This document shows positions 1 through 45,076 of a stretch of DNA of 45,076 nt, piece after piece (positions within the stretch are counted from its first letter, which is position 1; each line of letters starts with the position of its first letter). The position numbers were made by a program, and so were the translations under genes. Under the pieces are notes generated by a model that ran no database searches, was not told the origin of the DNA, and worked only from the letters and a program-made list of their open reading frames with translations. Source of the stretch: Brasilonema sp. UFV-L1 (GTDB lineage: Bacteria; Cyanobacteriota; Cyanobacteriia; Cyanobacteriales; Nostocaceae); contig NZ_QMEA01000040.1 in NCBI RefSeq assembly GCF_012912105.1, forward strand, positions 1 to 45,076. Reading direction: 5' to 3'.

Positions 1-178
1 TGTGTACAGAAATCAAGTTACAGCTTCCAACCCTTGTGGAATGATCATCTTGTCCACCTTCGATTATGCAAATTAAAAGTACATTAGCTTAAAACTTAAC
101 TTAACTACCAGCTTTGCAACTCTTGTATTTACTCATTTTGTCTTGCTAATCCGGTATCATGATTACTAGACCAGCGCT

Positions 179-367
179 CTAGCGGGACTTAGACAAAAAA
201 CACCCAGAAAAAAGGCTCAAATCTAAATACAGAGAGACTTTGACATGCTTTTACTTGGTTTGTTGATAGATCTGGGTTTGCGCCATTTTTGAGCATTTGG
301 TGTATTTCCCTTACCCTGCATGGGTTTGAGGCTTGTTTTTCACTCAAAAATGTTTAAGTCCCACTAG
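179..367. repeat. MITE-like element with 17-bp imperfect terminal inverted repeats
   Basis: The left end CTAGCGGGACTTAGACA (179-195) pairs with the right end TGTTTAAGTCCCACTAG (351-367), with two mismatches in 17. The 155-bp interior has no reading frame of note. It could be a non-autonomous transposon. No transposase with these ends is seen in the window. Confidence 0.45.
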
Positions 368-389
368 AAATTAAGCGAGCAATCGTTCG

Positions 390-437
390 AGCTTGTAGGT
401 AGGTGTCGAGCAATGCGAAGCCCAATACCTACAAGCT
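390..437. repeat. Hairpin with 12-bp perfect arms
   Basis: AGCTTGTAGGTA at 390-401 is the exact reverse complement of 426-437, with a 24-nt loop. It lies about 60 nt upstream of the ORF at 498 and could be a dispersed repeat or part of its 5' leader. Confidence 0.5.
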
Positions 438-497
438 TTTGTCAGTGGACAGGCGAAATCATTTACACAGAAACAGTTAAAAACAAGACAAAAAATT

Positions 498-863
498 ATG
501 AGAATTGCAGCAACAACCGCAGCGAAAATTTGGGCGGATGCGTTAAGAGAAGCGCCAGAACATCGCACTGGCGACACGCATTTGGACAAAATGCTACAGA
601 ATCAAAATCTTCTTCTAAACGATCCACAAATTAACGCCTTTGAGCAAAAGTTGTCCGATGAATTAAACAAGATTATTGACAATGAAGAAGTCTTGTTAGA
701 AGTAGATGATTCACCAAAAGGTTTACTTGCAGAGATTGTGCAAGAGCTAAACCTTGAAGAATCGCAATTGAAATTGCCCACAAAAAGTTACATGCGGGTA
801 AACACAAAAGAAATTGAGTACAGTTTTGTGGACGGGCAAGAGCCTATTAAAATTCAGCTTTGA
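498..863 (+). CDS. Hypothetical protein, 121 aa
   Basis: I do not recognise this protein. It is acidic, with a lysine- and asparagine-containing N-terminal half and a stretch IIDNEEVLLEVDDSPKG near the middle. There is no signal peptide, membrane segment or known catalytic motif. The ATG at 498 follows an A-rich stretch without a clear Shine-Dalgarno. It is the only long frame here and lies 153 nt upstream of the larger unknown gene in the same direction, so the two may be linked. Function unknown. Confidence 0.55.
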   Translation: MRIAATTAAKIWADALREAPEHRTGDTHLDKMLQNQNLLLNDPQINAFEQKLSDELNKIIDNEEVLLEVDDSPKGLLAEIVQELNLEESQLKLPTKSYMRVNTKEIEYSFVDGQEPIKIQL

Positions 864-1016
864 TACTCCCACGGCTTTTTACGGGAATAAGATCTGCATA
901 GTATTTTTTCTAAAATCTAACGAATCTCTTGTATATCGAAATACAATTGAGTTTAGCTGCCACTGAGTTTAGCGGCTAAACTCCCAAACTCCCACAGTAA
1001 AATTGAGAACAAGCAA

Positions 1017-2537
1017 ATGGCTAACAACTTTAGATTCGATCTGCCAGGGTTTCAGAATGATTTTCAACCTGGCGAAGAACAACTTGAACAACTGCTGCGA
1101 TCGCGCTGGAACGAAGACGTCAATCGTATGACCGAGCGACTCCTACAAAATGAGCCTTGGAATTTCACGAATCAACCCACCCTCACCGATTATTACAATC
1201 CTCGAACAACCGAGGTTCCCAAGGAAGCGGCAACAGTTCCCATCACCTGGACAGCTTATCCCAACCGCATTAAGTTCGAGAAGCCTGAGGCGGGTCGGCG
1301 CAAGCATTGGGAATATGCTGATAATGGAGTGCCAGATCCCAACTACTACCCCCCAGGTCCTCGCGGTTGGCAGGATGAGTACGCCGAGTGGAGCGTTACC
1401 CGCAATGCCGAGGGGAAAATTACGAAAGTTTCATTAACCAGCGAAACCCGAGAGTACTGGTATGCCCTGTGGGATGTCGCTCCTCATATCGTGTTGCGCC
1501 TCTACAAACAACTCGTTAGCGAGCAAGTCAAACTAGAGGATTTGTATCTGCGGGACAGTAGCCGTAATCCGATAATCGATCCTCAGACCGGACGACCAGC
1601 TTACAACGAACTCAATAAGTGGAATGATAAGTCAACCAATGGTTTAGCTCATTTGATTGGCAATTTCAACTACCAGTATGGTGCCATGTTCTTAGGAGCG
1701 CAGTCCACGATACTGCGACAGGACGAACAAGGACATCCCATCACTGATGCGAGCCAACTCGTTAACTGGGGTCTGCATGCCACTGGCAACCGCAATAGCG
1801 ATCCCTTCATTAGTGCAAGGGTTAACGATTTAGTGCGTTCCGGCGTGAGAGTGACTCTCAAAAACCCTATAGGGCTTTATATCCAAGAACCCAATTTCGG
1901 CACTTACGAGCTCCCCTTCGACGCGCCCGACGATGCCAAGCCGTCCGACTATTGGAAAGTAATTCGCGGTCGCAAGCGCCAAGCTGGAGAAGCTTACGAT
2001 TTGATTCTTCATGCCGTTTACGAAGTACCACCAGAACTAGGCTTTACGGTCAGCGACATCTCGATTGGTGGATTCCCAATCGAGTACGGCGCTCAAATCG
2101 CAGAAACCCTTCAAATAGCCGTCATCGGTGAAGGTATCCCCCAACAGACCCCTCCTAAGTCTTATGGGCGTGTCGCCAGCAATAATTTGCCTTATCCTGC
2201 CGTCCTGCGGGAATCAGAGTTACTCACAGTCGGCGAGCGTTCCAATTTGAATATGAGAATCAAGCAAGGAACGACGATTGAGAATGTTGCCCTCAAGGCT
2301 GTGAATAGCAAAGAGAATGCCACAATTGAGTTTGTGGATGCACCTGGCGTCACCGCGCAAATAACGGGTTTTCAAAAAGATTCCCAAACTTTTACCCTAA
2401 CCATTACTGCGGCACCAGATGCACCCCTTGGCAACCGATCGCTCCTCCTCAAAAATCCCGACGGTTCCGCAGGTCCTGCACGGTTTGGAATGTTAGAGGT
2501 GGTTGCTCCTTCTGGCATTGAGCCGAGATACGTGTAA
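1017..2537 (+). CDS. Uncharacterised 506-aa protein with a C-terminal beta-rich domain
   Basis: The product is a soluble-looking protein of unknown function with no signal peptide and no membrane helix. Residues 1-350 are rich in Trp, Tyr and Pro, with YYPPGPRGWQDEYAEWSV around residue 110 and HATGNRNSDPFISARVN near 255. This suggests a compact enzyme-like or structural domain, but I see no motif I can name. Residues 390-500 (LTVGERSNLNMRIKQGTTIE to LGNRSLLLKNPDG) read like an immunoglobulin-like or IPT-type beta sandwich. The ATG at 1017 follows AGAACAAGCAA. The last 24 nt of the gene, including the TAA stop, recur exactly in the 5' exon of the group II intron at 9128-9151. No operon partner other than the 121-aa gene is evident. 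Confidence 0.75.
   Translation: MANNFRFDLPGFQNDFQPGEEQLEQLLRSRWNEDVNRMTERLLQNEPWNFTNQPTLTDYYNPRTTEVPKEAATVPITWTAYPNRIKFEKPEAGRRKHWEYADNGVPDPNYYPPGPRGWQDEYAEWSVTRNAEGKITKVSLTSETREYWYALWDVAPHIVLRLYKQLVSEQVKLEDLYLRDSSRNPIIDPQTGRPAYNELNKWNDKSTNGLAHLIGNFNYQYGAMFLGAQSTILRQDEQGHPITDASQLVNWGLHATGNRNSDPFISARVNDLVRSGVRVTLKNPIGLYIQEPNFGTYELPFDAPDDAKPSDYWKVIRGRKRQAGEAYDLILHAVYEVPPELGFTVSDISIGGFPIEYGAQIAETLQIAVIGEGIPQQTPPKSYGRVASNNLPYPAVLRESELLTVGERSNLNMRIKQGTTIENVALKAVNSKENATIEFVDAPGVTAQITGFQKDSQTFTLTITAAPDAPLGNRSLLLKNPDGSAGPARFGMLEVVAPSGIEPRYV
2514..2537 (+). repeat. 24-bp sequence identical to the group II intron 5' exon
   Basis: The last 24 nt of the 506-aa gene start GGCATTGAGCC and end ACGTGTAA. 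They are identical to the reverse complement of 9128-9151, which abuts the inferred 5' splice site of the group II intron fragment. The identity ends exactly at that site. This may be an intron target motif or a trace of its former location. Confidence 0.7.
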
Positions 2538-2606
2538 AAACCAGCATTCCGGGTCTGAAAACCCTTGCTGCATCTAAATTTCAAAGATTTCCGGTGGAAG
2601 ATTAAT

Positions 2607-2626
2607 CGCAGCCTCCAAAGGCTGCG
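2607..2626 (+). terminator. Hairpin downstream of the 506-aa gene
   Basis: CGCAGCC, loop TCCAAA, GGCTGCG forms a perfect 7-bp GC-rich stem about 70 nt after the stop codon. No U-tract follows, so it may act as a processing or REP-like hairpin rather than an intrinsic terminator. Confidence 0.35.
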
Positions 2627-2679
2627 GTTGTGCTGCAAATTGACCACATAATCACCATCTGTGACAGGTTAGAATTTAG

Positions 2680-2979
2680 TGGTTTTGTTCAATAGCGTTA
2701 GAAACCATTTTCAACGCTTTAGATAGGCTTGAGTCGGAGTTACAAAAAAAAACTGAAGATTCGCGGCTAACCGATGCTCAAGAAGTAATCGAAGTGGCGC
2801 GACCAATTCAATCCCAAAATGTAACTATTGATGAAATTAGGCAACCAATACTTAGTAAAGGTGTAGCTAAAAACCGCCGCATTTCGAGTGATTTCAATCA
2901 CTGCGTCAGATTTTTATTGAGAATATTTATAGTAGCTGCAACAAGTACAGATTTAAAATGGGAGCAAAATTTGGCATAG
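2680..2979 (+). pseudogene. Possible gene fragment without a proper start
   Basis: One open frame runs from the stop at 2677 to 2979. Its first half has protein-like composition (LDRLESELQKKTEDSRL, then QEVIEVARPIQSQNVTIDEI). The second half does not. There is no ATG. The only candidate start is GTG at 2794, in the middle of the better-looking part. I read this as the remains of a truncated gene and cannot assign a family. The rest of 2538-3019 shows nothing more than the hairpin at 2607. Confidence 0.3.
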
Positions 2980-3019
2980 AGACTAAACTCCTCTGTGCCA
3001 CTTTCTCCAAAATGGAAGA

Positions 3020-4120
3020 TCAAAAATACGATTGAAGTGTTCCTCTTCTTCTCACATCTAGCGTTGCACAATGAAAAGAACCGCCAAAGGTATTAAAGTT
3101 ACGAAAATTGCAAGTAATTGGCTCAAATTCCAAATCTTTCATCAGTTTAATCATTGCTTCGTCTTGCTTTTCAACGATGACTCTGTTCTCATCGAGCGTC
3201 AAAAGATTCATGCCTACTCCCTTAGAACTCATATAAAGAGGATGACTGTCAGGAATACAGGATTCAGGAGCTTTTCGCACATCCCAACTTTTAAACATTT
3301 CCGGAACTTTTTCCACTTTTTTTGGATGTATTAAGAGTTTACCAGGAGCTAGAGGCACAAACGTTGCATCAATGTGCATTGCTGATTGATCCTTAAACTT
3401 GAGTTCATGGATTTTGTACTCATTTCCCAAACATCTGCGTACCCACTCTATGCCAAAACGATTGGTAACTTGACTTTGTTGCACAAAGATATCTCTACCA
3501 CATTTGGTAAACTCAGCCGCATCAAATACTGGTTCAAATTCAGTCAGTGAAGAATTGAATTCTTCATCCTCACCTGCTTCTTCATATTGATAGTTGTATA
3601 GTTCATCGCACAGTTGGGGTTTGGGTGCAGGAATCCATTGAGCACCCTGATGAAAATACTCTTTGATCAGTGAGCGATAGGCATTAATTTCAAAGTATCT
3701 AGATCGCCAAGGCATTGGAGCTTCGATCAGCTTATCCCCAATTACCATCATCACATCTCTTGGCATTGCTCCGTAGAGACCACTTGGACTTTCCCAGTCT
3801 GGGGTTGCATAAGGGCGAGTATAATTGATAGCATCAGGACGACGAACTGTTACACCTTCTGATTCCAAAATGTGAACGAGTTCTTCAAGGTCTTTTTCTC
3901 CTGCTTTTACTTGCTCTTCTGGGAATAGCTGACCACCTTTGCACCGAAAAAAATCCCAATAACGCCTTGGCATTGTTGCCTTGATTGTTACATGCCAAGG
4001 TGGTACTACTGCACCATCCAATCGACCAACAATCACTTCCTCTAGAGGATCCCATTCATTGAATGAGTTGACAACAGGTGTTGCTGGTTCTGTTAATTGT
4101 GAACTATGATTCTGCTCCAT
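3020..4120 (-). CDS. Amidinotransferase of the glycine amidinotransferase family
   Basis: This 366-aa enzyme should transfer the amidino group of arginine to an amine acceptor through a covalent Cys-amidino intermediate. The family includes vertebrate GATM and the cyanobacterial toxin enzymes CyrA (cylindrospermopsin) and SxtG (saxitoxin). Visible marks: NSFNEWDPLEEVIVG near the N-terminus, Asp200 in FDAAEF, GRDIF at 208-212, His249 in MHIDATF, and catalytic Cys351 in GGSFHCATLDVRRRG. Their spacing matches Asp254-His303-Cys407 of human GATM. The second Cys of GATM (FHCWTC) is Leu here. No polyketide or nonribosomal peptide synthase gene is present. The only close neighbour is the divergent DMT transporter, so it may make a small guanidino compound that is exported. 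The acceptor cannot be deduced. The ATG at 4120 fits the family length. Confidence 0.93.
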   Translation of the reverse strand: MEQNHSSQLTEPATPVVNSFNEWDPLEEVIVGRLDGAVVPPWHVTIKATMPRRYWDFFRCKGGQLFPEEQVKAGEKDLEELVHILESEGVTVRRPDAINYTRPYATPDWESPSGLYGAMPRDVMMVIGDKLIEAPMPWRSRYFEINAYRSLIKEYFHQGAQWIPAPKPQLCDELYNYQYEEAGEDEEFNSSLTEFEPVFDAAEFTKCGRDIFVQQSQVTNRFGIEWVRRCLGNEYKIHELKFKDQSAMHIDATFVPLAPGKLLIHPKKVEKVPEMFKSWDVRKAPESCIPDSHPLYMSSKGVGMNLLTLDENRVIVEKQDEAMIKLMKDLEFEPITCNFRNFNTFGGSFHCATLDVRRRGTLQSYF

Positions 4121-4621
4121 GATTAGGTAAATTTAAGAACAAAGTACTAGTTCCTTTTGAGAGACTATTCAAGGGAACTGATCAGATATAGCAATCCTAC
4201 TATATGAACTGTGAAAATTTATAGAGTCTCAAAGCATGCTTGTACAGCCTTTTTAGCTTTTTTATTTCTCACGCATGATTTACGACTGCTTTATATTGTA
4301 ATATTGTGAAACACACAATAAAGGCATACAATTAATTTCATCCTTTTGTCAAAATAATTTTGCTCAGTCATTCTCCAAGATGAAAATGCTTCTTTTGAAG
4401 ATGTTTCATAAGTGGAACTTCATGCTTGTACTAGCGACTTTTAGTCGCTAGTTTAAGGGTACAGCGATAAGAACCACCTATGTAGGTTTAAAAACTCTAA
4501 TTTCCCATTAGTTCGAGCAGGTTGACTTAGCTAGTGTAGTACTGTTCCGGCCCAGGTGTTGCTGAGCAATATTATATTTGCCCAGCCATATCATGATTGA
4601 TAATAAACAGATAAAAAAAGA
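4121..4621. other. 501-bp divergent intergenic region
   Basis: This AT-rich spacer lies between the divergent amidinotransferase and DMT transporter genes and must hold both promoters. It contains a strong hairpin at 4430-4452. No gene or tRNA is visible. Confidence 0.6.
4430..4452. repeat. Perfect 9-bp hairpin
   Basis: ACTAGCGAC, loop TTTTA, GTCGCTAGT is a perfect stem about 170 nt upstream of the transporter start. It could be a dispersed palindrome or a regulatory or terminator hairpin in the leader. Confidence 0.5.
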
Positions 4622-5575
4622 ATGACTAATGTTCTTGAAAATTCACAACATCAAGTAAAAACCACTCCAATAATTCTGGATTTGGTTTTGTTATTGATAG
4701 CAGTATTGCTCGTATCTTTAGATCCAATTTTTACGAGATTGAGTGAAAACGAGCTTGGAGCTAATGCAACAGTTTTTAATCGTGAATTAATAGCGGGTAT
4801 CGTCTTCTTATTCTGGCAAGGAGTAAAAGTATTATTGGACAGACATAAGAGCGATTTGTCATCGCCAAAAGAGTCAAAGCCAATTACTATTAGCACTCTA
4901 GCTATTCTACTAACCGCGGTTATTTTTGGAGAAGCGTGTTTAGTAACTTGGGCTTTCTCTTTGACTCGAACCACTGTTGCCAATTCTAATCTACTCCATA
5001 ACTTACCATCAGTTTTTGCTGTTCTTGGAGGGTGGCTATTTTTAGGTCAACGCTTTGATCTGAAGTTTATCATGGGGATGACTGTTGCTTTGGGTGGGGC
5101 GATCGCTATTGGAATTCAAGATTTACAAGTTTCTCCCGAAAACCTTGTAGGTGATGCCTGGGCTTTATTCTCTGCTGTCGTCTATGCTGGTTACTTCTTG
5201 ATTACGGAAAAACTCCGATCTCAATTTTCAGCATTGACCCTATCACTGTGGTATTGTATCCTTTCAAGTCTCCTACTCCTCCCATTTGTACTCTTTTTTG
5301 AAAATCAAGTTTTTCCAACTTCACTGTTGGGATGGGTAAATATCATTTGTCTAAGTATTCTTTGCCAAGTGATTGCTTCTATCATTTTTATCTATCAACT
5401 GAAACAATTTTCATCAGGATTTGTTTCTCTGTTCATGTTACTACAACCTATCATTGCGGCTGTGCTTGCTTGGGTCGTCTTTCAAGAAAAGTTAAATTGG
5501 CTCAACTGGATAGCTTTTTTTATTGTTTTATTGGGCATTTATCTCGCTCAAACTGGTGAAGGTGTCAAACATTAA
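4622..5575 (+). CDS. EamA/DMT-family transporter
   Basis: This 317-aa integral membrane protein has two EamA halves and about ten hydrophobic helices, the usual layout of drug/metabolite transporters. The first half begins LDLVLLLIAVLLVSLDPIFTR and carries the typical FNRELIAG segment. The second half starts around residue 175 (GDAWALFSAVVYAGYFLITE) and ends with PIIAAVLAWVVFQEKLNW followed by a last helix. Substrate unknown. Family members export amino acids, nucleosides or small metabolites. It is divergent from the amidinotransferase, so export of a guanidino product is a reasonable inference but not shown. The ATG at 4622 is preceded by AAAAAAAGA with little Shine-Dalgarno character. Confidence 0.9.
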   Translation: MTNVLENSQHQVKTTPIILDLVLLLIAVLLVSLDPIFTRLSENELGANATVFNRELIAGIVFLFWQGVKVLLDRHKSDLSSPKESKPITISTLAILLTAVIFGEACLVTWAFSLTRTTVANSNLLHNLPSVFAVLGGWLFLGQRFDLKFIMGMTVALGGAIAIGIQDLQVSPENLVGDAWALFSAVVYAGYFLITEKLRSQFSALTLSLWYCILSSLLLLPFVLFFENQVFPTSLLGWVNIICLSILCQVIASIIFIYQLKQFSSGFVSLFMLLQPIIAAVLAWVVFQEKLNWLNWIAFFIVLLGIYLAQTGEGVKH

Positions 5576-5789
5576 ATAAAAATTCATAGTGAAATAAAAC
5601 CTATACTATAGCAGTCCTATTTGAGTTGTGTTGGCTTGCGTGGCGTTAGCCATTCCCATACTTACTCATCGAAGGTAAGGGTGGAAGCACATTCCTTATC
5701 ATTGCAGTTTTTGAACCTCTTTCAAGAAATATAAGTTTTCTTTCTTTAAAAAGAAGAATTTCAAACTAAATTATACGGGGAGTCTAATT

Positions 5790-5830
5790 GGCGATCGCCT
5801 ATCTCCTGCGGCAGGACATAGGCGATCGCC
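5790..5830. terminator. Long HIP1-containing hairpin, possible terminator
   Basis: Arms GGCGATCGCCTAT (5790-5802) and ATAGGCGATCGCC (5818-5830) pair perfectly. After a C-C mismatch, TCCTG and CAGGA pair over a CGG loop. A TGTAGTTTTT run follows on the plus strand, so it could terminate the transporter transcript. Each arm carries a full HIP1 octamer. The remainder of 5576-5877 shows no gene. Confidence 0.5.
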
Positions 5831-5883
5831 TGTAGTTTTTCTAAGATTTGATTCCAGATACCAGTTTTTCACCATCTGTGAAC

Positions 5884-6839
5884 CTATCCCACTAATAAGA
5901 TCCTTTGAATCCAGATATGAATAGTAGCAAGGTCAATGAATGCATCAAAATATACTTTTTGACGTTCCCAACGAACGGCTAGACGACGGTATTTACGTTG
6001 AACACAGCGCAAAACAACGTTCCTGTTGAAATCTTGGAACGGAGATTTTAATTGGTCTACCTCTATTTTTCTTGGTTTTCCATACCCGTTTTGGTATTTG
6101 GGGTCGAATACCCCGCTTACGTAGAGCAGCACGTTTTTCCTTTGAGTCGTAACCTTTATCAGCAGCCAGTACCTTGAGTTTTTTACGCGGTCTGCCAGGT
6201 TTCAAAGTTTTAAGTTTTACTTTATCAAGCAGAGGTAATACTTGTTCTCTCTCATTACCATTGGCTGGGGTTGTGGAGTTAGCCAAAGGCATTCCATTAC
6301 CTTCAGTAAGGGTGTGAATAAGAACACCTTTACCTTTGCCCCCATACTTAACTTCTTCACCTCCTCCCTTTCCAGGGGGAAAAAGAGCCGTCAACAGCCC
6401 CAAAGTCCCAGTTTATCAGCCCCCTCTCATCAGCGATCGCTAATACACGCCCTTGTATATATTCAAATGTTCCATCTGAGCGCCATCGCTTTAACCATCG
6501 GTTACGGGGTCTAACACGTAAGAAATTGAGCCAGCCTTGGTTTGTTGATCTGTCGGCTTCCGTCGGGTACTCGTTGTTATAAGGCTGGCTCAATTTCTAG
6601 GGGACAATGCGTCGAGATGAACTTTTTGATGCCCATGTACCCCCATGTGGTAAGTCACACCATCGACACCCTGTAATCAGGATGTACAACAGACTATTTA
6701 ATACATAACGATATGGAGCATGAGGCATTCCTTTTCCACGTTTGGATGGTTCTTCGGGAAATATATCCTCAAATAGTTTCCATTCTAGGTCAGTCAATCC
6801 TTCAAAACGCCCAGCCATACACAGACACACCCTTCTCAT
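5884..6839 (-). pseudogene. IS5-family transposase, interrupted and frameshifted
   Basis: Four minus-strand fragments together make one DDE transposase. They are FEGLTDLEWKLFEDIFPEE (N-terminal DUF4096-type domain), then RWLKRWRSDGTFEYIQG, then GKGGGEEVKYGGKGKGVLIH with ADKGYDSKEKR, then RKYRRLAVRWERQKVYFDAF to the end. Three lesions separate them. The first is a 110-bp palindromic insertion at 6504-6613, whose removal restores SSSHRWLKRW. The second is a shift near 6370-6390, which may be the programmed frameshift known in related IS5 groups. The third is a 1-nt insertion near 6010 (family pattern FAWFQRKYRR). The element cannot encode an active product unless all three are bypassed. Confidence 0.85.
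6504..6613 (-). mobile_element. Palindromic element E1, inserted in the IS5 transposase gene
   Basis: This is a 110-bp insertion. Border GGGGTCTAACACGTA (6507-6521) touches an 18-bp arm (6522-6539) that is perfectly repeated in inverted form at 6581-6598. The distal border GACAATGCGTC (6603-6613) follows 4 nt later. The core at 6562-6584 starts GTCGGGTACTCG and ends TTATAAGG. Deleting exactly 6504-6613 rejoins the transposase codons as AGT TCA TCT CAC CGA TGG, which fixes the boundaries. No target-site duplication is apparent. E1 belongs with the copies near 8104 and 10727. Confidence 0.75.
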
Positions 6840-6885
6840 ACGAGAAGTAGATTATCATATTTCGGCATTAGTGGGATAGGTTCAC

Positions 6886-7942
6886 GAAACCGCAGCTAGA
6901 ACACTTCTTTGATGATGGATAAAACCTATCAACCAACTCAACTCGACCACCAGCCCAACGCCGCTTTGTAGACCAGTTGACGTCGAAATTCCCCAAAGCC
7001 TTGATCAGTAATAGCAGATGATAACTTGCCAAACTGGATCATCCCTTTGACGTTCAAGTCTTCTAAGCGAATAACGCTGTGACATGTAGCAAGTTCAGTT
7101 GAGCTTTTGTGCAAAAAATCGTTTCTAACGTTAGAAATTCTGCCATGAGTTCTAGCAAGTCGCTTGAAATATTTCTTGGCGTTATTAGACGGCACGATAT
7201 ATATTTTTTTGCGCTTGCCTAAGTTTGGATCATCAATCCACTTGCTTCCCAATACCTTGTTTTTATTGCGCCACTGAAGTCGTCTAAGCTTGGTTTTCGC
7301 TTTCTTGTAAGGTTGTGGCGATTCATATACATTGTCACCCAACTCATGGGTATGAACCGTAGCAAAGCATTTAACACCCAAATCTACGCCACATCTTTCC
7401 CACTTATTATGACTTGGAATGGGTAATTTTTCAGCACAAAGCGCAAAAGATACATACCATTCACCTGCTTGTTCGCTTAGGGTGAATGTTTGGGACACAT
7501 AACTACAATCTAATGGTTCATGGAGCCGAAATGTGCCAAGAGTAGGTATCTTGATTTTGTTACCGGCTTCAAGCAATACTTTGCCATTACAAGCATCAAC
7601 GGTGAATGACTTACCATCTTTGCGTTTCTTGAATTTAGGAGCTTGTGCTCTACCTTCACGCCAGTTAATAAATGCCTTTTTCAAGGCAATAAACGCATTG
7701 GAGTAGATACGAGATGAGTAGTCATTACACCAGCGATATTTATGGGTCTTCTTGGTGTGGTTGGTGAATACTTTCTTGATAGTATCTAATACTTTTGTAT
7801 TACCCCCAGTGCCGCCATCTCGACGATACTCGGTGAATAATCCCAGTCGGTAGTTGTAGACAAAGCGAGAATAACCAGCACAACCATTAAAGAAGGTCTT
7901 TTCTTTGTTATTCAGCTTTAACCTACGCTTGACGGCGAACAT
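6886..7942 (-). pseudogene. tnpB: tnpB (RNA-guided nuclease family), frameshifted and truncated
   Basis: This is a TnpB/Fanzor-type transposon nuclease, ancestral to Cas12. It starts at ATG 7942 (MFAVKRRLKLNNKEK). RuvC-I lies in GVDLGVKCFATV and RuvC-II in IRLEDLNVKGMI. An extra T on the minus strand (around 6957) shifts the frame and gives an early stop at 6938. Without it the reading continues as YKAAWAGGRVELVDRFYPSS and then KKCSSCG, the start of the zinc finger, where the IS5 end at 6885 cuts it off. The second CxxC pair and the last catalytic Asp are missing, so the protein should be dead. A tnpA relic lies just upstream. Confidence 0.9.
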
Positions 7943-7979
7943 GGGATTTCTCCTTAGTAATATAGTAGATTATACATAG

Positions 7980-8102
7980 CTAAGGCAACGGTTTTCCGGA
8001 TTCATAAACCATCTTTTTTATCTCTTTTTTATAGCGACGTAGTCCGTACAGCCTGCAACTAAAGCAGTGAATGATTGACATCAAATCTTCTGTTAACTCT
8101 TG
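7980..8102 (-). pseudogene. C-terminal relic of a transposon serine recombinase (IS607 TnpA-like)
   Basis: The minus-strand frame reads QELTEDLMSIIHCFSCRLYG then LRRYKKEIKKMVYESGKPLP and a stop at 7980. This resembles the C-terminus of IS607-type TnpA resolvases, where an ED-L-sIi-sF-aRlYG-R pattern is usual. It lies 37 nt upstream of tnpB, as expected for an IS607 element. Everything upstream is replaced by the E2 palindromic element, so only about 40 codons remain. Confidence 0.6.
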
Positions 8103-8103
8103 G

Positions 8104-8209
8104 TCACGGGGTCTTACACGTATCAAAAATGGGGAGGGTTTATACGATAACTCGTCTAGTCCCCATGATGAATCGTGGGGCTTGGAACCCTCCCCATTTT
8201 TGAAGTGTC
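8104..8209 (-). mobile_element. Palindromic element E2
   Basis: Border GGGGTCTTACACGTA (8108-8122) is followed two bases later by a 16-bp arm AAAAATGGGGAGGGTT (8125-8140). This arm is perfectly repeated in inverted form at 8186-8201. The 45-nt core holds its own palindrome CCCCATGATGAATCGTGGGG (8161-8180), which looks like an IS200/IS605 end hairpin. The core differs from those of E1 and E3. GAAGTGTC (8202-8209) is a weak match to their distal border. E2 sits at the junction between the tnpA relic and the broken intron maturase. Outer boundaries are approximate. Confidence 0.6.
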
Positions 8210-8433
8210 TTTTTACCAGTATTGTCTTGTGTTACCCTTCTAACCGCTAGTAACCTATTCGACCATGACCTCATTAATGTTTGCTGAAGTTTACGGACTC
8301 GCTTGAGATCACCACAACGTGAAGCGGCGTAGATGCGTTTTTGCAACTTAAAGACGTATTTCTCGACTTTGCGCCAATTAATACTTCTCCATCCCTCAGT
8401 ATTCTCGATGAAATCTGACTTAGGCGTATTCAT
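8206..8433 (-). pseudogene. ltrA: N-terminal fragment of a group II intron reverse transcriptase/maturase
   Basis: ATG at 8433 opens MNTPKSDFIENTEGWRSINW, followed by VEKYVFKLQKRIYAA and NRLLAVRRVTQDNTGKK. This is the characteristic start of chloroplast-like (CL) intron-encoded proteins, just before the first RT motifs. The frame then runs into the E2 palindrome and stops at 8140, so the RT, maturase and endonuclease domains are all gone. The fragment cannot support splicing or mobility by itself. Confidence 0.85.
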
Positions 8434-9127
8434 TACTACTTACACCCCTAGCTCTATCCACATTGCGGGTTACGTCTGCTTATCCCGGACATTACTCCAT
8501 CCCTTTTGGGGCTTTAACCGTTACTTCGGTTTGGGCGTTTGCTTCTTAACCCATCCCTCCCAAATAGAGCTTTTAGCCTGACCGCCTACCTATGTATCGA
8601 CCGCCATAGGAGCTATAATTTGGGTTACTTCGTTCCTGATATCCATTGTTTTGAGTATGCGCGGGGATGCCTATCCACCGGGGGTCTAGGAAGTGCGCTG
8701 TTTCGGTTGCAAGAACCTAACAGTCCTTACCCTATCGGTTATTTCCGCTCCCTTGGTGTGTCCGAAACACAAGCTTATATCCCTTGGTGAGATATGACGA
8801 TGGCGAGGGCGACATTTCGCTTACTCTCCCCATGAACTCTTGCTTGCGGTTGGCGCTTTCAGCAATTACCACCATTAACCGCTTTCATCCCCGCTTTACG
8901 AATTTGATAGTCGGTCGCCTCCGTAGGGGCTACCATTATTGGTAGTTTATGTGCTTTCAACCCCGCACCAGGGCGGTAGGGTTTAGTTTTCTAGGTTACT
9001 CACTTCACCTACATGGATATCAAGTTGTCATCGATAGAGGATTAAAGTGCGGACTCAATCTGGATTGGTTACTCTATCAATGCCTGGAATCCCCCCAGGT
9101 TATGGGTTTCTCCAGAACGAATCGCAC
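8434..9127 (-). ncRNA. 5' part of a group II intron (domains I to IV start)
   Basis: The minus strand begins GTGCGATTCG at 9127, the GUGYG-type 5' end of group II introns. About 690 nt of structured GC-richer RNA then leads to the maturase start at 8433. No domain V/VI sequence exists downstream because the intron is truncated at E2. The short plus-strand ORFs across 8333-9164 are shadows of this RNA. The class is inferred from the maturase fragment, probably CL type (IIB-like). Confidence 0.75.
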
Positions 9128-9151
9128 TTACACGTATCTCGGCTCAATGCC
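9128..9151 (-). other. 5' exon flank of the group II intron
   Basis: On the minus strand these 24 nt end in TACGTGTAA immediately before the intron 5' end, and are identical to 2514-2537. A small hairpin (ACGTAT/ATACGT) can form across this exon and its upstream flank. Exon-binding pairings cannot be assigned by eye. Confidence 0.55.
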
Positions 9152-9305
9152 TATACGTAATTGAATTAACTTGGCAAAAATTGAGTAAAACAGTACACAG
9201 TCCTGCCTACGTATGATGGAGGGACAGTTACTCAAGTGATGAAACTGATAACTGATAACTGTATAAAGAAGAAAGTACAACAACTCTTTGCTAAATGCGA
9301 TAAAC

Positions 9306-10094
9306 ATGACTAACCATGACCAGTGGTGGAAACAACTACTGTTGGACGTAGGATCATCTGTGACATTCTATACTATTATACCGCTGCCGTATGTCAAGGG
9401 GTTATACTTTAGGAGGGTATCCCGGCTCGCTCCACAGGTAGGGTTAATCATTGGGGGAATTTTAGGGCTATTTGATACTGGCATGATTTCTTTGGGTGTG
9501 CCGACACTGACTCGTAGCGTTCTGGTGGTATGTCTTTGGATTGCGATGACTGGTGGATTGCATTTAGATGGAGCAATGGATACTGCGGATGGCTTAGCAG
9601 TAGGTGATCCAAAACGCCGACTGGAGGTTATGGCAGATAGTGCGACAGGTGCATTTGGCGCAATGGTAGCAATAGTTTTAGTGTTAATGAAAACAGCAGC
9701 TTTGACAGATTTAGGGAAAAACCGTTGGTTGATTTTGATGGCTGCTTGTGGGTGGGGACGCTGGGGTCAACAAGTAGCAATTTTTCGGTATCCTTACCTA
9801 AAAGCAACTGGTAAAGGCGCATTTCACAAACAAGCCATTTGTTCTTATGAAGATTTGTTACCAGGATTGTTATTGATGATAGGTTTAAGTACTTTACAAG
9901 TCGTGTTCGATAAACAGCGTTTATTGACTGCTTTAGCAACGATACTTGCTGGAAGTGCGATCGCCACTCTAACTGGTGCCTGGTTTCACTATAAATTAGG
10001 TGGACATACAGGAGATACCTACGGCGCAGTTGTTGAGTGGACTGAAGCTTTATTTCTTTGTATGCTCACTGCTTTAGAAAAGTATGAATTATAA
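9306..10094 (+). CDS. cobS: Adenosylcobinamide-GDP ribazoletransferase (cobalamin synthase)
   Basis: This integral membrane enzyme joins adenosylcobinamide-GDP to alpha-ribazole in the last steps of cobalamin or pseudocobalamin synthesis. The family marks are clear: [15 protein letters not shown] with its Asp-rich metal-binding segment, [10 protein letters not shown] about 20 residues later, and [14 protein letters not shown] near the C-terminus, separated by hydrophobic helices. I chose ATG 9306 (MTNHDQWW, 262 aa). A TTG at 9288 would add six residues with no better ribosome site. The gene stands alone after the mobile-element region. No cobalamin riboswitch is visible in the short upstream spacer. 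Confidence 0.93.
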
Positions 10095-10147
10095 CTATCA
10101 AAAAGTTTTGTGGTTGAAAAATTTGCAATAATTTACAACTCATAATT

Positions 10148-10627
10148 TTATTTAGCTGGTTGTAGCCGTGTCACCTTCAGTTTAAAAGTTCCAATTCCAG
10201 TTTCTCCAAAAGACCGGACGCGAATGACATAATGACCTGTTTCTGCTACGCGGGTAAAAAGTAGGGAATTGCTGGTACCATCAGGACCATCATCATTTTC
10301 TGCCAGTGTTGTTCCATTGGGTGCCAGCAGTGTGATCATACAGTCAAAACTCTCAGAGACTAGATCAATTACCAGATTATCGCCCTTATTTAACTTCACC
10401 ATGTAATCACGGGCAAATCCGCCTTGACCTGTGGGAATGTCTTTGTCAGAGAGTGTATCAGTCAGTTCATTACCAACAGGTATAGGCATTGGATTATAAA
10501 ATTTATTAGCTTGAGCAAATGCTGCTGTTGTACTGATAGCAATTGCTAGTAACGTGGCAGGAATGATTGTAACTTGTTTCAATCCCACAGCCAGACCCTT
10601 ATTGATCATCCCAAAGATTATTTCCAC
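10148..10627 (-). CDS. Secreted PPC-domain protein
   Basis: This 159-aa protein has an N-terminal signal peptide (hydrophobic VTIIPATLLAIAISTTAAFA, cleavage likely after AFAQA). It is followed by one bacterial pre-peptidase C-terminal (PPC) beta domain. Supporting features are YMVKLNKGDNLVIDLVSESF, LLAPNGTTLAENDDG and GHYVIRVRSFGETGIGTFKL. Such domains often sit on secreted proteases, but here the domain stands alone, so it is a periplasmic or extracellular protein of unknown role. An internal ATG at 10609 is an alternative start. It is convergent with cobS and looks monocistronic. Confidence 0.85.
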   Translation of the reverse strand: MEIIFGMINKGLAVGLKQVTIIPATLLAIAISTTAAFAQANKFYNPMPIPVGNELTDTLSDKDIPTGQGGFARDYMVKLNKGDNLVIDLVSESFDCMITLLAPNGTTLAENDDGPDGTSNSLLFTRVAETGHYVIRVRSFGETGIGTFKLKVTRLQPAK

Positions 10628-10726
10628 AAAAACAGAGTCATCTGGTTAATTATAGTTTTATTAAGTAGAATTTGCCTATCAAGGCATAGCGGGAGAGTGA
10701 GAACCCCTGCCTTTTAAGGAGGGGCG

Positions 10727-10945
10727 GGGGTCTTACACGTAAAAAATTCGGGCAACACGCCAGGTGCTACAACGGGGGGAACCCCCCGATAGCGCAGCGT
10801 GCCCGTAGGGCATAGCTTTGATCGGAGGAAACCTCCGCTCAAACAACTCTTGGCAACGCACTGGCTCCTTATTACAACGAGTACCCGACTTGAAAGACAG
10901 ATAAACATTACAAAGGTTGCCCGAATTTTTCGCTGACTTTGCGTC
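10727..10945 (-). mobile_element. Palindromic element E3
   Basis: Border GGGGTCTTACACGTA (10727-10741) touches a 15-bp arm AAAAATTCGGGCAAC (10742-10756), perfectly repeated in inverted form at 10916-10930. The distal border GACTTTGCGTC (10935-10945) follows 4 nt later. The core 10867-10889 (starts CCTTATTACAACG, ends GTACCCGAC) matches the E1 core in the opposite orientation with one mismatch in 23, and similarity continues into the flanking GACAGAT-AACA. About 110 bp with two GC-rich palindromes is inserted between the left arm and the core. Confidence 0.7.
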
Positions 10946-11329
10946 GGATGAAACTCGACACGGAGGACTTTAGTCCGCCGTTTCTCTTTCAGGTATTTGG
11001 CAACAAAAAAGAAAAATCTGCGACAATATTAATTAAGCGCACAGGTAGGGGTGACGACCTATGCAGGATATCCATAACTGGACTCCGAGGGCAGAAACGT
11101 AGCCAATTGTTTAATTGGTTCGCCTTGTGGAAAGCTCTGGGGAGGGACGCTTCGGTGGAGGGTAAATAAGTTGCCTGTGGAGGCGGTGAGACCAGCGCTG
11201 CGGGAGGGTTTCCCTCATGTGCCACTTCTGTGCGGGGGTTCCCCCCGTTGAAGAATGTGGCGTCAGGCGACTGGCGAACCCGGAGGGTCTGGCGGGGATG
11301 TGAGACACGGGTTGAGGATCTAGTTAAGA

Positions 11330-11425
11330 GCCTAAGAGACAGGAACAAAGGTGAAGAAGCGCGACTTTAGTCCGATTCGTAACATCTTTTAAGAATCCCC
11401 GTGCATTTATGCCGGGGAGTACGTC
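11330..11425 (+). mobile_element. Probable right end of an IS200/IS605-type (TnpB) element
   Basis: The hairpin CCCCGTGCATTTATGCCGGGG (11397-11417), preceded by AAGAAT and followed by AGTACGTCAA, looks like the 3'-end hairpin of IS200/IS605-family elements. Upstream, GACTTTAGTCC occurs both near 10966 and near 11363. No tnpB reading frame remains, so this would be a decayed end, possibly with omega-RNA remnants. This is pattern recognition only. Confidence 0.4.
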
Positions 11426-11597
11426 AATTAGTGACAGGGCGTGGGATAACAATTTTGAATTCAAAATTCAAAACAATCTACCAAAAGAACGCAGGAGTCA
11501 ACAGCAGAAGCACGTCTATGCTCCTCCTGGATTCTTTTGAATGATTCTTCTTCAATTTTCAGCACCATACCTCTGGACAAGTGTAGGCTTGACAACA

Positions 11598-12266
11598 CTA
11601 CCCTTTCAATGTATGAGCAGTTGCTGCTAACCCCACAACTTTCATACCAGCTTGATTGAGTGTTTGCATAGCAGACATAGCAGTGGCACCTGTCGTATAA
11701 ATGTCATCGACTAAAAGCACTGGAATTTCTGGGCAGCGACGAAAATCTTTTCCTATATCAAAAGCTTCAGCTAGATTTTTTGCTCGCTTTGAGGCTGACA
11801 AAGAATGTTGTGCTTCAGTTGCTCGCACTCTTGCCAAACCATTCTGTTTTAATTTTAATCCAGTCGTTTCGCAGAAACTTTCTGCTATCAATGCAGCTTG
11901 GTTATATCCACGCTCTTTTTGCTTGTTAGGGTGGAGTGGAATCGGAACAACCACAACTTTATCGGACATAGGTGAATGTAATAGCCATGCTTCTCCTAAT
12001 GATCGACCCAAAGAACGGGCAATTTGGGGTTGATTTTCGTATTTCATTGCAGCGATCGCCCGTTTAAGAATCCCCCCATACGCCCCCCAAGCAAACACTG
12101 GTAAGGGGTCTTTCCACAGATATGTGGGGTCTTTTAGGTGACATTTTTGCAACTGTCTATTACAGTTTTGACACAAGTCCTGGGAAGTCGGACGCTGACA
12201 AAGAGGGCAGTTGGATTGTAGAAAAAGGTTGAGTAAGTCTTTAAAATTTTGAGTCCAGTTTTTCAT
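11598..12266 (-). CDS. comF: ComF-family phosphoribosyltransferase-like protein
   Basis: This 222-aa protein has an N-terminal four-cysteine zinc ribbon (C20-x2-C23, C32-x2-C35) and a type I phosphoribosyltransferase fold. The PRPP-binding loop VLLVDDIYTTGAT lies at residues 183-195 and PIPLHPNKQKERGYNQ around 108-123. The family is tied to DNA uptake in naturally competent bacteria and is near-universal in cyanobacteria, where a role in transformation is likely. The ATG at 12266 gives the usual length. It is monocistronic, upstream of the divergent di-heme peroxidase gene. Confidence 0.92.
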   Translation of the reverse strand: MKNWTQNFKDLLNLFLQSNCPLCQRPTSQDLCQNCNRQLQKCHLKDPTYLWKDPLPVFAWGAYGGILKRAIAAMKYENQPQIARSLGRSLGEAWLLHSPMSDKVVVVPIPLHPNKQKERGYNQAALIAESFCETTGLKLKQNGLARVRATEAQHSLSASKRAKNLAEAFDIGKDFRRCPEIPVLLVDDIYTTGATAMSAMQTLNQAGMKVVGLAATAHTLKG

Positions 12267-12521
12267 CTAGGGTTAATAACTACCTTTTACTTTGACTAAT
12301 ACTTTGGCTCAGAATGTCTAAATGTAAAGATTTGTAAGAAATAATTGGTACCTTGCGTAAAATCGCTGTACTGAGCTTGAGAAGTAACTAGAGCCATACT
12401 TTGTTTCATATGGCTTGATAATGGTTCTAGAAACCCTGTTTAAAGCAGCACATGTTGTTGCAACAGAATCTAGCATAAATTGACTCAAATTTTGGCAAAA
12501 AACCAGAAAAACAGAAAAACA

Positions 12522-14867
12522 ATGAGCAATGCTAGAAAAAGTAGCCATAGCGAGTTGCCTGAGTTAGAGGAGACAACTCAGGCAAGTAGGAGAAGGGAAA
12601 GTTCTTCTGCTTCCCTTTTTATCCATCTGCTATCAAGGCTCTCACAAAGAATACAAATTACTGCCATCTGGGCAGCTCAGATGCTAAGTAAATTCACCCA
12701 CCTAGCATCCAAATGGTTTAGGAGTATGAAAAGAGGCGCGGCGATCGCCACGCTTTTGACCGCTGCAATCATCGCCGGACACAGTGTATCGGCGCAAGTG
12801 AGTGGGCTGTCTGGGCTAAGTCAGGTAAAGGTTCCGCAACCAGATAATGTCGGGGATTTCATTAAAGACAAGGTAAGTGCGATCGCCCTAGGAAAATCTC
12901 TTTTCTGGGATATGCAGCTTGGAAGCGATGGTATCCAGTCCTGTGCCAGTTGTCACTTTCATGCGGGAGCAGACAACAGATCCAAAAACCAGATTAACCC
13001 AGGTCGGATTGACCCAGATCAAATAGATACAACATTCAATACGGGAGGCCGTCCTAACTACCAGTTGACAGCAACAGATTACCCATTCCATAAACTGGCA
13101 GATCCAAATAATAGATCATCGAGCGTTCTGTCCGACAGTAATGACGTCACTGGCTCTCAAGGGGTCTTTAGGTCAGAATTTGTTGACGTCAATCCTGGCA
13201 GTGACAAAGACAAAGTGACGCCTTTGAAGGATGATGTCTTCAATGTCAATGGCACGAACGTACGTCAAGTGACGCCTCGCCATTCACCGTCGGTGATCAA
13301 CGCCGTGTTCAACTTTCGTAACTTTTGGGACGGACTAGCTCAGAACACCTTCAACGGGGTGAATCCCTTGGGGTTGAGAGACAAGAATGCTTTTATTTTG
13401 AAAGCAACCAGTTCAAGGCGGCTGGAAGATGTGCGAGTCAGTCTCAATAATTCGTCTCTAGCTTCACAGGCGGTGGGACCACCGCTCAATGCCTTGGAGA
13501 CGGCGTTTGAAAACGACACTTTCGCACCGTTGATTGCTCAGGAGTCTGAAGCAAACGATACGGTTAGTGTTACTAACACCCAAGGTCAGAGAGTTGACAA
13601 TAACTCTGATTCGCAAGCGTCCCAAAACAGCCAAAGCACTACCGACACCGCTGATTCCTCAAGGCAACAACCTTCGACATCAAGTCCTACGCCTTTGCGA
13701 AGGATCGGTAGGAAGCTCGGTAAGAAGCTACTTGCCCTACAGCCCCTTGCGAAGCAGATTGTGGCTTATGATGACAGTGTTTTAGGTTCTTTAAGCAGAT
13801 CGTCGCGTAATTCGCCAAAACTTGGTCTGAAAAAGTCCTACGAAGCATTGATCCGGGACGCCTTCAAACCTGAGTGGTGGCAATCTAATATAATCATTCG
13901 AGTTGATCCAACTACTGGCGATCGAACCTTCCTACGCAAGCCGAAGCGTAGCTTGAGCACTATCGAATACACGCAGATGGAGTATAACTTCTCACTGTTC
14001 TTCGGGCTGGCAGTTCAGGCTTACGAATCAACATTAGTGTCTGATGATACACCATTTGACAAGTTTTTAGCCGGTAACACTAGCGCTTTGACTTCCCAGC
14101 AACAGCAGGGGTGGGACATTTTCCAGGATCGGAACAAAGGTGGGTGTATTGGCTGCCACGCAGGATCGGAATTGACCGCCGCTTCAGTGAGTAATGTCGC
14201 TCAAACGGGACGAATCTCACGTGCGCCTGCGCAAGCCGGTGGGCTTGCCGAAGACACTGGTTTCTTCAGGATTGGTGTCAGACCCAACAACGAAGACCTC
14301 GGTTTGGGTGGTCTTGATAGGAGTGATAAAGACGACTCAGGAAATCCGCTGGGCAATCCGCTCTCCGAGGTACGGCTAGCTCAGCAGGGCAAATTTAAAG
14401 ATCTCCTCGGCGAAGACCCCCCTACGCTCAATCCAGCTCTGACTTCTAGTGAAACGGTGGTTGCAGACGGAGCCTTCAAAACACCCGGACTCCGGAATGT
14501 GGAACTCACTGCCCCCTACTTCCATAACGGTGGTCAGGCGACTCTAGAGCAAGTGGTTGATTTTTACAGCCGGGGAGGAGACTTTGGCGGTTTGCGAGTG
14601 CTGAACCTGTCATCAGAGGATAAACAGGCGCTGGTTGCCTTTTTGAAAGCGCTGACTGATGAGCGAGTCCGCTATCAAAAAGCGCCCTTCGACCACCCGC
14701 AACTGTTCGTTCCTAACGGACATCCAGGAAACCAAAATTCGGTCACCATCGACTCCAACGTCAAAACTAATGACGGTATCACGCAAGCTACGGATTCTCT
14801 GTTAGAAATTCCAGCTGTTGGTCAAAACGGTGGCAATCCTCTGCCGAACTTCTTGGCAACCTCTTGA
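12522..14867 (+). CDS. Di-heme cytochrome c peroxidase / MauG-family protein
   Basis: The product belongs to the CcpA/MauG di-heme family, which reduces H2O2 or carries out related oxidations in the periplasm. With the ATG at 12522 it is 781 aa, about twice the size of classical CcpA. A hydrophobic export segment AAIATLLTAAIIAGHSVSAQ ends near residue 92. Heme motif CASCH is at 141-145 and CIGCH at 542-546, with the C-terminal FKTPGLRNVELTAPYFHNGG typical of the family. Between the hemes sits a long Ser/Asn/Gln-rich linker (residues about 335-385). Other possible starts are TTG 12480 and ATG 12726, the latter beginning at MKRGAAIA with AGGAG too close. It is divergent from comF and followed by a strong terminator. 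Confidence 0.88.
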   Translation: MSNARKSSHSELPELEETTQASRRRESSSASLFIHLLSRLSQRIQITAIWAAQMLSKFTHLASKWFRSMKRGAAIATLLTAAIIAGHSVSAQVSGLSGLSQVKVPQPDNVGDFIKDKVSAIALGKSLFWDMQLGSDGIQSCASCHFHAGADNRSKNQINPGRIDPDQIDTTFNTGGRPNYQLTATDYPFHKLADPNNRSSSVLSDSNDVTGSQGVFRSEFVDVNPGSDKDKVTPLKDDVFNVNGTNVRQVTPRHSPSVINAVFNFRNFWDGLAQNTFNGVNPLGLRDKNAFILKATSSRRLEDVRVSLNNSSLASQAVGPPLNALETAFENDTFAPLIAQESEANDTVSVTNTQGQRVDNNSDSQASQNSQSTTDTADSSRQQPSTSSPTPLRRIGRKLGKKLLALQPLAKQIVAYDDSVLGSLSRSSRNSPKLGLKKSYEALIRDAFKPEWWQSNIIIRVDPTTGDRTFLRKPKRSLSTIEYTQMEYNFSLFFGLAVQAYESTLVSDDTPFDKFLAGNTSALTSQQQQGWDIFQDRNKGGCIGCHAGSELTAASVSNVAQTGRISRAPAQAGGLAEDTGFFRIGVRPNNEDLGLGGLDRSDKDDSGNPLGNPLSEVRLAQQGKFKDLLGEDPPTLNPALTSSETVVADGAFKTPGLRNVELTAPYFHNGGQATLEQVVDFYSRGGDFGGLRVLNLSSEDKQALVAFLKALTDERVRYQKAPFDHPQLFVPNGHPGNQNSVTIDSNVKTNDGITQATDSLLEIPAVGQNGGNPLPNFLATS

Positions 14868-14891
14868 GGAACTGACGTAGTTCCTAACTTC

Positions 14892-15410
14892 TCAAAAGCC
14901 TGGAAAACCAGGCTTTTTTAAATATACTCTGTCACAACGAGCTGTTTCTACACCTGTTGCTTTTTGATACCCGTTGCTTTCGTACAGCTTGACAGCTTCG
15001 GTTAAAACACTGGCGGTTTCAATCCAAATTTGCTGAAAACCACGGGATGCAATCGCTGCTTCTAACTGAAGTAGCAAATATTTCCCCAATCCGAAACCCC
15101 TTACACTAGGCAAAAGATACATTTTGCTTATTTCTACAGCGTTTTCCCCTCGCTTGATGGGGTAGTATGCTCCAGTACCGACAACTTGGTTTTGGTATTC
15201 AATAACCCAAAACTCTCCCCCAACTGCTAAGTAGCATTCTTCTACTTGCAGCACATCTCGATCTGCACCGTCTGGCTCCCAACCTAGACCATATTTTGAT
15301 AACACAGACCGAATCACTTCAGCAGCAGCGTTTGCGCAGCGCCCCCTAAGGGGCTAGCTATCGCCTTCTTCCCAGTCACGAATGAGAAAATCCTTATAGT
15401 AATTTTTCAT
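14892..15410 (-). pseudogene. GNAT acetyltransferase gene broken by an inserted palindrome
   Basis: From ATG 15410 the frame reads MKNYYKDFLIRDWEEGDS, then TAG at 15354-15356. It continues without frame change as ANAAAEVIRSVLSKYG and a full GNAT domain with the acetyl-CoA loop LLPSVRGFGLGKYLL and C-terminal VKLYESNGYQKATG. The stop lies in a GC-rich palindromic repeat (TAGCCCCTTAGGGGGCGCTGCGC) inserted after the GAT codon, apparently at a HIP1-like site. The frame from ATG 15317 could give a 141-aa protein lacking the first helix. Substrate unknown. The gene is inactive unless the TAG is suppressed or the shorter product works. Confidence 0.8.
14894..14919 (+). terminator. Intrinsic terminator of the di-heme peroxidase gene
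   Basis: AAAAGCCTGG, loop AAAA, CCAGGCTTTTTT is a textbook rho-independent terminator 26 nt after the stop codon. It overlaps the last codons of the convergent GNAT gene, whose C-terminus KKPGFPGF is encoded by the stem. It is A/T-flanked on both sides and may work in both directions. Confidence 0.85.
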
Positions 15411-15427
15411 TTAGATAATAGAAATAT

Positions 15428-16027
15428 CTAACTATGAATGCGAGGTTCTGGATGCAGATTTGCGAGTAATTCACTTTCGACAACCGCTAACTCCTCTAGC
15501 CGTTTCCTGACAATTTCACGGTCAAAGTAAGTATCACTAAGAACCCAGTAAGTACCATAGTGTCGCGCCTCAGATGCCATTAAACTGTGATAAAACTTCG
15601 CTAATTCTGGCTCAGGACAGTAAGCCGCTAATAATCCCAAGCGTTCGTGGCTACGAGCTTCAATTAAACCACTCACTAGCAGAGAATCCAGAAATCGTTC
15701 AGGTTCTTTGGGACGAATTTGTGCTTTCAAACCAGCACCATAAGGAGGTGGCTGTAGAGGACGTAGGGGGATATTTCGGCGTTCCAGCCATTGATTAACC
15801 AATTCAAAATGTTCTAGTTCTTCACGGGCTATTTTGGTTAGCTCCCGAATCATTTTAACATTGGAAGGATAGCGAAATATCATGTTCACAGCGACTCCTG
15901 CGGCTTTGCGTTCGCACTGGGAGTGATCGAGAAGAATAACGTCTAGGTTAGATGTTGCTTGTTCCACCCAAGCAAAACTCGTGGGTGTTTTGAGGGCGTT
16001 GATAATTGGTAACTCAGATGAAAGCAC
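15428..16027 (-). CDS. miaE: tRNA-(ms2io6A)-hydroxylase (MiaE-like)
   Basis: This is a non-heme di-iron monooxygenase that hydroxylates the isopentenyl group of ms2i6A37 in tRNA. The four-helix ferritin-like iron ligands are visible: DHSQCERKAAGVA, then REELEHFELVNQ, then EARSHERLGLL, then ASEARHYGTYW. The GTG at 16027 gives 199 aa beginning MLSSELPIINALK. A TTG at 16042 would add five residues. The length fits the family (about 200-270 aa). It lies 18 nt downstream of the broken GNAT start on the same strand but is transcribed ahead of it, so the two may share a transcript. Confidence 0.88.
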   Translation of the reverse strand: MLSSELPIINALKTPTSFAWVEQATSNLDVILLDHSQCERKAAGVAVNMIFRYPSNVKMIRELTKIAREELEHFELVNQWLERRNIPLRPLQPPPYGAGLKAQIRPKEPERFLDSLLVSGLIEARSHERLGLLAAYCPEPELAKFYHSLMASEARHYGTYWVLSDTYFDREIVRKRLEELAVVESELLANLHPEPRIHS

Positions 16028-16339
16028 GGTTAAAAGACACAAAACACTCTATAGCAATCCTAAATGATTCGTGAACATTCATCAGGGAATGACTAAGCGC
16101 TTTTGCAGGCTTATCTTCATGAGTCTTCACAAGAGTACAGTTATTTGATAAACTAACCGTAGTTTAAAGAAAAAATCTTTTAGAACGTACTCAAGCAAAA
16201 AAGTTGCTCAATTCATGGGATTTCATTCGTAGTATATACTCAGCAACGCCATTCGCGTACGGAGGGTTTCCCTCCAAAGAGCACTGGCTTGCCAAAACTT
16301 AGCGATCAGTACTTTTGAACGCAAAGAGATTCAAAAAAT
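16028..16339. other. Intergenic region with a GC-rich palindrome
   Basis: This region lies between the divergent miaE and flavin reductase genes. It contains GGAGGGTTTCCCTCC (16261-16275), a small dispersed palindrome of the type also seen at 11202-11216, followed by AGCACTGGCTTGCC, similar to the sequence next to the E3 palindromes. No gene is seen. Confidence 0.55.
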
Positions 16340-16906
16340 ATGGCTCATATCTTAGCAATTGCTGGCAGTCCATCTCATCCTTCCAGAACCTACACTCTTC
16401 TGGAATACTCCAATCAAATTTTGCAACAAGAGGGCTTCCAAACAGATATTATCTCGGTTCGCGATGTCCCTGCTGAGGTTTTAGCCTATGGACGTTACGA
16501 TAGCCCTGCCTTAGAACAGCCTAAAGCACTCATAGAAAGAGCAGATGGTATTATTATTGCGACTCCAGTTTACAAGGCAGCTTATACAGGAGTTCTCAAA
16601 GCGTTTTTAGACTTGCTACCTCAGAGAGCTTTGTCAGGTAAAGTTGTTTTACCTATTGCTACTGGTGGGACACTCGCTCATTTGTTGGCAATTGATTATG
16701 CCCTCAAACCTGTGTTATCTGAGTTAAAGGCACGGTTCATCTTGGGCGGTGTTTATGCAATAGACAAACAACTGCAAATACAACAAGATGGCACTGTGAA
16801 ATTTGATGAGGAAATTGACCAAAGATTGAAAGAAGCTCTCAATGAGTTTGCAGAATCTGTGAAGAGTTTGCAACCAGGTGTCAAAGAATTGGCTCACAAA
16901 AATTAA
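16340..16906 (+). CDS. ssuE: NADPH-dependent FMN reductase (SsuE-like)
   Basis: This 188-aa flavodoxin-fold protein reduces FMN with NAD(P)H and supplies FMNH2, in the classical case to alkanesulfonate monooxygenase SsuD. Marks: N-terminal IAGSPSHPSRTYTLLEY (phosphate-binding loop), RADGIIIATPVYKAAYTGVLKAFLD and LPIATGGTLAHLLAIDYALKP, which place it in the SsuE branch of the NADPH-dependent FMN reductases. No ssuD or sulfonate transporter lies nearby, so its partner is elsewhere or it serves another flavin-dependent enzyme. ATG at 16340. Single gene. Confidence 0.88.
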   Translation: MAHILAIAGSPSHPSRTYTLLEYSNQILQQEGFQTDIISVRDVPAEVLAYGRYDSPALEQPKALIERADGIIIATPVYKAAYTGVLKAFLDLLPQRALSGKVVLPIATGGTLAHLLAIDYALKPVLSELKARFILGGVYAIDKQLQIQQDGTVKFDEEIDQRLKEALNEFAESVKSLQPGVKELAHKN

Positions 16907-17072
16907 TCTGTCGCCGCTTTCCTTCCACTTGCTAGTAGCAGGTAGATGACTCCTGACATTTATCTGCTACTTTCTTGTTGTGATCATCACAAATATCTTA
17001 ATATCATGCAAGTGTCCTTCTCGACATACAATAATCATGAGTATTTAACCTGAGTTAAGATAAAGTAAAGTC

Positions 17073-17378
17073 ATGAAAATCTACTATGTCACTCTAAACA
17101 CTCCAGAAGAAGCTCGTAAAATTGGTCGGGAATTGCTGGAGAAAAAGTTAGCAGTCTGTGTCAATTGGTTTCCCATTACCTGTGTATACAGCTGGAAAGG
17201 AGAAATCACTGAAGAACCCGAAATTGTATTGATTATCAAAACTCAAGATGGTTATCGCTCACAAGTGGAACAAGTGATTGTTCAAAATATTTCTTATACT
17301 AACTTCATGGCTGAGATTTCTCCCACAAATGTTAATCAAGGATTTCTAGATTGGTTAAATGCAGAAGTGCCTCTATAA
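17073..17378 (+). CDS. cutA: CutA divalent-ion tolerance protein
   Basis: This 101-aa trimeric CutA1-family protein is of usual size. The family signature is clear: YVTLNTPEEARKIGRELLEK, CVNWFPITCVYSWKGEI and EIVLIIKTQDGYRSQVEQVI. CutA was linked to copper and other divalent metals in E. coli, but its biochemical role is unsettled. The ATG at 17073 follows AAGATAAAGTAAAGTC. It is convergent with the small gene at 17412-17648 with only 33 nt between the ends. Confidence 0.93.
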   Translation: MKIYYVTLNTPEEARKIGRELLEKKLAVCVNWFPITCVYSWKGEITEEPEIVLIIKTQDGYRSQVEQVIVQNISYTNFMAEISPTNVNQGFLDWLNAEVPL

Positions 17379-17411
17379 TCGCTAAAAGTGTTGTGAATAT
17401 TTATGCTATAA

Positions 17412-17648
17412 CTAGAAAGAAGTTTCACCTATTTTTAACTGCTTTTTGGAAAGTTTCAGATCTTCCCACAGAGCTTCTATTTGTTGATATGCTTCTTCTG
17501 AAGTGAGTTGACCAGCAGTCTGAAGGTTAACGATATAAAAAACTTGTTGTGCAAATTTTTGCAAATGCGCATTAAATATCAAGTTTTCTGGCTTGCTCTG
17601 ACCGTAGTATTGGCTACGAGGATAAAGAAATTCTTCTTTGTCTTTCAT
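17412..17648 (-). CDS. Small conserved cyanobacterial protein (DUF7219-like)
   Basis: This 78-aa protein starts MKDKEEFLYPRSQYYGQ and has YIVNLQTAGQLTSEEAYQQI in its second half. The pattern matches a small cyanobacterial family that I recall as DUF7219. Its function is unknown. It has no signal peptide or membrane segment, and the C-terminal half is predicted helical. ATG at 17648, convergent with cutA. The family assignment is from memory. Confidence 0.75.
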   Translation of the reverse strand: MKDKEEFLYPRSQYYGQSKPENLIFNAHLQKFAQQVFYIVNLQTAGQLTSEEAYQQIEALWEDLKLSKKQLKIGETSF

Positions 17649-18177
17649 TCTTTTTTAACGACAGTTTAACTGATTTATCTTAACTAACTACTCATCTTCA
17701 GTGAAATAATTATTTATTTACATCTATTCTCGTGAACGAGAAAATAGAACTGACACACGAAGTATGACAGAATAAGGGTTTTTAAAACCACCCAGACGGG
17801 ACAGTCAGAACGCCAAAATTTGACTCTCCTACACTCAAATTAAAAGTATGCCCTATGTTTTGAGGACACGCCACATGCGCAATTCGCAATTCCTCCAAAA
17901 GGAGACACAAATTTCTGCCCTACGTGTACGCTTCGCTATCAAAATTCAAAGATAATTAAAAACGAACAAAGATGTTTATCTTCAAATTATCAATCACAGA
18001 AAATTACAAAATATTAAAAATTGTATATTAAAAGAATACAAAACATATATAACTACTACTGATTTTAAAAATACGGACGAAAAAGATAAGCAATGCGTTT
18101 GTAGTGACATGAGAGCTTTTGCGTACAACTGCAAAAGAGTAAAGAGCTTTGCTACATCAAGTTAGTTGTGTGTCATC

Positions 18178-18223
18178 AAAATATAACAAAAGTTATATTT
18201 TTTAATACCAAAACTATGGTATT
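18178..18223 (+). terminator. Two adjacent AT-rich hairpins
   Basis: AAAATATAAC, loop AAAA, GTTATATTTT (18178-18201) is directly followed by AATACCA, loop AAACTA, TGGTATT (18204-18223). The first ends in a T run and could act as a weak terminator or attenuator. Their stacking suggests a structured RNA leader. Confidence 0.4.
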
Positions 18224-18293
18224 CTCTCTTATAGAATAAGAAGTACGGTAAAAACATCAAAATACCGTTTAATTTGTGACAAAGGAGACATAC

Positions 18294-18350
18294 ATGGTAT
18301 TTCTATTAAGTACTGATAACGAAAATGCTTTCATGATTTCGCTTTTATGA
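18294..18350 (+). CDS. Putative 18-aa leader peptide
   Basis: The short ORF MVFLLSTDNENAFMISLL starts at ATG 18294, with AAAGGAG centred about 10 nt upstream. This is one of the best Shine-Dalgarno sequences in the window. It lies 300 nt before pstS, after three hairpins. It may be a translated leader or chance. No similarity is known to me. Confidence 0.3.
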   Translation: MVFLLSTDNENAFMISLL

Positions 18351-18580
18351 TTTTCATAAACTAAGATATTTACTGCTCACTAATAGTAACAATTATTGGC
18401 AGAAAGACTATTGTCAGATTGTTACCATTTGTTGCATACTCTGCTGAGTAATTTAAATATTATGACGCTCTAGAAATCTTGTGTATTCAATAAATATATT
18501 TTATGAAAAAAATAAAATATGGAGATGATAAAATTAAATCAAAGTAATTGTTTTACAAGTCTTGTGCTAGATTGATTAAT

Positions 18581-18606
18581 CCTACTGAAAAAGCCTACTG
18601 AAAAAG
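18581..18606 (+). repeat. Tandem 13-mer upstream of pstS
   Basis: CCTACTGAAAAAG occurs twice in direct tandem, 47 nt before the pstS ATG. Direct repeats at this position could bind a response regulator. The sequence does not match the known cyanobacterial Pho box well. Confidence 0.5.
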
Positions 18607-18652
18607 TTAGAGCAGTTCTGGGTGTATTTAAAAGTACTGGGTTTTTGTCAAA

Positions 18653-19642
18653 ATGCAACTTCGTCATCAAGTTTTTGGAACATTATTATTAGTTCTTGCC
18701 TGGGGTATGACTTCTTGCAGCAGTGCTGAAGAAAAAAAGAATCAGGTGAGTATTGATGGTGGAGCTGTAGGATATCCTCTGCATCAAGCAGTTGCAGAAG
18801 AATATAGAAAAATCACACGAGATGCCCAAATTAGTGTTGCCTCCAGCGGTACAGGTGGTGGTATGAGTAAGTTTTGTTCTGGTCAAATTGATATTGCTGG
18901 TGCTTCACGGGCTATAAAGAAAGAAGAAATTCAAGCTTGCAAGAAGAGGAAAATTGAATTTATAGAATTGCCGATCGCTCTTGATGGAATTGCTGTTATA
19001 TCAAATCATAACAATAACTTTGCAACCTGTTTATCTCTTAAAGAACTGAATAAGATTTGGAGTCCGAAATCAGCTAATAAAGTCATAAGTTGGAATCAGG
19101 TTAATTCCAGATTTCCTAACAAGCCACTAAAGCTTTATGCCCCTGCTTCCGATACTGGAACATTTGACTATTTCACGCAAGCCATAAATAAGAAAGCCAA
19201 AGCGAGCCGTACAGATTACACTCCTAGTCACAACCAGAATGTTCTTGTTCAAGGAGTTGCAGGTGAAGAGACAGCACTAGGTTATGTCGGTATTTCTTAC
19301 TATTTAGCTAATAAAGATAAGTTACACTTAGTTGCTGTGCAAAATCTTCAAGGAAATTGTGAAATACCAGATCCTCCCTCAAAAGTTGCTCAAAACATCT
19401 ACACTCCTTTGTCTCGTCCTCTGTTCATCTATGTCAGCAAACCAGCTTTAGATAGTAAACCAGCAGTCAGGGAGTTCGTTAATTTCTATCTAGACAATTC
19501 CAAGAAGTGGGTTCGTGAGTCTGGTTATATTGAACTAACAGATGCTGCTTATGGCAAGACAAAACAAAAGTTTATTGTTAAGAAAACAGGTTCCAAGTTT
19601 AAAGACGCGAAACCAGGGCAATCAATTACAAAGTATCTTTAA
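18653..19642 (+). CDS. pstS: Phosphate ABC transporter substrate-binding lipoprotein
   Basis: This 329-aa periplasmic phosphate-binding protein (PstS/SphX type) captures orthophosphate for the PstCAB transporter. A hydrophobic signal ends in MTSC with the likely lipidated Cys22. The phosphate-contact segments are recognisable: VASSGTGGGMSKFCSGQIDIAGASR near residues 62-88, then APASDTGTFDYF, then GVAGEETALGYVGISYY. The gene order pstS-pstC-pstA-pstB confirms the assignment. The 1-kb upstream region with repeats and hairpins is the likely control site for phosphate starvation. Confidence 0.93.
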   Translation: MQLRHQVFGTLLLVLAWGMTSCSSAEEKKNQVSIDGGAVGYPLHQAVAEEYRKITRDAQISVASSGTGGGMSKFCSGQIDIAGASRAIKKEEIQACKKRKIEFIELPIALDGIAVISNHNNNFATCLSLKELNKIWSPKSANKVISWNQVNSRFPNKPLKLYAPASDTGTFDYFTQAINKKAKASRTDYTPSHNQNVLVQGVAGEETALGYVGISYYLANKDKLHLVAVQNLQGNCEIPDPPSKVAQNIYTPLSRPLFIYVSKPALDSKPAVREFVNFYLDNSKKWVRESGYIELTDAAYGKTKQKFIVKKTGSKFKDAKPGQSITKYL

Positions 19643-19722
19643 TTAAGAGTTTCTGAGCGATGAGCATTGACTCATGATCATTGACTGATAACTATTCACT
19701 TCACTTCACTAATAACTGACTT

Positions 19723-20661
19723 ATGCGGGGAGCAAATTACCAACAAGGATTTTCTCACGACGAGCTTTCGTTAGACAAGAAAGCGTCTGAAGATGTTCAA
19801 GACAAAATTATCGCAGCGATTTTATTTTGTTGCGGTTTGGTTTCTGTCCTCACCACTGTTGGAATTGTCGCTATTATCTTCCAAGTGGCGTTTGAATTTT
19901 TCCAAGAGGTTTCGTTTGCGAAGTTCTTTCTCGATACTCAGTGGACACCTTTATTTGCAGAGCGACATTTTGGAATTTGGCCCCTCATAAATGGTACTTT
20001 ACTGACTACGGCGATCGCCATGTTTGTTGCCGTTCCTCTGGGTTTATGTTCTGCTATCTACTTAAGTGAATATGCGAAACCCAAAATCGCAGCAATTTTA
20101 CGTCCAGCAGTGGAATTACTAGCAGGAGTACCTACAGTCGTTTACGGTTACTTTGCGCTTTTATTTGTCACACCTTCCCTGCGGAATATCCTTCCACTGG
20201 AAATTTTTAATGCCTTGAGTGCTGGGTTAATGATGGGAGTTATGATTACTCCCACAGTTGGTTCGATTAGCTTAGACGCAATACAAGCTGTTCCGCGTTC
20301 TTTACGAGAAGGAGCATATGCATTAGGATTAACGAAACTCGAAGCTATATTCCGAGTCGTTCTTCCTGCTGCTCTTTCTGGAATTATTGCTTCAATTCTT
20401 TTAGGAATTTCTCGAGCTGTTGGTGAAACAATGACTGTCGTCATCGCCGCTGGACAACAGCCAAAAATGACTGTTGATCTCACACAGTCAGTAGAAACAA
20501 TGACAGCATACATGGCTCAGATTTCAGGTGGAGATAGTCCTCGTGGTAGTCTCAACTATAAAACTTTATATGCAGTAGGTGCTGTTTTATTTCTCTTAAC
20601 TTTGGCTTTAAATATTGTCAGTTACTGGATTTCTAATCGGTTTAAAGAAAAATACGAATAA
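19723..20661 (+). CDS. pstC: Phosphate ABC transporter permease PstC
   Basis: This 312-aa inner-membrane permease has six hydrophobic helices. Helix starts include IIAAILFCCGLVSVLTTVGI and LINGTLLTTAIAMFVAVPLG. The ABC-coupling EAA-type loop is REGAYALGLTKLEAIFRVVLPAA. It pairs with PstA to form the channel and contacts PstB in the cytoplasm. It is 80 nt after pstS and 5 nt before pstA, consistent with one transcript. ATG at 19723. Confidence 0.93.
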   Translation: MRGANYQQGFSHDELSLDKKASEDVQDKIIAAILFCCGLVSVLTTVGIVAIIFQVAFEFFQEVSFAKFFLDTQWTPLFAERHFGIWPLINGTLLTTAIAMFVAVPLGLCSAIYLSEYAKPKIAAILRPAVELLAGVPTVVYGYFALLFVTPSLRNILPLEIFNALSAGLMMGVMITPTVGSISLDAIQAVPRSLREGAYALGLTKLEAIFRVVLPAALSGIIASILLGISRAVGETMTVVIAAGQQPKMTVDLTQSVETMTAYMAQISGGDSPRGSLNYKTLYAVGAVLFLLTLALNIVSYWISNRFKEKYE

Positions 20662-20666
20662 CAGGC

Positions 20667-21569
20667 ATGACTACATCAATTTCTCCAAATGGTTTTCACC
20701 TACCAGATGAAGAGTTTACCGAAAATATAGACAATAGAGAAAAAATAGGTAAAGTCTTTGAAATCATCTTTTTGTTTGGATTGCTCATTGGTTTATTTGT
20801 TCTAGCACTCCTGGTTTTTGATATTTGTGGAGACGGATTAGTTAGGTTTTTGACACCTGGCTTTTTGACTGAAACTCCTTCGCGTTTTCCTGATAAAGGT
20901 GGTATTCTTCCTGCACTACTGAGTAGTCTGCTATTGGGAATTATCACCATTTTAGTTTCAGTTCCAATTGGTGTAGGAGCAGCTTTGTATCTCGAAGAAT
21001 ATGCACCAAAAACCTGGTGGACTGCCCTCATTGAGATTAATATTAGCAATCTAGCTGGAGTCCCTTCTATTGTTTATGGATTGCTAGGTTTAGGAGTTTT
21101 CAATTACCTTTTAGGCTTTGGTCCTGCTTTACTTTCTGGAGCGTTAACTTTATCTTTGTTATCCTTACCAGTCATCATTGTGACATCTAGAGAGGCGATT
21201 CGATCAGTTCCAGATTCTCTCAAAAATGCTTCCTACGGTTTAGGCATAACTAAGTGGCAAACAATTCGTCATCATGTCATACCTTATGCTGTTCCAGGTA
21301 TTCTCACAGGAGTGATTATTTCCGTCTCTCGTGCAATTGGTGATGCAGCGTGTCTGATTGTGGTTGGTGCTGTTAGTTTCTTAACATTCAACCCTGGTTT
21401 GTTTCAACGATTTATGGCATTGCCTATCCAAATTTACACTTATATCACTCGCCCTGAACCAGGTTTTTCCAATGCAGCAGCAGCAACAATTATTGTCTTA
21501 ATGCTCTTAATTTTAGCTCTCAATGGCACGGCGATTTACATTCGCCAACGATACTCGCGAATGAGATAA
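20667..21569 (+). CDS. pstA: Phosphate ABC transporter permease PstA
   Basis: This 300-aa permease is the PstC partner. It has typical segments GGILPALLSSLLLGIITILV, VPIGVGAALYLEEYAPK, NISNLAGVPSIVYGLLGLG and the coupling loop LKNASYGLGITKWQTIRHHV. Six membrane helices are expected. It starts 5 nt after the pstC stop, so translation is probably coupled. pstB follows 60 nt downstream. No phoU gene follows in this window. Confidence 0.93.
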   Translation: MTTSISPNGFHLPDEEFTENIDNREKIGKVFEIIFLFGLLIGLFVLALLVFDICGDGLVRFLTPGFLTETPSRFPDKGGILPALLSSLLLGIITILVSVPIGVGAALYLEEYAPKTWWTALIEINISNLAGVPSIVYGLLGLGVFNYLLGFGPALLSGALTLSLLSLPVIIVTSREAIRSVPDSLKNASYGLGITKWQTIRHHVIPYAVPGILTGVIISVSRAIGDAACLIVVGAVSFLTFNPGLFQRFMALPIQIYTYITRPEPGFSNAAAATIIVLMLLILALNGTAIYIRQRYSRMR

Positions 21570-21629
21570 ACAAGTTCCCCAACATCTCAACAAAAACTTG
21601 CAATCAATCACATATAGGAAACACAAAGA

Positions 21630-22463
21630 ATGACCTACAACAATCCCAATTCCAACTTTGCTAGCACAACCCAAAGCAAATATAGCAGCAATCCTGTTTT
21701 TAATGTCGAAGGTGTTAAGGTTTACTACAGTGGCTTGATGGCACTTCAGGATGTCTACATGGGAATTCCTGAGAAGAAAATTATAGCTTTTATTGGACCT
21801 TCAGGATGTGGAAAAAGTACCTTGCTGCGATGCTTTAATCGTATGAACGATTTAATCCCAGGAGCTAGAGTTGAAGGTCGGCTACAATACCGAAATAGAA
21901 ATATTTATGACTCTAAAATTAATTCGGTGAAATTGCGGCGTCAAGTAGGAATGGTTTTCCAAAGACCAAATCCTTTTCCTAAGTCAATTTACGAAAATAT
22001 TGCCTTTGCACCACGGACAAATGGTTATAAAGGTAATATAGATGATTTAGTAGAGCAATCTTTACGTCAAGCAGTTCTTTGGGATGAAGTGAAAGACAAA
22101 CTCAAAGATAAAGGTACAGCACTCTCTGGAGGACAACAGCAACGTCTTTGCATTGCAAGGGCGATCGCCATGAAGCCAGATGTCCTCTTAATGGATGAAC
22201 CTTGTTCTGCATTAGACCCCATTTCCACTCGTCAAGTTGAAGAACTTTGCCTGCAACTCAAAGAACAATACACCATTATCATGGTTACCCACAACATGCA
22301 GCAAGCTTCGCGGGTTGCAGACTGGACAGCTTTCTTCAACACCGAAATAGACGATCATGGTAAACGTAGGGGAAGATTGGTCGAATTCAGTCCTACCGAG
22401 CAAATATTTAACAATCCTACCACTCAAGAAGCTGCAGAGTATATCAGCGGACGCTTCGGTTAA
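21630..22463 (+). CDS. pstB: Phosphate ABC transporter ATP-binding protein PstB
   Basis: This 277-aa ATPase energises phosphate import. It shows Walker [11 protein letters not shown]-loop [23 protein letters not shown] signature LSGGQQQR, Walker [14 protein letters not shown] and the switch His in MVTHNMQQA. The N-terminus carries about 30 extra residues ([12 protein letters not shown]) before [12 protein letters not shown]. It is the last gene of the pst operon. The spacer behind it holds a palindrome at 22492-22507 and a miniature element. Confidence 0.95.
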
Positions 22464-22491
22464 ATCGTCTAGAAATCCGATATATCCAGTC

Positions 22492-22507
22492 TCCATATAT
22501 ATATGGA
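22492..22507. repeat. Palindrome after pstB
   Basis: TCCATATATATATGGA is a 16-bp perfect palindrome 28 nt after the pstB stop, with outer AGTC/ACT pairing. It could be a weak terminator hairpin. No T run follows. Confidence 0.35.
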
Positions 22508-22575
22508 CTACTTTATCAGCATGGTGTAGAGCTTGGTTAGGTTTTCTACATCGTGCTGAAAGTTTTATTAGTTTT

Positions 22576-22690
22576 AGGACTTACGCAAAAACCCTTTTAA
22601 ACTCTCTTAACTTCGTGCTCTATGCCCTGCGGGCACGCTACGCTAATGCGTCCTTTGCGGTTTATTTTTTCATTATTTTGCGTAAGTCCT
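22576..22690. mobile_element. 115-bp MITE with 15-bp perfect inverted repeats
   Basis: The ends AGGACTTACGCAAAA (22576-22590) and TTTTGCGTAAGTCCT (22676-22690) are perfect inverted repeats. The first 12 bases equal the ends of the decayed IS at 41630-42318, suggesting mobilisation by the same transposase family. The interior contains a nested GC-rich palindrome near 22621-22650 (ATGCCCTGCGGGCAC). Confidence 0.7.
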
Positions 22691-22743
22691 GAGTTTGAAC
22701 AAAATAGATACCGTAGAATATATATCTTTGCGTGAGGTGATAT

Positions 22744-23301
22744 ATGGCGATTCTACAATTGCAAGACGGGACACGATACACTGATTTACAAAATATTTCC
22801 CGTGAACTAGCACCCCTAAACATCCAACTGAATCACTGGGCTGTGGGAGACTCTCACGAGTTGCATCAACTACTTGCACAAGATAGCCTCAACGAGGATG
22901 AAAAAGAACAAATCTTAAAATCTCTGGATCGATATTTTGAGCAACTGCAACAAACAGCAGGCTATCAAACCCGCGATTTAATTGTCCTGCATCCAGGAAT
23001 GCCTAACCTTGATGCAATACTGACAAAGTTTGACAAAATTCATACCCACTCAGAAGACGAAGTACGCTACATTGTTGATGGAGAAGGGATTTTTGGTTTT
23101 GTACGACCTGATGGTAGCCAAGTAGAACTGACAGTACAGCCCCAAGAGTACATTAACGTACCTGCGGGAACCGAACACTGGTTTTATCTAACTCCAGCGC
23201 GGCGAATTAAAGCAGTACGCTATTTCACTGGAACTGAAGGCTGGACTCCTGAGTATACAGGTACAGAAATTCGTACTCGTCAGGCTGTCACTCAGATATA
23301 G
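22744..23301 (+). CDS. mtnD: Acireductone dioxygenase (methionine salvage)
   Basis: This 185-aa cupin enzyme oxidises acireductone with O2 to the ketoacid precursor of methionine plus formate when it holds Fe. The metal ligands are visible: His100 and His102 in IHTHSEDEVRYIVDGEG, Glu106, and His145 in AGTEHWFYL. AGGTGAT upstream is a good ribosome site for ATG 22744. mtnB follows 23 nt downstream and an ABM-domain gene after that, forming a likely operon closed by the terminator at 24388. The enolase-phosphatase mtnC, which acts between MtnB and MtnD, is absent from this cluster. Confidence 0.95.
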   Translation: MAILQLQDGTRYTDLQNISRELAPLNIQLNHWAVGDSHELHQLLAQDSLNEDEKEQILKSLDRYFEQLQQTAGYQTRDLIVLHPGMPNLDAILTKFDKIHTHSEDEVRYIVDGEGIFGFVRPDGSQVELTVQPQEYINVPAGTEHWFYLTPARRIKAVRYFTGTEGWTPEYTGTEIRTRQAVTQI

Positions 23302-23324
23302 CAGAAGGTTAATCAACAGAAAGA

Positions 23325-23975
23325 ATGAATAGTTCAAAGCTCATTGACTCTCGTGTTGAACTAATCTCAGCTGCCCGTCAATTTTACCATCAAGGATGGA
23401 TGGTGGGAACTGCGGGAAATCTCTCCGCTCGTTTACCTGATGGTAGCTTCTGGATTACAGCTAGTGGTCGTTCTAAAGGAGAATTAGAACTTGGTGATTT
23501 TGTACGTGTCTATCCAAATGGCAAGGTAGAGAAACCCTCGACTGATTTGAAGCCTTCAGCTGAAACTGCTATTCATCAGGTTCTTTATGCTCTATTTCCT
23601 GAAGCAACAAGCTGCTATCATGTTCACTCAGTAGAAGCAAATTTAGTTTCTCGCTTTGTCAAAGACGATACCTTGCCCCTACCACCGTTGGAGATGCTCA
23701 AAGGTTTGGGAGTTTGGGAAGAGAACCCCGATTGTGCTATGCCTATCTTTGCCAACCATTTGCAGGTTTCCTGCATTGCAGATGAGATTAAACAGCGTTT
23801 TACAACGACTCCCCCACAACTACCAGCTTTACTGATCCGCGACCACGGTGTTACCGTTTGGGCACCTTCTTCCAGAACTGCCCGTAATTACATTGAGTTA
23901 GTGGAATATATTTTCCGCTATATGGTTGCAGCGAAAGGAGTCGGTGTTTTGGAAGTTGAAGAAGCTAATTCTTGA
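23325..23975 (+). CDS. mtnB: Methylthioribulose-1-phosphate dehydratase
   Basis: This 216-aa class II aldolase/adducin-fold enzyme dehydrates methylthioribulose 1-phosphate in methionine salvage. Marks: GTAGNLSARLPDGSFWITASG near the N-terminus, Zn ligands in CYHVHSVEANL and IRDHGVTVWAPS, and the catalytic Glu region PLEMLKGLG. It is co-directional with mtnD (23 nt apart) and 54 nt ahead of the ABM gene. ATG at 23325. Confidence 0.94.
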   Translation: MNSSKLIDSRVELISAARQFYHQGWMVGTAGNLSARLPDGSFWITASGRSKGELELGDFVRVYPNGKVEKPSTDLKPSAETAIHQVLYALFPEATSCYHVHSVEANLVSRFVKDDTLPLPPLEMLKGLGVWEENPDCAMPIFANHLQVSCIADEIKQRFTTTPPQLPALLIRDHGVTVWAPSSRTARNYIELVEYIFRYMVAAKGVGVLEVEEANS

Positions 23976-24029
23976 CAACTAACTACTAGCAAATAACAAA
24001 CAGCAATTAACAATTCACTTGCATAACCA

Positions 24030-24329
24030 ATGACTAACCAAACTATTCGCGTTGTTGCCCGGATTATTGCTTTACCTGAAAAAGTAGAAGCCGTGAAAGC
24101 TGTGCTGCTAGCAATTATAGAGCCAACTCGACAAGAAGCAGGCTCTATCAAGTTTGAGTTGCTACAAAATCAGTCTGACCCAACAGACTTCACTTTTATA
24201 GAGGAATGGGTTTCTAACGATGCTTTGGATGCTCATTTTACGACAGCCCATATCCAGGAAGCAGCAGCTAAGCTACCAGGTTTGCTTGCTGCAGAACCTG
24301 ATCTCCGCCGCTATAGTCTTTTGGCTTAG
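24030..24329 (+). CDS. ABM-domain protein (putative quinol monooxygenase)
   Basis: This 99-aa single-domain ferredoxin-like protein belongs to the antibiotic biosynthesis monooxygenase (ABM) superfamily, close to E. coli YgiN. Marks: VVARIIALPEKVEAVKAVLL, REAGS-type turn (QEAGSIKFELLQN), FIEEWVSNDALDAHF and a final HIQEAAAKL helix. The substrate is unknown. Its place behind mtnD-mtnB suggests co-expression with methionine salvage, but a functional link is only inferred. ATG at 24030. Confidence 0.85.
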   Translation: MTNQTIRVVARIIALPEKVEAVKAVLLAIIEPTRQEAGSIKFELLQNQSDPTDFTFIEEWVSNDALDAHFTTAHIQEAAAKLPGLLAAEPDLRRYSLLA

Positions 24330-24387
24330 CCGGAGTCATTGCACTATTAAATTTAAGTGAATAAGTTAAAAAAGTATGAAAAAGTCA

Positions 24388-24428
24388 GATAAAGTCATAT
24401 TAAAAATAGACTTTATCATTTTTTTTAT
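24388..24428 (+). terminator. Intrinsic terminator abutting the next start codon
   Basis: GATAAAGTC (24388-24396), 12-nt loop, GACTTTATC (24409-24417), then nine T. This ends the mtnD-mtnB-ABM transcript. The T run stops only 4 nt before the ATG at 24431, leaving no space for a separate ribosome site. Confidence 0.7.
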
Positions 24429-24430
24429 AA

Positions 24431-25843
24431 ATGAATGTTGAAGAAGCAATAGCAATTCTAGATACATTTCTCGAACAACGCTTAAATAATCTACAGGAGG
24501 TCGTATTTCGCAAAGCTTGGGAAGGGCAAACTTACCAAGAGATGGCAGAAGGCGCTGGTTATGACGCCAACTATGTCAAGGATGTGGGTTCTAAGTTGTG
24601 GAAGTTACTTTCACAAGCCTTAGAGGAAGAGGTGACAAAAAGTAATTTTCGGTCAGTTCTCAGGCGGCGAGCAGAACGTGCAAAGCTTGACCAGCAGTCA
24701 GCTAGAAAGCAGGAACTTGGGGTTTCCTCAGAAAATAGGGGGAATGGAGGGTTTCCTCAAGTGGCGAGGATCCAGGAAATTCGAGAATCTCCACTTCCTA
24801 ATCCTGACTTTATAGAAACTCCTGGTGGTCCCGTACCACTCAATTCTTTTTTCTACATTGAGCGCACCCCAATTGAAGAACAGACTTATACTGAGATCAG
24901 TAAACCAGGAAGCCTGATCCGGATTAGAGCACCTCGGCAGATGGGGAAAACCTCTCTAATGTACCGAATCCTGACTTATGCCAGACAAACCGGAGACTTA
25001 CACACTGTACAGATCAGTTTTCAATTGGCAGATAGTCAAGTTTTTACAAGTTTGGACAAATTTTTAAGGTGGTTTTGTGCTAACGTCAGTCGCCAGTTGA
25101 ACATAGAGCCAAGGCTAGATGATTTTTGGGATGAGGATATTGGCTCTAAAGTCAGCTGTACATTGTATTTCCAAGAGTACTTACTCCAGCAAATTGCCTC
25201 TCCAGTCGTCTTGGCTTTGGATGAAGTCAATCGGATTTTCGAGTATCCAGATATCTCAAGAGACTTTTTACCATTACTTCGCTCTTGGTATGAGGAAGCA
25301 GCCGACGTACTCGAAATATGGCAAAAACTTCGATTAATTGTTGTCCATGCAACTGAAGCTTATATTCCGTTAGATATCAATCAATCTCCTTTTAATGTTG
25401 GGCTGTCGATTCGATTACCAGAATTTAATTTAGAGCAGGTGCAGGATTTAGCAGTGCGTCATGGCTTGGATTGGGCAAAAGGCGAGTTGGGTGCTAAACA
25501 ATTAACTCCTCTCATTTCTATGATAGGCGGTCATCCCTACCTGGTGCGTCTCGCACTTTATCACTTGGGACGTGGGGATGTTACCCTAGACCAGCTCTTG
25601 CAAGAGGCTCCCACCATTGCTGGAATTTATAGCAATTACCTGCGGCGTCACTTAGCAAATCTTCAAGAACACCCCAAACTGGCAGAAGCACTCAAACGGG
25701 TTGTCACCACTTCCGCAAGTGTGCAATTAGAAGCAATTACTGCTTATAAATTAGAAAGCATGGGTTTGGTGAAGCTTGAAGGGAATCAGGCAATATCGAG
25801 TTGTGAATTATATCGACTCTATTTCCGTGAACAATTGGGCTAA
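24431..25843 (+). CDS. AAA-like signalling ATPase with N-terminal HTH-like domain
   Basis: This 470-aa STAND-type ATPase has two parts. Residues 1-85 (MNVEEAIAILDTFLEQRLNN, YQEMAEGAGYDANYVKDVGS) match the helix-turn-helix-like N-terminal domain found on vWA-MoxR-associated proteins. Residues 130-470 form the AAA-like (PF14516-type) module: GGPVPLNSFFYIERTP, Walker A APRQMGKTS at 167-175, Walker B VVLALDEV at 259-266, and a GGHPYLVRLALYHL segment. No effector domain is fused. Such proteins sit in uncharacterised cyanobacterial signalling or conflict systems. The start lies right behind a terminator, without a Shine-Dalgarno. A second AAA-like gene follows 273 nt downstream. Confidence 0.85.
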   Translation: MNVEEAIAILDTFLEQRLNNLQEVVFRKAWEGQTYQEMAEGAGYDANYVKDVGSKLWKLLSQALEEEVTKSNFRSVLRRRAERAKLDQQSARKQELGVSSENRGNGGFPQVARIQEIRESPLPNPDFIETPGGPVPLNSFFYIERTPIEEQTYTEISKPGSLIRIRAPRQMGKTSLMYRILTYARQTGDLHTVQISFQLADSQVFTSLDKFLRWFCANVSRQLNIEPRLDDFWDEDIGSKVSCTLYFQEYLLQQIASPVVLALDEVNRIFEYPDISRDFLPLLRSWYEEAADVLEIWQKLRLIVVHATEAYIPLDINQSPFNVGLSIRLPEFNLEQVQDLAVRHGLDWAKGELGAKQLTPLISMIGGHPYLVRLALYHLGRGDVTLDQLLQEAPTIAGIYSNYLRRHLANLQEHPKLAEALKRVVTTSASVQLEAITAYKLESMGLVKLEGNQAISSCELYRLYFREQLG

Positions 25844-25857
25844 GAGGTAAAATTTTT

Positions 25858-25892
25858 AAAATTCAAAATTCAAAATTCAAAATTCAAAATTC
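25858..25892. repeat. Heptanucleotide tandem repeat (AAAATTC)x5
   Basis: Five exact AAAATTC copies lie 15 nt after the first AAA gene. Short tandemly repeated heptamers of this type are typical of heterocystous cyanobacteria. A partial copy occurs near 11455-11470. Confidence 0.9.
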
Positions 25893-26116
25893 AAACTAGA
25901 ACAAAATTCAATACGGTTGGTGTTAAGAAAAATTGTAGCTTGGGTTAAGCACAGCGCCATCCAAGAAAACCAAGGTAGATATTGAGTTTCGTTCCAAGGG
26001 TTCAACCTGTATAGTTTTAGGTTTTTTACCCTAATAGTAACCGTATTGGCAGAAAATCAGTGAAGCGTAAATCGTTTAGCCTTTAGCAATATGTACTTCT
26101 TTTATAGTGACAGTTT

Positions 26117-27715
26117 ATGAGCAAGTACGAATATCAAGTTGGCGGAAGTCTCAAAACCGATGCTCCTTGCTATGTGGAGCGCCAAGCAGATGTTGAACTT
26201 TATAATGCTTTGCTCAGGGGAGAGTTTTGTTTTGTGTTTAGCTCCCGGCAAATGGGCAAGTCTAGCTTACGTTTACGCACAAAATATCGATTAGAACAAG
26301 CAGGTTTTAGCTGTGCTTCTATTGATATGACTCGCATTGCTAGCTCAAATATGAACCCTACTCAGTGGTATAAAGGGATAGTTGTTGATTTATTGAGAAG
26401 TTTCAATATTTTTGGAGAAGTTAATATCAAAAATTGGTGGAGTGAGCGAGAAGATTTATCTCCACTCCAGAGATTGAGTCAGTTTATTGAAGATATTTTA
26501 TTAGTCCGAATTCAGAGCGAAAAAATATTTATTTTTGTGGATGAGATTGATAGTGTTCTCAGCTTGAATTTTTCAGTAGGTAATTTTTTTGCTCTGATTC
26601 GATCTTGTTATAATCAACGTGCAGAAAATCCAGAATACAATCGTCTGACTTGGGCACTATTTGGAGTGGCAACGCCCTCAGATTTAATTAGTGATCCAAC
26701 TTCTACCCCATTTAATATTGGTAAATCTATTGATTTACAAGGTTTTAATTTATCAGAAATTCAGCCACTTGCTGCAGGGTTAGAAGGTAAAGTAGCTAAT
26801 CCAATGGCAGTCCTTAAGGAAATTTTGGCATGGACAAGTGGTCAGCCGTTTCTCACTCAAAAACTGTGTCGTCTTGTAGTGCAGGAAAGAAACTCCGAGA
26901 GCAAAAATTTACAGGAGTTTGGAAACCAGGAAACTAATGAGCGTTACAAATTAGATTACCATTTACCTATTGTTAATTATCATCTCATCAGTTTTTATTA
27001 CCAATTTCCACCGTTCGTTTTAGAAAAGTTGGTGCAAACCCATGTGATTGAAAATTGGGAAGCGAATGATGAGCCAGAGCATTTAAAAACTATTCGCGAT
27101 CGGCTTTGCCGCTGCGCTGCGCGCAATCGCCTACTGCGAAACGAGCAACATGCTGGTGGGTTACTGCAACTCTATCAAAAAATCTTACAAGGAGTTGAGG
27201 TATCAACAGATGACTCTAGAGAGCAAATCGAATTGCTGTTATCTGGGTTGGTAGATAAGCAGCAAGGACAACTGAAAGTAAAAAACCGCATTTATCAAGA
27301 GATTTTTAACCAAGCATGGATAGAAAAACAATTAGCAAAATTACGACCCTACGCCCAAGCATTAGATGCTTGGATAACCTCAGAGTGTCGTGACTCTTCA
27401 CAGTTACTACGTGGACAAGCTTTGCATGAAGCGCAAGCTTGGTCTATTGGTAAAAACCTAAGCACTTTAGATTATCAGTTTTTAGCAGCAAGTCAAGAAT
27501 TTGATCGGCACGAAGTTGAGACAAGGTTGGAGGTGGAACGTAAAAAAGAAGTGGAAGCCCGACTGATTCAAGAACAAAAAGTTGCCAGACTCCAAAGATT
27601 ATTATTAGGTGCAGTCAGTTTAGCATTAGTGATGACTCTGAGTTTGGGAGTCACAACTTTTTTCTTGTACCGCAAAGCTGCTGAGCAAACTCAAAGCAAT
27701 TGCTTCTTTTTTTGA
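26117..27715 (+). CDS. AAA-like ATPase with C-terminal membrane helix, probably truncated
   Basis: This 532-aa protein starts with a classic AAA-like module: [21 protein letters not shown], Walker [10 protein letters not shown] (42-50), Walker [11 protein letters not shown] (137-146), [14 protein letters not shown] charged region ending in a coiled coil ([18 protein letters not shown]) follows, then one membrane helix [20 protein letters not shown]. The end [14 protein letters not shown] is odd. In relatives this point usually leads into a long output region such as WD40 repeats, and another frame here reads [11 protein letters not shown], so a frameshift or truncation is likely. A 27-nt palindrome insertion at about 27102-27128 adds CRCAARNRL-type residues in frame. 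The substrate-binding lipoprotein gene starts 18 nt downstream. Confidence 0.82.
27102..27128. repeat. 27-nt palindromic insertion inside the AAA-like gene
   Basis: The codons read CGC GAT CGG CTT TGC CGC TGC GCT GCG CGC AAT CGC CTA CTG, where the family pattern RDRLLRNEQ would need only CGC GAT CGC CTA CTG. The extra 27 nt keep the frame, split a HIP1-like CGCGATCGCC and contain a GCCGCTGCGCTGCGCGC palindrome. The exact edges are ambiguous by a few bases. Confidence 0.65.
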
Positions 27716-27733
27716 CGCAATATATGGATAACT

Positions 27734-29182
27734 ATGGATAAGTTCTATCTAGCAGCTAAGTACAACACTGTAGTGTCAAGGCGAACCAGTTATCGCTTAA
27801 AGTTGAGTCTTTGCTATGCATTTATAGGATTACTCGTTAGCTTAATAGTTGTTGCTTGTGGCGACTCCAAAACAACTTTATCCCCAGTCAATGATTCTTC
27901 TACTAAAAATACAGTGTTAAAGATTTGGTGGGACAAAGGCTATACATTGGAAGAAGATGAAGCGCTACAGCAAGTTGTGAACCGTTGGGAACAACAAACC
28001 GGCAACAAAGTTAAGCTTTCTTTGTATACTAGCGATGAACTCTCACAGAAAGCTCTCAGGGCAATTCAGGCTGGCAATCCGCCTGATATAGTGATGAATG
28101 ACAATGGTGATAGGTTACTGAGTCCGCGTCTGGCTTGGGAAGGCAAACTGGCGAATGTTTCTGATGTTATTGAACCTATCAAGCATCTTTATCCCGAAAC
28201 TATCTTAAAAAGTGTTTATTTTTATAACAACTTAGAGAAACAACGAAGCTATTATGCTATTCCGATTCATCAAGGTATACCTCATATTTTTTACTGGCGG
28301 GATTTACTCAAGCTAGCAGGTAAGAGTGAAAAGGATATTCCTAAAGATTGGGATGCTTTTTGGGAGTTCTGGAAACAAGTGCAGGATAGTCTCTGGACTC
28401 AGCAGAATCAGAAGATTTATGGCATTGGCTTTCCTATGTCAATTGGAGCTGTAGATACCTATGAGATTTTTGAGCAAATTTTAGAAGCCTATGAAGTTCA
28501 GCTTTTAGATTCCCAAGGTCAACTGCGCGTCGATAACCCCAAAGTACGCCAAGGAATTATTGACTGCATAGACTGGTACACTAAATTTTACCGTCAAGGC
28601 TATGTCCCACCAGAGGCTGTCAATTGGCTCAATCCAGACAATAATCGCCAATTGCTCAACCGCTTTGTCGTTATGACTCCCAACAACTCCCTCTCGATTC
28701 CTGGTGCTGTGCGTCAGAATTTTGATACTTACCATAATAAGCTTGGCACAATAGGGTATCCCAATAAACCCAACGGTAAGCCGATGCATTACTTAGCCCT
28801 GGTTAAGCAAGCAGTTGTGTTAGCTGACTCCAAAAATCAGAAGTTAGCTAAGAAGTTTCTCGCATATTTCATCCAACCAGAAATCACAGGAAATTATCTC
28901 AAAGTTGCTGGAGGACGTTTTTCGCCAGTACATAAATTAGTCTGGAAAGATCCCTTTTGGACAAATCCCAAAGATCCTCACATCTGGGCTGTTAGTAAGC
29001 CAATCACTTTGGGACAAACACGCCTATTTTATACCGCCCAAAACCCAGCTTACAGCATAGTTGTAAAGGAGAATATTTGGGGCAAGGCTCTTAATAAAGT
29101 AGTTGTAAATAAGATTTATCCTCAACAAGCGGCTGATGAGGCGATCGCCCACATCAAGCAAATTTTTGAGCAATGGAAGTAA
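27734..29182 (+). CDS. ABC-type extracellular sugar-binding lipoprotein
   Basis: This 482-aa family 1 extracellular solute-binding protein starts with a long N-terminal region and a hydrophobic signal (CYAFIGLLVSLIVVACGDS) with a lipobox Cys. The mature part has VLKIWWDKGYTLEEDEALQQ, RWEQQTGNKVKLSLYTSDEL, GNPPDIVMNDNGD, and a C-terminal LAKKFLAYFIQPE, all typical of sugar or oligosaccharide binders. No permease or ATPase subunit is next to it. It lies 18 nt after the membrane-anchored AAA-like ATPase, so it may act as an external sensor or share a transcript with it. ATG 27734. Confidence 0.85.
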   Translation: MDKFYLAAKYNTVVSRRTSYRLKLSLCYAFIGLLVSLIVVACGDSKTTLSPVNDSSTKNTVLKIWWDKGYTLEEDEALQQVVNRWEQQTGNKVKLSLYTSDELSQKALRAIQAGNPPDIVMNDNGDRLLSPRLAWEGKLANVSDVIEPIKHLYPETILKSVYFYNNLEKQRSYYAIPIHQGIPHIFYWRDLLKLAGKSEKDIPKDWDAFWEFWKQVQDSLWTQQNQKIYGIGFPMSIGAVDTYEIFEQILEAYEVQLLDSQGQLRVDNPKVRQGIIDCIDWYTKFYRQGYVPPEAVNWLNPDNNRQLLNRFVVMTPNNSLSIPGAVRQNFDTYHNKLGTIGYPNKPNGKPMHYLALVKQAVVLADSKNQKLAKKFLAYFIQPEITGNYLKVAGGRFSPVHKLVWKDPFWTNPKDPHIWAVSKPITLGQTRLFYTAQNPAYSIVVKENIWGKALNKVVVNKIYPQQAADEAIAHIKQIFEQWK

Positions 29183-29252
29183 GTGCAAAAAACCGAAGTA
29201 TCTAAATAGGACTTACCAAGGTAAGAATCCATGAATTAACGACCGCAATTTA

Positions 29253-29789
29253 CTATGTTTTTTCCCAAATTTTTAACCTTAACGCTTTGCGTAACTCAAT
29301 GAGCTCATCTCGATGCGCAGTTACTGTTATTTGACTTGAAGAGTGTTGGTCGCTTTGTGCTGCTTCCACCTTCAGCGACACTTTTTCAAGCTTACCAGCT
29401 TTTTTCCAATAAAAAATACCACTTACAGGTGAGAACAGCACCATCCCAAGAAAAACAGTACTTAGATTCGGAAAAAGTATGGACAAAACCAGTGATAGAC
29501 ACAGAAGACCAACAGCCGCTAAGAGTGTTAAAAACACAGCTAAAAACCAGCTAGGTCTAACAATGCCTTCAAAGGTCACTTGGTTTTGTTTCGGATCTAC
29601 CGCTGCTACTCGGTAAAACCGTGTTTGAAAATACTCCTTCAATTGAGACATTAAAGTCGCTTCGTCTTGTTCTGAAACTAGTTGCGTAGTTTCTGTACGG
29701 TCTTTGGTAGAGGCACGAATAAAGAAAAATAGCCCGACCGATAATAAAAAAGTGAGAAGCAAGGTGGATGGTACAGTAGCAGTATCCAT
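29253..29789 (-). CDS. Cofactor assembly of complex C subunit B (CCB-type)
   Basis: This 178-aa membrane protein has an N-terminal helix TLLLTFLLSVGLFFFIRAS, the segment VAAVDPKQNQVTFEGIVRPS, and two further helices (WFLAVFLTLLAAVGLLCLSL, LSTVFLGMVLFSPVSGIFYW). This matches the cyanobacterial family related to CCB2/CCB4 of algae and plants, which help attach heme c-i to cytochrome b6 in the b6f complex. ATG at 29789. Downstream of it (toward lower coordinates) is the substrate-binding gene, convergent. Confidence 0.8.
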   Translation of the reverse strand: MDTATVPSTLLLTFLLSVGLFFFIRASTKDRTETTQLVSEQDEATLMSQLKEYFQTRFYRVAAVDPKQNQVTFEGIVRPSWFLAVFLTLLAAVGLLCLSLVLSILFPNLSTVFLGMVLFSPVSGIFYWKKAGKLEKVSLKVEAAQSDQHSSSQITVTAHRDELIELRKALRLKIWEKT

Positions 29790-29844
29790 AGACTGATATT
29801 ATGAGCGTTTTACAGGAGGTGATTTATTCATTATCAATTATTCG

Positions 29845-30192
29845 TTAACTTATTCTCCCGCTTATGTACTGTTGCCACAAACGAGCTAAGTCCTGTGCTT
29901 GAAATTGCCATTCTGGAGAGACTTGGTACATTCGTCTAGGACGTCCGCGTCCTTCCAGTTTTTTCCAATACCCAGTAATTGCCTTCTGGTCTTCGAGAAA
30001 TTTAATCGCACTGTAAAGCACGGTATCTGAAAGCCGATAGGTTGGATATTCTGTTTCCAGTCGTTGGATCAACTCCGTTCCATAGGATTCGCCTTGTAAT
30101 AAAATATACAATATATAACAAACAGCGAGTTCCTGACAAAGGTAAGTTGGCGGAGGATTTTCAAAGAAGTGATATATATCCTCAAGTTTCAT
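29845..30192 (-). CDS. PadR-family transcriptional regulator
   Basis: This short winged-helix regulator shows TYLCQELAVCYILYILLQGE, SYGTELIQRLE, then YRLSDTVLYSAIKFLEDQKA and GRGRPRRMYQVSPEW, the beta-wing typical of PadR. I start it at ATG 30192 (MKLEDIYHFFENPPPTY, 115 aa). The longer frame from 30234 adds 14 residues of poor quality. The regulated genes are unknown. The CCB-type gene lies just downstream on the same strand, 55 nt away. Confidence 0.88.
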   Translation of the reverse strand: MKLEDIYHFFENPPPTYLCQELAVCYILYILLQGESYGTELIQRLETEYPTYRLSDTVLYSAIKFLEDQKAITGYWKKLEGRGRPRRMYQVSPEWQFQAQDLARLWQQYISGRIS

Positions 30193-30737
30193 GGTTAATG
30201 AATGACTAAAAATGCCTAAAGGTTTAGCTGACAATCTTTTAATTAGTAAAAAATACCACTTAAAAGATTAAGTATATAGCACGACTTAGGCTGGATCACC
30301 AAAGGGCAAAAATAACATGAGACAGATTTCTTCACGCTTATTTATCGTGAAACTGATGCACCAACTTTAGGGATGCAAATTTTTGCATCCCTACCCAAGC
30401 TTCTGACATTATGTTGAGGAGCGATTTAACAACGGCTATGCCGCAATCTTTAGTGTCAAGTAATGCCAAGGGCATGAGGACTGCTTAAGCATAAAATACC
30501 GTCTAAGCAATTTTAAAGGGAAAATGCGGTATTTATGTAAAACTTAATCAAAACTTTGCTAGACAGTAATTATCCTAGAATTTTTGCGTAAAGATTCGGC
30601 AAAATCTCATATTTAATTTCAAGCTTTATGAATAGTGGACACACTCAAAAAAGTGTTAAGTACGGAATTTCTTGACTAAAAATACCCATTACACATTTGC
30701 TAAGTATGATGGTAAATTTATCAAGCCCTCGGCACAA
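30193..30737. other. Intergenic region with a 24-bp palindrome
   Basis: The stretch contains AGGGATGCAAA, TT, TTTGCATCCCT (30369-30392), a perfect 11-bp hairpin of a kind seen repeatedly in cyanobacterial genomes, and a GC-richer repeat-like segment 30420-30490. No gene is visible. The frame upstream of 30738 starting with TTG at 30672 is not convincing. Confidence 0.55.
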
Positions 30738-31322
30738 ATGGTGATCAGTATGTCAGATTCGTCTACACTTCGGGCAATTGCCCAAGTATTTCGCCTTACG
30801 GGATGGGTGAGCTTTTGGATTCAGCTAGTGCTAGGTGTTGTTTCTGGAGTCATTTTGCTGTTTGCAGTCTTTAGTCAGAGAACTGGTAATACAAGCAGTA
30901 ATCCTGGAACCGGACTTGGCGCTTTTTTTGCAGTTGCTGGGCTTATCGCCTTGGGAATAGGGATCTATTTAGCTTTCCGTTACACCAGACTTGGGTTACG
31001 ACTAGAATCTTCAAATCCCAACAACCGCCCGCGCAAGGTTGAAACTATTCAAGTTGTACGCTTTGGGATTATGGTGCATTTGGTGGGAATGCTGCTGACT
31101 CTTTTAGGGGCGCAAACAATTGTCGGGACTCTACTCACAAAATCTTTGACTTTACCACAAGTTGGTGGTGGTGGAGTTTACACCCAAGTTGACCCTAGCC
31201 GGATTATCCAATCTTTGGATATTTTTGTTGTGCAGGCAAACACTAATACGGTGAGCGCTCATTTTGCAGGGCTTGTCGCGTCAATTTGGCTATTTTACCG
31301 GATTTCCAAACCCCAGTCTTAG
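30738..31322 (+). CDS. DUF3611 membrane protein
   Basis: This integral membrane protein of about 194 aa has four hydrophobic segments: FWIQLVLGVVSGVILLFAVF, GLGAFFAVAGLIALGIGIYL, VRFGIMVHLVGMLLTLLGAQ and VSAHFAGLVASIWLFYR. The LTGWVSFWIQLVLGVVSG start matches the cyanobacterial/plastid DUF3611 family. Function unknown. I prefer ATG 30738 or 30750 (MSDSSTLRAIAQ) over the TTG at 30672. Single gene. Confidence 0.82.
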   Translation: MVISMSDSSTLRAIAQVFRLTGWVSFWIQLVLGVVSGVILLFAVFSQRTGNTSSNPGTGLGAFFAVAGLIALGIGIYLAFRYTRLGLRLESSNPNNRPRKVETIQVVRFGIMVHLVGMLLTLLGAQTIVGTLLTKSLTLPQVGGGGVYTQVDPSRIIQSLDIFVVQANTNTVSAHFAGLVASIWLFYRISKPQS

Positions 31323-31424
31323 CGTTATTCCTAAATTGCTCATTATCGACGCAAAGCAAGACAGAGATATGCTCGGAAGCACCTTAAGGTCAGTAGGCAA
31401 CGTAATGAGCATTCTAAGAGACTA

Positions 31425-31477
31425 GGACGCTGCGTATGCAACGCTAACGCTTTAGTCGCCTATGATACGCAGCGTCC
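31425..31477. repeat. Hairpin with 13-bp perfect arms
   Basis: GGACGCTGCGTAT (31425-31437) and ATACGCAGCGTCC (31465-31477) pair perfectly around a 27-nt loop that includes AACGCTAACGCTTTAG. Probably a dispersed palindromic repeat. Confidence 0.6.
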
Positions 31478-31518
31478 CTGATCGCCTGAGTGCCGTGCCG
31501 CAGGCATAGGGTACGATT

Positions 31519-31710
31519 GTGAAAAAATCTCTTTCAACTCGGACACATAAGTGTATTTGTGGCTGCAACTTGCAAAGAGATGTCAATAATGAAGAGCAGC
31601 AACTTTTACTGAGAAAGCAGTATAATTTCAATCAGACAACTCATAATAGTCTAGTTAAGCATTCACAAACAAGTCAACAGACTGTTGGTGGAAGCAAGGC
31701 AGATGATTAA
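31519..31710 (+). pseudogene. tnpB zinc-finger relic
   Basis: The frame begins VKKSLSTRTHKCICGCNLQRDVN, which matches the second zinc-finger half and DRDxNAA region of TnpB proteins. After DVN the resemblance fades. It is preceded by a stop and a GC-rich repeat, so only the C-terminal tip of a transposon nuclease survives here. Confidence 0.55.
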
Positions 31711-31978
31711 AACAGTTATCAGTTATCGGGTATCAGGTTTCAAATTTGAAATCGAATAGTGCGACTACCTTCTCAAACTTACCACTTATGATAGAGGGCT
31801 GAAGACTTTCAACTGAAAAACTGCACAATGTCTCCCACTGTGTACTAATTTAGTGCGCACTTTTGTGCCTGTTGAGGACGATCTGTAATGGTGTTTTCAA
31901 GCCACCAATAATCACCTGTGAACGGTTAATCCTATACTTTAAATTAATGAGGAGACAACTAAAAAAAAACTAAAAAAA

Positions 31979-33901
31979 ATGCAAGCTCTTTTAGAGCAAG
32001 AAACGGCACGACTCAAAGAACTTTACCAGTATGAAGTTCTTGATACTCCTGCTGAACCAGACTTTGATGATTTGACTCAATTAGCAGCGCAAATTTGTCA
32101 AACTCCGGTGGCGTTGATAACCTTGGTAGACGCAAACCGACAGTGGTTCAAATCAATGGTAGGTATGAAAGTAACTACAGCACCGCTTGAGGCTGGTTTC
32201 TGTCCGTTTGTTGTTCAAAAAAGTGATGTATTAATAATCCCTGATACCTTAGCAGATGCAAAGTTTGCTACAAATCCAGTTGTTGTCTCTCCACCTAATG
32301 TTCGTTTTTATACAGGTGTACCACTCATTACCAGCAAAGGTTATGTGATCGGAACACTATGTGTCCTTGATTTTGTACCACGTCTACTCACTCAGCAGCA
32401 AATTGAAGTTCTACAAACCCTAAGCCGCCAAGTGATGGCTCAATTAGATCAGCGGCTTATGGCGAGCCAAATTGCTCGACAAAATGCGGCGTTGTTGGAA
32501 GTCACCAAAGGCATTTCAACAACAATTGGCGAAGCGTTTTTTTACTCTTTGGTACAACATATGACCAAAGCGCTTGGTGTACACTGTGCTTTGATTAGCG
32601 AGTTAAACCAAAATGACCAACAGCAAGCCAGCACCCTCGCTTTCTGCGTTGACAACAAAATAGTCAGCAACTTTAACTATTCCTTAGATAACTCCCCTTG
32701 TAAAGACATTGTTCAAAAACGACAACTTTGCTGCTATCCCCAGGATATCCAATTCCAATTTCCGGGCAATACCTTTCTTATGCAATTGGAAATAGAGAGC
32801 TATCTGGCAGCTCCATTATGTGATAGCGTTGGTCGTTGTTTAGGATTACTAGCGGTGATGGACCAAAAACCGTTGGATGATCTGCATAATGTTGAATTGT
32901 TTGTGTCTATTTTTGCGACTCGCGCTGCAACAGAACTGGAACGTCAGCAAACTGAGTCGGCTCTACAGAGACTAACTCAGCAAGAACGGGAAAGAGCTTT
33001 ACAACTAGAGCAAGCTTTAGAAAAGTTGCAACGTACCCACAGTCAACTAGTGCAGAACGAAAAAATGGTCAGTCTAGGTCAGTTAGTAGCAGGAGTTGCT
33101 CATGAAATCAACAATCCGCTTAACTTTATCTACGGCAATCTTGCCTACGCTAGTGAATATGCAAACGACTTACTCAAGTTAGTTCAACTTTACCAGAAAT
33201 ACTATCCTCATCCAGTCAGTGAAATTCAAGCTGCGCTGACGACAACTGACTTCAATTTCCTTCAGGAAGATCTACCCAAACTCATATCATCAATGATTAT
33301 GGGAGCTGATCGCATCCGTCAGATTGTCTTATTGTTACGCAACTTCTCGCGACTAGACCAAGGCGAAATAACAGCGATGGACATTCATGAAGGTCTTGAT
33401 AATACCCTACTGCTTCTACAAAACCGTTTGAAAGCGACACCGGGATACCTTAACACTGGCATTCAAGTTATCAAAGAGTATGGTAACCTGCCGAATGTGG
33501 AATGTAATGCCGGACAGATTAACCAAGTGTTCATGAATATTTTAACTAATGCAATTGATGCTCTCAGAAGTGCTCAGGAGTCAGCCGTTGAAGCACAGCC
33601 CATTTGTGATCCTAACCCTTGTATTCGGATTCAAACCGCAGTCTTAGACTCTGAGTATATCATTGTCGCCATTACTGATAATGGACCAGGTATGACTGAG
33701 GAAGTTCTTTCTAAATTATTTGAGCCGTTTTTTACAACCAAATCTGTTGGTGCTGGTACAGGTTTAGGAATGTCAATTAGCTACGACATTGTTGAGAAGC
33801 ATGGTGGAGAATTGACTTGCCTTTCAGCACCGGGACAGGGTGCGAAATTCATCATTAAGATGCCGATTCGACAGCCAAATTTAAATTCCTCCGTACTCTA
33901 A
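31979..33901 (+). CDS. GAF-domain sensor histidine kinase
   Basis: This 640-aa soluble kinase has two GAF domains, at about residues 20-155 (VALITLVDANRQWFKSMVG, PLITSKGYVIGTLCVLD) and 175-325 (AAPLCDSVGRCLGLLAVMD). A coiled coil follows (QQERERALQLEQALEKLQ), then an H-box VAHEINNPLNF with His375, and an ATP-binding domain with N-box FMNILTNAIDAL, G1 DNGPGMTEE and G2 GTGLGMSISYDIVEKHGG. It would phosphorylate itself in response to a ligand or chromophore bound by a GAF domain. A canonical bilin-binding Cys is not evident. No response regulator is adjacent. ATG 31979 sits after an A-rich stretch. Confidence 0.92.
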   Translation: MQALLEQETARLKELYQYEVLDTPAEPDFDDLTQLAAQICQTPVALITLVDANRQWFKSMVGMKVTTAPLEAGFCPFVVQKSDVLIIPDTLADAKFATNPVVVSPPNVRFYTGVPLITSKGYVIGTLCVLDFVPRLLTQQQIEVLQTLSRQVMAQLDQRLMASQIARQNAALLEVTKGISTTIGEAFFYSLVQHMTKALGVHCALISELNQNDQQQASTLAFCVDNKIVSNFNYSLDNSPCKDIVQKRQLCCYPQDIQFQFPGNTFLMQLEIESYLAAPLCDSVGRCLGLLAVMDQKPLDDLHNVELFVSIFATRAATELERQQTESALQRLTQQERERALQLEQALEKLQRTHSQLVQNEKMVSLGQLVAGVAHEINNPLNFIYGNLAYASEYANDLLKLVQLYQKYYPHPVSEIQAALTTTDFNFLQEDLPKLISSMIMGADRIRQIVLLLRNFSRLDQGEITAMDIHEGLDNTLLLLQNRLKATPGYLNTGIQVIKEYGNLPNVECNAGQINQVFMNILTNAIDALRSAQESAVEAQPICDPNPCIRIQTAVLDSEYIIVAITDNGPGMTEEVLSKLFEPFFTTKSVGAGTGLGMSISYDIVEKHGGELTCLSAPGQGAKFIIKMPIRQPNLNSSVL

Positions 33902-34047
33902 TGCATTTTAACCTTCACGTCACTTGCTTTCTCCCACAATGCCTGCTTTTGCAGTTGTCACCTCCCGGAAGTACTATATTTATTTTGAAGTGTTAACTAA
34001 AGTGTTAACTGTTAAAAAAATACTACGCCAAAAACTAGGATAAATCT

Positions 34048-35328
34048 GTGCTAGATATTAGGTTAATTAGGGAAAACCCCCAATTGGTTCAGGAACGATT
34101 GAAGACTCGTGGCGATCGCTACGACATTCAGCCCCTTTTAGAGTTGGATAAACAGCAACGTGAATTGGAAGCGAAGCGAAATCAACTGCAAGCACGCAGT
34201 AACGAAATTGCTAAATTAATTCCTGAAAAAATAAAAGCGGGTTGCAACCCCAAAGGACCAGAAATTCAAGCGTTACGTGATGAAGGTAGTTCTGTCAAAG
34301 GTGAAATTGGAACGCTTGAACCTCAAGAAAAAGACTTATCAGCCAAAATCGAAGAATTTTTACTCACACTTCCTAACTTGCCAAGCGATTCTACACCTGT
34401 TGGTAAAAGTGAGGAAGAAAACGTAGAAATCCGTCGTTGGGGTGATGACAAAATTCCCCAAAATTCAAACATTATTCCTCACTGGGAAATTGGCGAAAAG
34501 TTAGGTATTCTTAACGTTGAGCGAGCGGTTAAAGTTGCACAAAGTCGGTTTGTGACTCTTATGGGTGCTGGTGCAAAGCTAGAAAGAGCCTTAATTCAAT
34601 TTATGCTTGATCGCCAGATAGCAGCAGGGTATGTGGAAGTTATTCCTCCATTTTTGATTAATACTGAGTCTATGACAGCGACGGGTCAATTGCCCAAGTT
34701 TGCGGAAGAAAGCTTTAAATGTGCAGCGGATGATTTGTGGCTTGCACCGACGGCGGAAGTTCCTGTAACCAACCTCTACCGTGGTGAAACTCTCAATTTT
34801 GAAGATTTGCCTGTTTACCACTGCGCGTATACTCCCTGTTTTCGTCGGGAAGCCGGGAGTTATGGACGCGATATGCGGGGACTGATTCGACTGCATCAAT
34901 TCAACAAAGTTGAACTGGTAAAATTTGTCCATCCCAGCACTTCTAGTGAGGAATTAGAAAAATTACTGGGGAATGCAGAAGCCATTTTACAAGCGTTGGA
35001 ACTGCCTTACCGAGTTATAGAATTATGTACTGGAGATTTAGGATTTCACTCGGCAAAAACCTACGATATTGAGGTTTGGCTTCCTTCTTCTGGAAAGTAT
35101 CGGGAAATTTCCAGTTGTTCTAATTTTTTGGATTATCAAGCACGACGGGGACAGATTCGCTTTAAAGAAAGTGGAAAAAAGGGAACCCAGTTTGTGCATA
35201 CTCTCAATGGTTCAGGGCTAGCTGTGGGACGTACAATGGCAGCGATTTTAGAAAACTATCAACAAGACGATGGCATAGTAAGGATACCAGAAGAACTACA
35301 ACCTTACATGGGACGCGAAGTACTGTAA
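34048..35328 (+). CDS. serS: Seryl-tRNA synthetase
   Basis: This 426-aa class IIa synthetase charges tRNA-Ser. It has an N-terminal antiparallel coiled coil (residues 25-105), motif 2 [11 protein letters not shown] followed by [12 protein letters not shown], and motif 3 [18 protein letters not shown]. The start is GTG 34048 ([18 protein letters not shown]), the normal N-terminus of the family. rseP and nth follow in the same direction, an arrangement common in cyanobacteria. Confidence 0.97.
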
Positions 35329-35524
35329 TTTGAAGAGTTTAGAGATAGTTAGTTATTGGTTGTCCCAAAAACAACTGATAACTAACGACTGAATCATTTC
35401 GTTGAAATCCCTGTAGAGATTACCGAAAAACCCAGAAAATAAGTCGTTCAGACCAATGGTAGACCGAATACACACTTTAAAATGAAAAGAGGTATTGCCC
35501 AATAAGTTCATTAGTTCTTTATCT

Positions 35525-36628
35525 ATGTCAGTTTTTGCGGCTTTAGCAGCGATCGCAGTCTTGGCTGTTTTGATCTTGGTACACGAGTTTGGACATTTCA
35601 TTGCAGCAAGATCTCAAGGGATTTACGTCAATCGTTTTTCCTTGGGTTTTGGTCCGATTATTTGGAAGTATCAAGGACCACAAACTGAATACGCTATCCG
35701 AGCCTTTCCTCTGGGTGGGTTCGTCGGTTTTCCTGACGATGACCCAGATAGCAACATTCCACCTGAAGACCCAAATCTTCTACGTAACCGCCCTATTTTA
35801 GATCGAGCAATTGTCATCAGTGCAGGAGTGATAGCAAATTTAATATTTGCCTACTTCCTCCTTGTGACACAGGTAGGTGTTGTAGGGATAGACGTACCGC
35901 AACCAATTCAAAAGGGCATTCTCATCCCAGAGTTGGTTTCACAACCAGTTTCTGTCGCGGCTAAAGCAGGTATTCAGCCTGGAGATGTTATTTTAGCTGC
36001 AAATAACACAACTTTTGGGACTTCCCCAGAAGACTTAAAAGCGTTCACCGAAATCATCAAAAATCATTTAGGCAAGGAGATTGAGCTGACAATTGCTCGT
36101 GGTGAGCAACAACTGTCTGTGAATCTGACTCCTGAAGCTAATGCTAAGGGTGAGGGTAGCATCGGTGTCCGACTTTCTCCTAATCGAAAAGTCGTGCGTC
36201 GTCGTGTGACAAACCCAGTAGAAGCGTTAAGCATTGGCGCGACACAATTTCAGCGGATTTTCTCGATGATTGTTCAAGGTTTTGGGCAATTGGTTACCAA
36301 CTTCGGTGAAACAGCTAGCCAAGTTGCTGGTCCAGTGAAAATTGTGGAAATAGGTGCTAACATTGCTCAGAATGATGCAGGTAGTTTGTTCTTTTTTGCA
36401 GCTCTTATCAGCATTAACTTAGCTTTTATCAATATTTTGCCTTTACCAGCTTTAGATGGAGGACAACTTGCTTTTCTGCTGATTGAAGGTTTGCGCGGTA
36501 AACCTTTGCCTAATCGCATTCAAGAAGGTGTTATGCAAACTGGTTTGATGATACTTTTAGGACTAGGAATTTTCCTGATCGTCAAAGAAACGACCCAATT
36601 GGAGTGGGTGCAAAAATTATTCCAGTGA
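35525..36628 (+). CDS. rseP: Site-2 protease (RseP-like zinc metalloprotease)
   Basis: This 367-aa intramembrane protease of family M50 has zinc-binding HEFGH in LILVHEFGHFIAA near the N-terminus, one PDZ domain around residues 125-200 (VSVAAKAGIQPGDVILAANN), and the second active-site element LPLPALDGGQLAF in the C-terminal helices. It cleaves membrane-bound anti-sigma factors or other regulators. I start at ATG 35525 (MSVFAALAAIAVL) rather than the TTG at 35495. Its TGA overlaps the GTG start of nth by 3 nt. Confidence 0.94.
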   Translation: MSVFAALAAIAVLAVLILVHEFGHFIAARSQGIYVNRFSLGFGPIIWKYQGPQTEYAIRAFPLGGFVGFPDDDPDSNIPPEDPNLLRNRPILDRAIVISAGVIANLIFAYFLLVTQVGVVGIDVPQPIQKGILIPELVSQPVSVAAKAGIQPGDVILAANNTTFGTSPEDLKAFTEIIKNHLGKEIELTIARGEQQLSVNLTPEANAKGEGSIGVRLSPNRKVVRRRVTNPVEALSIGATQFQRIFSMIVQGFGQLVTNFGETASQVAGPVKIVEIGANIAQNDAGSLFFFAALISINLAFINILPLPALDGGQLAFLLIEGLRGKPLPNRIQEGVMQTGLMILLGLGIFLIVKETTQLEWVQKLFQ

Positions 36629-37317
36629 TTAGTATCCGCAAACGATCATCTAAGAAGCAACGGGCGCTAGAAATTCTAGTTCGCCTGAAGCGTCTTTATC
36701 CAAATGCAACTTGTTCTTTAAACTACTCAACTCCTGTACAGTTGCTGGTGGCTACGATTCTCTCGGCTCAGTGTACAGATGAGCGAGTGAATCAAGTAAC
36801 ACCAGCTTTATTTAGTAAATTTCCGGATGCAGCAAGTCTGGCAAATGCTGATTTGACAGAGTTAGAAAATTTGGTGCGTTCCACAGGATTCTATCGCAAC
36901 AAGGCAAAGAATATTCAAGCTGCTTGTCAGATGATTGTCAATCAGTTTGGTGGTCATGTTCCCAAGCGGATGGAACAGTTGTTGCTGCTTCCTGGTGTGG
37001 CGCGAAAGACAGCGAATGTCGTGCTTGCTCATGCTTATGGAATTCATGTTGGGGTGACGGTTGATACTCACGTCAAGCGTTTGAGTGAGCGTTTGGGGTT
37101 AACTGAACACACAGATCCCATCCGTATTGAACGAGATTTGATGGGTTTGTTACCTCAACCAGATTGGGAAAATTGGTCTATTCGGCTGATTTATCATGGT
37201 CGTGCTGTTTGTAAGGCGCGATCGCCTGCTTGTGATGCTTGTAAACTTGCTGACTTGTGTCCATCTGCTTTCAACGTGCCACAGGTAACCGTAAAGCCGA
37301 AAGTAGAGGAAGTGTAG
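36625..37317 (+). CDS. nth: Endonuclease III
   Basis: This DNA glycosylase/AP lyase for oxidised pyrimidines shows the HhH motif LPGVARKTANVVLAHAYG with the catalytic Lys, the GPD-motif Asp in VDTHVKRLSERLG, and a C-terminal iron-sulfur loop C-x6-C-x2-C-x5-C (CKARSPACDACKLADLC). I prefer the GTG at 36625, which overlaps the rseP stop as GTGA and suggests translational coupling (230 aa). A GTG at 36604 would add seven residues. A variable tail follows the cluster. Confidence 0.95.
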   Translation: MISIRKRSSKKQRALEILVRLKRLYPNATCSLNYSTPVQLLVATILSAQCTDERVNQVTPALFSKFPDAASLANADLTELENLVRSTGFYRNKAKNIQAACQMIVNQFGGHVPKRMEQLLLLPGVARKTANVVLAHAYGIHVGVTVDTHVKRLSERLGLTEHTDPIRIERDLMGLLPQPDWENWSIRLIYHGRAVCKARSPACDACKLADLCPSAFNVPQVTVKPKVEEV

Positions 37318-37382
37318 GATGCTGGAAACACTCAGCTAATTCCTACTCATCTCTCATCATTTTTTGTCGCGTAGTGAGACAA

Positions 37383-38468
37383 CTAAGACAAGCGAACAGC
37401 CCCAGTGAACTTTTTACCTGGATAGGGACGCATCTGGGCAAGTTTGTCGAATGCGGGAAGGGTTTCCATATGCTTTACCATCCGGGTACGCATTTGGACA
37501 TCAGGAAGTGCTCCTCTCATCGCACTCATATTCTCACTAACATGATCAGGGTTGCTGGTTGCTGGAATAGCACAGGTTACAGCAGGATGCGAAATGACGA
37601 ACTTGAGGAAAAACTGTGCCCAATTCTCACACCCAATCTCGCGGGCGAAATCGGGGAGGGGTTGCCCCTTAACCACCTCGAAGAGGCGCGCCTTCTCAAA
37701 GGGCATGTTGACCAAAACTGCTGTTCCCCGATCCGCCGCCGTAGGAAGAATTCTCTTTTCGGCTAGGCGTTCTTGGATTGAATAGTGGACTTGAACGAAG
37801 TCCAGATCGCCGTTTTCAACCCACCTTGCTAACGGTTCAAAATATGGCAACTCGTGATGCGTTACTCCTAAATAGCTGATTCTACCCTCTTTCTTCCATT
37901 CCCGCAGTATAGGCAAGATGATGTCTACATTTACCAGGCTGTGAACTTGCATCACGTCAATGCGATCGCGCCACAATCGCTCCTTCGATTGCTCAAACTG
38001 GCGTCGCGCCTGACTCTTGTCACTTAGATACTCACCAGTCGCCCAGATTTTATTAGTAATAAAGAGGTCATTAGTGATACCGAGTGTCGTTGCTTCATCG
38101 CCGACGATGATCTCTGACATTCCATAGAGTGGTGAGGTGTCGATCACACGCCCACCTCCATCTCTGAAACGACGCATCACTTCCTGCAAGCGATCGCGCG
38201 GCTGTCCAGGCAAAATATCAAACGTCATAAAGGTTCCCATCCCAATCGCAGGCACCCTCTCCTTCGTGCGAGGGATGACTTTTGTAATCAATTGGGATAA
38301 TTTATTTGGGTTAAAATTCACCGTTTGACTCGTTGCTTGTTTGCCATTAAGAGCACAAGATGTAAAGACAGTGGTTACGGCACCAAGTCCCATCACCTTG
38401 ATTGCAGTGCGACGGGAAATTGCTGAGTGGGAAGCATTATGCATAGCATCACTTTGATCACGTTTCAT
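37383..38468 (-). CDS. Exported aldo/keto reductase
   Basis: This 361-aa aldo/keto reductase has an N-terminal twin-arginine signal, SRRTAIKVMGLGAVTTVFTSC, ending in a Cys that may be lipidated. The AKR tetrad is visible: Asp and Tyr in VIDTSPLYGMSE, Lys in FITNKIWA, His in DVMQVHSL. The C-terminal TCAIPATSNPDHVSENM matches the NADPH-binding end. Tat export would deliver a cofactor-loaded, folded enzyme. The substrate is unknown. I start at ATG 38468. The frame extends upstream to 38615 without a better start. It is divergent from the LysR gene, its likely regulator. Confidence 0.88.
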   Translation of the reverse strand: MKRDQSDAMHNASHSAISRRTAIKVMGLGAVTTVFTSCALNGKQATSQTVNFNPNKLSQLITKVIPRTKERVPAIGMGTFMTFDILPGQPRDRLQEVMRRFRDGGGRVIDTSPLYGMSEIIVGDEATTLGITNDLFITNKIWATGEYLSDKSQARRQFEQSKERLWRDRIDVMQVHSLVNVDIILPILREWKKEGRISYLGVTHHELPYFEPLARWVENGDLDFVQVHYSIQERLAEKRILPTAADRGTAVLVNMPFEKARLFEVVKGQPLPDFAREIGCENWAQFFLKFVISHPAVTCAIPATSNPDHVSENMSAMRGALPDVQMRTRMVKHMETLPAFDKLAQMRPYPGKKFTGAVRLS

Positions 38469-38712
38469 AAGTGCTCTGTTACGAATGATTAAACGTAGAC
38501 AAAAACTAGAACTTATCAATCCTTCGCAAGCAGGATAGGTTGAATGATTCGTTTGATCTTTCTCAAATGTCAAACACTGCGTTTCGGATTGATTTTTTGG
38601 ATGCTCAACAAACAAATTAGCATGTTAGATTCACGTTTAATTCTTTTAAACGGATTCTAAATCCCATATTACAAGCAAGCTAGATGATTGTTATTTCATG
38701 TTGGGTATGACT

Positions 38713-38731
38713 TAATAACTTATAGTTATTA
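38713..38731. promoter_or_regulatory. Candidate LysR operator
   Basis: TAATAAC, TTATA, GTTATTA is a perfect 7-5-7 dyad ending 13 nt before the lysR ATG, in the divergent spacer (38469-38744). Its size and AT-rich symmetry fit a LysR-type (T-N11-A) site, so it may control both the regulator and the aldo/keto reductase. Confidence 0.5.
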
Positions 38732-38744
38732 CCAAACAGATCAC

Positions 38745-39650
38745 ATGGAGTTACGCCAACTCAAATATTTCATCACGGTTGCTTCCGAACTGCACTTTGG
38801 TCGGGCAGCGCAGTCACTGCACCTGAGTCAACCTGCATTAAGCAAACAAATTCATGCGTTAGAGAACAGCTTAGAAATTCAACTGTTTGAACGTACAAAA
38901 CACTCTTGTAAGCTAACTCCCGCCGGACAGAAATTTCTGGAAACAGCACACCGGGTTCTGCATGAAGTAGACGAAGGCATACAAATTACCAAACAAGTTG
39001 CTAACGGACAAATTGGGAGAGTCAGGCTTGGCTTGACTGAAGCAACGCTGTTTTGCCTTGCGCTAAGTATTTTAAAAACATATCGAGAGTGTTACCCACA
39101 AGTCGATTTAGTCCTGACAAGTGGTGGAACGGAAGCTCATGTTGAAGCCTTACGCACTTACCAAATTGATGTTGGGTTTGTTTATCTTCCCATCCGTGAA
39201 CCAACTCTGTGTGTGTATCCGTTATATAAAGAGATTTACATTGTTGCACTGTCTACATCCCATCCGCTTGCAAGGCACAGACAAATACCACTTCAGTCTT
39301 TAGCTAACGAACCACTAATTGTTTACCCGCGATCGCTTGCACCCGTTTTTTATGCTGACTTCATCAAATGTTGTGAGCAAGCCGGATTTTTTCCCAACAT
39401 CGTGCAGGAGGCTGAACTCGCTCAGACTCGCTTAGGTTTGGCGGCGGCTGGAGTTGGCATTACGTTTGTTCTCGCTGATATGCAAAATCTGAGTGCCAAA
39501 GGAGTGGTTTATCGACCTTTAATCGGAGACTTTCCCACGTTGAAACTGGCTCTAGCGCGGCGACAGACAGAATCTTCACCAGTGGTGCATGAATTTCTCA
39601 AGGTGCTCAGAACAACGGCATTGTCAACTAACAGAGCGCTTGAGAAGTAG
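38745..39650 (+). CDS. LysR-family transcriptional regulator
   Basis: This 301-aa regulator starts at ATG 38745 (MELRQLKYFITVASELHFGR). The winged helix-turn-helix covers residues 1-60 (AAQSLHLSQPALSKQIHALE). The effector-binding domain follows, with IGRVRLGLTEATLF and GLAAAGVGITFVLADMQ. A longer frame from 38688 lacks a proper leader and is not used. It is divergent from the aldo/keto reductase, the usual layout for LysR and its target. The inducer is unknown. Confidence 0.92.
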   Translation: MELRQLKYFITVASELHFGRAAQSLHLSQPALSKQIHALENSLEIQLFERTKHSCKLTPAGQKFLETAHRVLHEVDEGIQITKQVANGQIGRVRLGLTEATLFCLALSILKTYRECYPQVDLVLTSGGTEAHVEALRTYQIDVGFVYLPIREPTLCVYPLYKEIYIVALSTSHPLARHRQIPLQSLANEPLIVYPRSLAPVFYADFIKCCEQAGFFPNIVQEAELAQTRLGLAAAGVGITFVLADMQNLSAKGVVYRPLIGDFPTLKLALARRQTESSPVVHEFLKVLRTTALSTNRALEK

Positions 39651-40046
39651 TGGATTAGCGATACGCAGGGGTAAACTAAATCTACTTAAAACTATGCAAT
39701 AAGTAGAAATGTCTGAAATTGCTGGTTTCATCCGTACTGGTTACTGCTTTTAGCGCGTTGTCGTTCAATCGGTTATGAACTTCCAGCCACCGCGTTGCGT
39801 CTGCGCTCCACGCGATACGTGTAACGTTAAGCCTCCGGCTTATCGTTCTAAATATAAAGATAGCGTTCACGTCTTTCCTTTCTTTCTCTTGCTAACGCAC
39901 TTTTTCGCTACTTTGTCAATAGAAAGAAATAGATAAGGGGGACAAAGGTCAATTCAGATCACACCCTCAGAGCATGTAGACTTTGGTCAGTGGACTGGCA
40001 ATTCTATAGAATAGAAAATGCTGTCTTAAAATAAATCACCAACATT
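39651..40046. other. Intergenic region upstream of rpsN
   Basis: It holds a GC-rich repeat-like stretch near 39790-39850, including GATACGTGTAAC (39814-39825, sharing TACGTGTAA with the intron and E-element sites) and TAAGCC-TCC-GGCTTA. The minus-strand frame 39682-39870 crosses these repeats and is not convincing. Nothing else is seen. Confidence 0.5.
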
Positions 40047-40349
40047 ATGGCAAAAAAGAGCATGATTGAGCGCGAGAAAAAACGCGCCAAATTAGCGGCT
40101 AAATACGCTGACAAGCGAGAAGCATTGCTGGAAGAATTCAGACAAGCAGAATCTCCTCTCGATAAACTGGAAGTTCACCGCCAAATTCAACAGCTACCCC
40201 GCAATAGCGCTCCTAGCCGTCACCGTAACCGCTGCTGGGTAACAGGTCGTTCCAGAGGAGTTTACCGCGACTTTGGACTATCTCGCAATGTCCTGCGGGA
40301 ATGGGCACACGAAGGTCTTTTACCCGGAGTGGTTAAGTCTAGTTGGTAG
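40047..40349 (+). CDS. rpsN: 30S ribosomal protein S14
   Basis: This 100-aa S14 of the zinc-free type lacks the CxxC zinc motif and keeps the C-terminal signature [20 protein letters not shown] and [20 protein letters not shown]. It binds 16S rRNA in the small-subunit head. It stands outside the main ribosomal operons, as is usual for cyanobacterial rpsN. ATG at 40047. Confidence 0.97.
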
Positions 40350-40436
40350 TTATTAGTCATTAGTCATGAGTCATTAGTCATTAAGCACATAACAAAGTAC
40401 AAAAGACTAATGACAAAGACAAATGAGAAAAATTAT

Positions 40437-40766
40437 CTATTGTCCACAACACTTATCAATTCCCAAACTTTCTAGAAGTAAGTCACTAACAGCGTTAGCA
40501 ATAGCAAACTCTCCGTAGAAACTTTTGGAAAAATCAAACGACTGCATTTCTGTAACAATAGCAATAACCAGAGAACCTAAGTCGTTTTCTCCTTCCATCC
40601 GTTGACGGACAAATATTTGTGCAGCTCTATTGGCAATTGTCTGATTGATTGCTTCTGGGATAAATTCTTCATCTAGCCACTGATGCAAGCGTTGCTGTAA
40701 CCATTCTCCCTCAAGAATGGGATTTTGAGGTGGTGGTAGAGTGATGGGTGGAATTGGTTCTGTCAT
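40437..40766 (-). CDS. Conserved hypothetical protein, 109 aa
   Basis: I do not recognise a named family. The N-terminus is proline-rich (PIPPITLPPPQNPILEGEWL). The rest is helical (LHQWLDEEFIPEAINQTIAN, AQIFVRQRMEGENDLGSLVI) and ends LLESLGIDKCCGQ with two Cys. Without a signal or membrane segment it is probably cytosolic. Composition and codon use look like a real cyanobacterial gene. ATG at 40766, divergent from aat. Confidence 0.7.
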   Translation of the reverse strand: MTEPIPPITLPPPQNPILEGEWLQQRLHQWLDEEFIPEAINQTIANRAAQIFVRQRMEGENDLGSLVIAIVTEMQSFDFSKSFYGEFAIANAVSDLLLESLGIDKCCGQ

Positions 40767-40865
40767 TTTCTTTTGTTTTTATATTAAAGACCTCAAGTTG
40801 CCAGAAAATACGTTTGTAGTGGGTGTTTAAGCGCCTACTACAAGGTATGTTTATTGCTTATTTGT

Positions 40866-41441
40866 ATGAAATACGATGTTGCTACCATTATTCAAGGCTA
40901 TGCTCAAGGTTATTTTCTCATGGCTGATGAGAATCATGTCTTGGGTTGGTATGCGAGTCGCGATCGCACTCTCATTCCTTTAGATACACGATTTCGCTAC
41001 CCCAAGTCCCTGCGACGTGTTCTCAATCAAGAGCGTTTTAGCGTTGCGATTAACCGCGATTTTCAAGCTGTTGTGGCTGGGTGTGCTAACCGAGAATTAA
41101 CTTGGATTTCACCAGAGTTAAAACAGATTTATTGGGAACTTTATCAAACGGGTTGGGCGTATAGTTTTGAAACTTGGCAAGGGGATGAACTCGCTGGAGG
41201 AATTTTAGGAATTGTGATTGGGGGTGCTTTTATTGGGGAGTCGATGTTTTACCGCATCCCGGAAGGTTCAAAGGTGGCGATGGTGAAGTTAGTGGAACTG
41301 TTGCGCCAAAGGCGATTTGTAATGTTTGATGCTCAAATGATGAATCCCCATTTGGAGAGGTTTGGTGCTTATGGGGTGAGTGATGATGAGTACATGGTGT
41401 TATTTGAGAAAGCTTTGCAACGTCGTTGTTCTCTACTTTAG
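40866..41441 (+). CDS. aat: Leucyl/phenylalanyl-tRNA-protein transferase
   Basis: This N-end-rule enzyme adds Leu or Phe to proteins with N-terminal Lys or Arg, marking them for ClpAP-type degradation. The family core is clear: [56 protein letters not shown] start at ATG 40866 ([12 protein letters not shown]). The TTG at 40854 adds four residues. It ends 27 nt before the convergent LuxR fragment. Confidence 0.93.
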
Positions 41442-41468
41442 TTTAGTAGTAAAGCAAACAAGCACAGT

Positions 41469-41629
41469 CTAAAAAGATAGTAAATTTCGGTATGCCCAGA
41501 GGGCGGCTTGGGTGCGGTCACGCAGGCCAAGTTGACAGAAGATATTGGTCAGGTGGTTTTTCACGGTTCCTTCAGTCAAATGGAGAACTGCTGCAATTTC
41601 TTGATTACTTTTCCCTGAACCTAAGAGTT
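41469..41629 (-). pseudogene. C-terminal HTH fragment of a LuxR/NarL response regulator
   Basis: The frame LLGSGKSNQEIAAVLHLTEG, then TVKNHLTNIFCQLGLRDRTQ, is the DNA-binding helix-turn-helix of a NarL-type response regulator. It is joined directly to the inverted repeat of the IS at 41630, so the receiver domain and the start are lost. Nothing resembling the missing part is found beyond the IS at 42319. The 82-aa ORF that runs into the IS is a fusion artefact. Confidence 0.8.
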
Positions 41630-42318
41630 TAGGACTTACGCATTGACAAAAAGCTATATATATGTATCTAAGCAGCACAAGCATTGTTGAGATTGTCCAC
41701 AATGTACTCACGCACAACTAAAGTGAATAGATTCCTTCGCAATTCATACCAAGAGCGAAATTATGTTTTTAGAGCGCATTAACTCCAAGCGAATAAATGC
41801 TTGGAGTGAACATGCGGATGTGTGTTTTCATCGCATAGCTATCTCTCACCATGAATCGACAAATACCACATACTTGTTTAATAGCCCTGTGAAAACTTTC
41901 AATTCCCCAATGAGTATCATGAATTGTAACGAAGGTACTTCTGGTTATTTGCTTTTTGGCTTCTTCATCTGGTAGATACAATATATAGTGCCTAGAGTCT
42001 TCTTTTTTAAAGTCGCACCTTTACAACTTTATAAATCCAAATTCTCTCAGATGAGTTATTAGTCCTTCATCAGGAATCTCTATAGTACTTACCTGTTTTT
42101 TGACTACACTTGTTTCTCAACTCATATCTTGCACTAAGAAAAATTGATGTTTTTTTCATCACTCAGTGTTAAACCAAAAGTCTTTTATTTAGGCAAAAAA
42201 GCCAATAAAAATCATGTAGCTTTCTCGCAGATATTTTTCACTTGTACGGTTTTCTACTAAGAGGTGCAAGATCTAAGTCAACGCATTATTTTACCATTCT
42301 ATCAATGCGTAAGTCCTA
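41630..42318 (-). mobile_element. Decayed 689-bp insertion sequence (IS701/IS4-like)
   Basis: Perfect 17-bp inverted repeats TAGGACTTACGCATTGA (41630-41646) and its complement (42302-42318) bound it. The minus strand holds pieces of a transposase in several frames, including HWGIESFHRAIKQVCG with the DDE-type Glu, and YELRRNLFTLVVREYIVDNL. The element is too short for the whole gene and is deleted inside. It disrupts a LuxR regulator gene. Its ends share AGGACTTACGCA with the MITE at 22576-22690. Confidence 0.75.
41660..42065 (-). pseudogene. Transposase remnants of the IS at 41630
   Basis: Pieces in order on the minus strand: EIPDEGLITHLREFGFIKL, stop, then DSRHYILYLPDEEAKKQITR, TIHDTHWGIESFHRAIKQVC and GICRFMVRDSYAMKTHI, a frame shift, then SWYELRRNLFTLVVREYIVD. 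They match the C-terminal third of IS701-like transposases. The N-terminal two-thirds are absent. Confidence 0.65.
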
Positions 42319-42451
42319 GAATTTATCGAATCTTCCAATGTTAAGAAATAATTCGCGCTCCAGCATCAGATGTTACGCGAATTTTGTGATTTTTGTCCAA
42401 AGTCCAAATCAGTGGTAAGATTTACCAAGTTCCAACTAGGTGAATCAAAAA

Positions 42452-43069
42452 ATGGACGATCTTTTATCAAGAGTCGTTATAGATTTGCAGGAAAAATACA
42501 AGCCACATACCATCATTCTTTATGGTTCGCGTGCTAGAGAGGATTGTACTCCTTCAAGTGATATTGATGTTGTTTGCTTTGTAGAAGGTGCTACACCAAT
42601 TCAGGATGCGCGTGAATTTGAAGGATTTTATCTTGATGCATGGGTGTATGGTTCCGATGCAATGTCAGCCTCTAGTGACGAGTTATTGCGGGTTTCAGAT
42701 GGCTACTGTCTCTACGATTCACAAGGGCATGGAGAAGCTTTTTTGAAACAGTTACAGCAGCGCATTGAGCAAGGTCGAAAGCCACTTTCTTCTTCTGAAA
42801 GACAGCACACAAAGCTGTGGGTTGACAAAATGCTGGAGCGAGCGAAGACTTCAGACGTTGAGTCTTTATATCGGCGCTATTGGCTTGCTGTTGATTTATT
42901 ACAGATATACTTCGATTTACGCAGACAATGGTATTTAGGACCAAAGAAAAGCTTGATATGGCTAAGAGAACATGACTCTATTGGTTATCATCTTTTTTCA
43001 CAAGTTTACGAGCGCGGTATTAGATTTGACGACCTTGGTAAGTTGTCTGAATATGTCACAAATACCTAG
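42452..43069 (+). CDS. Nucleotidyltransferase-domain protein with HEPN-like tail
   Basis: This 205-aa protein has an N-terminal minimal nucleotidyltransferase core, ILYGSRARE with the G-S motif and SDIDVVCFVEG with the two Asp metal ligands. An alpha-helical HEPN-like tail follows (YRRYWLAVDLLQIYFDLRRQ, PKKSLIWLREHD). Such combinations act in toxin-antitoxin pairs or antibiotic modification. No separate partner gene is adjacent, so its role is unknown. I use ATG 42452. The GTG at 42440 would add four residues. A miniature transposon-like element lies 90 nt downstream. Confidence 0.8.
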   Translation: MDDLLSRVVIDLQEKYKPHTIILYGSRAREDCTPSSDIDVVCFVEGATPIQDAREFEGFYLDAWVYGSDAMSASSDELLRVSDGYCLYDSQGHGEAFLKQLQQRIEQGRKPLSSSERQHTKLWVDKMLERAKTSDVESLYRRYWLAVDLLQIYFDLRRQWYLGPKKSLIWLREHDSIGYHLFSQVYERGIRFDDLGKLSEYVTNT

Positions 43070-43137
43070 AAAATAATTGTTGTTCATTCAACAAACAATG
43101 ACTGTTCAGAGCAGAGGGATTATGATGCAATTAGCTC

Positions 43138-43317
43138 GGTATTGGATAAAACGGTAGCAGGGTGGTTTCATACAGTGAGAGAAAAATTCTAAACTCTTAT
43201 TTATACATTCGTTGCCTGTTGATATATCGTAACGAGCGAATCAAAGTTTAAGATGTTCAGATTATTCTTCCTTCGTATGAAAGTATGAAACCACCCTGGT
43301 ATTGGATAAAACGGTAG
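43138..43317. mobile_element. 139-bp element flanked by 20-bp direct repeats
   Basis: The direct repeats GGTATTGGATAAAACGGTAG occur at 43138-43157 and 43298-43317. Between them, 15-bp perfect inverted repeats AGGGTGGTTTCATAC (43159-43173) and GTATGAAACCACCCT (43283-43297) bound a 139-bp element with no gene. The structure fits insertion with an unusually long target duplication, or a duplication by recombination. Confidence 0.7.
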
Positions 43318-43432
43318 GGGTGCTCGTAGCGTATGTTGAAGAGAACGAATGGATTTTAGGTGCATTGTTTTGTGCCAGTATTTGACTGACCGAGCAAACA
43401 CCTATCAATAATGTTGCTAAATAGATTTTCCC

Positions 43433-43570
43433 AAGGGGTTTGCACGACCAGAAAATCGTTTGCACTTTTATGCGATCGCAGAGGAGTTTCTTTCCAAACA
43501 CTTGGGCGGAAGGTTTGAGCCTGTAGGAGAAATCCAGGGTCACTCAGGTATCATCAAATCAAGCAATTGA
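43433..43570 (+). pseudogene. C-terminal relic of a prolyl-oligopeptidase-type (S9) protease
   Basis: The plus-strand frame reads KGFARPENRLHFYAIAEEFL, then SKHLGGRFEPVGEIQGHSG, and stops at 43570. GFARPENRL with the following YAI-EEFL-HLGGR is the hallmark end of S9 acylaminoacyl peptidases, just after the catalytic His. The catalytic Ser, Asp and His regions are missing, so this is a dead fragment of about 45 codons. Confidence 0.75.
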
Positions 43571-43685
43571 CATCAAACAACATTTATATCGCATAAGCAC
43601 TTCTTTTGGAACTAGCTAAAACCTGCCAAAAACTGATATCCTACAACTAGTAGTTAAAAGTACCCTCATTTTATTGTCATTAAAC

Positions 43686-45053
43686 GTGGCTCAAAACTAC
43701 CGCTGTGCTAAGCTCAGAGGCAAATCCTTTAAAGGGCAGGACTTCACAGGTGCAGACTTTTCTTATTCAGATATTCGAGGTGCTGACTTTACGGGTGCGA
43801 TCCTTAGAGGAGCAAATTTCAGCCATGCGAAAGCAGGACTACAACATCGTTGGGCATTTGCCTTAGTCATATTTGCATTACTGATATCAGCAGTATCAGG
43901 ATTGTTATCGGCTATTAGTGGCTCTCTGCTAGGATTTATTTTAGTTGATGGTAACCGTCAAAATATCTATGTTGGTGTCATCAGCTCAATCGTATTGTTA
44001 GTTTTTTTTCTGATTTCTGTGCGCCGAGGAGTAGCCTCAGCCTGTGGGTTTTTGGCAGTAGCAGTCGTAGGGGCTGGGCTTGCAGCAGTTGTATGGGCTG
44101 GCATAGTGTCTGTGGCATGGGTCGGGACAGGCACTGAAACACGGGTTATGGAATTGGCAACAGTCGTGACAGTAGTTGTCACAGGGGCTGTGGCAGTCGT
44201 AGTGGCTGCAACAGGGCTATTGGTGATATCTGGGACAGCAGTCGTATCAGGATTTATAGCTGGGTTATTGGCAGTAGCACTCACGGTGTCAATTGCAGGG
44301 GCTGTCGCTGGCGCAGTGGCAGTAGCAGCGGCAAAGATAGGTGGTATGGTAGCAGGAATACCAGCAACGATAGTAGCAATATTAACTTTAGTTCTGTCTG
44401 CTGACGTTAGTTGCCGTGCCTTGTATGAAGATGAAAAGCAAAGCTGGATTCGCAGTATTGCTCTTGGTTTGGTGACACAACACGGCACACGTTTTCAAGG
44501 AAGTGATTTAACAGATGCGGATTTTACGCAGGCGACGCTGAAAAATACTACTTTCAAGAAATCCATCTTGGCGCGTACCTGTTGGTTTCAGGCGAAAAAT
44601 CTGAATCTTGCGGATATTAGGACAACCTATCTTGAGGATGAAAAGATAAGACAGTTACTGGTGACAAAAGAGTTACAAAGCCAAAATTTTGATGGTTGGA
44701 ACTTGCAAGGTCTGAATTTGCAAGGAGCAAATCTAAAAGATGCTAGCCTAGTTGCAACTGTGTTGAATGAATCTAATTTACAAAATGCTGATCTTTCCAG
44801 AGTTAACCTGACAAGAGCACAATTAGATAGAACTGATTTTAGAGGTGCAATTCTGACAGGCGCATACATTGGAGACTGGGGCATGACATCAGAAACTAAA
44901 CTAGATGGAGTGCAGTGTGAGTACATTTTTCTGTGTGTACCCACAAAAGATAATCCTAACCCTCATCGCTTACCTGCCAACTGGGGAGAGACATTTGTAG
45001 ATGGGGAATTTACTCAGTTGATGAACCCATTGTCAAAATCCTCAAAAATTTAG
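43686..45053 (+). CDS. Pentapeptide-repeat protein with a central membrane domain
   Basis: This protein of about 455 aa has three parts. Residues about 5-50 are A(D/N)LxG-type pentapeptides (GQDFTGADFSYSDIRGADFT). Residues about 55-235 are four or more Ala/Val/Gly-rich membrane helices (AVVGAGLAAVVWAGIVSVAW and so on). Residues 265-420 are a second pentapeptide solenoid (LQGLNLQGANLKDASL, ADLSRVNLTRAQLDRTDFRG), followed by a conserved tail ending near HRLPANWGETFVDGEF. Such cyanobacterial proteins are common but their function is unknown. I prefer the GTG at 43686 (MAQNYRCAKLRG). TTG 43674 is the other candidate. The open frame on the opposite strand (43967-44488) is a by-product of the repetitive codons. 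Confidence 0.88.
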   Translation: MAQNYRCAKLRGKSFKGQDFTGADFSYSDIRGADFTGAILRGANFSHAKAGLQHRWAFALVIFALLISAVSGLLSAISGSLLGFILVDGNRQNIYVGVISSIVLLVFFLISVRRGVASACGFLAVAVVGAGLAAVVWAGIVSVAWVGTGTETRVMELATVVTVVVTGAVAVVVAATGLLVISGTAVVSGFIAGLLAVALTVSIAGAVAGAVAVAAAKIGGMVAGIPATIVAILTLVLSADVSCRALYEDEKQSWIRSIALGLVTQHGTRFQGSDLTDADFTQATLKNTTFKKSILARTCWFQAKNLNLADIRTTYLEDEKIRQLLVTKELQSQNFDGWNLQGLNLQGANLKDASLVATVLNESNLQNADLSRVNLTRAQLDRTDFRGAILTGAYIGDWGMTSETKLDGVQCEYIFLCVPTKDNPNPHRLPANWGETFVDGEFTQLMNPLSKSSKI

Positions 45054-45076
45054 CTTCTTCGCCGTAAGCCCCACGG

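Follow-up and report, generated by a model that had tools for sequence, protein, structure and literature searches.

A mobile family of palindromic elements with constant borders and matched, variable arms in Brasilonema sp. UFV-L1

Three element copies and their neighbouring genes

The window, that is, the whole stretch of 45,076 nucleotides analysed (Brasilonema sp. UFV-L1, contig NZ_QMEA01000040.1), holds three copies of a palindromic element, E1, E2 and E3, with the 5′ border motif at 6506, 8108 and 10727. The gene split by E1 is an IS4/5-type transposase gene, and the copies and their neighbours are arranged as follows:

5993..6403, minus strand: part of the transposase split by E1 (DDE_Tnp_1)
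6503..6613, plus strand: E1, a canonical type I element, TACGGGG...TGCGTC, 111 bp, with uninterrupted homologous sites
6503..6520, plus strand: E1 5′ border, a motif match; its TACG could base-pair with a CGTA where the big hairpin begins
6521..6538, plus strand: E1 left arm, perfect 18-bp inverted repeat
6539..6580, plus strand: E1 loop, 42 nt, type a, forward orientation
6581..6598, plus strand: E1 right arm, 18 bp, matching the left perfectly
6599..6613, plus strand: E1 3′ border, AGGGGACAATGCGTC
6597..6839, minus strand: other part of the E1-split transposase (DUF4096), its frame ending inside E1
6938..7942, minus strand: tnpB-like gene (OrfB_IS605) between E1 and E2, with a putative link to the element only
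8106..8205, plus strand: E2, with the 5′ border and 18-bp arms (8123-8140 and 8186-8203), without a 3′ border
8140..8433, minus strand: reverse transcriptase N-terminal domain (RVT_N), its frame ending in E2
10725..10945, plus strand: E3, with the 5′ border, 15-bp arms (10742-10756 and 10916-10930), an enlarged loop and the variant 3′ border CGCTGACTTTGCGTC

With up to two mismatches, the 5′ border matched three times in the window compared to a mean of 0.08 in shuffled sequence, and none of 100 shuffles reached three. The first-pass annotation had described this border as adjoining a perfect inverted repeat of 15-18 bp in all three copies, and we confirmed arms of 18, 18 and 15 bp in E1, E2 and E3, respectively. 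We also confirmed the shared distal border GACWWTGCGTC 4 nt past the second arm in E1 (6603-6613) and E3 (10935-10945); E2 has none. The weight of this motif comes from its fixed place, because the motif alone (one mismatch) was not above chance in the window, with four matches against a shuffle mean of 2.08 and 16 of 100 shuffles reaching four. Overall, E1 is canonical, E3 is a variant and E2 has lost the second border; the E2 loop was, by eye, the reverse of a second loop type.

Borders, arms and loops across the family

The border GGGGTCTWACACGTA occurred 54 times in the source genome, while its reversed control did not occur, and in 44 of the 54 a second border was present and seven or more of the first ten arm positions were paired. 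The border is thus neither rare nor unlinked to inverted arms, and the arms, which differ between copies, do not all match a known IS end, so that the proposed combination of constant borders with variable matched arms holds as a real family. The usual second border is (A/C)GGGGACAATGCGTC, of which the E3 sequence is a minority form, and the consensus unit of ~110 bp reads (T)ACGGGGTCTWACACGTA - arm - loop - arm′ - (A/C)GGGGACAATGCGTC, with stems mostly of 15-19 bp, loops of ~42 nt and GTC lying 12-15 nt from the stem. The outer ends ACGGGG and TGCGTC are not each other's inverted repeat (by eye), the variable arms being inside these ends. The literature matches listed, in a source where borders are not searchable as sequence, included no description of these borders, and Brasilonema was not mentioned among those examined for it.

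Arm pairing was assessed from 186 border candidates, some of them chance matches in unrelated genomes. A second border within 300 nt was lacking in 67; of the 119 that had one, 10 showed fewer than 9 of 14 pairs and were dropped, leaving 109 elements with 106 distinct sequences, 50 from the source genome. The first 12 arm pairs were all Watson-Crick in 93 of the 106, compared to a mean of 2.7 and at most 8 in 200 shuffles of arm partners, although for the real elements the best-pairing option was chosen among four arm starts and all second borders, a choice not repeated in the shuffles. Among 1272 arm-pair cells, 1247 were Watson-Crick, 4 were G:T, 6 A:C and 15 other; G:T is not in excess, and therefore the pairing is kept as DNA rather than RNA. 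The earlier description of the arms as different in every copy stands in that their sequence varies from copy to copy (the two arms of any one copy matching), but they are variations on one theme and not unrelated sequences. At 8 of 15 positions, >90% of changed pairs kept their strong or weak class, a hint that stability is under selection. Arms diverged more than loops in close pairs (identity 0.778 against 0.903, from 31 non-independent pairs). The elements L060 and L071, whose flanks are 86-87% alike over 394 and 493 bp, show several changed arm pairs as well as a one-base difference present in both arms (by eye).

Among 61 canonical elements, the type a loop stood forward in 27 and reversed in 22, and 8 of the 15 loop pairs that were at least 90% identical were opposite in orientation. 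L006 and L062 have homologous flanks, the same 15-bp arm and opposite loops (the L006 loop by eye); this flank is itself repeated, so that separate insertions are possible. The loop motif gave 148 matches, of which 62 had at most 10 of 14 pairs, many of them chance matches of a loose motif; L006 and L042, at least, are genuine elements whose loops are enlarged. This loop-only search recovered 70 copies with a perfect 14-bp arm; 18 of them lack one or both type I borders, some carrying other borders instead. At least three further border pairs enclose the same hairpin core, which suggests that the superfamily is modular. Beyond Scytonema/Brasilonema, paired elements turned up in only a few genomes of the same family. 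Plasmids gave three E1 matches, two in Brasilonema octagenarum UFV-E1 and one, partial and weak, in Scytonema NIES-4073 (66% covered, E 2e-3); phages gave none.

Insertion sites, candidate movers and known repeats

The family is mobile and was inserted as one ~110-bp unit that spread to different places, as seen from empty homologous sites and from identical copies at different places (L012/L034 and L021/L032; the identical L020 and L031 partly share flanks). The suggested comparison of occupied with empty sites identified E1 and others as insertions: the E1 site is uninterrupted at the homologous sites in L157, L162, L164, L166, L169, L176, L111 and L211, the L034 site in six relatives and the E3 site in L079 (76% identical). 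Out of 91 elements queried, 29 gave 71 comparison rows and 19 of the 29 were readable; ten were left out as too diverged or ambiguous (L006, L017, L029-, L030, L043, L044, L050, L062, L079, L082). The junctions showed no fixed-length duplication, its length being 0 to 4 bp by site: L203, E1 and L018 had none, seven TC|A copies were compatible with no duplication or with a TCA duplication, and GG or G was repeated at the junctions of nine others. A fixed GTCA(C) target duplication was rejected, as it fails at L203, E1 and L018, despite agreeing with many other copies.

We identified no enzyme that mobilises the family. The draft source genome has 12 Y1_Tnp loci, and a border pair lay near three of them and enclosed the Y1 gene at none (~1.5 kb on either side, in a draft genome where unassembled IS are possible); Y1 transposases were accordingly rejected as partners, the copies being nearby only, and the proposed IS200/IS605 derivation was not upheld. 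Two of these three neighbouring copies sit in another transposon gene, L290 in frame within an open tnpB-like frame and L291 in a DDE_5 transposase, which it separates into two halves. A Y1 transposase frame likewise holds, in frame, a related hairpin of class IV (L281). A long-span border pair (C321:36100-37880) was considered as an autonomous parent; it also matches the flank of L017, and we therefore take it for an element into which another mobile element has inserted.

Membership in the IS200/IS605, REP or MITE families was not supported. Like IS200/IS605 palindrome-associated elements, the family has no fixed-length duplication and a possible guide-like pairing at the foot, but it has one long perfect variable stem, its ends do not match a Y1-carrying IS at the 12 Y1_Tnp loci, and no fixed 4-5 nt target is kept as left flank, which falls into two classes (position -3 is A in 53 and C in 44 of 106 elements). 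REP/REPIN and GTAG- and CGTC-tagged repeats are likewise dispersed palindromes, and the 3′ border here ends in GCGTC; REP stem-loops, however, measure 20-40 bp and bear their tag at the foot of the stem, which the present element does not match. CGTC repeats have stems of 8-9 bp, loops of 4-5 nt and the tag at the stem, and no dedicated transposase lies alongside them (PMC3733652). Rickettsia palindromic elements are small dispersed palindromes lying in frame in genes (PMC10969869). Compared by description, they resemble the present family in the in-frame copies noted above in the tnpB-like and, for class IV, Y1 frames. They are not known to combine constant borders with arms that are hypervariable yet matched and with a loop that stands in either direction. 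Mitochondrial double-hairpin or repetitive hairpin elements (Allomyces, sponges) are dispersed too, and are set apart, by description, in belonging to organelle genomes; the sponge types named in PMC2800124 have conserved stems and varying loops, the opposite of what we found.

Origin of the matched arms

The family is probably a non-autonomous mobile palindromic element in which template switching during replication keeps the arms identical and flips the loop, perhaps with folded-strand selection. An enzyme acting in trans would move the element, probably via a folded single DNA strand, and its ends would be joined either bluntly, aided by brief similarity to the target, or with a short duplication of variable length. 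In a resident copy, polymerase template switching between the arms would keep both identical, a change in one arm being undone or copied to the other, and the same switching would invert the loop. Arm homogenisation and spacer inversion are reported for template switching in PMC8604942 and PMC8794818, in cases with 2-5 changed positions and 4-8 nt; the loops here are far longer. Plain homogenisation does not predict the higher divergence of arms than loops, unless constraint acts on the loops or copies exchange their arms. In-place change of arms and loop is possible, based on few site pairs, and L006/L062 could be separate insertions. The claim that matched arms reflect selection for structure thus survives as one of two explanations, since template switching also gives identical arms and an inverted spacer.

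Such selection could act if a Y1/HUH-type transposase recognised the folded strand, so that well-paired copies alone transpose and the arms are free to vary in sequence. Pairing of the cleavage site (T)ACG with CGTA at the hairpin foot would then correspond to that of guide and cleavage site in IS608. The DNA folds of E1 (strand z -5.6) and E2 (z -7.5), the lack of excess G:T, the retained strong/weak classes, the 12 Y1_Tnp genes and the variable junctions all agree with this. We nevertheless consider this mechanism rather unlikely: no Y1 gene is enclosed by borders in the stretches scanned, the left flank is not a single fixed tetranucleotide, the element-free homologous sites of L203 and E1 lack the adjoining AC/TAC, perfect arms also occur in copies without both type I borders, and loop flipping is left unexplained. 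Arms covarying for an RNA fold, in an RNA gene or a hairpin RNA moved by reverse transcription, would account for the two-sided covariation and the junctions without fixed duplication, and the frame of a reverse transcriptase domain ends at E2; for Allomyces hairpins, an RNA intermediate has been suggested because flanking duplications are reported lacking (PMC2800124). This reading was set aside as very improbable, mainly because G:T pairs are lacking (not above A:C); in addition, the loop is found in both orientations and Rfam gave no match in the window at gathering score. An ordinary MITE, derived by deletion from a DDE transposon and bounded by terminal inverted repeats and a 3-4 bp target duplication (TCA, TGA, TCAC, TTAC), appears equally remote. 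Element size and copy number would suit it, a TCA/TCAC duplication fits the TC|A sites as well as blunt insertion does, and the same flank bases recur on both sides (four in 14 and three in 36 of 91 elements, a loose count; TGAC at L021 and L032, TTAC at L054), but the inverted repeats lie 15 nt inside ends that do not mirror each other and differ between copies, and the sites without duplication or with GG do not conform.

More broadly, and with considerable doubt, these elements may belong to a superfamily of mobile DNA hairpins of filamentous cyanobacteria, with a flipping cassette, hypervariable self-correcting arms, at least four border pairs and movement through a folded single strand. 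Perfect but changing stems are usually read as structural selection, and the family cautions that covariation alone is no proof of a functional RNA. It adds a family of mobile hairpins, and its ~100 natural copies, uninterrupted sites and both loop orientations make structural selection testable in a bacterium against template switching, a purely mutational cause, so that both the movement of DNA palindromes and the upkeep of their matched arms can be studied in a natural system.

Element layout and distribution

The first border, GGGGTCTWACACGTA, is present three times in the window, and we confirmed that a perfect inverted repeat follows directly after each copy, as the first-pass annotation had claimed. 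The linkage also held in the source genome (a draft of 8.31 Mb in 337 contigs), which contains 54 exact copies of this border compared to none of the reversed control; all 54 were inspected with their flanks, and 44 combine a second border with pairing at 7 or more of the first 10 arm positions. The usual order is (T)AC-GGGGTCTWACACGTA-arm-about 42 nt-arm'-(A/C)GGGGACAATGCGTC (type I borders), with an arm mostly of 15-19 bp.

Copies of the element in the window
6503-6613, E1: canonical layout
8106-8205, E2: second border lost
10725-10945, E3: loop enlarged, second border variant

A frame for a reverse transcriptase N-terminal domain (RVT_N; 8140-8433, minus strand) ends at E2, and positions 8207-9147 have a homolog at G000:C159 in the genome collection. 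E3 (region 10690-11000) lies at GG between two small hairpins, inside a repeat that ends in CGGATGAAA and recurs in many loci; by eye, this repeat resembles an IS605-type tail.

Type I borders were missing from 12 of 84 hairpins with the main loop type. Three other border pairs recur (II, IV and V). At loci L016, L029 (minus strand), L045 and L050 (minus strand), elements lie inside or next to one another, with border classes shared or different.

Border pairs other than type I
II, GGGGTTCCGACTGG...CCCAAGTGCG: L035, L266
III, GGGACTAAGCGACA...CTAGCAGGATGCGA: single occurrence, nested in the type I element of L016
IV, CGGAGCCTGATCCTG...TGCGGCAAATTCGA: L029, L281, L072, in two genomes
V, GTCGAGGTCTCTGTA...AGACAAAGTGCG-like: L128, L200, by eye

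The first border occurred in 12 of 192 genomes of the host's family (7 of 7 from the window's genus, plus 5 among the remaining 185). The reversed control matched once in each of two genomes, and single matches, such as that in G063, may therefore be chance hits. All 91 paired elements came from genomes of the host's family, and among the matches listed for unrelated bacteria and archaea there were single border matches, none of which yielded a paired element. A search for the two-border pattern gave 25 matches in the source genome and zero across 387 other genomes sampled from the order; this zero applies only to the sampled genomes, among which the 11 further carriers of the first border were all absent. 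E1 matched three plasmids from Brasilonema and Scytonema (one of the three weakly) and nothing in the phage search. No description of these borders was found in the literature searched, which covers few subscription papers and where borders are not searchable as sequence.

Mobility and insertion junctions

Comparison of occupied with empty sites, which had been suggested for this family, yielded uninterrupted homologs for E1 and other copies. E1 interrupts an IS4/5-type transposase gene whose uninterrupted homologs were found at eight loci in the source genome and relatives. Identical elements occupy different places at L012/L034 and L021/L032, are identical with partly shared flanks at L020/L031, and are nearly identical at L028/L048. 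Other transposon genes also carry elements: a type I element (L290:3429-3535) lies in frame within an open 492-aa tnpB-like frame (2621-4099, plus strand; Cas12f1-like_TNB match, OrfB_IS605 slightly below cut-off), a Y1 transposase frame reads in frame through a class IV hairpin in its N-terminal part (L281:1348-1860, plus strand), and in the region L291:2855-4381 (minus strand) a type I element splits a transposase, since the frames on either side match successive parts of DDE_5. The uninterrupted homologs and the identical copies at different places show that the family is mobile.

The joined flanks of 91 elements were compared to all available DNA, and a continuous homolog was found for 29 (71 rows, 67-94% identical; 19 readable), these sites being homologs and not exact ancestors of the occupied ones. 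Eight loci (L001, L019, L034, L094, L111, L180, L203, L211) differed from the uninterrupted homolog by ACGGGG...TGCGTC with no repeat, with one G more at L034, paralogous places compared at L111 and L211, and a 72% homolog used for L094; seven of the eight lie at TC|A, a site equally compatible with duplication of TCA, and only L203 discriminates there. E1 and L018 have one extra T at the left and no duplication either. L011, L014/L074/L132, L007, E3 and L130 are located at GG, which is repeated, while L098 and L029 (plus strand) repeat at least one G, with a TGA duplication possible. In the table of 91 elements, the same bases flank both sides at L021 and L032 (TGAC) and L054 (TTAC), and four bases are identical at both sides in 14, so a short duplication is the likelier reading for these elements. 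Because junctions show no repeat, GG or G, or possibly three to four bases depending on the site, there is no target duplication of one fixed length; joining may be blunt or with a short duplication. The right flank TCACCAA, common to 8 of the 91 (L029, L055, L120, L135, L136, L140, L183, L193), hints at a longer target preference.

Arm matching, loop orientation and a proposed role of template switching

Of 186 border candidates in all available DNA, 119 were followed by a second border at most 300 nt away and 109 reached the floor of 9 of 14 pairs, giving 106 distinct elements (50 from the source genome) with 58 different 12-base arm starts. The arms were perfect over 12 pairs in 93 of the 106, compared to a mean of 2.7 and a maximum of 8 when right arms were dealt to other elements (200 shuffles). 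This contrast is somewhat flattering, as each real element was scored at its best-pairing arm start out of four and with its best second border, a selection not made in the shuffle. A border-blind count from the loop motif gave 148 matches: the 14-bp arm was perfect in 70 and matched at 11-13 positions in 16, whereas the remaining 62, with at most 10 matching positions, are mostly chance hits, as the motif is loose. Of the 70, 18 carried a single type I border or none, in some cases owing to other borders. Among 1272 pair cells, G:T (4) was no commoner than A:C (6; 15 other mismatches), so the pairing looks to be maintained as DNA rather than RNA.

The commonest loop type, found in 49 of 61 canonical elements, was forward in 27 and reversed in 22 (the other 12 were of other types or undecided). 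Among loop pairs at least 90% identical, 8 of 15 (non-independent pairs) were opposite in orientation, which suggests that the loop flips faster than its sequence changes. Between L006 and L062, the flanks are homologous and the 15-bp arm is identical while the loop is reversed (the L006 loop is enlarged and was read by eye), but separate insertions are possible because the shared flank is itself repeated. L198, L098 and L037 share an arm and similar loops, with that of L198 opposite.

In yeast, template switching at inverted repeats is reported to homogenise the arms and reversibly invert the spacer (PMC8604942). Genes for rRNA and microRNA have been inferred to show similar patterns, and loop inversions have been inferred in bacteria too (PMC8794818). 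Switching between arms would leave them matched within a copy and variable between copies, and would also give near-even loop orientations. The variable, matched arms from which selection for structure had been proposed were borne out, but template switching alone could explain both arm matching and loop orientations without selection.

Folding of E1 is predicted to pair its ends (TACG/CGTA and GAC/GTC). In IS608, guide and cleavage site pair, and the E1 pairings recall this arrangement, although at only 3-4 bp they could be chance. Putative in-place arm change was seen in few pairs only (L060/L071, L022/L087), whose differences could be separate insertions or replacements. By itself, template switching does not account for arms that diverge beyond their loops (identity 0.778 vs 0.903 in 31 close pairs) or for retention of the strong/weak class, kept in more than 90% of changed arm pairs at 8 of 15 positions; selection on a folded DNA strand or arm exchange between copies may contribute in addition.
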